NCBI GenBank assembly: GCA_963920635.1
Contig: OY987305.1
Location: 20,422,876-20,486,875, forward strand
Origin: Pseudeuparius sepicola
Lineage: Eukaryota > Arthropoda > Insecta > Coleoptera > Anthribidae
DNA length: 64,000 bases
Direction of reading: 5' to 3'
Of this stretch, positions 1-64,000 are shown piece by piece (position 1 is the stretch's first letter; each line of letters starts with the position of its first letter). Both the position numbers and the translations under genes were made by a program. The notes under the pieces were generated by a model. That model had not been told where the DNA came from, did no database searches, and was given only the letters and a program-made list of their open reading frames with translations.

Positions 1-640
1 GATTTTGAAAAATGGTTTTCACTGGCCTATTTGGATGTTATTTGGCTACTTTTTCATAAAGAAAAAGTCATATCATTCCATTTGATTTTTTTGATTTTTT
101 TTTGGAATTTCGGTCATGGTGTCAAAACTAGCCCCCTGGCGGAGAAAGATTCAACTAAATTAACTATATTTTGGTTGATTCTTATTGCCCAAGGAATGCT
201 CTTTTCAACGATACCAAATTTGTTAAAATTGGTCAAACCGTTAAGAAGTTAAAGCAGGTTATTGCAAAAACAATTGAACACCCCCCACCATCTTTGTTTT
301 TGAAATAACTGAAATTTTGTTTTTACGAAAATGATAGATAAACTGGTTCTCTTTATAAATGTGGAAACAATTTTTTTTGTTTATTATGCGAAATTTATGG
401 TAAATGCAATTTAAAAATTTAAGATGGCAGTTACGCCCTCTGGTGGTAATTTTTAGAACTTGAAAATATTTTCCTGCCATTCTTCATGGCCGATTTACCC
501 AATAATTTTTTTTTACACCAAAGTCATATGACGAACGGTTCCCGAGATATGGCCGAGGAACTGTCTTATTGGGACACCCGGTAGAGTAAAAAAGAGCAAA
601 AAATCAAAGTAGGCCTAGGACTTTCAAATTTGGGAAAATT
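1..640. other. AT-rich sequence without a recognisable gene
   Basis: No coding signal is convincing here. Bases 569-585 (GGGACACCCGGTA) look like a decayed mariner-type terminus, because many mariner-like ends in this window read ...ACCCTGTA. No matching opposite end was found. Confidence 0.4.
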
Positions 641-689
641 ACTCAGTTGTCTTTTACAAGAGACGTTTCATCTATCCAGGGACACATTG

Positions 690-743
690 TATACTGTATA
701 TATATATATATACATATATTATACTGTATATATATATATATAG
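690..743. repeat. TA dinucleotide microsatellite (two blocks)
   Basis: Two runs of alternating T and A, separated by a short ACATATATTATACTG spacer. A similar block lies at 19021-19062. Confidence 0.8.
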
Positions 744-747
744 ATTT

Positions 748-1060
748 GTTTGACCGCATATACAGACCCATTTCGCCATATTCTACCTACAATGTCAAGC
801 CATTTTCGACGATCCCAGACCCGGCTGCGGGTCTGAGAACGTTTTCACCTATATTTAGGTGAAGGGGGTAGTGGGGGTGCAGGGGGTGAATTTTCAGCCG
901 GGTCTGTAAAGGCGGTTGTATATGTCATTATATACGGATTTAGTTCATTGCTGCGTTCTGCAGAGGGCGCAGCGGAGAATGCCGTATAAATGCGTGTAAC
1001 AAAGTCAGACCCGGATACGTTCTACAGCTCTCTCAGACCCTACATTTGGCAACAGTGTTT
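748..1060. repeat. Dispersed repeat fragment containing 'tttgaccgc...tctacctacaatgtcaagcc'
   Basis: The stretch after the TA block matches the starts of the repeats at 4198 and 4837. A segment at 1001-1048 (CAGACCCGGATACGTTCTAC) recurs in inverted form at about 18968-19012. These are remnants of a repeat family. No reading frame is supported. Confidence 0.45.
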
Positions 1061-2119
1061 TCAATGAATGTATCGCCTAGAATAACATAATATGAGTGTC
1101 TTTTATGTTGTATCGGGTGTATCTAGTTCTTTAGGTCCACGGGAAGAGGTTCCAAAAGGAAAAACTTTTTTAGTTTTCATTTTATCTCAAAAATCACTCT
1201 TGATAAAAAAATTTACTTGTTCTGAGCCTGAAAAATAGTATTAGAAGGTGACAAATTTATATAGGGTGTTTAAAAAATTGGGAAAACCAAAGTTACCTTA
1301 GGCATAAAGGTGTCTTATTTTAAGAACTACTACAACATGTTATTAATAGAAGTTGTTTCTAATACTAAGAAGATATAGAATATCGATAAATTCAGTTATT
1401 TTTTAGTTCCTAATAGCTAAGTTGTTCCTAATATCGAAATTGTCTAAACTAAATATGAACAAAATTAATATTCAGATAACATCGTGATATCGCTCATCGT
1501 GTTTTGCCTTGCCTCAAAATGTGAGAGAGATGGGCCTTTTATACCATTTGGATTAGTTGATTGATAGATAGTATTTAAGCTATTTTAGCATTACAAACAA
1601 CTTTTACTGTATACTAAAATCACTTTATGTCTTAATAAATTCCACAGATTTTTTTTATTGAGTAAATGAACGTACAATTCGATAATAAATCCCAATTAAT
1701 AAATAATTTGGTAGTAAATATATTTTTCTACTTCGAAATTATGAAAACTAGGGTGTTTACATAGGCATTTAAAAAGCGTGATTTTTTGTAACAAGCGAGA
1801 CATTTACGAACGAGTTATATATTTTTCTAATTTATCTGAAAAAATGAAATTAATTTAAGCTATATTTAAATTACGTTTATGAGATCTCTGAACATAATAA
1901 ATAAGTAAAAATTGGGATTCAACTAAAACGTTTTACCGTCTAGACCTAGATCAAAATTATCTTATTACAAGCTTTTATTTAACTTGCTCTGTTAGTGTGT
2001 ATATGTGGTCAAATCTTGCAACTTAATTTTAAACCACTTCCACCTCCACCTAACCCATTGAGCTGAAATTTTGCACACGCACATTTGGTTCTGGTGATAA
2101 TGCAATCTAGTAGGTATAC
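1061..2119. other. AT-rich sequence, nothing recognised
   Basis: About 1 kb of low-GC DNA with stops in all frames. I see no terminal repeats, splice-flanked reading frames or RNA gene. Confidence 0.5.
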
Positions 2120-2149
2120 TCAGTATTGTAATTTATTCAAAATGTCCTC

Positions 2150-2520
2150 CGCTCCAAGATGGCGGATTACATATTTCTTCACCACCTCCTCGACATGATT
2201 ATCAAATGCAAGGGTTCCCCCGCACAAGCATGTGGTTGCTTCTGGGGTACTCCTAGTTTGGAGTATTGTGAGGGTGAGAATTATTATTATTATAGAAAAC
2301 GAGAAGGTCAGCGACCTCATACTAAATCCAAGATGGCGGCCGCCCCAAAATAGCAGATTACTTATTTCTTCACAGGCTCCTTGAGATGGGTATCAGAAGA
2401 AAGGGTTTCACGAGTAGAAAACGAAACGGTGGGTGACGTCATACTAAATCCAATATGGCGGATACCCAAGATGATGGACTAAATTTCTTTACCACCCTCG
2501 TGACATGGGAACCAAATATC
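2150..2520. repeat. Three degenerate tandem copies of a 'CCAAGATGGCGG' repeat
   Basis: Units starting near 2153, 2329 and 2449 each run: CCAAGATGGCGGAT (or a variant), then a TTTCTTCACC(A/C)CC-type block, then GACATGG/GAGATGG. The middle copy is followed by AGGGTTTC and AAACGA. The copies are diverged and of unequal length (about 175, 120 and 75 bp). Short open frames through them read the repeat and are not supported as genes. Confidence 0.6.
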
Positions 2521-2577
2521 TACTGAAAGGCACAAAATAAAAACAAATAAGGAACTTTTTAAAAACAAACTTTTATT

Positions 2578-2809
2578 TAAGCCATGTAGTAAAACGAATA
2601 AAATACGTTTAGCTTTTCGTTAAGGTAATTCAATGCTAAATTGCGACATGCGCTTTTGAAATCAAAAAGCTTGTCAGGCGAATTGTATAGAAAATACATA
2701 CTTTGGCAAGTACTTGCTTGTCAACCAATCACCGTCCAATAAAATTAATTGGTACCTACTTTTATGAAAATTTCTCGTGACAAGCAATTACCTTAACGTA
2801 CATGGCTTA
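2578..2809. mobile_element. Small palindromic MITE-like element
   Basis: An 11-bp inverted repeat, TAAGCCATGTA at 2578 and TACATGGCTTA at 2799, encloses a second inverted pair, CGTTAAGGTAATT at 2619 and AATTACCTTAACG at 2786. The two pairs are spaced unequally, so one arm carries an insertion. No coding sequence. The superfamily is unknown. Confidence 0.4.
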
Positions 2810-3119
2810 GTAGATAGGCTATGAGAGTACGAGGACATTTTTCCCATGTTAATCCTTATGCGCCTATAAATGGGTAAAAACGTGATTAACCGTCTGCGAA
2901 TTTTTCCAAAAATTTTCCGCGACTTTCTTCAGAGGTCAGTTTTCAGGAAAACTCCCCAGCAAGTACTAAGAATTTTCTGTAATTTTCCCAAACTTGAGAA
3001 AACCGAATTATTGTGCCGAGGTGACAATTACACATGTGGCTAGGGTCGACAGAACTGGGATAGCAGTCGACCACAATTTCCCGGTTTTGAATTGGACAGT
3101 TTGAAAAAAGCACCAGAGA

Positions 3120-3345
3120 TATTTTCAATAGGATAGGAATAGACATTATACTGGGGGTCGGGGGAGCATTTCTAACCAAATTTCCAGGGGACTTTTTTCA
3201 GATTTTCATTCTCGGTAATCTATTGATTGCCATCGGGTAGTCAAGGTTCTTGCTCGTAGGTAGAAGTCGATTATACTGGGGACCATTTGTGGCAAAAATT
3301 TGCACGCGATTTTTTCAGATTTTCATTCTCGGTAACCTATTATTA
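3120..3345. repeat. Two diverged tandem copies (about 112 bp)
   Basis: The block TTTTTTCAGATTTTCATTC with TCGGTAA after it occurs at about 3194 and 3306, each preceded by an ATTATACTGGGG segment. It is a short tandem duplication in otherwise unannotated DNA. Confidence 0.55.
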
Positions 3346-4197
3346 GGAATATGTGAGACAAGACATACACAAGTGTTACTAAGATTTGATTGGTGAAAAT
3401 AAAGGAATTTTTCGAATATGCTTTGATCAGTTTATGCGAGAAATTTTAACTTTTGTACAGGAATGGATTTTTTGTGACTGTAGCTGGAAGCAATGAAATA
3501 CTGAGAAATCAACGTTCAGATTATCGATCGGGTACCAAACGAGTTCGGACCTGAGGATTGGATATACCTACCTATTTTCAGATTTTAGGGCTAGAGATTT
3601 TTTAGTGACGATTTTAGTGGGGGATATTCGGGATTAGGATATTCTTTTATACTAAGATTTGAATAGTGAAAATGGCATCAAATCATCAATTCATCAAATC
3701 ATTTTACGATTTATTTTTGTTGAAATTCTACACTTTTAATCACATAGGTTTCAAGATAAAACTATGTGTAGAATAATAGTTTGAGAATTTAGATGCTAAG
3801 AAAAGTGATACTAAAATTATGAACAGTAAAATTCACGTTTTTTTCCGAAAATAATTTTATGAAATACCTACTAGTACTCTGTGATCTGAGAATTCAAACG
3901 CTAACCTATTGATCTACATATTTTGGTGTTTCAATACAAGTGTTTCTGATGAAAGGGACTTTTCCTTTGAGTTTGACTAGAAATCGGTAGAAAAATTCGA
4001 TTGGAACTTGTCCCTAAAAATTGAGCAATCAGTAAACGTGAAATTAGTTGAATAACTTGTATGGCTTAATGGAACCCTATTGATACAAAAGTTTAATAAT
4101 TATCTCAGATGCACTATACGTTTGAAAGAGATAAGGACAAATATAAACCTAATTTGAAATTTTTAATTAGTAATTACTTTTTTATTTTCTTCTTAAA

Positions 4198-5165
4198 ACC
4201 GCTTATACAAATCCAATTCCCACATATTCTACTTGGAAAGTCAAGCCATTTTGGACCCGGGACTAATAACGTTTTCACCTTTATTTTTTCAATTATATAC
4301 ATTTGAAAATTAGAAACAAATCTAAGCAAGAAACAGAAAATTTGTTTTGTGTTTGGTAATCAATATTTAGAATGTAATGAAATTAACTCCCGAAGGAACT
4401 TCTAACATTTGTTGTATTTTTCTAAAGAAAATAAAAACAAAGTATCCCAGTAGTAGCCTTAAAAGAGATACGGAAAAAAGGAATTAAGTAGTAGTTTAGT
4501 GCAAAAATTCAATAGGTAATTTAAAACCGTATTTGGTTTTTATTTTTTTTATACTTGAAACAAGGCGGTTTTTGGGATCACTGATTGCGAATTTGGAATT
4601 AGATTTTCGAAATTCGAAATGGCGGATCCAATTTGACAGACGTCAAATTGAAAATTTAGCCAAGTTTTATGATACCTGGTATAAGGCTTTTGAAATCGCT
4701 GATTACGTATTTGGAACTAGATTATCATAATGACAACGCATTCCATACAAGTTTGATTGTTTTGATTTTATGATTTTTCTTAACCAGTTACGAAAATATG
4801 GGCGTTTTGGCACTTAGGCTTAAACGATTATTTGTTTGACCGCTTATACAGGCCCAACTCATCATTATTCTACCTACAATGTCAAGCCTTTTTCAACGTT
4901 ATTAGACCCTGGTATATATTTATATTTATAAAAAGTAAGCAAGACAAATAATTTGTTTAGTTTTTAGTTACAAATATTTAAAATTTATTGAAATTATAAT
5001 TTTCGAAGGAACTTTAACATTTGTTGTGTTGTCCTAAAGAAAACAAGGACAAAGCGCTCCAACTGTACCTACCTTTAAAAGAGACACGAACAAATGGAAT
5101 TAAGTGACTTAGTTCAAAAATTCAATTATCTAAACCTTATTTGATTTTTAATTTTATCTTTTTTT
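4198..5165. repeat. Diverged direct repeat, two copies of about 340 bp
   Basis: Copy 1 (about 4198-4550) and copy 2 (about 4837-5165) share CCGCTTATACA at the start, then TTCTAC...TCAAGCC, GAAGGAACTT...AACATTTGTTGT, CTAAAGAAAA and a closing AAAAATTCAAT block. The spacing is about 639 bp. Neither copy has an open frame. Their first 60 bp also occur near 757. Confidence 0.65.
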
Positions 5166-5170
5166 ATTCT

Positions 5171-5814
5171 TAAAACAGAATAATGTTTTACAAAAAAAAA
5201 ACATACTTATGTCTTTTTGAAATCCTGATGTGGTCGGTTGAATCCATTCACTGGGTTTACATTTATAAGGATTTAAATTTATAAATCGTTTTATGGCTCA
5301 AATAAATATCGATGGGAAAAAATCAATACATAATAAATACCACTTCAAAAACGAAAGAGCAGGGCCGTCAATATCAATTTCTTAATACAACATCATACTA
5401 GATCAAGCTTCAAAATTAGACATTTGCACCATATTGTAACAATCTAAACTTTATAATTTCAGTAAGAAATAAAACTCCTCAGTGGAAATAACAAAATATA
5501 AAAAAATATTTTTATTTTCATTTGTTATGATCAAAATATTATAGCGATCTATAAAAATAAGAAAATAATTGTCAACTTTTTTTGTTTTGACTTTTCATTG
5601 CCGAATGTAATAATTAAAATTGGATATTTTTTTAACCACTTTAGATAAAAACTGTCCTTTAACAAAATTATGTTTGCTTTATAAAAAATGTTCAGTTTTT
5701 TCCTTAAATGGAAATAAATCCATATTTGTTAGCTAATTGTTTTCTACGAAAATAGTTCAAGTAAATTAGTTTTTTTAGGAGAAATACTTTTATAAAGTTT
5801 TAAAAATTTGGGTG
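5171..5814. other. AT-rich sequence, nothing recognised
   Basis: No reading frame or repeat was recognised between the direct repeat and the inverted arm that begins near 5815. Confidence 0.45.
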
Positions 5815-6115
5815 CAGAGTCCTAATAGACATCCAAATACAGATCAAAAGAGTCCCCACCTCTCAGGGGTATGCCTAATTCCCTTTTGCTTCAAAAACAA
5901 CCCTCTTATGTGACCTGATGTGCGTTTTTGATTTTTCCCAAAAACTGTTGCTCTGACGAGGAAAATAAATAGAACCTAAAATATTTGTTATAAAATTATA
6001 CATCATTTAGGTCTTCTACATTTTTTTCGTATATCCAGCCCTTATCTCACAAATATGGTTTGAAAAATTAGGATATACGTTGCTAAAGTTAGGCAAAAAC
6101 GAGTAAAGTGACAAA
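5815..6115 (+). repeat. Left arm of a large inverted repeat (partner 18340-18645)
   Basis: The arm contains AATAGACATCCAAATACAGA, AGGTGGGG-type and TGACGAGGAAAA blocks. They reappear in reverse order and complement at 18340-18645. The two arms are diverged but clearly homologous over about 300 bp. Everything between them is nested insertion. Confidence 0.65.
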
Positions 6116-6978
6116 TATCTTGAAATACATCGGCCATAGAAAAATATTACATGCAAAGCAGATTTTTCTTACAAAAACCTGGCTATAAGGACAGGAAATA
6201 TGACTACAGCAAATTTTATCATTACTACTATGTCTTTCATATTATGTACTAGAGCCCGTTTTCACACCACCGCTGAAGTAGAGTTCCCGGCGCGTTTTTA
6301 TGCGGTTTCCCCTTGAGGCCTCATCTACTAAAAAATAAGTACTGTTTATTCAATAATTGTATTATCTTCAGCTAATTTTTCCTAAAGATAGGTCACAAAA
6401 AACTCTACTTTGGCGCAAAATTCAGGTCCTAATCTCAATTTTCAAGGCCCACTACGAATTTTTTTTCTAGTAAAAAAAATGACGAAAATCATTTAGCGAT
6501 TTTTTATTTAAAATCTGACAACACAGCGTTAATCAGGATACCCCAAAACCCCCACATACCAAATTTTAACAAAAAATATACAGGGAGTTCCATGCTACAA
6601 GGTTCGAAAGATGAGCTAAATAGGAATTTTAAAGGCATCTGGCGAGTCAAGTGTGTTGTGGAATCCAGGGCCGGACTGCACAGGTGGGGTACCGGGGAAT
6701 TCCCGGCGGGGCCCTGGCCCTGGCGCCTGTAGGGGCCCTGGGCCTCGAGCGCCCCTTCGTACGAAGGCCGCGCTCCATGCTGTGCAACGAAGACTAAAAA
6801 CTACGTGCCGACTTAAACAGATCTCCCTTACTTAGGTAGTGCGGTACCTCCCTACCTAGGGGCTATTTACGCGTAGCTCTCGGCCCGAAACTAGCTCAGA
6901 AAATCTCATTCCCCACGCCCCCACTCCTTTCTCAGAGTTCAGAATTCAGAGATAACCTAAAAAAGAAATTGCCCCGAG

Positions 6979-8174
6979 AAATGTCAGAGCATTATGTCTT
7001 TGCTAATTTACACAAAAAGTTTGAAGAAGAAACATACAAAGCTATTATAAATCAAATTTCTCAAAGCTATTTAAACAGATTTTACAACAATGAAAAACAT
7101 TATAAAGATTTTCAGTTCTTTGACCCAAATTATTTTCCTTGCAAAAGAGAGGATCTCTTAACCCGCAAAGAAGCTTTTGTAACTACCTATTTGTAATATA
7201 CTAGATATGGATAAAAATGAACTAATTTCAGAATTAAATTTTTTTCAGTAATATTTTCCGGCTCTGTGAAAGATTTAAATATAAATTGTCAAAATAAGTT
7301 AGAAGCTTCTTCAAGTTCTTCATGTTCAAGTTGGGTGCCACTGTAGTATGCGCTCTACCTGCGTTACCCTACTGTAGTCTGCGCTCTACCATATTTTAGT
7401 GTAATGTGTGCTCTACTTGCAATATTTTAACATATATTTAATAAAAAAGAAGTAAAAGACTATATAAGTTTTAATGATATTTTAGGTGATCTACCTGAAT
7501 CGTATTGTAGTGTAATGTGTGTTCTATACCTGTCCAGATAATCAAGTATCAATTGTTAAGAAAACAAATTAAGTAAAAGCAAAGGGTTCTGGTCAGTATT
7601 TAAATCTCCCATTATGAACACGTTTTATTTATTGCTATTGTTTATTAATTGCGGAAAAACGAACCTGACCTATTCCTAAGCTTCTTAAATGATATTCGAA
7701 TTGTATATACCTAGATAGGTTTTTTGTCAGTAATAATTGTATAATTTTTTTAATGTATTGCAATATTCATTTCATAATTAAAAAACAGCATTAAAACTTA
7801 CATTGTCTTTCATTTCTTTTTTAATAAATATTAGTTAAAATATTGCAGGTAGAGCGCACATTACACTAAAATATGGTGGAACGCAGACCACAGTAGGGTA
7901 ACACAGGTAGAGCGCATACTACAGTGGCACCTCAAGTTGTCTGGTGTGTTGTTACTTAATACTTAAAATGTTGAACATGCATTCTTCGGCTTTTGTAAAT
8001 TTGTACTTAATTTATAAATTCCTTTTAACATTATCAGTGACCCAGGTCAAATGCGAAACTGTTTTTTCAAAATTGAAATTAAAAAAATCTCGAATTCCTT
8101 CCAAAATAATTATAACGGACAATCTGGACAATGACCAAATTATTAATATTTTAAAAAACAATCATAATGTATAA
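6979..8174 (+). pseudogene. hAT transposase, C-terminal part, interrupted by a MITE
   Basis: The reading frame from 6979 (MSEHYVFANLHKKFEEE...) runs to a stop near 7196. Similar coding potential continues in broken frames to the insertion at 7334. After the insertion, 7934-8174 encodes the typical hAT dimerisation block, with LYLIYKFLLTLSVTQVKCE, VFSKLKLKKSRI and a tail ending NNHNV. The family normally catalyses cut-and-paste transposition through an RNase H-like DDE domain with this C-terminal helical region. Most of the catalytic domain and the N-terminal zinc finger are missing, and stops interrupt the rest, so this copy cannot be functional. Related proteins are often annotated as ZMYM1-like or TTF-type finger proteins. 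Confidence 0.75.
7334..7931. mobile_element. MITE inserted in the hAT transposase, 8-bp target duplication
   Basis: The ends are GGTGCCACTGTAG at 7334 and CTACAGTGGCACC ending at 7931. They are flanked by TCAAGTTG at 7326-7333 and 7932-7939. The inverted repeats extend inward for roughly 100 bp, including GCGCTCTACC and CATATTTTAGTGTAATGTG. No coding sequence. The 8-bp duplication suggests a hAT-mobilised, non-autonomous element. Confidence 0.85.
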
Positions 8175-8346
8175 AAATATGCTGTGATTTATGTGTGATG
8201 TTAGGTTTTTTTTGTTTAAGTTACCAAAGAGAACTTTTTTTATTTTATTTTCGTGATATTATAAGAGAAAGATATTTTTATATACAGTGTGTCCATGGAT
8301 GGACTTAACTATAGGTACTTGTATAAAAATTATAATAAATAGCTAG

Positions 8347-9265
8347 TTTACGGCTGTGTAGTTTTACTTAGTAGATAAAATAACGAGTTTTGCAGCCAGA
8401 AAGGTATATATTAACTTCTTTTTATAATACCAAGCTTTCGGTCTACTTCGTGACCTTCATCAGGGCTAGATTTTTTTTTTAATTATTAGAAAATATTGAG
8501 AAAAGGTTGAAATTTTACTCACAATTATGTTGAAGTTTTTTACCAATATTAAAACCAGATAGATTTTAGGTTTAAAAGGGCCAGAAAAAGGTTTTTACAT
8601 AATTTCATGTGAAAATTTATACCGTCAATTTTGTTTGTAATTGTTTTTTGTTAATAAGGTAATTTAGTTTCAAAAAACAAAAGATAAATTTATAATAAGA
8701 AAAAATGTTTTTTAGGTTATCATCAAAAAGTGTCAGAAAACTTGGTGTGATACAAGGTTAGAAATAACCTTAGTTGATATAAGGTTATGTTACAACATTC
8801 TGGAAATCCAAATTTTTATATAATTATTAGGTATAAGATGTAAGAGTTACAATGAAATATTAATAGATGTATTGTTATTAGAATTATTTAAAGATAAAAT
8901 AAAACAGTATATGGAACTTAAATCTTTGATGTCTGTTTTTTTATTAATTGACTTGTTATCATTATTAATTTCAACCATTTCAAGAAATAACCTTTTATTA
9001 AGATTTTTTTCCTTATGCAATATTGGAACATTGTCAAATTTAAAATGATGACCTGTTATAAAAGCATGTTCACTTAAAGCAGTAGTAGTTTTTTGTAATT
9101 TGACATCACTTTTATGTCCTGAAATTCTATTTTTTAAATTTTGTGATGTTTGACCAATATATGAATTATTACAGTTGTTACATGGTATTGAATAAACAAC
9201 ATTAGATTAGTTAATTATAGGTGTCTTATCTCTTAATTTTGTGTATAAACTTCCAATCGATTTAA
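8347..9265 (-). repeat. Penelope pseudo-LTR, copy 1
   Basis: It begins TTTACGGCTGTGTAG and ends TTCCAATCGATTTAA, and is nearly identical to 11478-12399. It includes the 3' end of the GIY-YIG coding region and a hammerhead-like core. Confidence 0.8.
8392..8468 (-). ncRNA. Hammerhead ribozyme-like motif in Penelope pseudo-LTR
   Basis: On the minus strand: CTAGCC, then CTGATGA, stem II GGTC/GACC, then GAAA, then GGTAT/ATACC pairing, then GGCTG able to pair with CTAGCC. Penelope-like elements are known to carry hammerhead ribozymes in their pseudo-LTRs. Stem III and the cleavage dinucleotide are not canonical here, so activity is uncertain. Confidence 0.5.
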
Positions 9266-11336
9266 CATTTTTTAGAGCTATTTTAACATTTTCATTTTTA
9301 AAAATTTTAGTTATTTTAGGGGTAAGTTCTTTAATATAAGGTAATGACCTATAAAAGAAATGATCAGGAATATTATCAACCTCTTGAATTGCAGTAATAT
9401 TATCATTATTATCATTATTATAAACATTATTTGAAATTTCGTGGGGACGTGTATTGAAAAGTAATTTGTTAAGGAATTTTTCGGGGTAAGAATTATCCAA
9501 AAGTATAGATTTAATTTTGACTAAATTATTATGCAGTAAAGTTGGATGAACTAGTTTTATTATTCTATTTTTTAAAGCCAAGACAAGATTCGTTTTCATT
9601 TTATTGCTATGATAAGAATGATAATTTAAGTATCTATTAGAGTTAGTCGGTTTGATATACCAATCAGTAATTAGAGTGTTATTAGCAAGTTTAATAATTT
9701 TAGTGTCCAAAAAAGGAATAGTGTTGTTTGTTTCCATTTCTATTGTAAATTGTAAATATTGATTATAATTATTGAAGATATCTAAAGTTTCTTCAATTTT
9801 ATTGAAAGGTATACAACATATAATATCATCTACATATTTTTTTAGAAAAATAACGTTATATGAAAGTCTTGAAATACAGTAATCTAATAAATCATCCATA
9901 ACATACTGCGCAATAATAGGAGAAATTGAGTTACCCATAGGTGTACCAAAAATTTGTTTGTAATATTGATTGTTAAAAGAAAAATGGTTAGAGTTCAAAA
10001 TAAAATTCAAAATATCAATAAATTTTTCTTTGTTGATTGAATATTGTCCCAATGTTTGTTAATACTGTTAACAATTAAATTTATTGGAATGTTAGTGAAA
10101 AGAGATTTAACATCAAGACTAATAAGAACATGATAATTAGGGATTTGTTTGTTATTAATAAATTCTGCAAATTCAAAAGAATCTTTAATATAGTAATCAT
10201 TAGATTTATTGTAAGAACGTGTCAAAATATCACATATTAAGTCGGTGATTTTATTATTAGGTGATTCAATGCAGGAAATTATAGGTCTAAGAGATAAATT
10301 AGGTTTATGTATTTTGGGTAAACCGTAAAATTTTGGGCATGTAGAGTTATGTCATAAGTTTTTTAGCAAAATTAGCATCAATCATGTTATCTCTAACTAA
10401 ATTTTAATTAGTTGATTTGCACAATTTTGTGTTGATAAAGTTGGATCCCTGTTAACTTTCTTATAAAAATGTCCATCAGATAATAAAACATTAGCCAATG
10501 TCATATACTGTTCTTTAGAAATAATTACAGTTACATTACCTTTATCAGACCTAGTTATGAAAATATTTGGATTGTCCTTCAAAAATTTTTTAGTTTTATA
10601 AAAAAGTTTATTCATGAATTGATTACTATGCTTATTATGATGTAAAAAATTAGTAATCGTATTAGTAAGTTTAGCTCTAAAAATGTTTTTTTTTATGAGT
10701 ATCAAAACCATGTAACATATTTTCAATATCTGCAAGTAGATGTGGAAAAGAAATATCTTTTATATAAGGAGGTACACAAAATTTGAAACCTAACGCAAGA
10801 AAATTTTTAATATCTTCAGGAAAAACAATATCAGTTAGATTTTTAATCCAAGAATTTTTAACTTTAATTTTATTATTAAATTCATCTTTTAGAAAGTTAA
10901 TTTTTTGAATATTGGTACGTTTATTTTCAGAAAAAAGTCTGTTATATCTATGAGTTTCTCTATTATTGAATTCTAACCAAACGTTATTTGTCAAAATGGA
11001 AGGTATTTCTGTTGTTAGGTTAATAATAGACTTGTCAATGTCAGACAGATTGTCATGTGTGAATTTAATTTCCATATTAAGAATTTTATGTATAATATTA
11101 TTTTTAAAATTATTAATTTCATTGTAACCCTTACCATTTACAGGATTAAAAAGGTTAAAAACATTCTTCATTCCATTAATAATGTCGTTAAGAAAAAGTC
11201 CAAGTCTTCTACATTCTAACAGGAAAATCTTGCGATTTGATGTAGCTGCTTTTTGTTTAAGAAGTTTGCTGTAATTCTTCAGTTTCAGAACAGTTTCACG
11301 GCCATGAATAGCTTCAATTTCTTGGAAAAATGCCAT
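8847..11336 (-). pseudogene. Penelope-like reverse transcriptase with GIY-YIG endonuclease
   Basis: The order on the minus strand is as follows. An N-terminal region starts at ATG 11336 (MAFFQEIEAIHGRE). RT fingers and palm follow in pieces at 10735-10397, 10225-10007 and 10052-9207. The GIY-YIG endonuclease runs from about 9206 to the stop at 8847. Visible motifs are SLDVKSLFTNIPI, FGTPMGNSISP, YVDDIICC (catalytic Asp pair) and, in the endonuclease, VVYSIPCNNC...SYIGQT. Penelope-like elements use the RT to copy RNA at a nick made by GIY-YIG. This copy is dead: frameshifts separate the pieces near 10700, between 10397 and 10225 and at about 10030-10050, and an in-frame stop lies just before the GIY-YIG block near 9207. 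Confidence 0.85.
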
Positions 11337-11477
11337 AAGACAGTAGATATAATATTCCAAAACCAGAGTTAAAAGAGAAGGTAAATGAATGTTTGGTAAC
11401 GTAATCCAAATGAAAGACGTAGTGTATGAATTTTCTTGAAATTCTTGATGGATTGTTTAAAAACTCAATTTCTCAAA

Positions 11478-12399
11478 TTTACGGCTGTGTAGTTTTACTT
11501 AGTAGATAAAATAACGAGTTTTGCAGCCAGAAAGGTATATATTAACTTCTTTTTATAATACCAAGCTTTCGGTCTACTTCGTGACCTTCATCAGGGCTAG
11601 AATTTTTTTTTTTTAATTATTAGAAAATATTGAGAAAAGGTTGAAATTTTACTCACAATTATGTTGAAGTTTTTTACCAATATTAAAACCAGATAGATTT
11701 TAGGTTTAAAAGGGCCAGAAAAAGGTTTTTACATAATTTTTGTGAAAATTTATACCGTCAATTTTGTTTGTAATTGTTTTTTTGTTAATAAGGTAATTTA
11801 GTTTCAAAAAACAAAAGATAAATTTATAATAAAAAAAAATGTTTTTTAGGTTATCATCAAAAAGTGTCAGAAAACTTGGTGTGATACAAGGTTAGAAATA
11901 ACCTTAGTTGATATAAGGTTATGTTACAACATTCTGGAAATCCAAATTTTTATATAATTATTAGGTATAAGATGTAAGAGTTACGATGAAATATTAATAG
12001 ATGCATTGTTATTAGAATTATTTAAAGATAAAATAAAACAGTATATGGAACTTAAATCTTTGATGTCTGTTTTTTTATTAATTGACTTGTTATCATTATT
12101 AATTTCAACCATTTCAAGAAATAACCTTTTATTAAGAATTTTTTCCCTATGTAATATTTAAACATTGTCAAATTTAAAATGATGACCTGTTATAAAAGCA
12201 TGTTCACTTAAAGCAGTAGTAGTTTTTTGTAATTTGACATCACTTTTATGTCCTGAAATTCTATTTTTTAAATTTTGTGATGTTTGACCAATATATGAAT
12301 TATTACAGTTGTTACAAGGTATTGAATAAACAATATTAGATTGGTTAATTATAGGTGTCTTATCTTTTAATTTTGTGTATAAACTTCCAATCGATTTAA
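11478..12399 (-). repeat. Penelope pseudo-LTR, copy 2
   Basis: Direct repeat of 8347-9265 in the same orientation, with only scattered differences. The high similarity suggests a fairly recent insertion. Confidence 0.8.
11524..11600 (-). ncRNA. Hammerhead ribozyme-like motif, second pseudo-LTR
   Basis: Same sequence as the motif at 8392-8468, in the second direct repeat. Two such motifs one element length apart would let a tandem transcript be cut to unit length. Confidence 0.5.
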
Positions 12400-12411
12400 T
12401 AATAATAATAA

Positions 12412-12667
12412 TAATTTAATAATAGAGAAACTCATAGATATAACAGACTTTTTTCTGAAAATAAACGTACCAATATTCAAAAAATTAACTTTCTAAAAGA
12501 TGAATTTAATAATAAAATCAAAGTTAAAAATTCTTGGATTAAAAATCTAACTGATATTGTTTTTCCTGAAGATATTAAAAATTTTCTTGCGTTAGGTTTC
12601 AAATTTTGTGTACCTCCTTATATAAAAGATATTTCTGTTCCACATCTACTTGCAGATATTGAAAATA
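12412..12667 (+). pseudogene. Penelope-like RT fragment (plus-strand copy, part 1)
   Basis: Encodes the NRETHRYNRLFSENKR-like region also found near 10960-10900 on the minus strand, in opposite orientation. It is cut at 12667 by the mariner insertion and continues at 14609. Confidence 0.75.
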
Positions 12668-13035
12668 CAGTGTGACCCATTTGTTTTGGGGTCAGTCTGT
12701 AAAAAGTGTATCAATCGTGCGATTTGGCTGATTTTTTTTTTAAATTGTAGAGCTCGATGAACTGCACATTTTGAACAAAAATTGCCTGGTTCGCATAAAA
12801 TCCAAAGCCTACTATGACCGTTTTTATGAGCAAAATTTTAAGAAACCATATTAGCGTTTTTTTTTGAAAAAATCTGTGTGCGCCAATGGATTGAGCACCC
12901 CTCGAAATGGGTATGTACAAAATTTCATCAAAATATTTCAAGTAATAACGATTTTGTAGAAAAATTAAAAATGCAGCCAAGGTACGTCTTTATTTTCAAA
13001 AATTCAAAGTTGGCCATGGAAAATAATTGAATTGT
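12668..13035 (+). repeat. Left terminal inverted repeat of the mariner
   Basis: 368 bp, reverse complement of 14239-14606. An 89-codon open frame reads outward on the minus strand (12980-12711). Its mirror image in the right repeat shows it is a by-product of the repeat, not a gene. Confidence 0.9.
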
Positions 13036-13112
13036 TTACTTTTATTAAGTGTCAAACTGTCTAAATTGAGTTCAGAAATTGTTTGTGCTCAATACAATTA
13101 ATTATCATAATT

Positions 13113-14189
13113 ATGGAATATTTAAGCATAAGAGACAAAATAGAAATTGTTCGACTCGTGGGCGACAACGAGCGCTCGGCAGCAGAAGCTGCGGCCGAAT
13201 TTAACAATAGACACCCAGGTAGATCAGTGAGTCGAAGTACTGTACAACGTATAAACAATATTTTTGATGAAACTGGATCGATTTCTAAAAATTTATTAAA
13301 TACTAGGCAAAATGGACGCCGTGGACTTGTTGAAAATAACAATCAAATTCTGCAATACTTTAGTGACAATCCTCGAAATAGTGTTCGAACGGCTAGTTTA
13401 GACCTTCATATACCCAGAGAGAGTATAAGGAGATGTTTGAGACAAAACAAAATAAAACCGTTTAAGCCAAAATTTTTGCACACCCTGGAACCAGGAGATG
13501 AGGAGAGAAGATTAGAATTTTGCTATTGGCTGCAAGGTGAATATCTCCATAATGGCAACTTTTTAAATGAAATTTTATTCACCGACGAAGCCACGTTTAC
13601 TACAAATGGTGTAGTATCAAGTCAAAACTGCCGTCACTGGTCAGCTGAAAATCCAAAGTTTATAATAAATGCAAGGAGACAATATTCACAAAAAATTAAC
13701 GTTTGGTGTGGAATACTACGCGACAGAATAATTGGCCCATTTTTCTTTGAAGGGAATTTGAATGCGGCTGGCTTCTTGAATTTTCTAGAAATTGAATTTA
13801 GAAATGCTTTAGATGAGTTACCATTAAGATACCGTTTAAATTTAAAGTTACAGTTAGATGGCAGTCCTATTCATAATGCTCGTTTAATCAGAAACTGGCT
13901 AGATAATAATTTTGAAAACTGTTGGATAGGGCGAAATAGTCCTTTCTGTGAGTGGCCACCGAGATCTCCGGACTTAACTCCTTTAGATTTTTTTCTTTGG
14001 GGTACACTTAAGCAAAATGTTTATAAGTCAAGACCCCATAATTTACAAGAACTGCAAGCTAGGATAAACCGTAGTTGTGAGGAAATTACTCCACAGCAAA
14101 TACGAAATGTAATTTTGAATGTACGCAAGAGGAACGACAAATGCATTGTAGAAAATGGAGGCTTGGTAGAAGTTACAAAAATTTTATAA
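13113..14189 (+). CDS. Tc1/mariner-family transposase (358 aa)
   Basis: A transposase for cut-and-paste movement of the surrounding element, acting in the nucleus on its terminal repeats. The N-terminal about 110 residues form paired helix-turn-helix DNA-binding domains (IRDKIEIVRLVG and SRSTVQRINNIF). The catalytic domain shows ILFTDEATFT (first Asp), LQLDGSPIHNA (second Asp), WIGRNS...WPPRSPDL and TPLDFFLWG (third Asp). I count 42 residues between the second and third Asp, close to the DD41D mariner lineages and unlike the classic DD34D. The frame is uninterrupted and ends TAA. I chose ATG 13113 (MEYLSIRDK) because the open frame upstream has no ATG and that stretch is non-conserved. Together with almost identical long inverted repeats, this copy may still be active. 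Confidence 0.9.
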   Translation: MEYLSIRDKIEIVRLVGDNERSAAEAAAEFNNRHPGRSVSRSTVQRINNIFDETGSISKNLLNTRQNGRRGLVENNNQILQYFSDNPRNSVRTASLDLHIPRESIRRCLRQNKIKPFKPKFLHTLEPGDEERRLEFCYWLQGEYLHNGNFLNEILFTDEATFTTNGVVSSQNCRHWSAENPKFIINARRQYSQKINVWCGILRDRIIGPFFFEGNLNAAGFLNFLEIEFRNALDELPLRYRLNLKLQLDGSPIHNARLIRNWLDNNFENCWIGRNSPFCEWPPRSPDLTPLDFFLWGTLKQNVYKSRPHNLQELQARINRSCEEITPQQIRNVILNVRKRNDKCIVENGGLVEVTKIL

Positions 14190-14238
14190 TTTTAATTGTT
14201 TTTATGTTTTGTGTTTATAAGCATAAGGTTGTATTATT

Positions 14239-14606
14239 ACAATTCAATTATTTTCCATGGCCAACTTTGAATTTTTGAAAATAAAGACGTACCTTGGCTG
14301 CATTTTTAATTTTTCTACAAAATCGTTATTACTTGAAATATTTTGATGAAATTTTGTACATACCCATTTCGAGGGGTGCTCAATCCATTGGCGCACACAG
14401 ATTTTTAAAAAAAAAAACGCTAATATGGTTTCTTAAAATTTTGCTCATAAAAACGGTCATAGTAGGCTTTGGATTTTATGCGAACCAGGCAATTTTTGTT
14501 GAAAATGTGCAGTTCATCGAGCTCTACAATTTAAAAAAAAAATCAGCCAAATCGCACGATTGATACACTTTTTACAGACTGACCCCAAAACAAATGGGTC
14601 ACACTG
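14239..14606 (-). repeat. Right terminal inverted repeat of the mariner
   Basis: Partner of 12668-13035. Differences are confined to an A/T homopolymer near 14403-14420 and one base near 14500. Confidence 0.9.
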
Positions 14607-14608
14607 TA

Positions 14609-15000
14609 TGTTACATGGTTTTGATACTCATAAAAAAAAAACATTTTTAGAGCTAAACTTACTAATACGATTACTAATTTTTTACATCATAATAAGCATA
14701 GTAATCAATTCATGAATAAACTTTTTTATAAAACTAAAAAATTTTTGAAGGACAATCCAAATATTTTCATAACTAGGTCTGATAAAGGTAATGTAACTGT
14801 AATTATTTCTAAAGAACAGTATATGACATTGGCTAATGTTTTATTATCTGATGGAAATTTTTATAAGAAAGTTAACAGGGATCCAACTTTATCAACACAA
14901 AATTGTGCAAATCAACTAATTAAAAATTTAGTTAGAGATACTGTTTTATTTTATCTTTAAATAATTCTAATAACAATACATCTATTAATATTTCATTGTA
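14609..15000 (+). pseudogene. Penelope-like RT fragment (plus-strand copy, part 2)
   Basis: Continues the RT N-terminal region after the mariner (NKLFYKTKKFLKDNPNIF, TRSDKGNVTVIISKEQY), then jumps near 14939 to the last codons of the GIY-YIG tail. The RT palm and nearly all of the endonuclease are deleted. Confidence 0.8.
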
Positions 15001-15380
15001 ACTCTTACATCTTATACCTAATAATTATATAAAAATTTGGATTTCCAGAATGTTGTAACATAACCTTATATCAACTAAGGTTATTTCTAACCTTGTATCA
15101 CACCAAGTTTTCTGACACTTTTTGATGATAACCTAAAAAACATTTTTTTTTATTATAAATTTATCTTTTGTTTTTTGAAACTAAATTACCTTATTAACAA
15201 AAAAACAATTACAAACAAAATTGACGGTATAAATTTTCACAAAAATTATGTAAAAACCTTTTTCTGGCCCTTTTAAACCTAAAATCTATCTGGTTTTAAT
15301 ATTGGTAAAAAACTTCAACATAATTGTGAGTAAAATTTCAACCTTTTCTCAATATTTTCTAATAACTTAAAAAAAAATTC

Positions 15381-15457
15381 TAGCCCTGATGAAGGTCACG
15401 AAGTAGACCGAAAGCTTGGTATTATAAAAAGAAGTTAATATATACCTTTCTGGCTGC
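15381..15457 (+). ncRNA. Hammerhead ribozyme-like motif, plus-strand Penelope copy
   Basis: Inverted copy of the motif at 8392-8468, with the same CTGATGA, GGTC/GACC, GAAA and outer TAGCC/GGCTG pairing. Confidence 0.5.
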
Positions 15458-15699
15458 AAAACTCGTTATTTTATCTACTAAGTAAAATTATAATATTGAA
15501 TTTTTTGAAAAAATGTTATTCTTGATCAAAAGTCTGCTTGTTCTTAAAATAAAATTGGTAAGGGAAAAGTTAACATTACTGGGTGACCGGAAAATTGAAG
15601 AAACGTTAATTCGCATAAGAACAAACTGCTTCTATTTGTAGAGATATTGAAAAAAGTTATCAAGAAAATTTGTTCAGTGTGATAAGTTACTTATGGTGT

Positions 15700-16070
15700 A
15701 CAAAATTTTAAAGCGTTAATGGGCCTACTTCTATTTTTGATTTTTTTTTCTTGTTTTTCTTCGATTAAATAATTTTCTGTAGGTAGTACGACAAAACTTT
15801 ATAAATAAAAGTTACTCAGAGTAGGAAACTGTGTTTCATGAAAAAAATTTTGACTATCCTAGGCATACATTAAATTTCTTCCAATATTTTCCAAAATACA
15901 AAGTATTAGCCTAGAATCGTCAAATTTTGTCATCGTGCGCAGTTTTCCATTCTGAGTAAGTTTTCTTAATATAGTTTTGTCGTACTATTTAGAGAAAACC
16001 ATTTATTTGAAAAAAGAGAGAATAAAATAAAAAATCAATGTAGGCCTAAGGCTTTGATATTTCATTCGCA
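15700..16070. repeat. Imperfect palindrome of about 370 bp
   Basis: TAGTACGACAAAACTTTAT...TTACTCAGA (15783-15820) pairs with TCTGAGTAA...TAGTTTTGTCGTACTA (15952-15990), with further matching outward (GGGCCTACTT against TGTAGGCCTAAG). It lies between the Penelope copy and the right hAT end. No coding sequence. Confidence 0.6.
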
Positions 16071-17153
16071 CTCTGTCGCAATCTGGTTCAAAATTTGTTT
16101 TTCCTTGTTTTTTAATAAATAGGTATGCATTAAAATTTTTTGAGGGCTTATGTTGTCCCTTTTAATATTTATGTACCTAGGCACAGGCGCACAGGGCATT
16201 ATAGACATTACCTACTCCTACTATAATAATTCCCACCCCCCCCATTGATTTATTTCTGCGGTACTCTCAGGTACTGTGAGGGTGAGGTGAGAATTATTAT
16301 TATTTATTCCCGTATTATTATCATTAACATTTTTATTATTATTACTACTATCATAACACACATACCTATATCCCAGTTTTGCAAAACTTAATTATTTAAA
16401 AAAGAGAGCGTGGGTCCCTAATCAATTTTTCCCCGGTGGGCCCTGATTGACCAGTCCGGCCCTGGTGGAATCCCCTCAAAACAGTTGAATGATCACCAGG
16501 ACTACTCAAAGTATTGGTGTGCAAAGATTGAATACAAAAAATATACAGGGTTTTTTTCTAGGGGCCATCTCAAAACGCTGACATTTTATGAAACTTTATA
16601 CTGGTCAACATTTTCTGTGCGTTTCCTTCCAGCCACCTTAACTCATATGGATTTACTGACTAGCAGGCTTCTGTATTTTGATAGACTTACTTCGTTTATA
16701 GCGGCTGTTACACTTTTGATATACTCGATTTGAAGTTCCAAAAAATTCAGTATTTTGAGATGGTACAGAGAAAGACACTCTGTATATTTTTGTATTGGAT
16801 CTTTGCACACCAACAATTTGAGTGGTCCTGTTGACTATTTAACTGTTTTGAAAATATTTCAAATTTGGTATGTGGAGGTTTTAGGGTATCCCGATTAACG
16901 CTGTGGTGTCCGATTTTAAATAAAAAATCACTAAATGGTTTTCGTCATTTTGTACTAGAAAAAAAAATCGTAGTAGGCCTTGAAAATTGAGATTAACATC
17001 TGACATTTTGCACGAAAGTAGAGTTTTTTGCGACCTATCTTCAGAAAAAAAAAACGGCTAAAATCGGATGAAAAATAAAAAAATTACAGAGGTGTCTCAA
17101 TTCCAAAGGGGCCACACTGTATGTATTTGTATCTATGTATTTTTATCTATGTA

Positions 17154-18287
17154 CAGGGTGCCCTATTTAGATGGAATAATGAATATAACTTTTTAAAGAC
17201 ACCTTGTATAAAAAATGTTTCAGACGAGAGTTTTTCAGTTGATCTATCTGCATATTTTGGTGACCTTGAATTTTTTTGGAGCCAGTCATTTCGTTGCTAT
17301 GGAAACCAACTTTGTTTTGTTATATGGCACCATACACTTCTCTGTTCAAATTTGGAATCAGCTCCTTTTTGTGCATACGAACATGTAAAACTGCAAGTAT
17401 GCCAAAATTTAAATTCGAGAGCGTTGCCTAAAAAGTAGGCCATCCCTAATGAAAATTTTGACACTTACGTATGTCATTATGACAACCGCATTATTGGTCC
17501 ATTTATTATCAATGGTAATTTGACTGGCGAAATGTATTTGTATATTTTGCAAAATGAGGTGATTCCTGCCCTTGGTATGCCAATCCAGGATATCTGGTTC
17601 CAGCAAGATGAAGCACCTCCCCATTACCACCGTGATGTACGCAGCTATTTAAACTAAGTCTTTCCACAATCTTGGATTGGCAGAAGAATAGAACAGCGCA
17701 TAAGAAAGGAATAGCGTTGATTCCTCCAGAATGGATTAGGAATGTTATAGTTAGTAGTTTTTAGGACAGACTGGGTCATTGTCTCGCTGTGAATGGAGAA
17801 CATTTCGAGCATTTGATTAATTGATTTTTAGGTACCATTGATTTATTGTGCCTATTTATTTGTTAATAAACAAATTTTGCAAGCTTAACATGATTTACTT
17901 GTCGTCGGTAAGTTATCATTACATGCAAAAATGTCAAAATTTTCATTAGGCATCGCCTACTTTTTAGGCAACGCTCTCGAATTTAAATTTTGGCGTACTT
18001 GCAGAAATTCTACTTTTTCTCAAAATTTTCCTTGTGCAACCCCAATGAAATTTTAGATGTTCGTATGCACAAAAAGGAGCTGATTCCAAATTTGAACAGA
18101 AAAATGTATGGTGCTATTTAAAAAACAAAGATGGTCGCCGTAGCAACGAAATTACTAGATACCAAAAAATTCAAGATTATCAAAATACTCAGATAGATCA
18201 ACTAAAAAACTCTTGTCTGAAAAATTTTCTTATACAACGCGTATTTAAAAAGTTATATCCATTATTCCATCTAAATCGGGCACCCTG
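17154..18287 (+). mobile_element. Degraded mariner element with long inverted repeats, copy A
   Basis: The ends are TA-CAGGGTGCCC at 17152 and GGGCACCCTG-TA at 18287. The inverted repeats are about 280-350 bp, because 17380-17430 is the reverse complement of 17940-18000. The same family is present at 42515-45108. Length 1134 bp. Confidence 0.85.
17440..17821 (+). pseudogene. Mariner transposase remnant (DD41D-type)
   Basis: Fragments read NRIIGPFIINGNLTG, IQDIWFQQDEAPPH (second Asp), PQSWIGRR and, after a deletion that removes the WPPRSPDL block, EQRIRKE and a C-terminal VNGEHFEHLIN. Stops and the internal deletion make it non-functional. The copy at 42597-43029 retains the deleted block. 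Confidence 0.75.
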
Positions 18288-18339
18288 TATTTGTATGTAT
18301 GTATTTTCATTATTCCATTTTTGACTCGAAATTATTTTA

Positions 18340-18645
18340 TTTTCCTCGTTTTTGCCCAACTTTAGCTACATAATTTTTCAAACCATAGTATTTGTGAGAA
18401 TAGGGCTGTATATAAGAAAAAAATGTATAGGATGTATAAATGTATAATTTCGTAACAACTGTTTTAGGTTCCTATTCGTTTTCCTCGTCAGAGTAACAGT
18501 TTTTGAGAAAAATCAGAAAACGGGTTCCAGGTCACATAAGTGGGTGGTTTTTGAAGCAAAAGGGGATGAAGCTCCTTTCTGAGAGGTGGGAGCTCTTTTA
18601 ATCTGTATTTGTATGTCTATTAAATTTACCTTGATTAAAAATATC
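18340..18645 (-). repeat. Right arm of the large inverted repeat (partner 5815-6115)
   Basis: Reverse-complement partner of the left arm, sharing TTTTCCTCGTCAGAGTAACA, GAGAGGTGGGAGCTCTTTTA and TGTATTTGTATGTCTATTA blocks. Confidence 0.65.
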
Positions 18646-19020
18646 TGAACGCTAAAACTGTAAGAACTAAAAATGCACCAGTATGAGATAAATATTATAT
18701 CGTATAAGCAAATGGTACATTCGAAAGCCTTCTCAGTCCCGTTGAGCTGGCAACATTGCTGGTATTCACAATGCTGTAAGACGTAGCAAAAATTATACAA
18801 ACGGGCTCCACTTTGAGGTTCTATATGTCGGGGTTGACAACGACTGTTAACCATCATACAAATTTTTTTTCGTATATTCCTACCGCTCTAAAGTTGCTCG
18901 AAAAGTTATAGTTTGGTAATGTTTTTTTTTTTTGCAAAATATACACCTTATATACCTTTGGATCTAGTGGGTCTGAGGTTGCCTGTAGAACGTATCGGGT
19001 CTGACTTTGTCTGTTGAATC

Positions 19021-19062
19021 AATATATATATATATTTTATATATATATATATATATATAATA
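19021..19062. repeat. TA microsatellite
   Basis: Alternating TA run with a single TTTT interruption, near a fragment similar to 1001-1048 in inverted form. Confidence 0.8.
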
Positions 19063-19610
19063 CTGTATGTATAAACGTCTGTGGGAAAATAATAACCCTA
19101 AACTAATATCTGAAACCATTTATCTTAAACAAATATTTACAAAAAATACATTACATATTGGACACATTGTATTTAGCAATAACCACAGTACTAGACAGGG
19201 GGTTGCCGATCTTTTATTCTCACTCAGCAAATTACCTATAACTTGTTGCAGCCATAATCGACGTCATTCTATGACATGGTAGTATAAGACATGGTAGGTC
19301 AATTTTTAATGAATTGTATGGCAACGGTAGAGAAACCTTAAAAATATCACAGTTTTATCATCCAATAACCATTGGAAATAGAAAAAGCTATGGGCAGAGT
19401 TAATACAATGATTGTTTATGCAGCCTTTGACCGTATAGTACACCGTAGCACTCACTTAACAACTAAGATATGGACAGATCGCCTCTGTCTGAGACGATCC
19501 ACCACAACAATTATTTTGTTACAATAGAGCTCTCTGAGCTGAGAATAAGCTGAAAATATTTGAGTAAGTCAGGTTACTGATTATACTGGGCTATGACTTT
19601 TTACTGCTAA

Positions 19611-20613
19611 CAGAGCTGGGCCAAATTACTTTTCAAAGTAAACATTACATTACCCATTACATTTGAGAAAAATGTAATGAAATTACAAAAGGAATAATTC
19701 CTTTTTACAAAAATGTAATTAGATTACACATTACTTTTGTTTGCAGAAAAAGGAATTTCTAATTCCTTTCTTAATTACATTTTATTATTGGTAAATAAAA
19801 ATAAAACAACTAAATAGGTACACAATATGTGTTTTAAAATATTTATTTAAATGTGCAAAACAAAAACAGCTAATAACAAAATAATAATTGTTATCACAAA
19901 AACATAGGAACTTAAAATCTCACTAATCTCAGTAAAAAAGTAAACAAATATATCTAATAGTGATACTAATACCTACTAAAATGCGTTCAAATCCAAGGCG
20001 AACTAAAGCAAAAACCGGCAGACGCGTGATAATCGTTTACAGATGAAAAGCACAGTTCTTACTTGGTTGTGACGTGTGACAAATTTTAAGCAAATATTCT
20101 GGACATGCCACTTTCTGTCAATCACGTGAACAGCGTGTGATTGTGTTTACATTTAGTTCGCCTGGGATTTGAACGCACTATAGTAGTTCAGTTATTATAC
20201 AAAGTGACTAAAAAAGTACTTTTTAATCCCCATAAACATTACCTTTTAAGTAAACAAGTTTTTTGAAAAGATTGTCACTAAGGGAATTCCTCCTATTTCA
20301 TTCTGTCTCAATATTTTAGGTCTTCGCAACTGGAATTTTAGAAACCATAAAGGAATCAGTACAGAAAGTAATGATTACTTTAAAAGTAATGTAATTCCTT
20401 TTTGTAATGATTACTGTAATTAGGAATGAAGTAAATAAATGTTTGTAATGATTCCTTTTAAAAAGTAATGCACCAATTACTTAGGGTTGCAATACTAAAT
20501 TACCCATTACCATTACATTTTTGAATAATGTAATTCAATTACAATTCCTTTTCGAAAAAAAGTAATTAATTACTGTAATGATTACGACATGTAATCATTA
20601 CTGCCCAGCTCTG
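19611..20613. mobile_element. hAT-type MITE rich in 'TAATGATTAC' motifs
   Basis: The ends are CAGAGCTGGGC at 19611 and GCCCAGCTCTG ending at 20613. They are flanked by CTGCTA-containing sequence on both sides (imperfect 8-bp duplication). The sub-terminal DNA is full of AATGTAATTNC/TTACATT repeats. This terminus resembles the widespread hAT family whose ends read CAGWGTTGGGC followed by GTAA repeats. Non-coding. Confidence 0.7.
19982..20176. mobile_element. Small MITE nested in the hAT MITE
   Basis: TGCGTTCAAATCC-AGGCGAACTAAA at 19982 pairs with TTTAGTTCGCCT-GGATTTGAACGCA ending at 20176. The element is about 195 bp with terminal inverted repeats of about 26 bp. Confidence 0.65.
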
Positions 20614-20811
20614 CTGCTACATAATGTGAAAAAGCTCTTAACAAAGTGTACTGTAATTTTTTTATAGAAATTTTCTTCAGCTAAGTACATCGATGAATGT
20701 TCGCAATATTATCCCAAACAATCAATAAAATTCCAAGTTAAAATTAGTTTTATATTTAAAATTATTCTCAGTGCTCAGCCACATATGGGCAACAATTATG
20801 TTTGCTTGCAG

Positions 20812-21747
20812 GTCTATTTTCCTGGCCTTATTAATGTTGTATATGTACTAAGGCCGGCAAGTTTTATACAAAAAGCTTTGTCTGAAGTTAGCAATAAACT
20901 TTTTAAAGAAGAGTTTAAATTTCGTATGATAGTATTAAGTAATACCGAGGAACTACACGAATACGTAACTTCAAAGCAACTCACTGCAGATTTGGGAGGA
21001 ACTTTGCCATACAACCATGAAGATTGGATAGAGCAACGGATTCAGCTAGAAAAATTCTCAATGATAACTCATCAAGTTTCAAATTCTCTCGATGAATTTA
21101 CACAATCCATAGATGAAATTGAGCTGCCAAACAATGTGGACTCCACTCAACAATTACTCACTAGTCAAGCATTTTCTTATTCAAATTTGAAAGAAGAAAT
21201 AATAGCAGCTGCTAAACATGGTGAAACTTTATTGTACAGTATTAAAGAAAAGAGTAATGCAAATGGAGAATATATGGAAAGTTCTGATATGGTTGGAAAT
21301 GTATTTTCTGTTGAAAGATTGCTTGTTCAGTTAGAAGAAACGGAGAAAACGTTTGATGAATTCTGGCAACAGCATTCTACAAAACTAAGGCATTGTTTAG
21401 AACTAAGGCGGTTTGAGCAAGAATTTCGAGAGTTGCAAACTAACTTTGATTCACATTTAAAAACCGTGTCAGAGATGACAGAAGTGGGGGAAACAGTAAG
21501 CAGAATAGATACCCTTATCAAAGAGACTATAGTATTTGAAAAAATCTGTCGAGTTGACATTGAAAGGGCGGAAGAGGTAGTGTCTTCTGGACAACATTTA
21601 CTTAAGATACAGAATTCATGCCCTTTAGAAGGTGTAGAACCTAAATGTAGTGAATTGCTTAGAATAAGGAATATGCTATTAGATAAACTCTTGAAAAGAA
21701 TGGCTTCACTTAATAAATGCCGAGGACTAATGGAAAGAATTGAACAG
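20812..21747 (+). CDS. Mcf2l: Rho-type guanine nucleotide exchange factor DBS/MCF2L-like, internal exon 1 (312 codons)
   Basis: Part of a DBS/MCF2L-type exchange factor. Such proteins activate Rho-family GTPases through a DH-PH module and have an N-terminal CRAL-TRIO (Sec14) lipid-binding domain and a spectrin-like region. Codons 1-70 end the CRAL-TRIO domain (VYFPGLINVVYVLRPASF, LTADLGGTLPYNHEDW). Codons 75-312 are helical spectrin-repeat sequence (DEFWQQHSTKLRHCLELRRF, QEFRELQTNF). The acceptor is ...TTGCTTGCAG at 20811 and the donor is CAG/GTGTGG at 21748, both phase 0. Nucleotides 20785-20811 are open but belong to the intron. Upstream exons are not visible. TRIO/Kalirin share this layout, but the conserved positions fit DBS better. 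Confidence 0.88.
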
Positions 21748-21801
21748 GTGTGGCTATTCATTATTCTGGCAGTCCCTTAAATTAACAAAGTAATTTTATA
21801 G

Positions 21802-22011
21802 GCAAATCTATGGTGTTCTATTGGATTAGATTTACTGGCTTCCCAGAAAATTGAACACTGTTCCTATTCACCTGATTTAGCAGAAAAATACCTCTTTGAA
21901 ATACAGGAATTTATAGACTCTTCAAAAGATTTTTCAACAAGTGACCAGAAAGAGTTGAAGGACATCTTTCAAGATAGTATTACTCCCGAGACCAAAGCAC
22001 TAGCATCACAG
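21802..22011 (+). CDS. Mcf2l: DBS/MCF2L-like exchange factor, internal exon 2 (70 codons)
   Basis: Continues the previous exon in phase 0 after a 54-bp intron (21748-21801, GTGTGG...TTTATAG). It encodes ANLWCSIGLDLLASQKIEHC and a helical stretch ending KALASQ, the last part of the spectrin-like region before the DH domain. The donor is CAG/GTGTGA at 22012. Very short introns are common in insect genes. Confidence 0.88.
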
Positions 22012-22075
22012 GTGTGACAATATTTATCCTGACGATGTATATTTACCTCTAACATACCTGTTTATTAATTTGTAG

Positions 22076-22249
22076 GTCCTGCAAAGGATAGAAGATGTGT
22101 CCCTTATGTGCAATAAAAGGATTTCGAGCGTGAACAGAATAGCTTCAAAAACTAATAGGCCTATACAAACAGTCGTTCCAGAACCAGCAATACCTAGACA
22201 GGAGAGCACCAAAGTTCAACCACTTAAAAACTTCAATACAATTCCAAAG
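22076..22249 (+). CDS. Mcf2l: DBS/MCF2L-like exchange factor, internal exon 3 (58 codons)
   Basis: Follows a 64-bp intron (22012-22075). It encodes VLQRIEDVSLMCNKRISSVN and a TNRPIQTVVPEP segment that corresponds to the conserved linker of the family between the spectrin region and the DH domain. It ends AAG/GTGAGT (donor at 22250), phase 0. No further exon was found downstream in the window, so the next intron is probably at least tens of kilobases long and holds the transposons that follow. Confidence 0.87.
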
Positions 22250-22987
22250 GTGAGTTTTTTGTGCTCAGAGCAAAGATGTATATAACCTAGATACACAGAG
22301 CCCAGGAATCACAGGGGCATGCCTAATATCTCGCGATGTTTGTGCCACTGGACAGAAACCCGAGACAAACCTGCTCGTACGGCAAGTTCCAGATAGTCGA
22401 ACTGAGGCAGAAGTAGACAGGCACTTGCCGGTGACCACTTAGAACCAGATGGTTAATCTACTCGATAGTAGATGGCACAATTATGAATTTATTTGGAGAA
22501 TCGGCCTTTCTGAATATCTAAGTTGTATACATCTTTGCACAGAGTTAATTCAACCTGAAAGAACTTTTGCGGTTTTCTCTCTACCAACTCATTGACATTT
22601 CAAATGTATTTCCACGTGTCCATAAAAGTTTCTTTCAGTTTGGATTTACTTCTAGTTTGCGATTTAAACTTTATTTGAAAATTTGCGATTGACATTTTTC
22701 TTGAGATCACTGTATTAACCCAAAGTTGAAGCAAATAAATTTTTGAAAAGTAAAGTGGCAAATTTTCAACAAAATAATTAAGTAGGTATGTGCAAAATTT
22801 TCTCCTATATGGAAGCTATAAAAGAATTTTCAGGTAAAATTTGTGGAAAAGGCACATTTGAGGATTATAAAATTACAATCAAACTGGGCTGTAACAGCCA
22901 CAGAATATTGTCAACAAAGTGACATCTGTGGACCGATGACCAAACCATTCAAACTCATTTCTACTAAATCATAACAAGTAAAGATAA
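22250..22987 (+). other. Intron sequence of the DBS-like gene, no element recognised
   Basis: Starts with a consensus donor (GTGAGT). AT-rich, with no reading frame or inverted repeat seen before the Penelope-like element at 22988. Confidence 0.5.
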
Positions 22988-23329
22988 CATTGAATTTTAA
23001 TTGGGTTTTTCGCCACCAAACTGGTTAGAAGACAACTTTTTCAAGTTGCCTGGAAAATTAATAAATTCTTAACAGTAAATGAACTTAAACTTGAACTTGT
23101 AACTCAAAAAATATCTTCAACAAATTTGTCTCCTGAGCTTTCGGAGAATAAATCTTCCTTCTTTCTCAAAGATCTTGTCATGTCAAAGTGAAATGACAGA
23201 TTAATAAATTTCAGGTTAAAATGTCATGACAACAGAAACAATTGCCTAGCCACCTGTCTAATATTGTACCCTGTGTTCTACCTAATTATTTATACAAATT
23301 TCTCTTTGAATAAGTGGCAATAATATTTT

Positions 23330-23832
23330 ACTGAATTCCACTGAACATTCAGCAACACAGTTGTCTGTATTTCCTAGAATAAATGCTGATTCTTTAATTT
23401 TTCGTCTATTTCCTACTTCTTCTTTGAGAATTGGTTTGGAACTATCCCACAAAATCCTATGATTGTTATTAAAAGAGTGTTCACATATTTTCGACTTCGA
23501 AATTTGATTTTGCCTGATATAATTTTTATGTTCTTTTAAACGAACGATAAATGGCCTACAAGTCTCCCCAACATAGAACTTTCCACATTCGCAAGGAATT
23601 TTATAAATGCAATTTTTTTAACTTTGTACCTCATTAAATGGTTTCGTTTTAATTAGCATCGATCTTAATGTATTTTTGGTTTTAAATACTGTTCTGATAT
23701 TAAAACGATTGCCTATGCGTTTTAGCTTATCTGATAGTCGAGGAATATACGGAATAATTAAATTTACTGGTCGGTCCACCAGATTTATTTCCCTAATTCT
23801 ATTAGCATTGTTATTCTGTTGGCAATCCTTCT
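23330..23832 (-). pseudogene. GIY-YIG and RT C-terminal fragment, inverted piece of Penelope-like element
   Basis: The minus strand repeats the GIY-YIG coding region of 25080-25440 and, up to 23832, RT C-terminal sequence that is deleted from the plus-strand part. A 23620-23640 T-run shift breaks the frame. Confidence 0.75.
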
Positions 23833-23869
23833 GTTGCTGACAACAAGATTTCTAAGCTTGACATAGTAG

Positions 23870-25077
23870 CATCGGTAGAGGAAACAGCTCAAGCATTACC
23901 TGAGGAATTAGGCCAAGAATTTAGAGTCAGGTCAAAAATAATCTTAGAAAAAGATTTTAAACCAAAGTCAAATATTTTAAAGGATGAAAAAGCAGCAATT
24001 AGATCACTTAAATCAGATAGGATAATTAAAATATTACCAGCAGATAAGGGAAACGCAACTGTTATTTTAGAAAAAACGGTGTATGATAATAAATTAAATG
24101 ATTTATTAAATGAAGGAACTTACAAAAGGATAAACAAAGACCCTACAACTTCAATAGAAACTAAAATATACAAAACACTATATAAATACCGTGAACAAAT
24201 CACACAGAGACAAAGGACACTCTTAACTCCGCATCATTCAAAACCTCCACACTTTTGTATGGTTTACCAAAAATACACAAAACTAACATTCCTCTTCGCC
24301 CCATTGTAAGTTCAATAAATTCACCATGTCATTCGTTGGCAAAATATTTACTTAAAATTGTTAATCCGTTAGTAGGAAACTCAAATTCATTTATCAGAAA
24401 CAGTAATCATTTTTTGGAAAAAATTAGTTAACATGAATTTCCGGATCATTATATATTAGCTAGCTTTGATGTGGTTAGTCTTTTTACTAATGTCCCTGTT
24501 GACAAATCATTGAATATTTTATGCAGAAAGTTAGAAAATGATCAGACTTTAGTGGAAAGGACAAATTTGAATATAGATGCAATATTACAACTAACAACAC
24601 TCTGTGTTAAAACCGCTTATTTTCAACTAGGAAATAAATTTTACCAGCAGGAATTTGGAATGGCTATGGGGTCTCCTTTATCACCATTCATAAGCAATTT
24701 ATTTATGGAAGATTTTGAACAAAATGAGTTGACTAGATATGTTCACCAACCTAATGTTTGGTGGAGATATGTAGATGACATATTTGTTATATGGGAACAT
24801 GGAGTAGATGATTTAAATTCATTATTAAATTTTATAAACTCTGAAGAACCTTCTATTAAGTTTACCTTAAAAATTGAAAATAATAATTAATTACCTTTCT
24901 TAGATGTTTCTATAGTGAAATCAGATAGTATAGAAACTAGTGTCTATAGAAAACCAACACATGCTAATAGATATCTCCATTTTAATTCCAATCATCATAT
25001 TAGTGTTAAAAAAGGAGTAATTAAAAGTTTGTATAACAGGGCTAAAGAGATTTGTTCTAATCACACAAAATTTGATG
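23870..25077 (+). pseudogene. Penelope-like reverse transcriptase (RT), broken
   Basis: Visible segments are ILPADKGNATVILEK (24030 region), FYGLPKIHK after a shift near 24255, LASFDVVSLFTNVPV (24460), FGMAMGSPLSPFISNLFMED (24650) and WWRYVDDIFVIWEHG (catalytic YVDD at about 24770). A downstream frame carries SVYRKPTHANRYLHFN. Frameshift near 24260, stops near 24431 and 24888. The RT C-terminus is missing from about 25077 and the frame passes directly into GIY-YIG. Confidence 0.85.
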
Positions 25078-25452
25078 CTAGTTAAAACGAAACCATTTAA
25101 TGAGGTACAAAGTTTAAAAAATTGCATTTATAAAATTCCTTGCGAATGTGGAAAGTTCTATGTTGGGGAGACTTGTAGGCCATTTATCGTTCGTTTAAAA
25201 GAACATAAAAATTATATCAGGCAAAATCAAATTTCGAAGTCGAAAATATGTGAACACTCTTTTAATAACAATCATAGGATTTTGTGGGATAGTTCCAAAC
25301 CAATTCTCAAAGAAGAAGTAGGAAATAGACGAAAAATTAAAGAATCAGCATTTATTCTAGGAAATACAGACAACTGTGTTGCTGAATGTTCAGTGGAATT
25401 CAGTAAAATATTATTGCCACTTATTCAAAGAGAAATTTGTATAAATAATTAG
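25078..25452 (+). pseudogene. GIY-YIG endonuclease domain of Penelope-like element
   Basis: An open stretch with the GIY-YIG signature (NCIYKIPCECGKFYVGETCR), then RLKEHKNYI and the C-terminal SRNP-like block ...LPLIQREICINN, stop at 25450. In intact elements this nuclease nicks the target DNA and starts reverse transcription. The domain itself is intact but no longer joined to a working RT. Confidence 0.85.
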
Positions 25453-25744
25453 GTAGAACACAGGGTACAATATTAGACAGATGGCTAGGCAATTGTTTCT
25501 GTTGTCATGACATTTTAACCTGAAATTTATTAATCTGTCATTTCACTTTGACATGACAAGATCTTTGAGAAAGGAGGAAGATTTATTCTCCGAAAGCTCA
25601 GGAAACAAATTGGTTGAAGATATTTTTTGAGTTACAAGTTCAAAGTTTAGTTCATTTACTGTTAAGAATTTTTTCCAGGCAACTTGAAAAAGTTGTCTTC
25701 TAACCAGTTTGGTGGCGAAAAACCCAATTAAAATTCAATGAATC

Positions 25745-26366
25745 TGCCACAAATAAATCTTAGAAAATAAGTAAAGAAAACATTATACAAATTTATAAAT
25801 ACAGGGGACAATCAATAACAAAACATACAAGGATTGTTCAATAAGATAAACATTAGATAAATCAAAGTCCAATCGCCGAGTCGGCAAAATCTACTAGTAT
25901 AAATTCGGCACCAGCCACAAGCTGGGCATCTGTAAGCCCCGCTTATTAGCAGCTACTTGATCACTGACCACCCTCGGTGGTCTGACATAACAATGGATCC
26001 CGCTAGATAGCCTCCTTGTTCAGGTCGGGCTCTGAGGGGCAGACGACAGCACCCCCCGGGTACTGTTGAAGTCCTCAGCTGGTCAGCAGCGGCAGCTCGC
26101 GCCGCCGGGTTACTTCCACGTACTATCGGTCGCATCGGTCCATAGTCCGCACTACCCCTGCCATGGCCCAGATACTGTTAGAGGCATATCTGTGAGTGGA
26201 AGAATAAACATCACCCTACTTTGTACCTGCTGCCTTCTTCAATCTGCGCTTCGCGACTCCCGCACCCAGTGATCCCGGCAAGCCGCGAGGGTCAGTCCAA
26301 CCCTCCGGCACACAAGTAGTGCGACACATGGTAGAGGCCCCATGTTAAGGCACTGGTGTGACAATA
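25745..26366 (+). other. GC-rich patch, possible LTR or LTR-retrotransposon fragment
   Basis: A strongly GC-rich segment (about 25860-26340) in AT-rich DNA. It has a TATA-like TAGTATAAATTCGG near 25898, an AATAAA near 26203, and then a GC-rich tail with CCGGCACACA. This order (TATA, GC-rich leader, AATAAA, CA end) resembles an insect LTR. No second copy or target duplication was found. An alternative is an exon: 26078-26188 is open between a CTCAG and a CT/GTGAGT. I cannot decide between the two. Confidence 0.35.
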
Positions 26367-26368
26367 TA

Positions 26369-26515
26369 GTAAACTCTCGGTTATAACGAACGAATTTGAA
26401 ATACCCGTCCAAAGTCCCTACGAATCAAATTAGTTGTTTGTAATGAACGCTCGCATCATATTATAAACCAATTTCATGGTCCTTTGAAGATTCGTTCTTC
26501 AACCGACCTCGACTG
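26369..26515. mobile_element. Small pogo-like MITE
   Basis: Flanked by TA. Ends CTCGGTTATAACGAAC and GTTCTTCAACCGACCTCG are imperfect inverted repeats of the kind seen in pogo/jerky-type elements. 147 bp, non-coding. Confidence 0.45.
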
Positions 26516-27429
26516 TATGTGACTTGTTCTCCTGTACAGAAAAAAACTTACTTAAAAAAATCGTTGCGAATAAAATGACTACTAACTACATGTTGCAACT
26601 ACTTGGTACTACAACACAGACAGGTACTACGGCTCTGTCCAAAATGATCCGATGCAGCAAAACAGTCAGTTGATTACGACAGAGCCCTCTGCCAGCTGAA
26701 ATTAAGCTGAGTTGGAGTTAGTAAAAGCGCGGGAGTCTGAAAACTATTGAGGGAGTCGAAATTCCTATATTTTGCACAAACCATAAAGCAATATAATTAA
26801 TTTAATAGAAACCAGCATATAGGCACTTTCTTGGGCTTCATCCCCTCATAACCATTCTTAATCACTTTGTTTCTTTAAAACAAGGACAAAATTTTATCCC
26901 AAAAACTGGAAAATGACATATCACTAGCTATTTTCAAATTGACCCCATCACACCCTTTTTGCAATAATGCCAAAATAGCTTCAACCTATAAATAATATAC
27001 TAATTTCTTTCAATACAGACTACTGTATCATGAAAAATAAATAAGAATCGTTTTCATCTTATTTTCACCTATTTCCATGGAGCGGTTTCGCCTAATAATA
27101 ATATTTATGTAGTTATATGTAATTGTGAAAGTAATAAATGAAAAACAACTGAACTTAATAACTTAGGTATTTATTATAGCCTCTTGGCATTGGGTAATAA
27201 GTCTATTAACAAATTTTTGTAAACTACCATGGATAACATCTAGGCTAATTTGCTCTCTGTGAAACATATGAACCTAAAAACTTTGTTATTAAAAAACTTG
27301 TACTTTTCTAACTTTTTCTTGACAATATGATATTAGGAAAGACCTGAATAATAGAAAATTTACTTATTGAAAGAAGATAATAAAAATAAAATAATACTAT
27401 ATTAATATATCGAATGGGCCAAAAATTTT
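26516..27429. other. No gene recognised
   Basis: AT-rich. A small inverted pair, GGCTCTGTC near 26632 and GACAGAGCC near 26678, may be a MITE remnant. Nothing else is supported. Confidence 0.4.
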
Positions 27430-28170
27430 GCTCGGCATCGTTGCTTGCAGAAAATAACGGACTGTTCACAGAGACCTTTAAAATGGACAATTTTTTAAAA
27501 TCTAATATGGCGGTGATATTTAAATTTAGTCCTTTGTTTGGGTTAATTTTCTTTGAAGAAAAAATGTTAGAATAATGCAACCAATACAAAAGTAAATAAA
27601 ATGGGCCTTCCTTTGCATCTTAAGATTACTGCGACGAAAACCGACCCATCGGAGGCGGAGCTATACGCAATAAAAAATGTGACATTTTCTTCCTTAATAT
27701 GTAGTACTGAAACTGCCTTCTTTCTTTTGCCCATATTTTTTATTTCCTAACTTTTGAAAGACGTGGCGTTTTTGCTTCACAGACAACTTTAGAATAGCTG
27801 ATTTTTTAAAAATTCTATATGGCAACAATGTTTAAATTTAGCCCTTTGTTGGACTAATTCTTTTGAAGAAAAAAGGTCGGGATGATGCAACCAATACAAA
27901 AAGTAAATAAAATGGGCCATGCTCTACAATTTAAGATCACTGCGAGAAAAATCGGTCCATTGGGGGCCTGGCTAGATGCAATAATAGAAAGCGTCATTTT
28001 CATCATTGTTATGCTGTAGTACTGAAACTGCCTTCTTTCTTTTGCCTATAATTTTGTTTATTTACTAACTGATTTTGATAAAATTTGCACTGTTGCTTAA
28101 GGGAAGGACGAATTATTGACAGAAAAGTTCAAAATAGCTGATTTGCTGAATTCCAAGATTATTTTTATCA
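27430..28170. repeat. Tandem repeat, about 311-bp unit, nearly three copies
   Basis: Landmarks repeat at 311-313 bp: TGCAACCAATACAAAA (27576 and 27886), AAATAAAATGGGCC (27597 and 27908), TACTGAAACTGCCTTCTTTC (27707 and 28019), ATATGGC (27505 and 27818). A third partial copy starts near 28085. The copies are diverged and non-coding. Confidence 0.8.
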
Positions 28171-28189
28171 TGTTCAAATGTTGACAGCT

Positions 28190-28850
28190 GCTTGTTTCCA
28201 AAATAAGGATTTATTTATTTTTTATATACAAGCATTATGTTAACATAAATTTAAGATTGTCTGCCTGTCCTTGCTCCACGCAAAATGATTTGGCATATAA
28301 ATTTCTAAGAAATGACATAGTAAAACTTTATTGTTATAAAACAATACTAAATTAAACCATCGTTCACCTCGTCCAAACCTGAGTTTGAAAAAGGTAGTTT
28401 GACTATGGAGGGGAGGGTTCACAAATAAAATTTTGAAATTAAAAATTGTGCCGCAGATTGTGTTGCATTTTTCATTAGTATAGTAAATAGAAGAAACAAT
28501 ATGCATCACACACTTGAATATCACTTGTGGTTTAGGCAGAAGCGACTTTTTTGTCCTAGCTAAAATGTTGCGAGTGATTATCTAGGACAGCGTTTCACAA
28601 AATGTGCTCTGTGGAGCCACGAGACTCCGTCAAACATGTGAGGACTCCACCACGCCACCAATGATACGTGAAAATTACCTATTTCCCAAAATTACTTAAA
28701 ATGTGGGAAAAATTCCCCCGAAGTGCAAGTTGGCAACACTGGCTATGCCCAAAGTCTATATAGGAGAAGTTGGCTCACGCTTACTTCATAACTGGCTGGT
28801 GGCGTTCGGCCACGCACAATACTCGGCGTAGTTATTATAAAAAAGAAAAG
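28190..28850. other. No gene recognised; possible hAT-end fragment near 28590
   Basis: CAGCGTTTCACAAAATGTG at about 28589 resembles a hAT terminus, followed by a GGACTCC/GAGACTCC-rich block. No opposite end was found. Confidence 0.3.
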
Positions 28851-29515
28851 AGCTATGGCTAATTTTCTAATTTTTTAAAAATTTTCACATAGTCAGACAT
28901 GGAATATTTTCATAATTACGTTCTATTTTATAATAAGACATACTTCAAATTTTCAAATATTGTATTTTTAGCTAGTAACAAAATGTAACAAATAAAACGA
29001 AAATTATCTTGATGGTGCTCCACCACATAGTTATTTGCCCGTAAGAAATTACCTAGATCAGCTCTATCCAAATAGCTGGATGGGGAGAAATAGACCTATT
29101 TCCTGGCTGCCCCGATCCCCCGATTTGTCTGTTTTGGATTTATTTTTGTGGGGAACAGTACAAAATAAAGTATGAGACAATTGATGAATTAAGAGCAGCT
29201 GTTTTAGAAGCAATTGCCAGTATAGACAGGCGCTCTCTAAGAAAGGCGAGAAATTCAGTTTTAAAAAGATGCAATATTTGCATAAATAATAATGGTGGAT
29301 TGTTTGAACACCTTTTAAAATAATAATAATTTGAGTTTGATTTTTTTTAATTTTTGTTTTATTTTGTTACATTTTGTTACCAGCTAAAAACAAAATAGTA
29401 GAAAGTTTGAAGTATATCTAATTATAAAATAGAACGTAATAATTATGAAAATGTTCCATGGCTGACTATGTGAAAATTAAAAAAAAAATAGAACAGAAAA
29501 TTAGCCATAGCTCTT
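28851..29515 (+). mobile_element. Mariner remnant bounded by inverted repeats
   Basis: AGAGCTATGGCTAATTTTCT at 28851 and AGAAAATTAGCCATAGCTCT ending near 29515 are inverted repeats that extend inward for about 120 bp. The same family forms the element at 43111-44536, so the true ends probably lie outside this segment and are decayed. Confidence 0.7.
29011..29323 (+). pseudogene. Mariner transposase C-terminal half (DD41D-type)
   Basis: Starts within the second catalytic motif (DGAPPHSYLPVRNYLDQLYP) and runs through WMGRNRPISWLPRSPDL and LDLFLWG (third Asp). A one-base shift near 29169 leads to YETIDELRAAVLEAI and the C-terminus NNGGLFEHLLK, stop at 29321. There are 41 residues between the second and third Asp. 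The N-terminal DNA-binding and first catalytic regions are missing. Confidence 0.8.
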
Positions 29516-29699
29516 TGGGCTTAATTGGGCAGTATTCCAAACTGCAATTCTTTCCTGTATATATATTTTCACATAAAGATGACTATGGCGGGAGTAGACC
29601 GTTCTATGGGAGAAGTGGCAGGAGGTCGTTTTACATCTTATTGAAATATTATTAAATAATAGAAAAAGTTTCAGGTTTTAGAATTTTCAACATTTACTT

Positions 29700-30335
29700 T
29701 TTAACATAATTGGCAGGCCGCTGTCAATCGCTGTCCCGCTGTTACCTCTGCGCGAGTCGATTTCAGATATTAGCGCCAATATAACTCAAACAAAATAAAA
29801 TTAATCTTTAGGAAATCTCACAAAATTTAGTGGCGCCAGCCGGCCTATATACATGGTTCAAACCAACAACAATTTCAAGAAAAAAAAGCCCCATGGTTGA
29901 AATCATTTACATTTGTCAAAATCAACTTACACTGTTTTTAAAAGAATGTATTACGTCATTAATTAAAGAAGCTGAAGAAGTCCAATGTACCAATATGTCA
30001 ATTAATATCTAAGTTCACACTCCAATAATGGAAGTTATTATAGTGAATATGTTATTGCTATTCCTACCAAACAACCCTTAAAAATCTTAATAAAATGCAA
30101 AAAAGATGAAGAAATTAAAATACTCTGCGAATCCAATTTAATTCATATTTCTGAAAATTGCGAAATAAATTACGATAGTTTCAAATTTATTAACAAGCAA
30201 GAAAAAATCATGGTAAACCATTCAATTTACCAGAAATACAAATGAATGATTTAAACTTCAATTATCTACCAGAAAAACAACTTCAAAATATTGACATAGC
30301 ATTGACAGCATTTTGGAATCTAAGTTTATTATTTT
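29700..30335 (+). pseudogene. LTR-retrotransposon fragment (LTR end, primer site, possible env piece)
   Basis: GGAAATCTCACA at 29812, followed by TTTAGTGGCGCCAGC near 29827, looks like an LTR end plus a primer-binding region. Downstream, short broken frames (about 30020-30330) with alternating hydrophobic stretches and spaced Cys (LIKCKKDEEIKILC) resemble the C-terminal part of envelope-like proteins of insect gypsy elements, but weakly. Stops are frequent. It faces the gag fragment at 30340-30675 on the other strand, so the retrotransposon pieces here are scrambled. Confidence 0.35.
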
Positions 30336-30339
30336 ATTA

Positions 30340-30675
30340 CAGAAGGTTAAGTAACTTTCTTGTGTAAATTGCCTAAGTCTTTGAAGATCTTGGATTAAAG
30401 AATTTAAGTCTGTCGGGTCGCCAAAATGGACTTGCAACAGATTAGAAATATCTTGCCATTCATTAATATCCCGACTGTTAATCAGCTATTACGAGGAAGG
30501 TAACTTCATCTTCTGTACAGATATCGTATGCCGTATTGCAAACATTGAGGAAAGTATGAAGTGCAACTAAATCGCCGTCATTTTCTGGAATTAGCATAAA
30601 AATGTATTTTAAATTGTAGGCAATTTGTTCAGTGGTTTCGACAGGATCAACATTGCTATCTCCTTGTCTTGACAT
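30340..30675 (-). pseudogene. Gypsy-type Gag fragment
   Basis: On the minus strand the frame from ATG 30675 (MSRQGDSNVDPVETTEQIAY) contains LIPENDGDLVALHTFLNVC, the conserved start of the gypsy Gag capsid domain. After a break at 30478, NEWQDISNLLQVHFGDPTDL and QFTQESYLTF continue it. These are capsid motifs of Ty3/gypsy and errantivirus-type Gag, which packages element RNA. Only the first quarter or so is present. Confidence 0.6.
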
Positions 30676-31089
30676 CTATAAAATTATCCGCGTGTTGGTT
30701 TATGAATAAATAAAATTACTAAGACTATCAAGTATTATCAAAATCATCAAAAATTGTCAAATTATAAAAAATTAATACAAAACACAATGTAAGAAAAATA
30801 ACCCGCATTAGTAGAAACTTCTGCATCTAGAAGTAGCTCTGAAAGTCGATGTTGCCTCTCTGCTGAAAGTGGAATAGGTACGTTGGCTCCCGCTCGATAC
30901 TATCCTACAAGTGCCTCCGCAATTTCGCCGGTTCTCAAAGGATATGCACCGTTGAAGCTGGATTTCTTCTGTGACTAGAGCTCTTTTCTGGAGCTGTTTT
31001 TTTCTTTTCTGGAACTCGATCTTCTCTGGAACTGGTTTTTCTTCTCGTTGAGACATAGATAAGGGTAATTTTTGAGCCTTTTTTGCAAA

Positions 31090-31670
31090 TCCCACCATTG
31101 CCACCAAATTTGTTAGGCGGACCAAGCGGCAAGTAACTTTTAAACAAATTATTTTTCTTTAGGTTTATTTAATAATGTTTACAAAAACTTATAACTCTTT
31201 ACAATTGGATTGAATTTGAGAATTGTTGGAAAAACAGAGGTTAGATTCACTGGTCGTGAATGGTAGTGCGTTATTGAATGTAAGTGCAGTGCCGCCGAAT
31301 GGCATTAGGGGCATTTATATTGTGTTTTTTGTGCTGAGTAAGAGGAACGCCAGAAACTCGCGATTTTCTAAAAGTTCTTAGAATGGATGTGGAGTCTGTG
31401 TAATATGAGAAGTTGAAGTTGCAGAAATTTTAGAAGCATGAAAACATATTTGAGACGTTATTTCTGTGATTAGTTGGCGTATTTTCTGATATAACATGCA
31501 TTCTGGCGGTGGAAATTCAGTGGAACACTTGAAGAGGGAGGCCAGCTCATCGCCACGTTTGAAATTTAAGGTGCTGACGTTGCATATTAGACTTATTGGG
31601 GACTTAAATTATTTTTTTAAAGGATTTTAGTGATGGGGAACTCCTTATATAAAGTAGAGAAGATATTACA
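31090..31670 (-). repeat. Possible gypsy-type LTR upstream of the Gag fragment
   Basis: On the minus strand, CCTTATATAAAG... near 31640 gives a TATA-type box. A primer-site-like TTGGTGGCAATGG near 31108-31095 follows the proposed LTR end. Gag begins 430 bp further on. A second LTR copy was not found, so the boundaries are inferred. Confidence 0.4.
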
Positions 31671-31723
31671 TTCACAGTCGAAAGCTGTCAAGTGGCACTG
31701 GATTGAGAGTACCTTTGGTCAAA

Positions 31724-32210
31724 ATGTTTACTTGTGAACAGTGCAATAAATCCTTCTCACGAAAAGATGCTTTGACGCGACACAAGCGTGAAACGTGTGC
31801 ATTGGGTTGAAAGACCCAATGGACCCAATGAAGAAAATACATATTTGTGAGTATTGCAATAAATACTTCTCGCAAAAAGACGCACTTACACGGCACAAAC
31901 ATGAGTCATGTATACACAAGACGAAAAGACAAGGTGATGTAGACAATGCTCCACTGCCAGCGAAAGAACTAAAGTATCCACATCTATCAATAAAGTAACG
32001 TGCACCTATTGTAATGTTGACGTTCCAGCTAATATGGTAAATTCGCATAATAAAACCCTCTTACACAAGGATAATGTGTATGCTCAAGGATCAACCGATG
32101 GTGTACAGAGAGTCCAGAGTGCTTTCAAGTGCAGGATAGCTTCGTACCGAATTAGTACCCTGAAGAAATATGTTGATTACAAAATATTTTTCAGCAATAT
32201 CTGTTCACGC
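31724..32210 (+). pseudogene. C2H2/C2HC zinc-finger fragment of a large-transposon-type protein
   Basis: Three finger-like units are visible: FTCEQCNKSFSRKDALTRH at 31727, HICEYCNKYFSQKDALTRH at about 31840 and TCTYCNVDVPANMVNSH at about 32003. They are followed by VQSAFKCRIASYRI (about 32105) and YVDYKIFFSNI. This finger plus 'SAFK-RI' block is the N-terminal layout of large insect proteins often found with DNA polymerase B or Polinton-type elements, as far as I recall. A stop after the first finger, a frame change before the third and loss of everything downstream show it is a fragment. Confidence 0.45.
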
Positions 32211-32640
32211 TCTGCTCACGATCTACGTTTGTACATATTTTGGGATATTTTGTATTACATTTTTATTTCTTTGGGTATAAAATTAATATAATATTTTGCT
32301 TTATCTACATAATTCATATGCAGCAGAAAGAAATCTCTATGCGGGTATTATTCCTGAATTTTGCTCATGCTTTACTTTTCGCGGCTAAAAATTTAAATCG
32401 GTTGATTTGGGTAACAATGCTCGCACACCCTCGGCGGGATAGATCCTAAAACTGGGAGTAGAGGCAGTACCGATAGAGGCGGTAGAACGGCCGTGCTGAA
32501 ACGATGCAAAACATCGACTGAAGATAAAATCGCTCGGTACGGCAGCAGAGCTCTTCCTACTCCACAAGATCACAGCATCCAGACAATCGCTGCAACTGCT
32601 ACAAGTTGCTCCCAACAGACAATCACTGGAAGATAGAGTA
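32211..32640. other. No gene recognised
   Basis: Open frames here are short. A GC-richer 32400-32640 stretch is unassigned. The inverted arm at 32640 follows. Confidence 0.35.
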
Positions 32641-32750
32641 AAGCCTGGTTGATGCAACTTTTTCTTTATGCTTTTGCTTTATCTTTTAAAAGTTGAACAT
32701 ATTGTAAAATAATGGAAGCGTTCAGGCAACACGTTTACTTTATGTCTTGC
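32640..32750 (+). repeat. Left arm of an inverted repeat (partner 35500-35610)
   Basis: AGCCTGGTTGATGCAACTTT, then TATGCTTTTGCTTTATCTTT, then GCGTTCAGGCA. These are complementary to CTGCCTGAACGTATGC, AAAGCATAAAGATAAAG and GCTGCATGAACCAGCTTA at 35519-35605. The hAT at 32841-34950 lies between. Confidence 0.65.
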
Positions 32751-33169
32751 TTTTTCTTTTATTTAAAAGTTGTGAAGTTTCATATTAAAGCAGACATTAA
32801 TGTTTCCTTTTAAATATAAATGTTTTCTATATTACCTACCCAGGGCCGCGCCGAGACAGGGGCAAAGCGGGGCACCGCCCCAGGGCGGCTAAAAAATAGG
32901 GGCGGCCAAACGGTAAAAAAAGTGGACGCCTATCAAGGTTAGTCTAACCTTGGACGTATATGGCCTTCTCACCAAGCTCGGTCATGTTCATTTGCGGGGG
33001 TCCATACCTGGATATGTACTCCTTTAGGCGGTTTTTAAGTACCTACTATAACAATAATACTTCAATAAGGCGATATCACACAAAAATATATTCCTCACAA
33101 AAATAAAAAATATATTTTAAATAAAAATTATGTAAACAAAATTTTTTTGCATGTGCGTTGGTTATAATA

Positions 33170-34002
33170 CAGTGTATCCTTAGATTGAGTTCACATAAGG
33201 TATAAATAACAACAAATTTTCGAGTTGAAATTTGAGCTTCAGGGGATCAGCCCTGCTTGGTTTTAAACTAATTTGTGACATAATTTTACTTTCACGTAGG
33301 TATGCCTTGGAAATTATGAAGAAACTAATTTTCCACCTCTGTAAAGTGCCTTTTTTGTAGGTTTTACGGCAAAATGTTATTAAAAAAACTTGTTCAGAAT
33401 TAAAAGCTGCGTAGGTTTGCGAAATTTCGAAAGTTTAGGCCTCTAGGTAGGTACTTTGATTTTTTTTGGCATTTTTCACATTTTTTTTAGAAAAGTACAT
33501 TTTGTGTAGTTTTTACATCAAAATGTTATTAAAAAAACTTGTTGACAATGAAAAACTGGATAGGTGTGAAAATTTTCAAAAGCCTAAGTCGACTTTGATT
33601 TTTTCTGCTAAAAAATTAAAATGCACAAAAATCAAAGTAGACCTACACTGTTGGAATTTTTCACACTTATCCAGTTTTTCATTGATAACAAGTTTTCTTA
33701 ATAACATTTTGATGTGAAAACTACACAAAATGCACTTAGGAATAGACTTTCGAAATTTCGCAAACCTACTCAGTTTTTCATTCTGAACAAGTTTCCTTAA
33801 TAACATTTTGCCGTAAAACCTACAAAAAGGGCACTTAACTGATGTGGAAAATTAGTTTCTTCATGATATCCAAGGTGATTTTTGGAAAGTAAAATTATGT
33901 CACAAATTAGTTTCAAACCAAGCAGCGCTGATCTCCAGAAGCTCAAATTTCAACTCAATTTTTTTTATTTACACTTTATGTGAACTCAATCCGTGGACAC
34001 TG
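33170..34002. mobile_element. Mariner-type foldback MITE inside the hAT
   Basis: TA-CAGTGTATCCTTAGATTGAG at 33168 and CTCAATCCGTGGACACTG-TA at 34002. The two halves are reverse complements almost throughout (for example AAACTAATTTGTGACATAAT against GTCACAAATTAGTTT), with a centre near 33635. 833 bp, no transposase. Confidence 0.8.
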
Positions 34003-34214
34003 TAGGTTAGATAATATTAGTAATAATATTCGTATCTATTTTTTATTATTATTTTTTCATTTTATTAGGGGGGGCCATGGCCCCCATACCCCCCCCCCCC
34101 AAGACCGCGCCTGCTTCGCACTAAAGCGTCGGGCGTCGGCTCGCGTCCGCTCGGCTGGCGTCGGCGTCAAAATAAACTTTTATTTTTATGTTGTTGATGT
34201 TTCGCCTCCGCACA

Positions 34215-34730
34215 GTAAGCCTCAGTTTCAGAAAGATTTCAGTTGTTAGAGAATGTAAATAACATATTTACATTTCTTAATCAACTTGACTCTATTCCCA
34301 AAACTGACTTGTTAAAGTGCTGTAAAGACCTACACTTGGCACTGACTGATGATTCTCAAAATCACAGTGATATTGACGGTGTTCAGTTGTTAAATAATGA
34401 TAGAGAAATACTGAGAGATTCTCTACAAAAACAAAAAACAATGAGTTACTCAAATACATGGTGATAAATAACCTAATAAAAGTTTTTCCAAACTTTGCAA
34501 TAGCTTTAAGAATTTATTTGACATTGCCTGTCTCTGTAGCTGAAGGAGAAAGGTCGTTCAGTAAATTAAAATCAATAAAAAAAATTTTTTTAAGATCTAC
34601 CATGAGTCATGAAAGGTTGGTAAATTTGGCGATTATTTCTATTGAACATGAAATCTTAGATGAGTTGAATGTCAAACAAACAACAACAACTTTTTCTGAG
34701 TCTAAGGCAAGAAAATGTTCCTTCTTGTAG
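34215..34730 (+). pseudogene. hAT transposase C-terminal fragment
   Basis: Frame 1 (34240-34464) carries VNNIFTFLNQLDSIPKTDLL. After a shift, frame 2 to 34730 carries FPNFAIALRIYLTLPVSVAE, GERSFSKLKSIKKIF, LRSTMSHERLVNLAIISIEH and EILDELN. This is the diagnostic hAT dimerisation domain (Dimer_Tnp_hAT type). The catalytic domain is deleted, so it is not functional. It belongs to a different hAT family from 6666-16464. Confidence 0.82.
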
Positions 34731-34959
34731 AATTTAACTGTCCCTGTGTTTTTATTTTGTTTGTATAGAGTAGGTATATTTTTATTTTCAATTTACCGTT
34801 TGTTGATTTTTCTTTTTCTTTTTATTTCCAATAAAAATTAAAAAATATTATCGCAGCAACTTAACACCTAACTAAGGGGCACAAATTGGGGATTAGGGGC
34901 GGCGAAATCAATCTTTGCCCCAGAAGAAAAAATGGCTTGGCGCGGCCCTGTACCTACCT

Positions 34960-35499
34960 ACTTATTGACTTAATGCAATGATCTCAGGAAGTTCCTATTC
35001 ATTTTAAAACCTATAACTGATTTTGTAATAAATGTTTTTGTTAAATCACAAAATAACAAATTTTGATTGAAAATCAAGCGGTCGAGAACTGACTTAAAAG
35101 TGGTCGAAAACTGTGACTAGTGGTCAAGAACCAGCAAAATCGCACTTTTTTAGATTTTGGGTAAATTTCTCGAAGATAATGCCAAAAAACTTAGCAGAAA
35201 ATTGATAATAAATACCCTACCTATGAAAAAATAACAACGCTGGTGAAATTTTGTCAAAGATTCAGTAGAATTTAAATATTAAATTTAAAATTTCTCTTAA
35301 ATGGTCGAGATCCAGCACATTCACCCTAATTCTGAAAGTAGTCGGAACTGCGCACGCGTCGTTTTGTCAAATTACTGAAATTACCAATAAAAGAGGTTAA
35401 GAAATATATTGTTAACTACAATGACCAAGAGGAACTCCACCACGTGAAAACTGTATTTAGCAATAAAAAAGTTCGTATGGATACATATTGCGCATGTGC
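34960..35499. other. No gene recognised
   Basis: AT-rich sequence with GGTCGAGAAC-type short repeats near 35080-35310 (GTGGTCAAGAACC, ATGGTCGAGATCC), possibly a degenerate local repeat. Confidence 0.35.
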
Positions 35500-35610
35500 A
35501 AATAATTTTTAAAAAGCAAGCTGCCTGAACGTATGCTTTATTTCTTTAAAGAAAAACATATAGCAAAAGCATAAAGATAAAGTTGCTGCATGAACCAGCT
35601 TATGAAACCC
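35500..35610 (-). repeat. Right arm of inverted repeat (partner 32640-32750)
   Basis: See 32640-32750. The arms are diverged at about one base in five or six. Confidence 0.65.
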
Positions 35611-35944
35611 AAATCAACATCTTGTGCATTTTCGCTTTCTCATAAATTTCAAATTCCGTATTCGCATACCATTACGCCACATTTTTGGCCACTTCGGCCG
35701 GATAAAATATCACTATCAGAGATTTTCCATTTTTTTATTATTGGGGCATATCGCACCGAACACAGTAAATTTTATTTCCTTCCTTCGATTTTAATGTCGA
35801 TAAATTCAAGGTCACTCGCTGGAACGCACACTTGTTTCACAAAAAACAACGACTCTTTCTGACTTCCTCGGACTTTTGCCAAAGGCGTAGACTTCGTAAT
35901 TTTAATATTGCTATTCTAATCATATCTTCAATTTCTGTAAAAAA

Positions 35945-37841
35945 ATGTCTGCAAATAAAGTAAAAACTCATACGGCCATGCGTCAAATGTGCTCAAATCA
36001 AATGACTGAGCTCAAATCCTTTGCCGAAAGAGCTTCTGAAATTTTTTTTTGCTGGCCGTAATTGACGGAGATATCGATGCAGAGGAAGTAATAAACATGT
36101 AAACCTTTTCACGACATGTTCAAGACCCTGATACATGACAATCCATCTTTATCCAATGTAGAGAAATTTAATTATTTAACTTTTTGTCTACAAGGGGCTC
36201 CGTTAAATCTGGTTCAAACTGTTCCTATGACCTCCGATAATTATCTTGGTGCCTATGATTCGCTCTTAGAACGCTATGATAACAAAAGATTAATCGCCTT
36301 TGCTCATTTCCAAGCGTTAGAAAGCGCGCCATACATTACATCATCTAGAAATTCACGAAGTTTACGATTAGTTGTGGACACATTTAAAGAAACCTTAGCT
36401 TCCCTAAAAATTGGGGTTTTCTAGTTTTTTACCTATTATCGAAACTCGAAACATCTAGATGAAGCTACCATGACTCGATTTGAAATGGAAATACAGGGGT
36501 ATAGCATTGAAATTCATATTTATGAATCTCTGGTGGAATCAAATAAAAATTCTTGTTCTGGAAAAGTTGACAAAAGTAAGACAACAAACGCTTATTTGAA
36601 GTCGAAACAGACTAATTCTTATTTCGCTAATTCTCGAAAGGAAATATGCTCTTATTGCAACGCTGATAATTTAATTTACAGATACCTATCAAAACTTTAA
36701 AAATTTGCCTACCGCTGATCGCTTTAATTTTATAAAAAATCGTAATTGGTGTACTAATTGTTTAAGTAGCCAACATGTTGCAAGGAATTGCAAATCCGAG
36801 TCAACTCGTTACGAGCGTCCAGAGATATACTACTCGTTACTGCAACTATCAACATCACTCGCTTCTTCATTTATTTCGCAATAATTCTTCATCACCTTCT
36901 AAAAACGCTCAAGTCGAACACCCGCCACTGGGACGAGACCCTCAATAACTCATGACTTAGCTGTACCGGCCGCCGGCGACCCGAGTCTACAACAAAACCA
37001 AATGAAAACAAAAAATAAGACGCACCTTCTAATTTTTGCGGAGTTATTTACACTTCTACCAACGTCATTTTGTTAACCGCACTCCTAGAAATTTCAAACT
37101 TTCGCGGAGAATTTCACAAAATTCCTGTTATCTTGGATCTCGGTTCTCAAACTAGTTACATTTCCATCAAACTTGTCAAAATGTTGGTCCTTCCATCGAA
37201 GGACTATCAGGAATGAGAGAAAAAACTTCGTTGGGTGCCATAACTTGTCAAGTTAGATCTATACGAAAATCTTACCCGTGTTTATCAGTGGATGCCTTTA
37301 TTTTGAGTAGGGTTTGTTCAAATATGCCAAATAATGTTGTAAACAGAGAAATGTGTGAACATTTAAATTCGCTAGATCTCGCGGATCCTAAATCCTAACT
37401 ATCACAGACCGGGACCTATTGATCTAATGCTAGGAGATGATGTTTATCCCTATATTTTACAAGACTGTAATAAGATCGTAAGAGGTCTACATGAACCGGT
37501 AGCGTTGAATACCATTTTCGGATGGGTAATTACCGGAAAAAATACGATAGGCCAACAAGAAAACAAACAACTTCCATCTTTTCCGCCTTATCGAATGATA
37601 ATAACATTTTCGCGTTGGACAAAACAATAAAGGCATTTTGGGAGTTAGAGGAGATTCCTAAGACACTATTATTATACCCTGAAGACGAACAATGCGAAAA
37701 TATTTTTAAAAATACATACTCTCAAACAGATACCGGGCGCTACGAAGTCGAACTACCTTTTAAATCGCCGGACGTTCAATTTGATCTAAGCAACTCTCGT
37801 CCTATCGCTCTTGGCCGTTTTACCGTTTCTACTGTAAGATG
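35945..37841 (+). pseudogene. BEL/Pao retrotransposon Gag-Pol remnant
   Basis: Begins near ATG 35945 (MSANKVKTHTAMRQ). Gag is recognised by FKTLIHDNPSLSNVEKFNYL and LLERYDNKRLIAFAHFQAL (36116-36424). Then come a decayed knuckle region (CSYCNADN; CTNCLSSQHVARNCKSE in another frame near 36750), a retropepsin-like segment VILDLGSQTSYISIKL near 37125 (catalytic D-S/T-G changed to DLGS), and the Pao linker (GPIDLMLGDDVYPYIL and FGWVITGK, about 37410-37530). The start of the RT-side region (FWELEEIPKTLL, TGRYEVELPFK) runs to 37841, where it is truncated. Many frameshifts and stops. RNase H, integrase and LTRs are absent. Confidence 0.85.
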
Positions 37842-38040
37842 AGGGCTCTTTGGCTCTTTCGGCTAAGGTTTTCGGTTTGATTTTGACTATTATGCAATTA
37901 TTAAGTTTGGTTTGGGTTTTCTTATAACCTCTTTTGGAAATAATAGTCGATTAGCTCGGGTGCCAGGACTTTTTTATAGCGGTGACCTCCGCTGTTACGT
38001 CAGATAGCTCTAAGTCGAAGAATAGTGGATTCTGTAATGA

Positions 38041-38345
38041 GGTTAGAATGAAAAAATTCGATACGAGTGGAAGATTCTGAACGCGAGCGTTAGCGAGCGT
38101 GAGGAGCCACGAGTATCGAATTTTTTCATTCTAACCGAGTAACAGACTATTTTCTCCACGACCATTCGTGAATGTAATTTCAGGTGGAGTAAAAAAAAAA
38201 AAAAAATTCGATACTCGTGGCTCCTCACGCTCGCTAACGCTCGCGTTCAGAATCTTCCACTCGTATCGAATTTTTTCATTCTAACCGAGTAACAGACTAT
38301 TTTCTCCACGACCATTCGTGAATGTAATTTCAGGTGGAGTATTAT
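38041..38345. repeat. Direct repeat pair with an internal inverted segment
   Basis: Unit 1 (38046-38194) and unit 2 (38205-38340) share inverted flanks (AAAAAATTCGATAC and GTATCGAATTTTTTCATTC) and an identical 75-bp tail (TAACCGAGTAACAGACTATT...GGTGGAGT). The 46-bp segment between the flanks (GAACGCGAGCGTTAGCGAGC...) is in opposite orientation in the two units. Part of the tail is also found inverted at 38742-38772. Confidence 0.85.
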
Positions 38346-38799
38346 CAAATTCCATATCAAAATCACTCGATTTTTCACTCATTTTATTTAACTTAAAACA
38401 CGTTCGAAAATACTTATTATGACGCGCACCCCCACGCCGCTATTGTTGACAGCGAGGTTGACAGTCTTGAAATCCATGGCACTCTATGCTGTGTTTAGTT
38501 CGATTAGCGTTTATTCATTCATTGTCTTGTTATGGAATGAAAATATATAAAATAATACAATGATTTATTATTATTAGTACGAAATATTAGTATCCCTATT
38601 ATTATATTGTTTATTTATGTGCGATAGATTACAAAAGATCCTGGAAATACATGCAAAACACTCGAGAAGCAAGTATTTAAGAATAAATCATCTCGCTCTA
38701 GAGTGAGAATTTTTAAGTTCTATTATTAAAAATGATTTTAGAATACTTACATTCACGAATGGTCGTGGAGAAAAATAATTCCAGAAGTGCAAAAGTGGT

Positions 38800-39880
38800 G
38801 TGTTTTGAGGGGAAGGAATAAAGTCAAACAAGTAGGCGGTTTTAACAAACTGTATTGATTAAAAACAAACAATTATTTGCGTTATTTACAAGCAACATGT
38901 ATTTAGTAGACCGGCTCGGGCGGATTCTCTGCAAAATTATGTAACAGAAACTGAATTAACTAAGCAAGCGGAATCTGACTGTCGAACGGAAAAGCAAACG
39001 AAAACAATACCCGATTCCGCTTAGTGAGAAATTAATTAAGCATGTTACCGTTGGGTGAAGATTTAAAAAGAGAATCTACGCCCATGGAACAGCGTGCCGA
39101 TTTAAAAACATCTCCGGAGCCCGCTGGCACCCTCTACATTCCGGACCAGAAATTAAAGTGGATCGATATCGAAAATCTTCTGGCATCTTCGCCGGAGCCA
39201 TCTTGCGGCTAGCGGAAGTAACAATTATTCACAGTCGGTGTGGCTGACTCGAAAGCAAAGTCTAGAAAACAGCACACTGTTTTCTGGGGTATACTGGGAT
39301 AGCTCGGTGGGAATTACAGATGGGACATTTCGAGTCTGGCAATATCTTGATTTTGACTTTTGACAGGGTTTTACTTGACATTAAGCCCTGGGAATTGGGT
39401 CTGGAGAAAGTGACTTTTGGAGCTGAAAGAATATTCTTGGGCAGTGACAGTAATCTGACAAGTTTATTTGTGATTTTTGAAGGCTAAACAATAAAGGTGG
39501 TAACCAAGGTAACGAGTTTGGACTGTGATTTTTGAGATTCATTACAATATTATTTGCCCCTTTCACTGCTCCCTTTCGCGACCAGAAATTTACTTGGGGA
39601 AAGGACCCGCCCAAATACACTTATTAAACAGGGGTATCATTCCATCCTTTTCCCTTCAATAGAAATCGTATATTACATCAACCACACACGAGCAGAAAAT
39701 ACAGACACAAAATTTTATATTTCCAGCTCCATAGATGGTGTTTATTTAAAACGGGTACGTTGGGATCTATAGTAAACCCTAGAGCTGCGGGGGAGACTTC
39801 GAATTTTTTTTAGCCTCGAAACTCTTTTTACACATTGTGAAACTATTGACTAGTGGGGGACTATTATTATTGCCAAAACA
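38800..39880 (-). other. Unassigned, possible LTR-retrotransposon end
   Basis: The 38840-38900 stretch resembles the start of the LTR-like segment at 31140-31200 in base composition and in AACAAATTATTT-type content. 39000-39560 has higher GC and a TGACAGT/GACATT-rich tail. No coding region, second LTR or primer site could be confirmed. Confidence 0.25.
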
Positions 39881-39889
39881 AATAACATA

Positions 39890-41162
39890 CAGTGTGTCCA
39901 ACTTTAAAGCTGTACAAATCCGCAAAATCTTCATTTTTGGAGACAATCGCCCAAACTTTTTTTTGTTTGAAAGGCCTTCAAAAACCGCTTCTTTTGACCT
40001 TCCTGTCATTTTCAAAATGCAAATCCAGGGCCGGCTGGATTTTTTTATAACCTCGATTTTCACAAAAACCATTTAGCGATTTTTTTATTTAAAATCTGAC
40101 CCCACAGCATTAATCAGAACACCCAAAAATCCCTTTACACCAAATTTGAATAAAAAATATACAGGGAGTTCCAATCTGCAGGGTGTCAAAGTTGAGCAAA
40201 ATAGGACTTTTAAAGGCATCTGCCAAGTCAAGATTGCCATGGAATCCCCTCAAAACAGTTAAATAGTCAATAAGACCACTCAAGGTGTTGGTGTGCAAAG
40301 ATCCAATACAAAATATACAGAGTGTTCTTATCTGTGCCATCTCAAATTACTGAATTTTTTCTACTTTATACGGGTCAAAAATCGAGTATATCAAAACCGC
40401 TCCACACACTATAAACATTGAGTAAATTAATAATCCCTCACTCAACGCTATGAACAAACTAAATCTAAAAAATACAGAAGTCTGCCAGTCCGTAAGTCCA
40501 TATCAGTTAAGGTGGCTGGTGTGCCACAACAGGAAACACACAGAAAATGTATCATCTTAGACAGTGACTTTGTTGAGTAAGGTCCAATAATTTAAATTGT
40601 TTTTATTTGTTAGTTGGCATTTCGTAAAGAAATAATTACTTTTGTGTTTATCAATATTTTTTCAATGATTCCACAGCACATATAAAGTTTCATAAAAATT
40701 CAGCATTTTGAGATGGCACAGATAAGAATACTCTGTATATTTTGTATTGGACCTTTGCACACCGATACCTTGAGTGGTCCTATTGACCATTGAACTGTTT
40801 TGAGAGGATTTCCTGGCACACTTGACTTGGCAGATGCCTTTAAAATTCCTATTTTGCTCAAATTTGACACCCTGCAGAATAGAACTCCCTGTATATTTGT
40901 ATTCAAATTTGGTATATAGGGGTTTTGGGGTGTTCTGATTAACGCTGTAGGGTCAGATGTTAAATAAAAAAATCGCTAAATGATTTTCGAGAAAATTGGA
41001 GGTATAAAAAAATGGTAGCCGGCCCTGGATTTGCATTTTGAAAATAGCAGGAAGGTCAAAAGAAGCGGTTTTTGAAGGACTTTCAAACAAAAAAAGTTTA
41101 GGCGATTATCTCCAAAAATAAAGATTTTACGGATTTGTACAGTTTTAAAGTTGGACACCCTG
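39890..41162. mobile_element. Mariner-type foldback element, family F1
   Basis: TA-CAGTGTGTCCAACTTTAAAG at 39888 and CTTTAAAGTTGGACACCCTG-TA (with one mismatch) ending at 41162. The interior is also palindromic: TGCAGGGTGTCAAAGTTGAGC-like and TGGTGTGCAAAGATCCAATA blocks appear once in each orientation. It is closely related to 50283-51483 and to the foldback at 6301-17119. 1273 bp without a transposase. Confidence 0.85.
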
Positions 41163-41396
41163 TATAATAATTGTATATGCGTAAAATGTTCTTACTTATA
41201 TAATTTATTTATGTTGACAATATTTCTGGATTTGGTATTTAGGTATTTTTTTAATAAATGTGTTTTCTCATTTAACTATTTTATTTTATTCCTCTCTGTC
41301 AAAAAATGTTCAAAGGTAATTCTGAATGAAATGGGTAATTACCTTCTGGCGTGTTCAGTCAATACCTACTTAAAAAATCTCAATTCCTACATGTAG

Positions 41397-41397
<1 letters not shown>

Positions 41398-41442
<45 letters not shown>
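41398..41442. repeat. TA microsatellite
   Basis: Uninterrupted alternating AT/TA for about 44 bp. Confidence 0.95.
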
Positions 41443-41446
<4 letters not shown>

Positions 41447-41503
41447 TCTCGGATCATCAAGTCCACGAAAATATGGGCGGAGCCTGACATGAGATGGGGC
41501 GGG

Positions 41504-41722
41504 GCTTTGGGACTAGCTTCTACTAATACCACCCCTGTCCAATAGATGGCGCGACTCAACGTCAATCGTTTTGCGGGCTTTGGGAATAGCTTCTACTAAT
41601 ATCACCCCTTGTCCATAAGATGGCGCGACGGAACGTTAATGGTTTTACGTGCTTTGGGAATAGTTTCTACTAATATCACCCCTGCCCAATAGATAGCGCG
41701 ACAGAACGTTAATCGTTTTGCG
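41504..41722. repeat. Minisatellite, 73-74-bp unit, three copies
   Basis: Units start GCTTTGGGA at 41504, 41577 and 41651. Each contains TTCTACTAATA(C/T)CACCCC, a GATGGCGCGAC-like block and AACGT(T/C)AATCGTTTT. Identity between copies is about 85-90 percent by eye. Confidence 0.9.
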
Positions 41723-42596
41723 AACTCATTTAGAACATGTATAGTAAATCCATGCATATACCTACCTAGGTACCTATATTTAAAAAGGTAAGATAGCGAC
41801 CATTTTAAAGTTTCAAATTTTTTTGGATTTACGGTTGAATCCAAGATTTATTAAGCTTAATTTTTCAATATATTCCTTCTTTGGAATACATGCCCTAGAT
41901 GTAAAAAAGAGGTTAGAAGTAAAATACATGAAATCTTTCAACTAGGATGCTTTGGGCTGGGCAGTTAAGTACGTGTAGAAAATATTCAGTAGGTATTTTC
42001 AATACATGCATGGAAGTAGGTATGGAAGGGACAGTAACTACCTGACACGTTAAGTGCAACGCAATGGTAAAAATCGAAAGTTTCAACCAAGATTTATATA
42101 AATCTACACTTCTTCAAAATAATGAAAATATTTATATTCGTTTGCTTATATGGTTGGCACATAAATACTTGTAAAAAGAACTTAATAAACAATGAAAGTC
42201 ACCATATTGAAATAAAAATTTGCGTACTATCTTGATATTGAGTTAGAAACAGCTTTTTGAAATAATTTTTTGAAATTATTGCAAAAAAGGTTATTTTTTT
42301 AAAAAATTTCACTTTTGATCACTTTCTTAATTTTTCATCTCAAAACAATCACAAAGTAAGTAATGTCATAATCTTTTTTTATGTCGGACAATAAAAAATC
42401 CCATATGGCGCGAACTTTAATTGTCACACAATATATACCTATATAGATTATATAGGGATACCTATATATGGGTAATATATTTTCCAATATCATTCGGTCC
42501 ATATACAAGTAGAATTTCTGCAAGTACGCCAAAATTTAAATTCGAGATCAATGTCTAAAAAGTAGGCTATGCCTAATGAAAATGATGATAACTAAT

Positions 42597-43029
42597 GGTA
42601 TCTATAGCAACCGCATTATTGGTCCATTTATTATAAATGGTAATTTGACCAGGGAAAGGTATTTGGATCTTTTGCAAAATAAGGTGATTCCTGCCCTTGG
42701 TATGTCAATACAGGATATCTGGTTCCAGCAAGATGATGCACCGTGATGTGCGCCGCTATTTAAACCAACTCTTTCCACAATCTTGGATTGGCAGAAGAGG
42801 GGCCATAGAATGGCCTCCGAGGTTTCCCGATCTTACCCGTGTGATTTTTTTCTTGTGGGGACACCTAAAATCGTGGGTGTATAAAAATCGTCCCCAAAAT
42901 ATAGTCGAATTAGAACAGCGCATAAGAAACGAAATAGCGTTGATTCCTCCAGAATGGATTAAGAATGTACTTAGTAGTTTTTACGACAGACTGGGCCATT
43001 GTCTCGAGGTGAATGGAGAACCTTTCGAG
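42597..43029 (+). pseudogene. Mariner transposase remnant (DD41D-type), copy B
   Basis: Reads SNRIIGPFIINGNLT, IQDIWFQQDDA (second Asp), then after a deletion DVRRYLNQLFPQSWIGRRG, AIEWPPRFPDLTRVIFFLWG and VELEQRIRNEIALIPPEWI, to VNGEPFE at 43029. The third catalytic Asp is replaced by Ile (RVIFF). Its last codons lie beyond the MITE at 44769. Confidence 0.8.
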
Positions 43030-43110
43030 CAGGGCCGTAGCTAGGGGTTTTCCATGGGGGGGGGGGGCTTTGGTTTAAGGTTAACTTTTTGAGCATTATC
43101 CTCAAACATA

Positions 43111-44536
43111 CAGGGTGAGTTTTTTTCGATGACCACTATGGGGATCTCGAAAACTAGCAGAGCTAGAACAAAGGTTAAATGGAAAAAGAATTGCGGTTTT
43201 GAATGCTCAATGTAATGCCCCTTTTGGATTTTTAAAAAAGTTCATGGGCTCACTAGATATTTTGAAAAGAGTGATTTTTTGCTATTTCATCAGATCTCTG
43301 TAGCTCCGTTATTTCTGATTATACAGAAAAACTGTAGAGACAAAAATTGTAGATAATTTTGGGCTTAATAAGATAATCTGATCCAATTTTTTATGTTGTT
43401 TGTGATTTTTGAGATATATGACATAAACCTTTTTTTAAACGTAAATCATAGTTGGCTGTGGCCTTATCAAATCGGCCTTTTTTTTTTAGCTTCCCGAAGA
43501 TATAATACTTGGCATAGTTCTATAAAAAATAAAAGATCTATGGCTAATTTTCTGATTATTTTAAAATTTTCACATAGTCACCCATGGAATATTTTCGTAA
43601 TTACGTTCTATTTGATAACAAAATGTAACAAAATAAAACAAAAATTAAAAAACTCAAATTCAAATTATTAGATATTATTTTAAAAGGTCGCCTTTTAGAA
43701 TAAAAAAGGTGTTCAAACAATCCACCATTATTATTTATTTATGCAAATATTGCATGTTTTTAAAACTGAATTTGTCGCCTTTCTTAGAGAGCGACTGTCA
43801 ATACTGGCAATTACTTCTAAAACAGCTGCTCTTAATTGTCTCATACTTTACTTTGTACTGTTCCCCACAAAAATAAATCCGAAACAGACAAATCGGGGGA
43901 TTGGGGCTGCCAGGAAATAGGTCTATTTCTCCCTATCCAACTATTTGGATAGAGCTGATCTAGGTAATTTCTTACGGCCAAATAATTATGTGGTGGAGCT
44001 CCATCATGATAATTTTTGTTTTATTTTGTTACATTTTGTTACCAGCTAAAAATAAAATATTTGAAAGTTTGAAGTATGTAATTATAAAATAGAACGTAAT
44101 TATGAAAATATTCCATGGCTTACGTGAAAATTAAAAAAAAAAATCGGAAAATTAGCCATAGCTCTTTTATTTTTTATAATAACTATGCCGAGTATTATAT
44201 CTTTGGAAAACTCAAAAAATGGCCGACTTGATAAGGTCACAGAGCCAACTATGATTTACATTTAAAAAAACAAAAGTTTATGTCATATCTCAAAAATCAC
44301 AAACAACATAAAAAATTAGATCGGATTATCTTATTAAGCTCAAAATTATTTACAATTTTTGTCTCTACAGTTTTTTTGTATAATCAAAAATGCCCGAGCT
44401 ACAGAGATCTGATTAAAAAACAAAAGGGGCATTAGATTGAGCATTCAAAACGGCAATTCTTTCCCCATTTAACCTTTGTTCTAGCTTTGCTAGTTTCCGA
44501 GATCCTCTTAGTGGTGATCGAAAAAAACTCACCCTG
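43111..44536 (-). mobile_element. Mariner element with inverted repeats of about 550 bp, nested in the hAT MITE
   Basis: TA-CAGGGTGAGTTTTTTTCGA at 43109 and TCGAAAAAAACTCACCCTG-TA ending at 44536. Inward, 43140-43665 matches the reverse complement of 44030-44500. A transposase remnant lies between, on the minus strand. Same family as 28851-29515. 1426 bp. Confidence 0.87.
43678..44012 (-). pseudogene. Mariner transposase C-terminal remnant, minus strand
   Basis: On the minus strand: DGAPPHNYLAVRNYLDQLYP-like sequence, then NSWIGRNRPISWQPQSPDL, a third motif FLWGTVQSK, and the C-terminal INNNGGLFEHLF. Homologous to 29011-29323. Frameshift near 43850, N-terminal half absent. Confidence 0.78.
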
Positions 44537-45124
44537 TATATTGCCAAACGCAAACGCTTGACCTTTATTGGCATGTTACATGTTATTACAATCATCCGAG
44601 CAGTAAAATCGGCCAACACGATTATTTATTTTTCCATTTTGGCGGGCGCCGGGCGTGTTAATTAATTTTATACTACACCATTTATATAATAATAGTTATA
44701 TTATACCATCATGGGGGGGTTTGAACCCCCTAAACCCCCCCCCCCTTATATACGGCCCTGCTTTCGAGCATTAGATTAATTGATTTTTAGGTACTATTAA
44801 TTTATTGTGCCTATTTATTCATTAATAAACACATTTTGCAAGCTTAACATGATTTACCTGTCGTCGGTAAGTTATCATTACATGCAAAAATGTCAAAATT
44901 TTCATTAGGCATGGCCTACTTTTTAGGCAATGCTCTCGAATTTAAATTTTGGCGTATTTGCAGAAATTCTACTTTTTCTCAAAAATTTCCTTATGCAACC
45001 CCAATGAAATTTTACATGTTCAACTGAAAAATTCTTGTCTGAAACATTTTTTATACAAGGTGTATTTAAAAAGTTATATCCATTATTCCATCTAAATTGG
45101 GCACCCTGTATACTGAAGCTAGTC

Positions 45125-45240
45125 AGAACAATGGGTCCACTTTTGGATCATTGAGTCCAAAAAGGTTCGTTGAGTGCGGTGGGAAGGTATGGAGGTATAA
45201 CATTATTGAGTCCGCAGAGGGGCGGTCCTAACATTTTTTC
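45125..45240 (+). repeat. Inverted repeat arm, 'GGATCATTGAGTCC' family (partner 52140-52250)
   Basis: Contains TTGGATCATTGAGTCC, GTGCGGTGGGAAGGTAT, ATTGAGTCCGCAG and GGGCGG. Each appears as reverse complement at 52147-52245 and, in part, at 52040-52085. The arms enclose 7 kb of foldback elements. Confidence 0.7.
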
Positions 45241-45784
45241 ATTGTAAATCAAAATCTCTAATAAGTTCCAACGTTTTAGCATATTAAAACGACTTTCCTT
45301 TGGTTAAAACAAACATTTCTTGTTATTGCAACGATTCTCTATATTTATCACTCGATCCACAAATCGAAAATAAACAGATTTAGTATATAATTTGAAAATT
45401 AAATACTTCACAAACAGTAAAAGATAATGGTACAAACTTTTATGCCGTTTTTAACCATCATGACGAGTACATTTCAAGAAACTACAAATATATAGGGTGT
45501 TCCCATAAAAAAAAACGTATGTTTGGTTTGCCCGCTTTTAAGAAACACCCTGTATATTCATAGGATGGGCCCTAAAAACTGTTTATAATAAGCTAAAAAG
45601 TTTTTTGTATCTCAAAAAATTAAAGAGTTAAGGGAGGTGGGATTGTTCCTTGGGACACCCCGTACACAAGGTATCTACGTGTGTTTCACTTTTATTGCCG
45701 AAATTTTTAACAATCAAAAGCACTCGTCAAAATAATCATATTTTGTAGTATACACTTTCTCATTTGGACTTTGTTTTCGAAGTA

Positions 45785-46923
45785 CAGGCAAAGTCTAGAG
45801 AATACTCTCTATACTTTGGTACAGGGCACTGTAGAAGTCAGCTCACTTCTTTGTTCTCTCGGCGAAAACAACAATTTTTTGCGACTGGTCGTAAATCAGC
45901 CTCGAACCGCTCTCAGCTACATATAGACCGGGAGATAGTGACAGATTTTTGGACGTGATTTTACTCAGTATGCCTTTCAAATGGCATTATGTTGCGTATG
46001 TTCTCACAATAATAAGGTATGAACCAGAGAGTCATCCTGGGTTCTTCATATGAAAAACTGAGTTTTCAATTATTCGAAAAATATGCGTTTTGATATGATT
46101 TTAGTCAGGCTGCCATGTGTTTTATAATGAAGTTCAAAATAGAAAATTCCTCCGGAAAACCATAGGCATACCGTTAGCGTGGGTTCAAAGGGCTATTATT
46201 GTCACGTGAACTTGTATTTTAATAATTAGTTTTTCCACGTTTCTGAACAGGCTGCCAAGGAGAAGTATGCAAGTGCTTGTTATGAAAATGCTGAAAAAAG
46301 GATGGCATACCTTTCACGCTTGTCCAAGTACTGTTTAAATTGAATGTTATTTTATAATTTAAACGATTTATTCGATGTTAAGTGTACTTGGATATGCGCA
46401 AACGGTATGCCATCTTTTCTTCAGCAGTTTCATAACAAGAACTTGCATACTTCTCATTGGCAGCCTGTTTAGAAACGTGGAAAAATTAATTATTATAATA
46501 CAAGATCACGTGGCAATAATAGCCCATTGGACCCACCCTAACGGTATGCCTATGGTTTTCCGAGGAATTTTCTATTTGAACTTCATTATAAAACACATGG
46601 CAGCCTGTATAAAATCATATCAAAACGCATATTTTTCGAATAATTGAAAACTCAGTTTTTCACATGAAGAACCCAGGATGACTCTCTGATTCATACCTTA
46701 TTATTGTGAGAATATGTGCCACATAATGCCCTTTGCAAGGCATACTGAGTAAAATCACGTGCAAAAATCTGTTTTTTCAAAAATCTTATTTTCTTATCAA
46801 ATAAGATATCGATCGCCGTACTCCGATGACGGTGGGCCGAGGGAGCGGGAGACGGCAGGGGGGAAACGTTTGTTTACACAAGGCCGAGTGCGCCGACTTA
46901 TAGTATTCTCTAGACTTTGACTG
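45785..46923. mobile_element. Mariner-type foldback element, 1.14-kb palindrome
   Basis: TA-CAGGCAAAGTCTAGAGAATA at 45783 and TATTCTCTAGACTTTGACTG-TA at 46923. Inner arms 45950-46322 and 46405-46780 are about 90 percent complementary, with a loop of about 80 bp near 46360. Excising it restores GAAG-TA-GTTCTCTTTTTG, which matches the reverse complement of 47735-47765. Non-coding. Confidence 0.85.
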
Positions 46924-47049
46924 TAGTTCTCTTTTTGATATTGAATTATGGCAATATCTCCCAAAACTATCACGCTGCTGTCATTTGTGCTCTTTTTGGA
47001 TGGTGATTTTACTAGTTTTTGAGGTTACATTTTTCGTCTTGCAGGTGCA

Positions 47050-47790
47050 TGGTTTTAGTGCACCTTTTTATTTGCAACAAAGGTTTACTCCTGCTTCATA
47101 ACGACATAGTCAACCGTTTGGGTTGAAATTGCCAAAACGTGCCCCAAAATACCTGCTAACTCAAACATTGGAAATATAAAATTTTCACCTACCACTTTCA
47201 AATGTTTCAGATCTACTGTACAATCAAAATGAAGAAAAAATGCCAAATGGACATTGGTCAAAACACCATTCGTTTTCTTGAAATAGGGTGTCAAAATTTC
47301 GTCAAATTCAATATTTTCCATTTTGAAAGCGAATAATTTTTGGTTCATTGTTCATGGGGATTTGTTTCTCACTTTAGATGGTACAGTTGATCTGTAACAT
47401 TTGAAGGCGGTAGGTGAAAATTTTAGGTTTCGCATAATTGGAGTTAACAGGTGCTTTTGGACAAGGTTTGGCATTTTCGACGCACACGATTGATTTTATC
47501 GTTATGAACAAATGAAAAGATGCACTAAAACCATATACCTGCAATACCAAAAAGGTAACCTCAAAAAAGTTTCGAAAAAAGTACGATCCAAAAATAGTAC
47601 AAGTGGCGTCCTCTGTGAGATACGTAGAAATTGAAATTTTCAGCTTCATCTCCATCCCCCAAAAAATTTCAGTGCCAAATTTTAGATCCACAGCGTGATT
47701 ATTTTGGGAGATAATGCCGTAATTCAATTTCAAAAAGAGAATTACAACGCCCTGCATTTCGAAAACAAAGTGCAAGCGAGAAAAAGTGTA
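47050..47790. repeat. Foldback family F2 interior (related to 56324-57056)
   Basis: 47195-47460 shares TTTCAAATGTTTCAGATCTAC, CATTGGTCAAAACACCATTC, ATGGTACAGTTGATCTGTAA and AGTTAACAGGTG with 56665-56945. It is a palindromic family with two related halves. Short open frames on the minus strand follow the repeat and are not taken as genes. Confidence 0.65.
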
Positions 47791-48439
47791 TAGGTACTAC
47801 AAAATATATCATTATTTGAATATTATGATCTTTGGTGCTATCCCGTTTTTTAATTATTCCGTTTTCAAATGTTATGCTAAATTTATTACACTTTAATTTG
47901 TCGATCTCGTGATAAAGATAGACGATCAATTCGCTAACAAAAAATATTTGTTTTAAAAAAGAGAACAACATATAAGTAAAATTCCAAAATGTTTAGGTGC
48001 TTTTTCAGGGTTTACTGATTTTCGAAATAAAATACCTAGTAATTTCAGGAAAATCTGAAAAGCTCCTAAACATTTTGGGATTTTATAGTGGTACACTCTT
48101 GGTTAAAACAAAACAATTTTCATTGCACTGATCGTCTATCTTTATTACAAAATCCTCAAATTCATATTAAATATATAAATTTAGTATTAAATTTGAAAAC
48201 GGAATATTTCAAAAAGGGAGAAACTAATGATTCAAAGTTTTAGATAATTCTGATTACCTTGGTGAACAGATTTCAAAAATCCAAAAATGTATAGGGTGTT
48301 CCAATTTAAAAAACAAAGTTTAATTTGCCGCAACAATCTAAAAAGTTATAGACGTACTAGGGCATTTAGCCAAAAACACAAACAACAAACACAAAAAGTC
48401 GATAGCGCAACCTTTCTGATTTTCCTTCAAAATAAAAAA

Positions 48440-49400
48440 ATAAAATGATAATTTTTTTTCTTAGCGCCACTTGGAAATATCTTGACGAATATGCATTTTT
48501 CGGAGAATTTTATTTGAAAGAAAAAAATTGCCTTTTTGATTGACTAAAAACATATTAAAGATTCATGGCCTACTGTCTGAGATATTTTTGAAAAACCCGA
48601 AAATAGCGGAAATTTCTTTGTCTTGTAACTTTTTTATCTGAAGAGTCAAATGTTTCCGGCGTCAAAAAAATACATATTTTATGTATGTACTTTCAATCGA
48701 CATATCACAAGCGCTACATGTCCCTTGCGCTAGCCTGATTTAATTGACAGAAGCTGCTCGTTTAGTTTTTAAGTATCTAATACCTACCAAAAAATATTAA
48801 ATATGTGCGAGATGTAGATACCTCGCGGCAAATTTCAAAGGTTTGCACTGTAGTATGTTGTGAAATTGACTAAATCTACAATTGTAGTTTATTTAAACGA
48901 ACTTTTAAAGCATTTTGCCAAGCCTTCTAAATTTTCATTTTTGTTCTTGCGAGCGCAAGGGATATTATGTAGCGCTTGTAATACATCGATTGAGAGTGCA
49001 TAAAATATAATATGTAATTTGTTGACGTCATGGCCTGCTATAATTGAGTATTTTTTTTAGCTGCTAAAAGAGCACCCATCAAACCGCGGCATTTTTCCAA
49101 ATTCTGAGAGAGTAGGCTTAAAGCAATCAGTTTTTCCACAAATTTTATTAAGAAACTTTTTCGGATACTCTCAAATTAAAAAGGTGAGTAGATACAAGCA
49201 GAAGAAGTTTCCGCAATTTTCGGATTTTTCAAAAATACCTCAGAAAGTAGGTCATGGATCTCGGATGTGTTACACAAAGATAGCCCATTAAAAAGGCAAC
49301 TTTTTCTTTTTTCAACTAAATTTCTCCGAAAAATGCATATTCTTTTGTCAAGATATTTCCAAGTAGGTAGCAATCCGTCAATAGTCATAGGTAGGTAGTA
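48440..49400. repeat. Large imperfect palindrome
   Basis: ACTTGGAAATATCTTGACGA at 48470 pairs with TTGTCAAGATATTTCCAAGT at 49345. GTAGCGCTTGTAATACATCGAT near 48970 pairs with ATCGACATATCACAAGCGCTAC near 48695. The centre is near 48920. No transposase. Probably another foldback element; exact ends are not resolved. Confidence 0.65.
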
Positions 49401-50282
49401 TATTCGCAACTACCGACTCTTAATTCTTAAGATAAACGATTATCTCCATGCTTCCAAGGAGAATTAAATATCCTCTCCCAAGACCAAACTCACCAAACTA
49501 TAGCTACGGGCTACGCTACTGGTAAATCAAATAGATGTGTGTATCTAGGCCAAGGTCATAACCAGTCCGGGTCAATGCCCTAATCAGCTGATATCAGTAT
49601 ATCAGTATATATTGTACCTATAGAGTAATGAGTGCATTCATATTTGCTTCAAATTCAAAGGTTTGCATACATATATGTTTTTACTAGTAAGTTTTTTATA
49701 TCAAATAAAAGCATTATAAATTAATGTTTTTGTTTTATTACTTATGACGCTTATAGAAGTATAGTAAATATTTAATGAGTAAAAGTTACCTATTATAATA
49801 TCTTTTTCAATATCATTGGGTCCATTTTATGAAACTTCTCAGAATATTGGGACCACTTTATAAATTTATTGTTATGAAATTAATTTATTAGGAGACTTGT
49901 TGCTGAAAGCCCTGTCATTTCGTGTACAAACATAGTCTTTTTCCACAGTTTGCAAACGTAAAGGTCCCTATATATTTATTTTTGTTTATACTATATCATA
50001 TCATACTGTATCATGTAGGTATACAAAGTTATAGTTGCGTTTTGAATAAGTACCTATGCAAAGAAAACCAATATGGCACTAAAATTTATGAACTGTTGCA
50101 GCAAATACCTATGCTGTTTACTGTTAAATTAATTAGCTGCGACAGGATGTGGCAAGATATTTTCCAATTTAAGATCAATAATGATTTAATCGATTATTTT
50201 GTTATAGATGGATACTAGGTATAAGGTATCAAATAGAAAGAAAATAAGTTATATTCATTCATTCAAATTGAATTGTTACATA
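49401..50282. other. No gene recognised
   Basis: AT-rich DNA. The longest open frame (49922-50218) has low-complexity composition, no family resemblance and no splice context. Confidence 0.4.
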
Positions 50283-51483
50283 CAGGGTGTTCACTTTTAA
50301 GTGGACACAAATCGATAAAAAATGTATTTTGTGAGATATTTTCAAAAACCTTTTTTTGTTCGAAAGGCCTTCAAAAACAGTTTCTTTTCACCTTTCTGCC
50401 ATTTTCAAAATGCAAATCCAGGGCCGGCTTATTTAAAATCTGACCCCACAGCGTTAATCAGAACACCCCGAAACATCGATATACATACCAAATTTGAATA
50501 AAAAATATACAGGGAGTTCCATTCTGCAGGGTGTCAAAGTTGAGCAAAATAGGAATTTTAAAGGCATCTGCCCAGTCAAGAGTGCCATGGAATCCCCTCA
50601 AAACAGTTGAATGGTCAATAGGACCACTCAAGGTGTTGGTGTGCAAAGATCCAATACAAAATATACAGAGTGTTCTTATCTGTGCCATCTCAAATTACTG
50701 AATTTTTGGAACTTTATACTAGTCAAAAATCGAGTATATCAAAACCGCTCCACACACTATAAATGAACTAAATGTAAAAAATACAGAAGTCTGTCAGTCA
50801 GTAAGTCCATATCAGTTAAGATGGCTGGTGTGCCACAACAGGAAACGCACAGAAAATGTATCATCTTAGACAGTGACTTTGTTGAGATAGGTTCAATAAT
50901 TTAAATTGTTTTTATTTGTTGGTTGGCATTTAGTAAAGAAATACATTACTTTTGCGCTTATCAATATTTTTTCAATGATTCCACAGCACTCATGACCCGT
51001 ATAAAGTTTCATAAAAATTCACCATTTTGAGATGGCAAAAGATAAGAACACTCTGTATATTTTGTAATGGACCTTTGCACACCACCCCCTTGAGTGGTCC
51101 TATTGACCATTCAACTGTTTTGAGGGGATTCCATGGCACACTTGACACGCCAGATGTCTTTAAAATTCCTATTTTGCTCAACTTTGACACCCTGCAGAAT
51201 GGAACTCCCTGTATACTTTTTATTCAAATTTGGTATATAGGGGTTTTGGGGTGTTCTGATTAACGCTGTATAGTCAGATTTTAAATAAACAAATGCCTAA
51301 ATAGATTTTGTGAAAATCGGGGTTTAAAAAAATCTTAGCCGGCCCTGCAATTGCAATTTGACAAATGTGTTCACATAGAAAGTTGCACATTTTGAAGACC
51401 TTTGTATCAAAAAATTTTTTTTGAAAATATCCCAACAAATCAATTTTTTATTGATTTGTGTCCACTTAAAAGTGAACACCCTG
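50283..51483. mobile_element. Mariner-type foldback element, family F1
   Basis: TA-CAGGGTGTTCACTTTTAAGT at 50281 and ACTTAAAAGTGAACACCCTG-TA ending at 51483. The central 0.9 kb is homologous to 39890-41162, while the terminal 100 bp differ, so the same core is framed by different ends. 1201 bp, no transposase. Confidence 0.87.
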
Positions 51484-52015
51484 TATGTAATAGAACAAAT
51501 CCTGAAATTAATGACATAATTGCCATTTCCATTTTCAAAATTACTAGGCTTATGATTTGGATATAAAGGCTTCTTCCAACTAGACCTTTGAATCGTTATA
51601 CCGAATGTATCTATTTTAAATTCATGGAACATGACTCTGGTGGTAAAGTACATTAAGTCTTTTTTAGACCCACCTTTTAAACGTTACAAAATATCACTCA
51701 TTTTGTTGGGAACAAAAATAACTAAATAATATACAAATGGCTTTCAGATAATGAATAGTTATAGCTAACATAGACAGATGTTTTTGTAGCATAGCAGGTA
51801 AGGGATAACCAGTTAAATAAAATGCACTCCAGCCGGGATGCGACGTTCACATAACCAACAATAATGAATGGTTACCCTTTGCCGTAAAAGTCGTAGAAAA
51901 TATCAGAAAACATCTCACCGCTACTCACTAATAGTCAGTCATCCTAGATGAATCCCATTTAGAGATTAAACGTATAATTACCGCCCTCTGCCGGCCAGGG
52001 TAAAAAACATTATTA
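51484..52015. other. No gene recognised
   Basis: No repeat or reading frame supported. Confidence 0.4.
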
Positions 52016-52250
52016 GCCTGGAAACAAACCTCTAAGCTCCGCCCCCTGCGGACTCAATGTTATACCATTATACCTTCCCACTGTACTCAACACACCATTA
52101 GCCTGGAAACAAACCTCTGAGCTCCGCCCACTTTCTACTAAGCCCCGCCTCCTGCGGACTCAATGTTCTGCCATTATACCTTCCCACTGCACTCAATGAT
52201 CCAATTTGGACTCAATGATCCAAACGTGGACTCAATCTTCCGACTAATGT
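52016..52250. repeat. Tandem duplication of 'AGCCTGGAAACAAACCTCT' block
   Basis: Copies start at about 52016 and 52101, each with AGCTCCGCCC, CTGCGGACTCAATGTT and ATTATACCTTCCCACTG. The second has a short internal insertion (ACTTTCTACTAAGCCCCGCC). The segment is the inverted partner of 45125-45240. Confidence 0.8.
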
Positions 52251-52345
52251 CAGATAATGGACCCAAAGATTCAGGAAAAGATATATATATAAGAAAAGGT
52301 GATAATGGGCAAACACTCAAAGTTAACAAAAAGAAAAAACTAGTA

Positions 52346-52390
52346 ACCGCATACACGTGTTTCATGCTATTTGGCAATCATCAGGACGGT
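52346..52390 (-). ncRNA. Hammerhead ribozyme-like motif, repeat unit copy 1 (one base altered)
   Basis: Same 45-nt motif as at 53041-53085, but the base just before CTGATGA is C rather than A (52385 is G on the plus strand), which breaks the first pair of stem I. Confidence 0.55.
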
Positions 52391-52671
52391 GCAACATTAA
52401 CCAAATCAAAAGATAGGCATGATTTGGGAAGCAACAAATGAAGTCCAGGCAGGAGCCAACAGCACATTTGCAGCTTCAGTCAGCACATCCCCTATTTTGG
52501 GGCTTGTACTAACATCGCCACGGAGGCTGCTAAAGCGACCTGCGTGGAAATCTTCATAACCCAAGATACAATGAAAATAAGGATGTAAGATTAGCGAGTG
52601 TAAATGTAACAATTACAAGAAAAGGTGATAATGGGCAAACACTCAAAGTTAACAAAAAGAAAAAACTAGTA

Positions 52672-52716
52672 ACCGCATACACGTGTTTCATGCTATTTGG
52701 CAATCATCAGTACGGT
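52672..52716 (-). ncRNA. Hammerhead ribozyme-like motif, repeat unit copy 2
   Basis: Identical in sequence to 53041-53085. With copy 1 it defines a unit from 52677 down to 52352 (326 nt) between two predicted cleavage sites. Confidence 0.62.
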
Positions 52717-53040
52717 GCAACATTAACCAAATCAAAAGATAGGCATGATTTGGGAAGCAACAAATGAAGTCCAGGCTTTTAACTTTGAGTGTTTGCCCAT
52801 TATCACCTTTTCTTGTAATTGTTACATTTACACTCGCTAATCTTACATCCTTATTTTCATTGTATCTTGGGTTATGAAGATTTCCACGCAGGTCGCTTTA
52901 GCAGCCTCCGTGGCGATGTTAGTACAAGCCCCAAAATAGGGGATGTGCTGACTGAAGCTGCAAATGTGCTGTTGGCTCCTGCCTGGACTTCATTTGTTGC
53001 TTCCCAAATCATGCCTATCTTTTGATTTGGTTAATGTTGC

Positions 53041-53085
53041 ACCGTACTGATGATTGCCAAATAGCATGAAACACGTGTATGCGGT
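53041..53085 (+). ncRNA. Hammerhead ribozyme-like motif, plus-strand arm
   Basis: Order: ACCGTA, CTGATGA, TTGCCAAATAGCAT, GAAA, CACGTGTA, TGCGGT. Predicted stem I is ACCGUA/UGCGGU (6 pairs, one G-U). Stem II is UGC/GCA with a CAAAUA loop. Stem III is A-C/G-U with an ACGU loop. Cleavage would follow the A of GUGUA. This is the type I topology with minimal stem III known from Penelope elements and retrozymes. A weak point is a U-U apposition at the base of stem II, where G-C is usual. Confidence 0.62.
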
Positions 53086-53174
53086 TACTAGTTTTTTCTT
53101 TTTGTTAACTTTGAGTGTTTGCCCATTATCACCTTTTCTTGTAATTGTTACATTTACACTCGCTAATCTTACAT

Positions 53175-53177
<3 letters not shown>

Positions 53178-53211
<34 letters not shown>
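53178..53211. repeat. TA microsatellite
   Basis: Uninterrupted TA run, immediately followed by the ACGTC start of the inverted-repeat arm at 53211. Confidence 0.95.
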
Positions 53212-53214
<3 letters not shown>

Positions 53215-53520
53215 GTCTGTACGTCATTTCTGCGTCCATACATTATGGTTTGCGCATGTAATTCTGCGTCCTGTGTAATTCGACGTCCGTATACGGACGC
53301 AGAAATGGAAAAGTCGCCAAAGTGCTCAGAACTGTGAGAAGTGTCTATATACGAATTATCAGGTGGACGTCGAATTGTCGTTGAGATGAAAAAACGTGTA
53401 TATTTTAGTTCGTGGAATCCGCCACGAGGGCGCTGCTGAAGCCACCGGTAATATACGCGTTCGTGTATATTTATTACATGTCTTCGCGTTTTCTGCATCC
53501 AAGAAAGTTGGCAACGTCGC
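53211..53520 (+). repeat. Left inverted-repeat arm next to TA array (partner 57460-57798)
   Basis: TACGTCTGTACGTCATTTCTGCGTCC at the edge (split here as two motifs: ACGTCTGTACGTCA and TTTCTGCGTCC) is matched by TGCAGAAATGACG and GAGACGTATATA near 57760-57785. Further in, TTTCTGCATCC...TTGGCAAC pairs with GTTGCC...-type sequence near 57470. A 20-bp palindrome, CGTCCGTATACGGACG, lies at 53282. Confidence 0.65.
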
Positions 53521-54219
53521 GCATGGTTTTTTCACGTAGTTTTATTATTATGATATATTCGCCTCCCGGGTTTGTTGTTTGTGCGTCCACGGGAACAAAA
53601 CTGATGCATCGATTTATGTTCTTTTAGTAGAGTCCATGAATCTTCAAATTGTGATTTTCATTTGTACTTTCATATTAAAAGTTAAAATAACTTTTAGATG
53701 ATTCCCCACCCCACCGTTAATACTATAAAATACCACAAGGCGTCAAAAGTAGTTCTGCACGGGGGTGAAATATGAAAATTACCCTAAAAGTTATTTTTCG
53801 ATATTTGAATAAAAAGAAACAGTTGAATAGTTGTAGATAACAATTTGCCTCAGACCACTGGAGATATAAAATATATATGTTACGGGTAAAGTAAGGTTAA
53901 CGGTTAAACTTAGGTTTACCCGAGTAAACTGCGAAATACCCAAGAAACGTGGGTAAAGTAAGAAATATAACCGACATTATAGGTATTTCTGTCTTTAGCC
54001 GGGCAAACCGCGTTCTATCAGGTTTTTTTTTGTTAAAGTGGGGTGTAGGAATTATTACTGCGCCAAACCCGCAGAAAAACCAAAATTTTGAAAGATTTAT
54101 GCCGTGTTTCTGATGGCCAGAAATTTTTTACATGCTAACTGCATTTTTCCTTCGAACAGTTTTGTTGGGCGATTGTTTGTGAATGTTTCTCACCATTCCG
54201 GACTGCTTTGATAGAGAAG

Positions 54220-54450
54220 CAAGGTATATAAGTCTGGACTCACTCACTTAATACGAAAAATGTGATGTTTTTAGTGGGGATGCATGCAGTCAAGAGGTAA
54301 TATAAGAAAACTCTTTTTTTAAGTAGTCAAGCTTTCGGAGTAATTTATCAGGGAATCAGGGCTACTACAAATGGTAATATTTAAACAAAGGAGTATTATA
54401 TAAATTAAAAGACTACTTACTAAATTTAGGTTGTATAAATTCACAAAAAC
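54220..54450 (-). repeat. Penelope-type pseudo-LTR remnant (partner 55090-55330)
   Basis: Minus-strand AAAAATGTGATGTTTTTA, then GTAGTCAAGCTTTCGG and ATTTATACAACCTAAATTTAG-like blocks, are inverted at 55090-55330. The CGAAAGCTTG motif is shared with the pseudo-LTRs at 8392 and 15381. The hammerhead core is decayed. Confidence 0.5.
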
Positions 54451-55089
54451 CATTTAATCTAAAAAGAATCCAAATAAATGTGACTTCTTTCTTTGGGCAA
54501 TTATTTCCTCTTCCAATCCATTTATTTGAATTCTTTTTCCATTCAATTTCTTCTCAAGTTTGACGTTTAATTTCATAGGCAACTTTTGAATTTTCAAAGA
54601 TTTTAAATATCACATAATATGCAACACGTGTTTTCAGTTATTCGCGTTTTTGGCGAAAGTGATAAAGTCTTTCGAAAAATAACAAGAGTAAAAAAAGTAC
54701 TAGAATTAAATTATTCATAACAAAAAGTACCAATTTTGTCAGTCCGCCAATGGACAAAAAAGTTCTGTCACATTTTTAAGGTGCATCACTCTGTATCAAC
54801 CCTTTAAATGGTACAATTGAACTATGTTGTCTGTCGATTAATGCCCTTGCAACAGTGTGTGCCAAATTTGGTTTTTCGAAGTTCAAAAATAACTGATATA
54901 TTGTTTTTTCGAAATTACAAAGGTCACTTTCAAGGCCTATAACTTTTCAAGTGTACAACTTAGTATAGAGGTAAGTTGCGTTAAATGTTAAATCACCTTA
55001 TTTTGGGCTCCCCTGTATGCTCCTGCTCTGTGTCGGTTCTTATGCGGAACACCCTGTATAGTAGTTTTATACATTATTTTAAAGGCTTC

Positions 55090-55330
55090 ACTGTTTCACA
55101 GTTTGCGAATTTATACAACCTCAACTTAGTAACTAGTCTTTTAGTTTTTATAATATTCCTTTATACCTACCATTTGTAGTTGTCCTGAAGATGTAATAAA
55201 TTATTCCGAAAGCTTGACTACATAAAAAAGTAAGAGTTTTCTTATATTGTCTGTTGACTGCATCCCCAATAAAAACATCACATTTTTCTTCTTAACTGAC
55301 TAAAAAATTATTTACCTTGCTTCTCTATCA
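55090..55330 (+). repeat. Penelope-type pseudo-LTR remnant (partner 54220-54450)
   Basis: GTAGTTGTCCTGAAGATG...TTATTCCGAAAGCTTGACTAC resembles a hammerhead core in which CTGATGA has become CTGAAGA. GTAGT/ACTAC could pair as stem I. No RT sequence remains between the two arms. Confidence 0.5.
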
Positions 55331-55430
55331 TTGTACCTTGCTTATCTATCATAATATACCTATAAATTTAAAAACTGTAGCACCTGTTAGCTTTTCATAT
55401 ACAGTAACGTTACTTATTTCAACAATTATA

Positions 55431-55808
55431 CAGGGTTATTGGTAATTGGATACATCCCTTTGGAGATGTGATAGGGGAGGAGGTAAGGAGTAAATTTAAT
55501 CCTAATATGCATTATGCAAACCTCAATAGTTTTTGAGATATTTAAATTTTTCTTAGTAGACAAAAAAATCTATGGAACTTTTTTAAAACTTTTCAACTGG
55601 ATTACTTACCAAACACTGTGATGGTTTTATGTTTGAAATGGAAAAAGTACCGAAACATTTAGATCGTAGGAAAATTTTAAATAAAAAGTCAAACATATTT
55701 AATGAAATTGGGTTTTGCATAATGCATATAGGGTTAAATTTACTTCTTACCCCTTCCCCTATCAGATCTTCAAAGGAATGTATCGAATTGCCATAAGCAA
55801 TAACCCTG
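55431..55808. mobile_element. Mariner-type MITE, 378 bp
   Basis: TA-CAGGGTTATTGGTAATTGG at 55429 and CCATAAGCAATAACCCTG-TA ending at 55808. The arms are complementary almost to the centre (GCATTATGCAAACC against GGTTTTGCATAATGC). Non-coding. Confidence 0.85.
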
Positions 55809-55859
55809 TATAATTTTAATAGGTATGTTATTGCAATACAAGCAGTTCAGAATGGTGAG

Positions 55860-56320
55860 AAACAGTCAGATAATATATTACATAACGAGAGTTGTAAAGT
55901 TGTATCAGGAGAGCGGAAAAGTTGCACACGAGCCGCGCAGCGACGAGTGCTGTAACTCCACGAGATTTACAATCAGATTTTGAGGTCACGAGACAAAAAA
56001 TCTCGTGAAAATGTAGTTAATTCATTATTTTATAAACTTAAATGCCACTTTAAAACTGACCGTTATAATAAAATCTTCCTGAAGTAACGTTTAGTATTTT
56101 TTGAAGATCAAACAAGTTACCTGTATGTATGTTACTATGTACCTAGTTAGCTGGTACCTACCTACCTAATTTTTACTTTTACGATTTATTCGAGATTTCA
56201 GTACATTTCCAGTAAGTACTAAAATCCACTTTCTGCACTTCTGAACGCAGTACACACTGCTTTTACATATGTGTCTTGTTCATGTATCTAATAAATGTGG
56301 CAAGAATGAAATAAGTAGGT
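55860..56320. other. No gene recognised
   Basis: Contains a GC-richer GAGCCGCGCAGCGACGAGTG stretch near 55930 and a CTCGTGAAAA/ACGAGATTT inverted pair near 55968-56010. Nothing coding is supported. Confidence 0.35.
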
Positions 56321-56323
56321 ATA

Positions 56324-57056
56324 CGGGGTGAGTCATGCCATACATAATGGCACATGGAGCAACTGCATAAATTTTGGACCAAAATAGAAATGTCGTTTGT
56401 TTAAGAGATACAGGGCGTTGAAATTTGTTTTTTGAAATTGCATTTTGGCTACATGTCCCAAAACAGTTTAGCACTTATATGTTTTTGTGGATGGAGAATA
56501 AGCTGAAATGTCAGTTTCTACGTATCTCATAGTGGGCGCTGTTTTTAAACCGCGCTTTTGCTCCTAACTTTTTTGAAGTTATCCTTTTGGTGTCGCGGGT
56601 TCATCATTTAGTGCATCTTTTAACTCCAACATTCAAAACAAACAATTTTCAGCTACCGCTTTCAAATCTTACAGATCAACTTTACTGTACATTCAAAGTG
56701 AAGAAAGTAATGCCAAATAGGCATTGGTCAAAACACCATTCTTTTTCGTGAAATAGAGTGTCCAAATTTTGCTGAGTTTGAATCCATTTCATTTTGAAAA
56801 CGATACATTTTTGGTACATTGTTAATAGTGACTTTCTTCTCACTTTAAATGGTACAGTTGATTTGTAACATTTGAAAGTGGTCGGTAAAAATTTTATTTT
56901 TCAAATGTTGGAGTCAACAGGTGTTTTGGGGGTACATTTTTCGAAATTCCCCTAAACAAACAACATTTCTGTAAGGCATATTAGCCTCAATCGTATAATA
57001 TTTTGGCCCAAAATATATGCAGCTGGTCTATGTCGTATTATTTATGACTTACCCTG
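56324..57056. mobile_element. Mariner-type foldback element, family F2
   Basis: TA-CGGGGTGAGTCATGCCATA at 56322 and TATTTATGACTTACCCTG-TA ending at 57056. The interior halves are inverted relatives (TGGTACAGTTGATTTGTAAC against TTACAGATCAACTTTACTGTA). Shares its core with 47195-47460. 733 bp, non-coding. Confidence 0.8.
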
Positions 57057-57116
57057 TATAGGTATACTATCTGTGTATTGCTGGTAAGAAATAAAAAAGT
57101 ACACTTGCACCATATA

Positions 57117-57342
57117 CAGTGTGTCCACGTTAAGGAGTTCTTCACCCTTTCATTTAGAATATTTTTGAGGAGGACAAAAACTAATAACAAAAAAGGTTTT
57201 AGCCCATTCATTTCCAAAAATCTGATATTTGTTCCCAAAAAAGGCTAGGAAGACCTATATGTAACAAAAAAAAAAAGGTTTTGAATATCGGTTCACAAAT
57301 AAAAAAATACAACAGTGGGAATTTCGTAACGTGGATACACTG
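57117..57342. mobile_element. Mariner-type MITE, 226 bp
   Basis: TA-CAGTGTGTCCACGTTA at 57115 and TAACGTGGATACACTG-TA ending at 57342, with TA duplications. Non-coding. Confidence 0.85.
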
Positions 57343-57459
57343 TATTGTGCTATTGTGCTTGTTCAAGTTTCCTATAGTTTCTCCTTGCAACTGTGCGTCC
57401 GCCGCGAGCGAGCAAACCTTATTTTTATATTTGCCCATCTAATAAATTATGAAAATAGA

Positions 57460-57798
57460 ACAGTCGAAATTTGGCAACATGGTGGATGCAGAAAACGGCT
57501 GCCGGTATAAATAATATACATATAGGGACGCAGAAATACTTGTATATACAGATGGACGCACAATTATCGACATCATATGGCGGATGCAAAATTGTCGATC
57601 AAATGTACAGGAAAACAAAAAGTTTAAATGTTAATGTATATTAAAATCTGTTGCGGTACAGAGGTTCATGGACCCAATCTATTCCAGAAAATAAAATCAG
57701 AAATGGATATACTCTACTCTTTCTGGTAGACGCAAAAATGATGGTGTGATAAAATGATGCAGAAATGACGATGAGACGTATATATATATATATATATA
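57460..57798 (-). repeat. Right inverted-repeat arm with TA array (partner 53211-53520)
   Basis: GGATGCAGAAAACGG, GGACGCAGAAATAC, GATGGACGCACAATT and TGCAGAAATGACGATGAGACG blocks, ending in a TA run (57779-57800). The unit consists of short degenerate repeats of 'G(A/G)(T/C)GCAGAAAT'. Confidence 0.65.
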
Positions 57799-58299
57799 TA
57801 CAGGGTGATTTATTCATTAATACAATAATTTTAACCACGTCATCAGGGAGGTACATATATGCCAAAAACGCAAAAAAAAATTTTTTCGCTGCATGTTTAA
57901 ATAATGGGGCAATTTATCCCTAATCCCACGTAACGAGGCGCACCTGAACGCATGTGAATGAGGCTTTCTGGTGGGGAACATGGCGCCGGCCGCGACGTTG
58001 CCGTTTCGTTGCCATAATTTAAATAAGAAAAAATATCCAGTTTATGAATTTACCTCTGGTTAATGGGACATGGGACAATAAAAGAGTGTTAGCACATCTT
58101 GGACTTTCCGCATTCAGCATCTAACTGACACATATTCCTTCAGAATGTCACTACACTTTTCACTGCACAAATCACGATCTCTAAAACAATTTTGGTAAGT
58201 TCCCCACTGTGTATACGCAGCCTGTTTTTTTTTTTTAATTTTGCCTACCCCCCTATTTTCGAGGTTCCTGAACACCTTAGTTTTTGGTGCTCGACGTAG

Positions 58300-58500
58300 T
58301 TTCCGAGAAAATTGATTTTCAAATTTCCCTTTGACACCTCACTTTTTACGGCGATATTTGTGGTTATAATCGGGGTGAATTTTTACTGTACACAGCTCAA
58401 ACTAATGACCATACTATTTTGCACCTTTTGCAACATCGACATTTGGCGAAAACCCGCGGAAAAACAGAAAATATCCAAGATTTATGCATTGCCCTGTCCG
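58300..58500 (+). pseudogene. Unidentified coding-like fragment (arm A)
   Basis: The frame reads HLTFYGDICGYN, FLLYTAQT and TILHLLQHRHLAKTRGKTEN. It is related to the inverse frame at 59948-60190, where the same residues are kept with several substitutions. I do not recognise the family. An upstream stop (SL-stop-HLTF) breaks this arm. Preservation of amino acids in both arms could mean a captured gene fragment or just recent duplication. Confidence 0.35.
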
Positions 58501-59947
58501 CAGTCCTCCGCTCCACTACTTAGGTGCTTAGGTGAAGTTAGCGTCACTAACGCCAGCGCAATGGCGCCGGCGTCAACGCCGAAAAGACAGCGTCATCGGT
58601 TTTTCGCTCACTAGCCCGTTCCACCATCGATCATAATTAAAGTCCGTGTACCAATATTATTTTTTCTAAGGGTGTTTCTGGCATTTTTTGGGATACCATT
58701 CCACAGATTACCTCCTTTGGAAAGGGGTCATCTCCAGTTTCAATGAAAATCTCGGATCTCGAGGGACAGGGGTCCATTCGCCCTCGGGATGTACCTATTT
58801 CCGTTTTTAATTTTTCTAAGTACCTACGTTCCCCCTACTTTTTGGGGATGCTATTCCACAAATAAGCTCCTTTGGGTCTCCAGTTTTAAGGTAAATCTCG
58901 GATCTCGAGGGCAAAGTGTACATTCGCTCTCGGGATGTATTGTGGAATGGCATCCCCAAAAAGTAGGGGGAACGTACCTACTTAGAAAAATAATTAAAAA
59001 CGGAAATACACTCCGCCGTGGGCGAAGAACTCTTTACCCTCGAGGTCCGAGATTTTCATTAAAACTGGAGATGACCCCTCTCCAAAGGAGGTAATCTGTG
59101 GAATGGTATCTCAAAAAATGCCAGAAACACCCTTAGAAAAAATAAAATCGGTACACGGACGTAATTATGACCGATGGTGGAACGGGCTAGTGGGCGAAAA
59201 ATCGATGACGCTGTCTTCTTTTCGGCGTTTTTGACGCCTGACATTTGTGTGGCGCTGATTTAAAGTACCACCGATATTAAGAGAAGTAAACTGGAGCACT
59301 TGTTCTCAAAACCCGCACGAGGGAATTTGGCATTCAATGCTTTACGTAATGAAGAATTACCCTTCCTTTTTTAAAGAAGTAGGTACAACCTCCTACTTTT
59401 AAGTGGGTATTTTGAAGAAAAATAAAAATGTTAATGAAACGAAAATTTAAACATTCATTTTTATAGGTCCAGTTTTGTCAATACCTAACCCTAACATTAC
59501 TTAAATTGGTGTTGATAGAGGTCCCACAATCTAACATAATGTTGGTAAATACTCTTAAAAAGGCCGTAAATAGTCTCCAAATCAAATTTGTGAAATACAA
59601 AAAATAATCATGAGAAACTAAGCGCGCCCCGAATGTCGGGCGAAAATAGCCTACGTAAACACGGCAAAAATATTTCTTAATGTTTCTTCTTATAACTATT
59701 GCCGTAACGCATAGTTTAAAGAAAGGTCATGCATGATTCTTTTTTGTATTTCACAGATTTTAATTTGGAGACTATTGACGGTATTTTTATCATGCCAAAT
59801 TCCCTCGTGCGGATTTTGAGAACAAGCGCTCCAGTTTAGGTACTTCTCTTAATATCGGTGGTACATTAAACGTCGCTAACTTCAGGCTGCAAACAGAAAA
59901 CAGAACAGAAATAAGGGATAGGCAACCGGCCTGAAAACAATGCAAAA

Positions 59948-60190
59948 TTAATCTTGGACACACAGATTACCCACCTTATTTCCTGTTTTTCCGCGGGTTT
60001 TCGCGAAGTGTCGATATTGCAAAAGGTGCAAAATAGTCTGGTGATCAGTTTGAGCTGCGTACAGTAAAAAGTCAACCGGATTATAACCACAAATATCGCC
60101 GTGAAAAGTGAGATGTGAAAAGGAAATTTGAAAATTCATTTTCTCGGAAACTACGTCCGAGCAAAAAAAACTAAGGTCAGATTCGTGTTC
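59948..60190 (-). pseudogene. Unidentified coding-like fragment (arm A')
   Basis: Minus-strand frame with VVSEKMNFQISFSHLTFHGD, ICGYNPVDFLLYAAQTDH and QTILHLLQYRHFAKTRGKTG, open over about 100 codons. The helix-like AAQT...TILHLL pattern is faintly ankyrin-like, but there are no repeated units to support that. Function unknown. Confidence 0.35.
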
Positions 60191-60232
60191 ACAATAAAAA
60201 AAACGGGGCTGCGTAGGTACATCGTGGGGAAC

Positions 60233-60784
60233 TTTCACCGCTATTTTTGCCATAACAAGCACGAGACGTACACAGTTTCAACAAACAGTGATTGGAAAAT
60301 ACTGAAACTGTTTCAAAAATTTCGATTCTATTGGAAATAGGTATGAGTCCTTAACTATGACAAGAAAACATAACGAGAAAGAAAGGACTGGTGTGTCGTT
60401 CGTGTTGGATACGACCCGGAAAGTACATGGTAAGTTTAAGCAACTAGACCCCAGATATGTTCGCTAAAGTTGACGTTCTTATTTCAGAGGAAGCGGAACA
60501 CCCACAGACGCTATTTTTGCCATTACAAGCACGAGACGCACACAGTTTCAACAAACAGTGATTGGAAAATACTGAAACTGTTTCAAAAATTTCGATTCTA
60601 TTGTAGATAGGTATGAGTCCTTAACTATGATAAGAAAACATAATGAGAAAGAAAGGACTGAGAAAAGTGTGTCGTTCGTGTTGGATGCAACCGGAAAGTA
60701 TACGGTAAGTTTAAGCAACTAGACCAGAGATATGTTGGCTAATGTCGACGTTCTTATTTCAGAGGAAGAGGGACACCCACAGAA
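60233..60784 (+). repeat. Tandem duplication, about 275-bp unit with intron-like segment
   Basis: Two copies (about 60236-60508 and 60509-60784) share CGCTATTTTTGCCAT, AAACAGTGATTGGAAAATAC and AGAAAGAAAGGACTG. Each carries a GGTAAGTTTAAGCAACTAGA...TTCTTATTTCAG segment of about 60 bp that has a good 5' splice site and 3' splice site. Short frames (MTRKHNEKERTGVSFVLD; MIRKHNEKERTEKSVSFVLD) precede each donor. This looks like a duplicated exon-intron unit, of unknown gene. Confidence 0.55.
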
Positions 60785-61420
60785 CACATCTCTAAGAGCG
60801 TCTCCGTGCAGTAAAAAGGATTATCAGTGAACTAGTGAGCGGAAAAATTAGTGCGCGAAGTGAAAGTGAATGAAGTTTGTTCTATCAAGAAAAAGATCGT
60901 CCTCGGTGGTGTCAAGGTCCACGAAATCATGTAAGCCAGTTTAGTACTTAATAAAGCATCAAAAATCAAAAGGCCACGTAAGCAGTCGTTTCATTTATTT
61001 TTCTTGTTGGCATTTATCCCTTAAGGTGTCTCAGGCCAAAACTAACCGTTACAAGAGGTACCTAAACCTAAGTGTATAATTTCCGCATGAATTTTGCAGA
61101 ACATTCGCCTACAATACAAATAATAATTATGTACCGAAACATTCCTTCAAACTTATGAAAGTTCCGTACATCTGGCAACAATGCTGACGCGCATGACGGC
61201 AAGCGTCGTCCAATGCTCTGCCGATGCCTCATGCGCCCTGAAAGAAAGTCAGTGGCAGCTGCAAATAGGGGGCCAAATAGGTAAAAATGCGGTTTAGAAA
61301 AAAATTAATTCCGGCTTTAAGAAAAAAGTTGGAATTTTTTTAATTGCGATTTCGCATTCAGGATATTTTTCCCTACCCACTGTTAAAATTAATGTAGTTA
61401 TGAATAAATCACCCTGTATA

Positions 61421-61991
61421 CAGGGTTAACTATCACTTAGTACAAAAATTTTTATGGCAGATAAAGAAAAATTAGACTTGCCAAAATAAATTTTCAAAAA
61501 TTTTCTAACATTTGTCTTAAGCCTAAAAAAATTTTTTTTCAAATTGTATTAAACCCCTCAAAAAACGCCGCCTATGGACGCCCGTGCGACATGTCTAAAA
61601 ATTTCGCATATGTCAATAGCGCGGCGTTGCCACGTCTATCAATTTATCCGAGGATTCACCACAAAATTTCGATTTCCTTTTAAAAACGATTACTTTCTAA
61701 GGAACATGTAGAATGCCTATGAAACACCTACCTTACTGACATTTCCAGGATTGTTTGCACCATTTTCTGTTTTCTTGCTTTTTTAAATTAAAAGTCACAC
61801 AACACAACATTCACATTTTCTAAATCTGTTGGGGATCTCTTGGTTTCCCTCTGCTATTCCTTTTGTTTGAAGCGAGGTACTCAGCCTGACGACCACGACG
61901 AGGTAGATCCCCTCCGCCAGGAAAACCCCGAAGGGTAACCAAAAAATCACAACTGCACTAGCACACATTGCACAAATGCACATGCAAAGCA
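61421..61991. other. Possible left flank of the mariner carrying the spliced transposase
   Basis: Starts TA-CAGGGTTAACTATC, a mariner-type terminus, directly after the preceding element. A matching end was not found to the right within the window, so the extent of this element is unknown. Otherwise non-coding. Confidence 0.35.
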
Positions 61992-63254
61992 CTACAGTAG
62001 CTGTTCAAAGAGGCCGCCGTTAACTTCGATGCACAAATTCACTCGGTTAACTAAAGAAGTCTGGATACGTGCAAAAAGTCCATGATTATTCCGGATTTGA
62101 ACAGCTGCACCTTCAATTCGTTCACGTAACTGCTGCTCGTTGTCGATTTCCTGCTCGTACACAATCGCCTTCATGAATCCCCAAATACAAAAATCCATTG
62201 GATTCAAGTCTGGTGATCGCGGCGGCCATGCAATTGGCCCTCCTCTTCCGATCCAACGGTTGGGGCATTGGTCGTCTAAAAGTGCACGAACAGGTCTCGC
62301 AAAATGGGCTGGTGCACCATCGTGCATAAACCACATGTCATGCAGTACTTGTAGTGGCAAATTATCAAACAAAACATTTGTCAGAAAATACAAGTATCGT
62401 TCAGCGTTTAAATTTTCCGGTAGAATGTATGGTCCAATTAATCGATCTCCATAAACTCCTGCCCAAACATTGATGGAAAACCGACGTTGGAAATTAAACC
62501 GCCGAACAGCATGTCGGTTCTCATCGGACCAAATATGGCTGTTGTGTCTAAAAAAAAAACAACAAAAATTAGAAATATTCACAATTTTGGCGAAGGCGTT
62601 AGGATTGACATAGCCAATTTTATAATAAATAAAAAAGATAATATGGAAGAGAGAAAGCTATAAGTGAGTAAAAATTTACATACGTGTAAACCCCAGCACG
62701 TGTGAAGCAGCATTCGTCTGTCCAAAGAATGTTGAAAACAAAGTTTGGGTCTGGGCGATTCGATCACGTAGCCAAGTGCAGTAGGTCATTCTCACCGGAA
62801 AATCATTTGCTTCTAATGCTTGGACCTTTTGTATGTGATAAGGGTGAAGGCCGTTTTCCCTTAGAATCCTCCATGCCTGTAAATAATTTTATTGTTACAT
62901 TTTAAATTTTATGTAGGTATTAGGTGCAAGCAAAGACAATCCCATCACATGGGATAGTCTTTGGTAGAAGTCAGTTTTATTGGTTTTATTTTACTTGCCT
63001 TGTTCTGAGATATTCCCAATCTCCTTGCAATAGCTGTAGTGCTTATGGAAGGTTGCTCGCCCACCCCTTCGAGCTTGCAAAACACCAGTGTTTCGCATAC
63101 GTTGTACAATGTTCACGAAAGTACGTGGGTTAGGCATATTTGCCCTGTTAGGAAAACGAATACGGTATTCTGCTGCAGCTCGATGTGCACTTTCATCGCA
63201 TCTCCCGTACATTATAACCATGTCCGTTAACTCGGCGTTCGAATACTCCGGCAT
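61992..63254 (-). pseudogene. Spliced Tc1/mariner transposase (DD41D), three exons, two frameshifts
   Basis: Exon 1 (63254-62999) starts MPEYSNAELTDMVIMYG and carries the helix-turn-helix region. After a one-base shift in a GGGG run it ends ISTTAIARRLGISQNK. Exon 2 (62876-62684) gives AWRILRENGLHPYHIQKVQA and, after a lost base, DPNFVFNILWTDECCF (first Asp). Exon 3 (62547-61992) gives HNSHIWSDENRHAVRRFNF, WFMHDGAPAHFARPV (second Asp), WIGRGG...WPPRSPDL, NPMDFCIWG (third Asp, 41 residues after the second) and ends EVNGGLFEQLL-stop. Intron 1 would use a GC donor (AAG/GCAAGT); intron 2 is GT-AG. The catalytic residues remain, but two single-base indels disable the copy unless they are sequence errors. 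Confidence 0.8.
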
Positions 63255-63269
63255 TTTCACAAAGACGCT

Positions 63270-63802
63270 GAACGATTTGCCGCGAAAATCAAGACCAAAC
63301 TGGGAAATAACGCCATGTTACATTCGCAAATGCCCTCCGTCGGCTACTAGCCAAACTTGAAAAGGTTTGTTCCAACAGGACCAATAACCGTGCTCAAGCA
63401 CGTTCAGCGCATGCGCACTACCCCACTGGCTGTTCCAACTGAATTATACCGACACGGGCCGATACACGCACTGTTCCAGCCGATTTATGGATCATTTGTG
63501 TATCGTCCTTGTACGATAAAAACGGTCCCTGGTCTAAAGCAATAACCGCGTGTACTGACATGCGCAGTGTATAGTCATGTGACAGAGATAAACAATAACC
63601 TCATATTTTTGTTTTTACGTAGATGGTTTTAAATCGATGGCTGGGATCGTGCTTTTTATTTCTTGTTGGTTTTTGGCTTGTTGGGTAGGGCGGGGAATCG
63701 TTGAACAATAATTTTTTAGAGTGAAGAGTGAGGTTAGCCCACCGAACATTCGGTTAGCCACATATTAAACACGCAGGTTAGGTGCGGTCACAAAACGTGA
63801 TT
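63270..63802. other. GC-richer DNA without a recognised gene
   Basis: TTTGTTCCAAC at 63366 is the reverse complement of GTTGGAACAAA at about 63941, with further TGTTCCAAC/TGTTCCAGC copies between, so a MITE may span 63366-63950. No coding sequence supported. Confidence 0.3.
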
Positions 63803-64000
63803 TGGTCGATTTGATTCACAATCCGTTCCATCTGAAATTTTCTTTGGGATCGCACATGAACGGTGCAAAACTAGCGCATGCGTTCTTTAAGGGTTATCAT
63901 CTAGTTCATGTACAGTTCTGTGACGGTACGTAAATTCGAGTTGGAACAAATGATCCCAAAGAAAATTTCAGATGGAACGGATTGTGAATCAAATCGACCA
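63803..64000. repeat. Perfect 49-bp inverted repeat at the window edge
   Basis: Arms 63803-63851 (TGGTCGATTTGATTCACAAT...) and 63952-64000 are exact reverse complements, with a 100-bp spacer. The right arm ends at the last base of the window, so the repeat may be longer. Confidence 0.9.

Follow-up and report, generated by a model that had tools for sequence, protein, structure and literature searches.

Metazoan non-LTR retrozymes are described, in the available text of PMC7229834, as tandem repeats of 170-400 nt with type I hammerheads, low GC content and a weak stem III. In one of them, the axolotl retrozyme Amex2, stem III consists of two pairs and a tetraloop and stem II has a U.U at its base; this retrozyme cuts mainly as a dimer (PMC7229834, same sections). 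Minimal hammerheads are also found in the tandem and inverted copies of the pseudo-LTRs of Penelope-like elements (PLEs), according to the accessible part of PMC7761336. For rotifer PLEs, head-to-head copies with outward 3' ends and a tail on one end are reported in the available sections of PMC3846280. PLEs have been proposed as helpers of retrozymes mainly because hammerheads and tandem copies are common to both and because the two co-occur (PMC7229834 and PMC7761336, available sections), and retrozyme repeats are said to have no conserved motif that would help deduce the mobilising enzyme (PMC7761336, in part). In the available text of both papers, the enzyme that moves animal retrozymes is left open. 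The biochemistry of an Anolis PLE is described in PMC11167929. Its ribozyme cuts 26 nt into the ORF, and the main reverse-transcription start lies at 111-118; the interval from one reverse-transcription start to another makes up its 30-40 bp tail. The protein cuts and extends both strands and prefers AT-rich DNA (PMC11167929).

We have found a compound repeat at 52291-53180 of a 64-kb window, which is the whole stretch of DNA that was analysed. It consists of two head-to-head arms of a 326-bp unit within a TA microsatellite, with the 5' sides meeting and the 3' sides pointing outward. At a probability of roughly 0.6, we read the locus as a single recent insertion, that of a non-coding retrozyme of the animal (non-LTR) type, 326 nt long, with PLE machinery as the copier. 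Through an arrangement common to nearby Penelope retroelements, the locus hints at the machinery that copies retrozymes. Its features are as follows.

52281..52290, no strand: short TA microsatellite of the left flank (ATATATATAT), candidate half of a target duplication whose limits are not definable
52291..52776, minus strand: left arm, 486 bp or 1.49 retrozyme units, 3' end outward; its final 61 nt lie downstream of the predicted outer cleavage site
52346..52390, minus strand: hammerhead 1 (outer left), Rfam RF00163 21.1 bits, predicted cut between 52352 and 52351
52672..52716, minus strand: hammerhead 2, Rfam RF00163 26.5 bits, predicted cut between 52678 and 52677
52352..52677, minus strand: putative 326-nt monomer that would be released from the minus-strand transcript if hammerheads 1 and 2 both cut
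52777..52778, no strand: 2-nt filler (TT) at the head-to-head junction
52779..53180, plus strand: right arm, about 400 bp or 1.23 units, 3' end outward; last certain base 53178, the two following bases being ambiguous with the TA flank
53041..53085, plus strand: hammerhead 3, Rfam RF00163 26.5 bits, predicted cut between 53079 and 53080
53141..53178, plus strand: 38-nt tail-like extension that the right outer end alone has, the left arm ending at the position that corresponds to 53140
53178..53213, no strand: (TA)18 microsatellite of the right flank (Tandem Repeats Finder)

Direct repeats are spaced 326 bp in each arm, and hammerheads 1 and 2 start 326 bp apart. The original prediction, which was made from the sequence by eye of a model, had placed three hammerheads at exactly these coordinates; together with the spacing and the identity of two of the three motifs, they were confirmed by Rfam RF00163 and the direct repeats. 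Successive copies of the unit adjoin without any intervening coding sequence, and the unit has a GC content of 0.41 vs 0.34 for the window. It encodes nothing, as had been stated: the longest open frames are 77 and 68 codons, and no homologues of either were found among predicted proteins (one unscored candidate for one frame). The left arm differs from the circular unit at the TA-junction base and at 52385, and the right arm at the same position as 52385 only. The TA-junction base aside, the copies show one true base difference, which bears out the proposed young age. With regard to the retrozyme criterion of a tandem dimer or more, the left arm comprises 1.49 units with two hammerheads and the right arm 1.23 units. 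In its size, GC content and tandem arrangement, in coding for no protein and in having a single type I hammerhead per unit, the repeat matches published animal retrozymes, and the identification as a retrozyme, first put forward as a candidate, is well supported by anatomy.

Within the 64-kb window, there are no further copies of the unit besides 52291-53180, and the mobile family that had been suggested stays a candidate. An exact 26-mer of the ribozyme core had 0 matches in viral_contigs and 0 in genome_contigs, which are viral and prokaryotic collections and say little about insects. A looser core pattern picked out four stretches in viral_contigs, none of them a hammerhead by eye and with 0 Rfam gathering matches, and these were taken as chance. 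The insertion is flanked on both sides by TA repeats, which would hide any target duplication. TA microsatellites had been described at both edges; the right one extends over 36 bp, but the left one over only 10-11 bp, and it is not listed by Tandem Repeats Finder. No self-priming palindrome of the kind suggested in the available part of PMC3846280 was seen by eye at the junction (52777-52778). Short tandem-like repeats (pairs of 59 and 44 bp) lie close to the left edge of the retrozyme, at 52004-52246; they are related to 45120-45225 and are another repeat family, outside the retrozyme.

The hammerhead core is intact, with CUGAUGA, GAAA, three stems and a GUA cut site, and cutting is predicted after GUGUA. 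In the covariance-model check for which the original prediction had called, Hammerhead_1 (RF00163) aligned over its full length at all three motifs, but the scores of 26.5, 26.5 and 21.1 bits were all under the gathering score of 34, so that gathering-threshold matches numbered 0. Whole-window E-values of the three were 0.034, 0.034 and 2.1. Matches to MIR5638 (3.6e-05) and WsnRNA46 (0.0035), which we take for artefacts, have better E-values in the same Rfam list, and the E-value alone is therefore no proof of hammerheads. A hammerhead descriptor, which was written after the motif was seen and tolerates a single mismatch at the base of stem II, matched the three known sites and no other in the window; two of these have a six-pair stem I and are copies of one motif. 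The same descriptor found seven matches with at least five stem I pairs, one of them with six, in 300 dinucleotide shuffles of the window. Since the three motifs are copies of each other, they amount to one independent observation.

Hammerheads 2 and 3 are identical and form all six stem I pairs, whereas the outer left motif differs by one base (52385), which leaves a C.U mismatch in place of the pair where stem I adjoins the cleavage site; the 6-pair stem I originally described is complete in the two inner motifs. In loop II, the sequence CAAAUA is exactly that of the Rfam type I consensus. Stem II is weak, with a U.U at its base. Stem III had been described as two-pair, and this stands for a single molecule, where two pairs close a palindromic ACGU loop, but between two molecules it has 4+4 pairs. 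Because stem III is palindromic, the hammerheads probably work in pairs. Both this palindrome and the weakness of stem II agree with what is published on animal retrozymes.

Energy predictions were made for the ribozyme and for the circle. A double-hammerhead dimer is predicted for two 45-nt RNAs (-23.9 kcal/mol), and a lone 45-mer is predicted to prefer another fold (-6.9 vs -4.4 kcal/mol for the hammerhead). The minimum-energy 326-nt circle contains 0 of the 11 hammerhead pairs, and enforcing them costs 5.2 kcal/mol. Circle energy is lower than that of shuffles (z -2.5; 3/200 shuffles as low). We rejected a highly paired, rod-like circle: the paired fraction of 0.583 equals that of shuffles, and the hammerhead is absent from the minimum-energy circle. 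Self-cleavage by the hammerheads is plausible on these models. A single 326-nt monomer could be set free from minus-strand transcripts of the locus, provided that the damaged outer hammerhead still works; the right arm cannot release a monomer by itself because it has a single hammerhead. Read-through transcripts of the locus would be expected to form a 365-bp hairpin.

Two PLEs, here called PLE1 and PLE2, lie in the same window.

8347..12399, minus strand: left arm of PLE1, a copy with part of a second one in tandem (98% identity across 923 bp), its 3' end facing outward
12413..15487, plus strand: PLE1 right arm, inverted, 3' end outward, without tail
22988..25740, both strands: PLE2, left arm (minus) from 22988 to about 23806, right arm (plus) to 25740, head-to-head with 3' ends outward; the position of the internal junction is approximate

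The left arm of PLE1 contains pieces of a broken RT / GIY-YIG frame and ends in a 15-nt tail at 8347-8361, which lies past the repeat end and matches the internal copy; the right end has none. In Pfam searches, the PLE1 RT piece scored 27.5 bits, just under the cut-off of 29.6, and its GIY-YIG piece 28.7, above its cut-off. The RT piece of PLE2 scored 40.4 bits; its GIY-YIG part, for which there was no Pfam match, is assigned by reading of the motif. Stops and frameshifts break both elements, so neither can be the helper. Candidate target duplications were picked out by eye: TTATAATA for PLE1, where unmatched bases separate the left end from it, and AAGTAAAGA for PLE2, at 22976-22984 and 25769-25777. 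The three copies of the PLE1 pseudo-LTR each have a minimal hammerhead-like motif, at 8436-8463 (minus), 11567-11594 (minus) and 15386-15413 (plus), with CUGAUGA, a 4-pair stem II, GAAAGCUU and one extra A after the core; neither Rfam up to an E-value of 3 nor our own descriptor picked up these motifs. The PLE1 right arm is interrupted at 12662-14612 by a Tc1/mariner-like element whose inverted ends of about 374 bp share 98.9% identity and whose transposase frame (DDE_3) runs for 374 codons without interruption. TA was duplicated at its insertion into PLE1, and the insertion is probably recent.

Alignment of the retrozyme unit against five PLE regions gave no alignment above the best shuffle, one (score 26) being near the top 5%. 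Descent of the unit from the local PLEs was rejected, as these alignments give it no support. What the three have in common is form, a partial tandem that meets an inverted copy. All of the inverted retroelements examined (3/3: the retrozyme, PLE1 and PLE2) are head-to-head with outward 3' ends, although the coin-toss chance that all three agree is 1 in 4 and topology alone is therefore weak. The head-to-head inversion was at first thought unusual; this did not hold up, since it is a published form of PLE insertion and is present in both neighbouring PLEs. PLE1 further shares with the retrozyme, and with the rotifer PLEs, a tail at a single outer end. That the two arms each exceed one unit and show a single true base difference fits one circular or homogeneous template.

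Measured from the predicted cut, the left outer end of the retrozyme is 61 nt downstream and the right one 99 nt, or 101 if the two ambiguous bases are included. The ends are 38 nt apart on the unit, or 40 counting the two ambiguous bases, which falls in the 30-40 bp range of PLE tails. For the Anolis PLE, subtraction of the figures in PMC11167929 places the reverse-transcription start 85-92 nt past the cut. The end geometry of the retrozyme thus resembles, in a post hoc comparison at one locus, the two starts and the 30-40 bp tail of that element, and the 38-nt extension at 53141..53178 may be likened to the PLE tail of PMC11167929. The ends of PLE1 lie 70 and 85 nt past its putative cut, with a tail of 15 nt rather than 30-40. 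PLE2 does not fit: its ends are 141-147 nt from a GAAAGCUC box, and it has no CUGANGA box. If ends were uniformly random, a distal end at 80-105 with its partner 30-40 nt away would be expected in 0.54% of cases, and both ends within 50-105 in 3.0%, both windows having been set post hoc.

From this one locus, we infer that a circular or multimeric 326-nt RNA was copied into an AT-rich site by PLE machinery. Tandem units would first be transcribed, and the hammerheads would cut after GUGUA, probably in pairs. A host ligase would then close the 326-nt monomer. An endonuclease-bearing PLE elsewhere in the genome would supply GIY-YIG endonuclease and reverse transcriptase; the TA microsatellite would be cut on both strands, and each side would prime one cDNA, starting within the RNA at two positions about 61 and 99 nt beyond the site of ribozyme cleavage. 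Both cDNAs would exceed one full round of the template, at 1.49 and 1.23 units, and would be joined head-to-head with the 2-nt filler. Insertion by the Anolis PLE in vitro does not need ribozyme cutting (PMC11167929), so the role of the hammerhead may lie in forming the template and not in insertion. A more specific version, to which we give slightly less than even odds, is that the locus records a Penelope-type enzyme copying circular retrozyme RNA with both strands primed at the two start sites used by PLE enzymes, and that animal retrozymes would be parasites of PLEs which, though unlike them in sequence, imitate their start region at a set distance from the hammerhead.

The main rival is that a LINE-type reverse transcriptase mobilised the retrozyme and that the head-to-head form is an ordinary twin-priming inversion. 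Twin priming by LINEs yields the same geometry with outward 3' ends. LINEs and PLEs are both named as possible helpers in the available text of PMC7229834 and PMC11722881. We nevertheless think a LINE unlikely, since both PLEs in the window have the head-to-head form, the ends at 61 and 99 nt are PLE-like, and neither outer end of the retrozyme has a poly-A or LINE-like tail. Less probable still is that the 326-bp unit is the repeat of a longer, ORF-bearing element, the locus being a cluster of pseudo-LTRs, degenerate or solo, from an unseen family of PLEs. Its insertion form is indeed PLE-like, and PLE pseudo-LTRs have minimal hammerheads in tandem and inverted copies (PMC7761336, as far as available); yet the unit abuts itself without coding sequence, whereas PLE1 and PLE2 contain RT sequence, it is unlike either of them, and its loop II is the Rfam type I consensus. 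It is very improbable that the locus is an assembly artefact, or a rearrangement of satellite-like or segmental type, whose hammerhead is a non-functional relict: the scores under the Rfam threshold and the existence of hammerhead-bearing insect satellite DNAs (Dolichopoda pDo500, PMC2837043, available text) would suit it, but there are only 1.49 and 1.23 units and no long array, near-identical copies retain an intact core, and a mirror-image assembly artefact is disfavoured by arms that end at different unit positions and by unique flanks that differ beyond the TA repeats.

Other features of the window were recorded. The open frame at 20668-21780 has 59 protein matches, the best named ones in Callosobruchus beetles (62-64% identity), and its match to insect DBS-type exchange factors agrees with the insect-like genome that had been proposed. 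Long self-palindromes at 33168-34004, 45941-46772, 46982-47605, 58569-59238 and other positions are probably DNA transposons of the fold-back or miniature kind; inside 45941-46772, a Wolbachia sRNA family of Rfam matched below threshold (34.2 bits vs a gathering score of 65.3), probably as an artefact. At 41399-41722, three tandem units of 73 bp come about 60 bp after an (AT)21 run.

An insertion of PLE form with PLE-like end distances turns the proposal of PLEs as helpers into a test that can be made by counting across a genome. In the open literature, with subscription papers mostly outside it, we found no earlier report of such a PLE-form retrozyme insertion.

Among known systems, plant LTR retrozymes (PMC4918200) are likewise non-autonomous and hammerhead-bounded, with circular RNA intermediates, but they have type III hammerheads, circles of 600-800 nt, LTRs and 4-bp duplications (PMC7229834, in part). 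The Dolichopoda satellite DNA pDo500 is also an insect tandem repeat, with a hammerhead proposed to act singly or doubly; its units of about 500 bp in abundant arrays set it apart, and it is likened here by description (PMC2837043, accessible text). Endonuclease-bearing PLEs (PMC3846280, in part; PMC11167929) share a partial tandem copy with a head-to-head inverted copy and outward 3' ends, an optional tail on one end, an AT-rich target and a hammerhead upstream of the ends, whereas the 326-bp unit has no RT or GIY-YIG and no detected sequence likeness to PLE1 or PLE2. Most circles of metazoan retrozymes allow the ribozyme (available text of PMC7229834), in contrast to the minimum-energy circle here, and the present case is known from one DNA locus. 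In other respects, the locus is like the metazoan non-LTR retrozymes described there, with one type I hammerhead per unit, a length within the 170-400 nt range, low GC content, non-coding tandem copies and a weak stem III. Like Amex2 (same source), it combines a two-pair stem III closed by a tetraloop with a U.U at the base of stem II.
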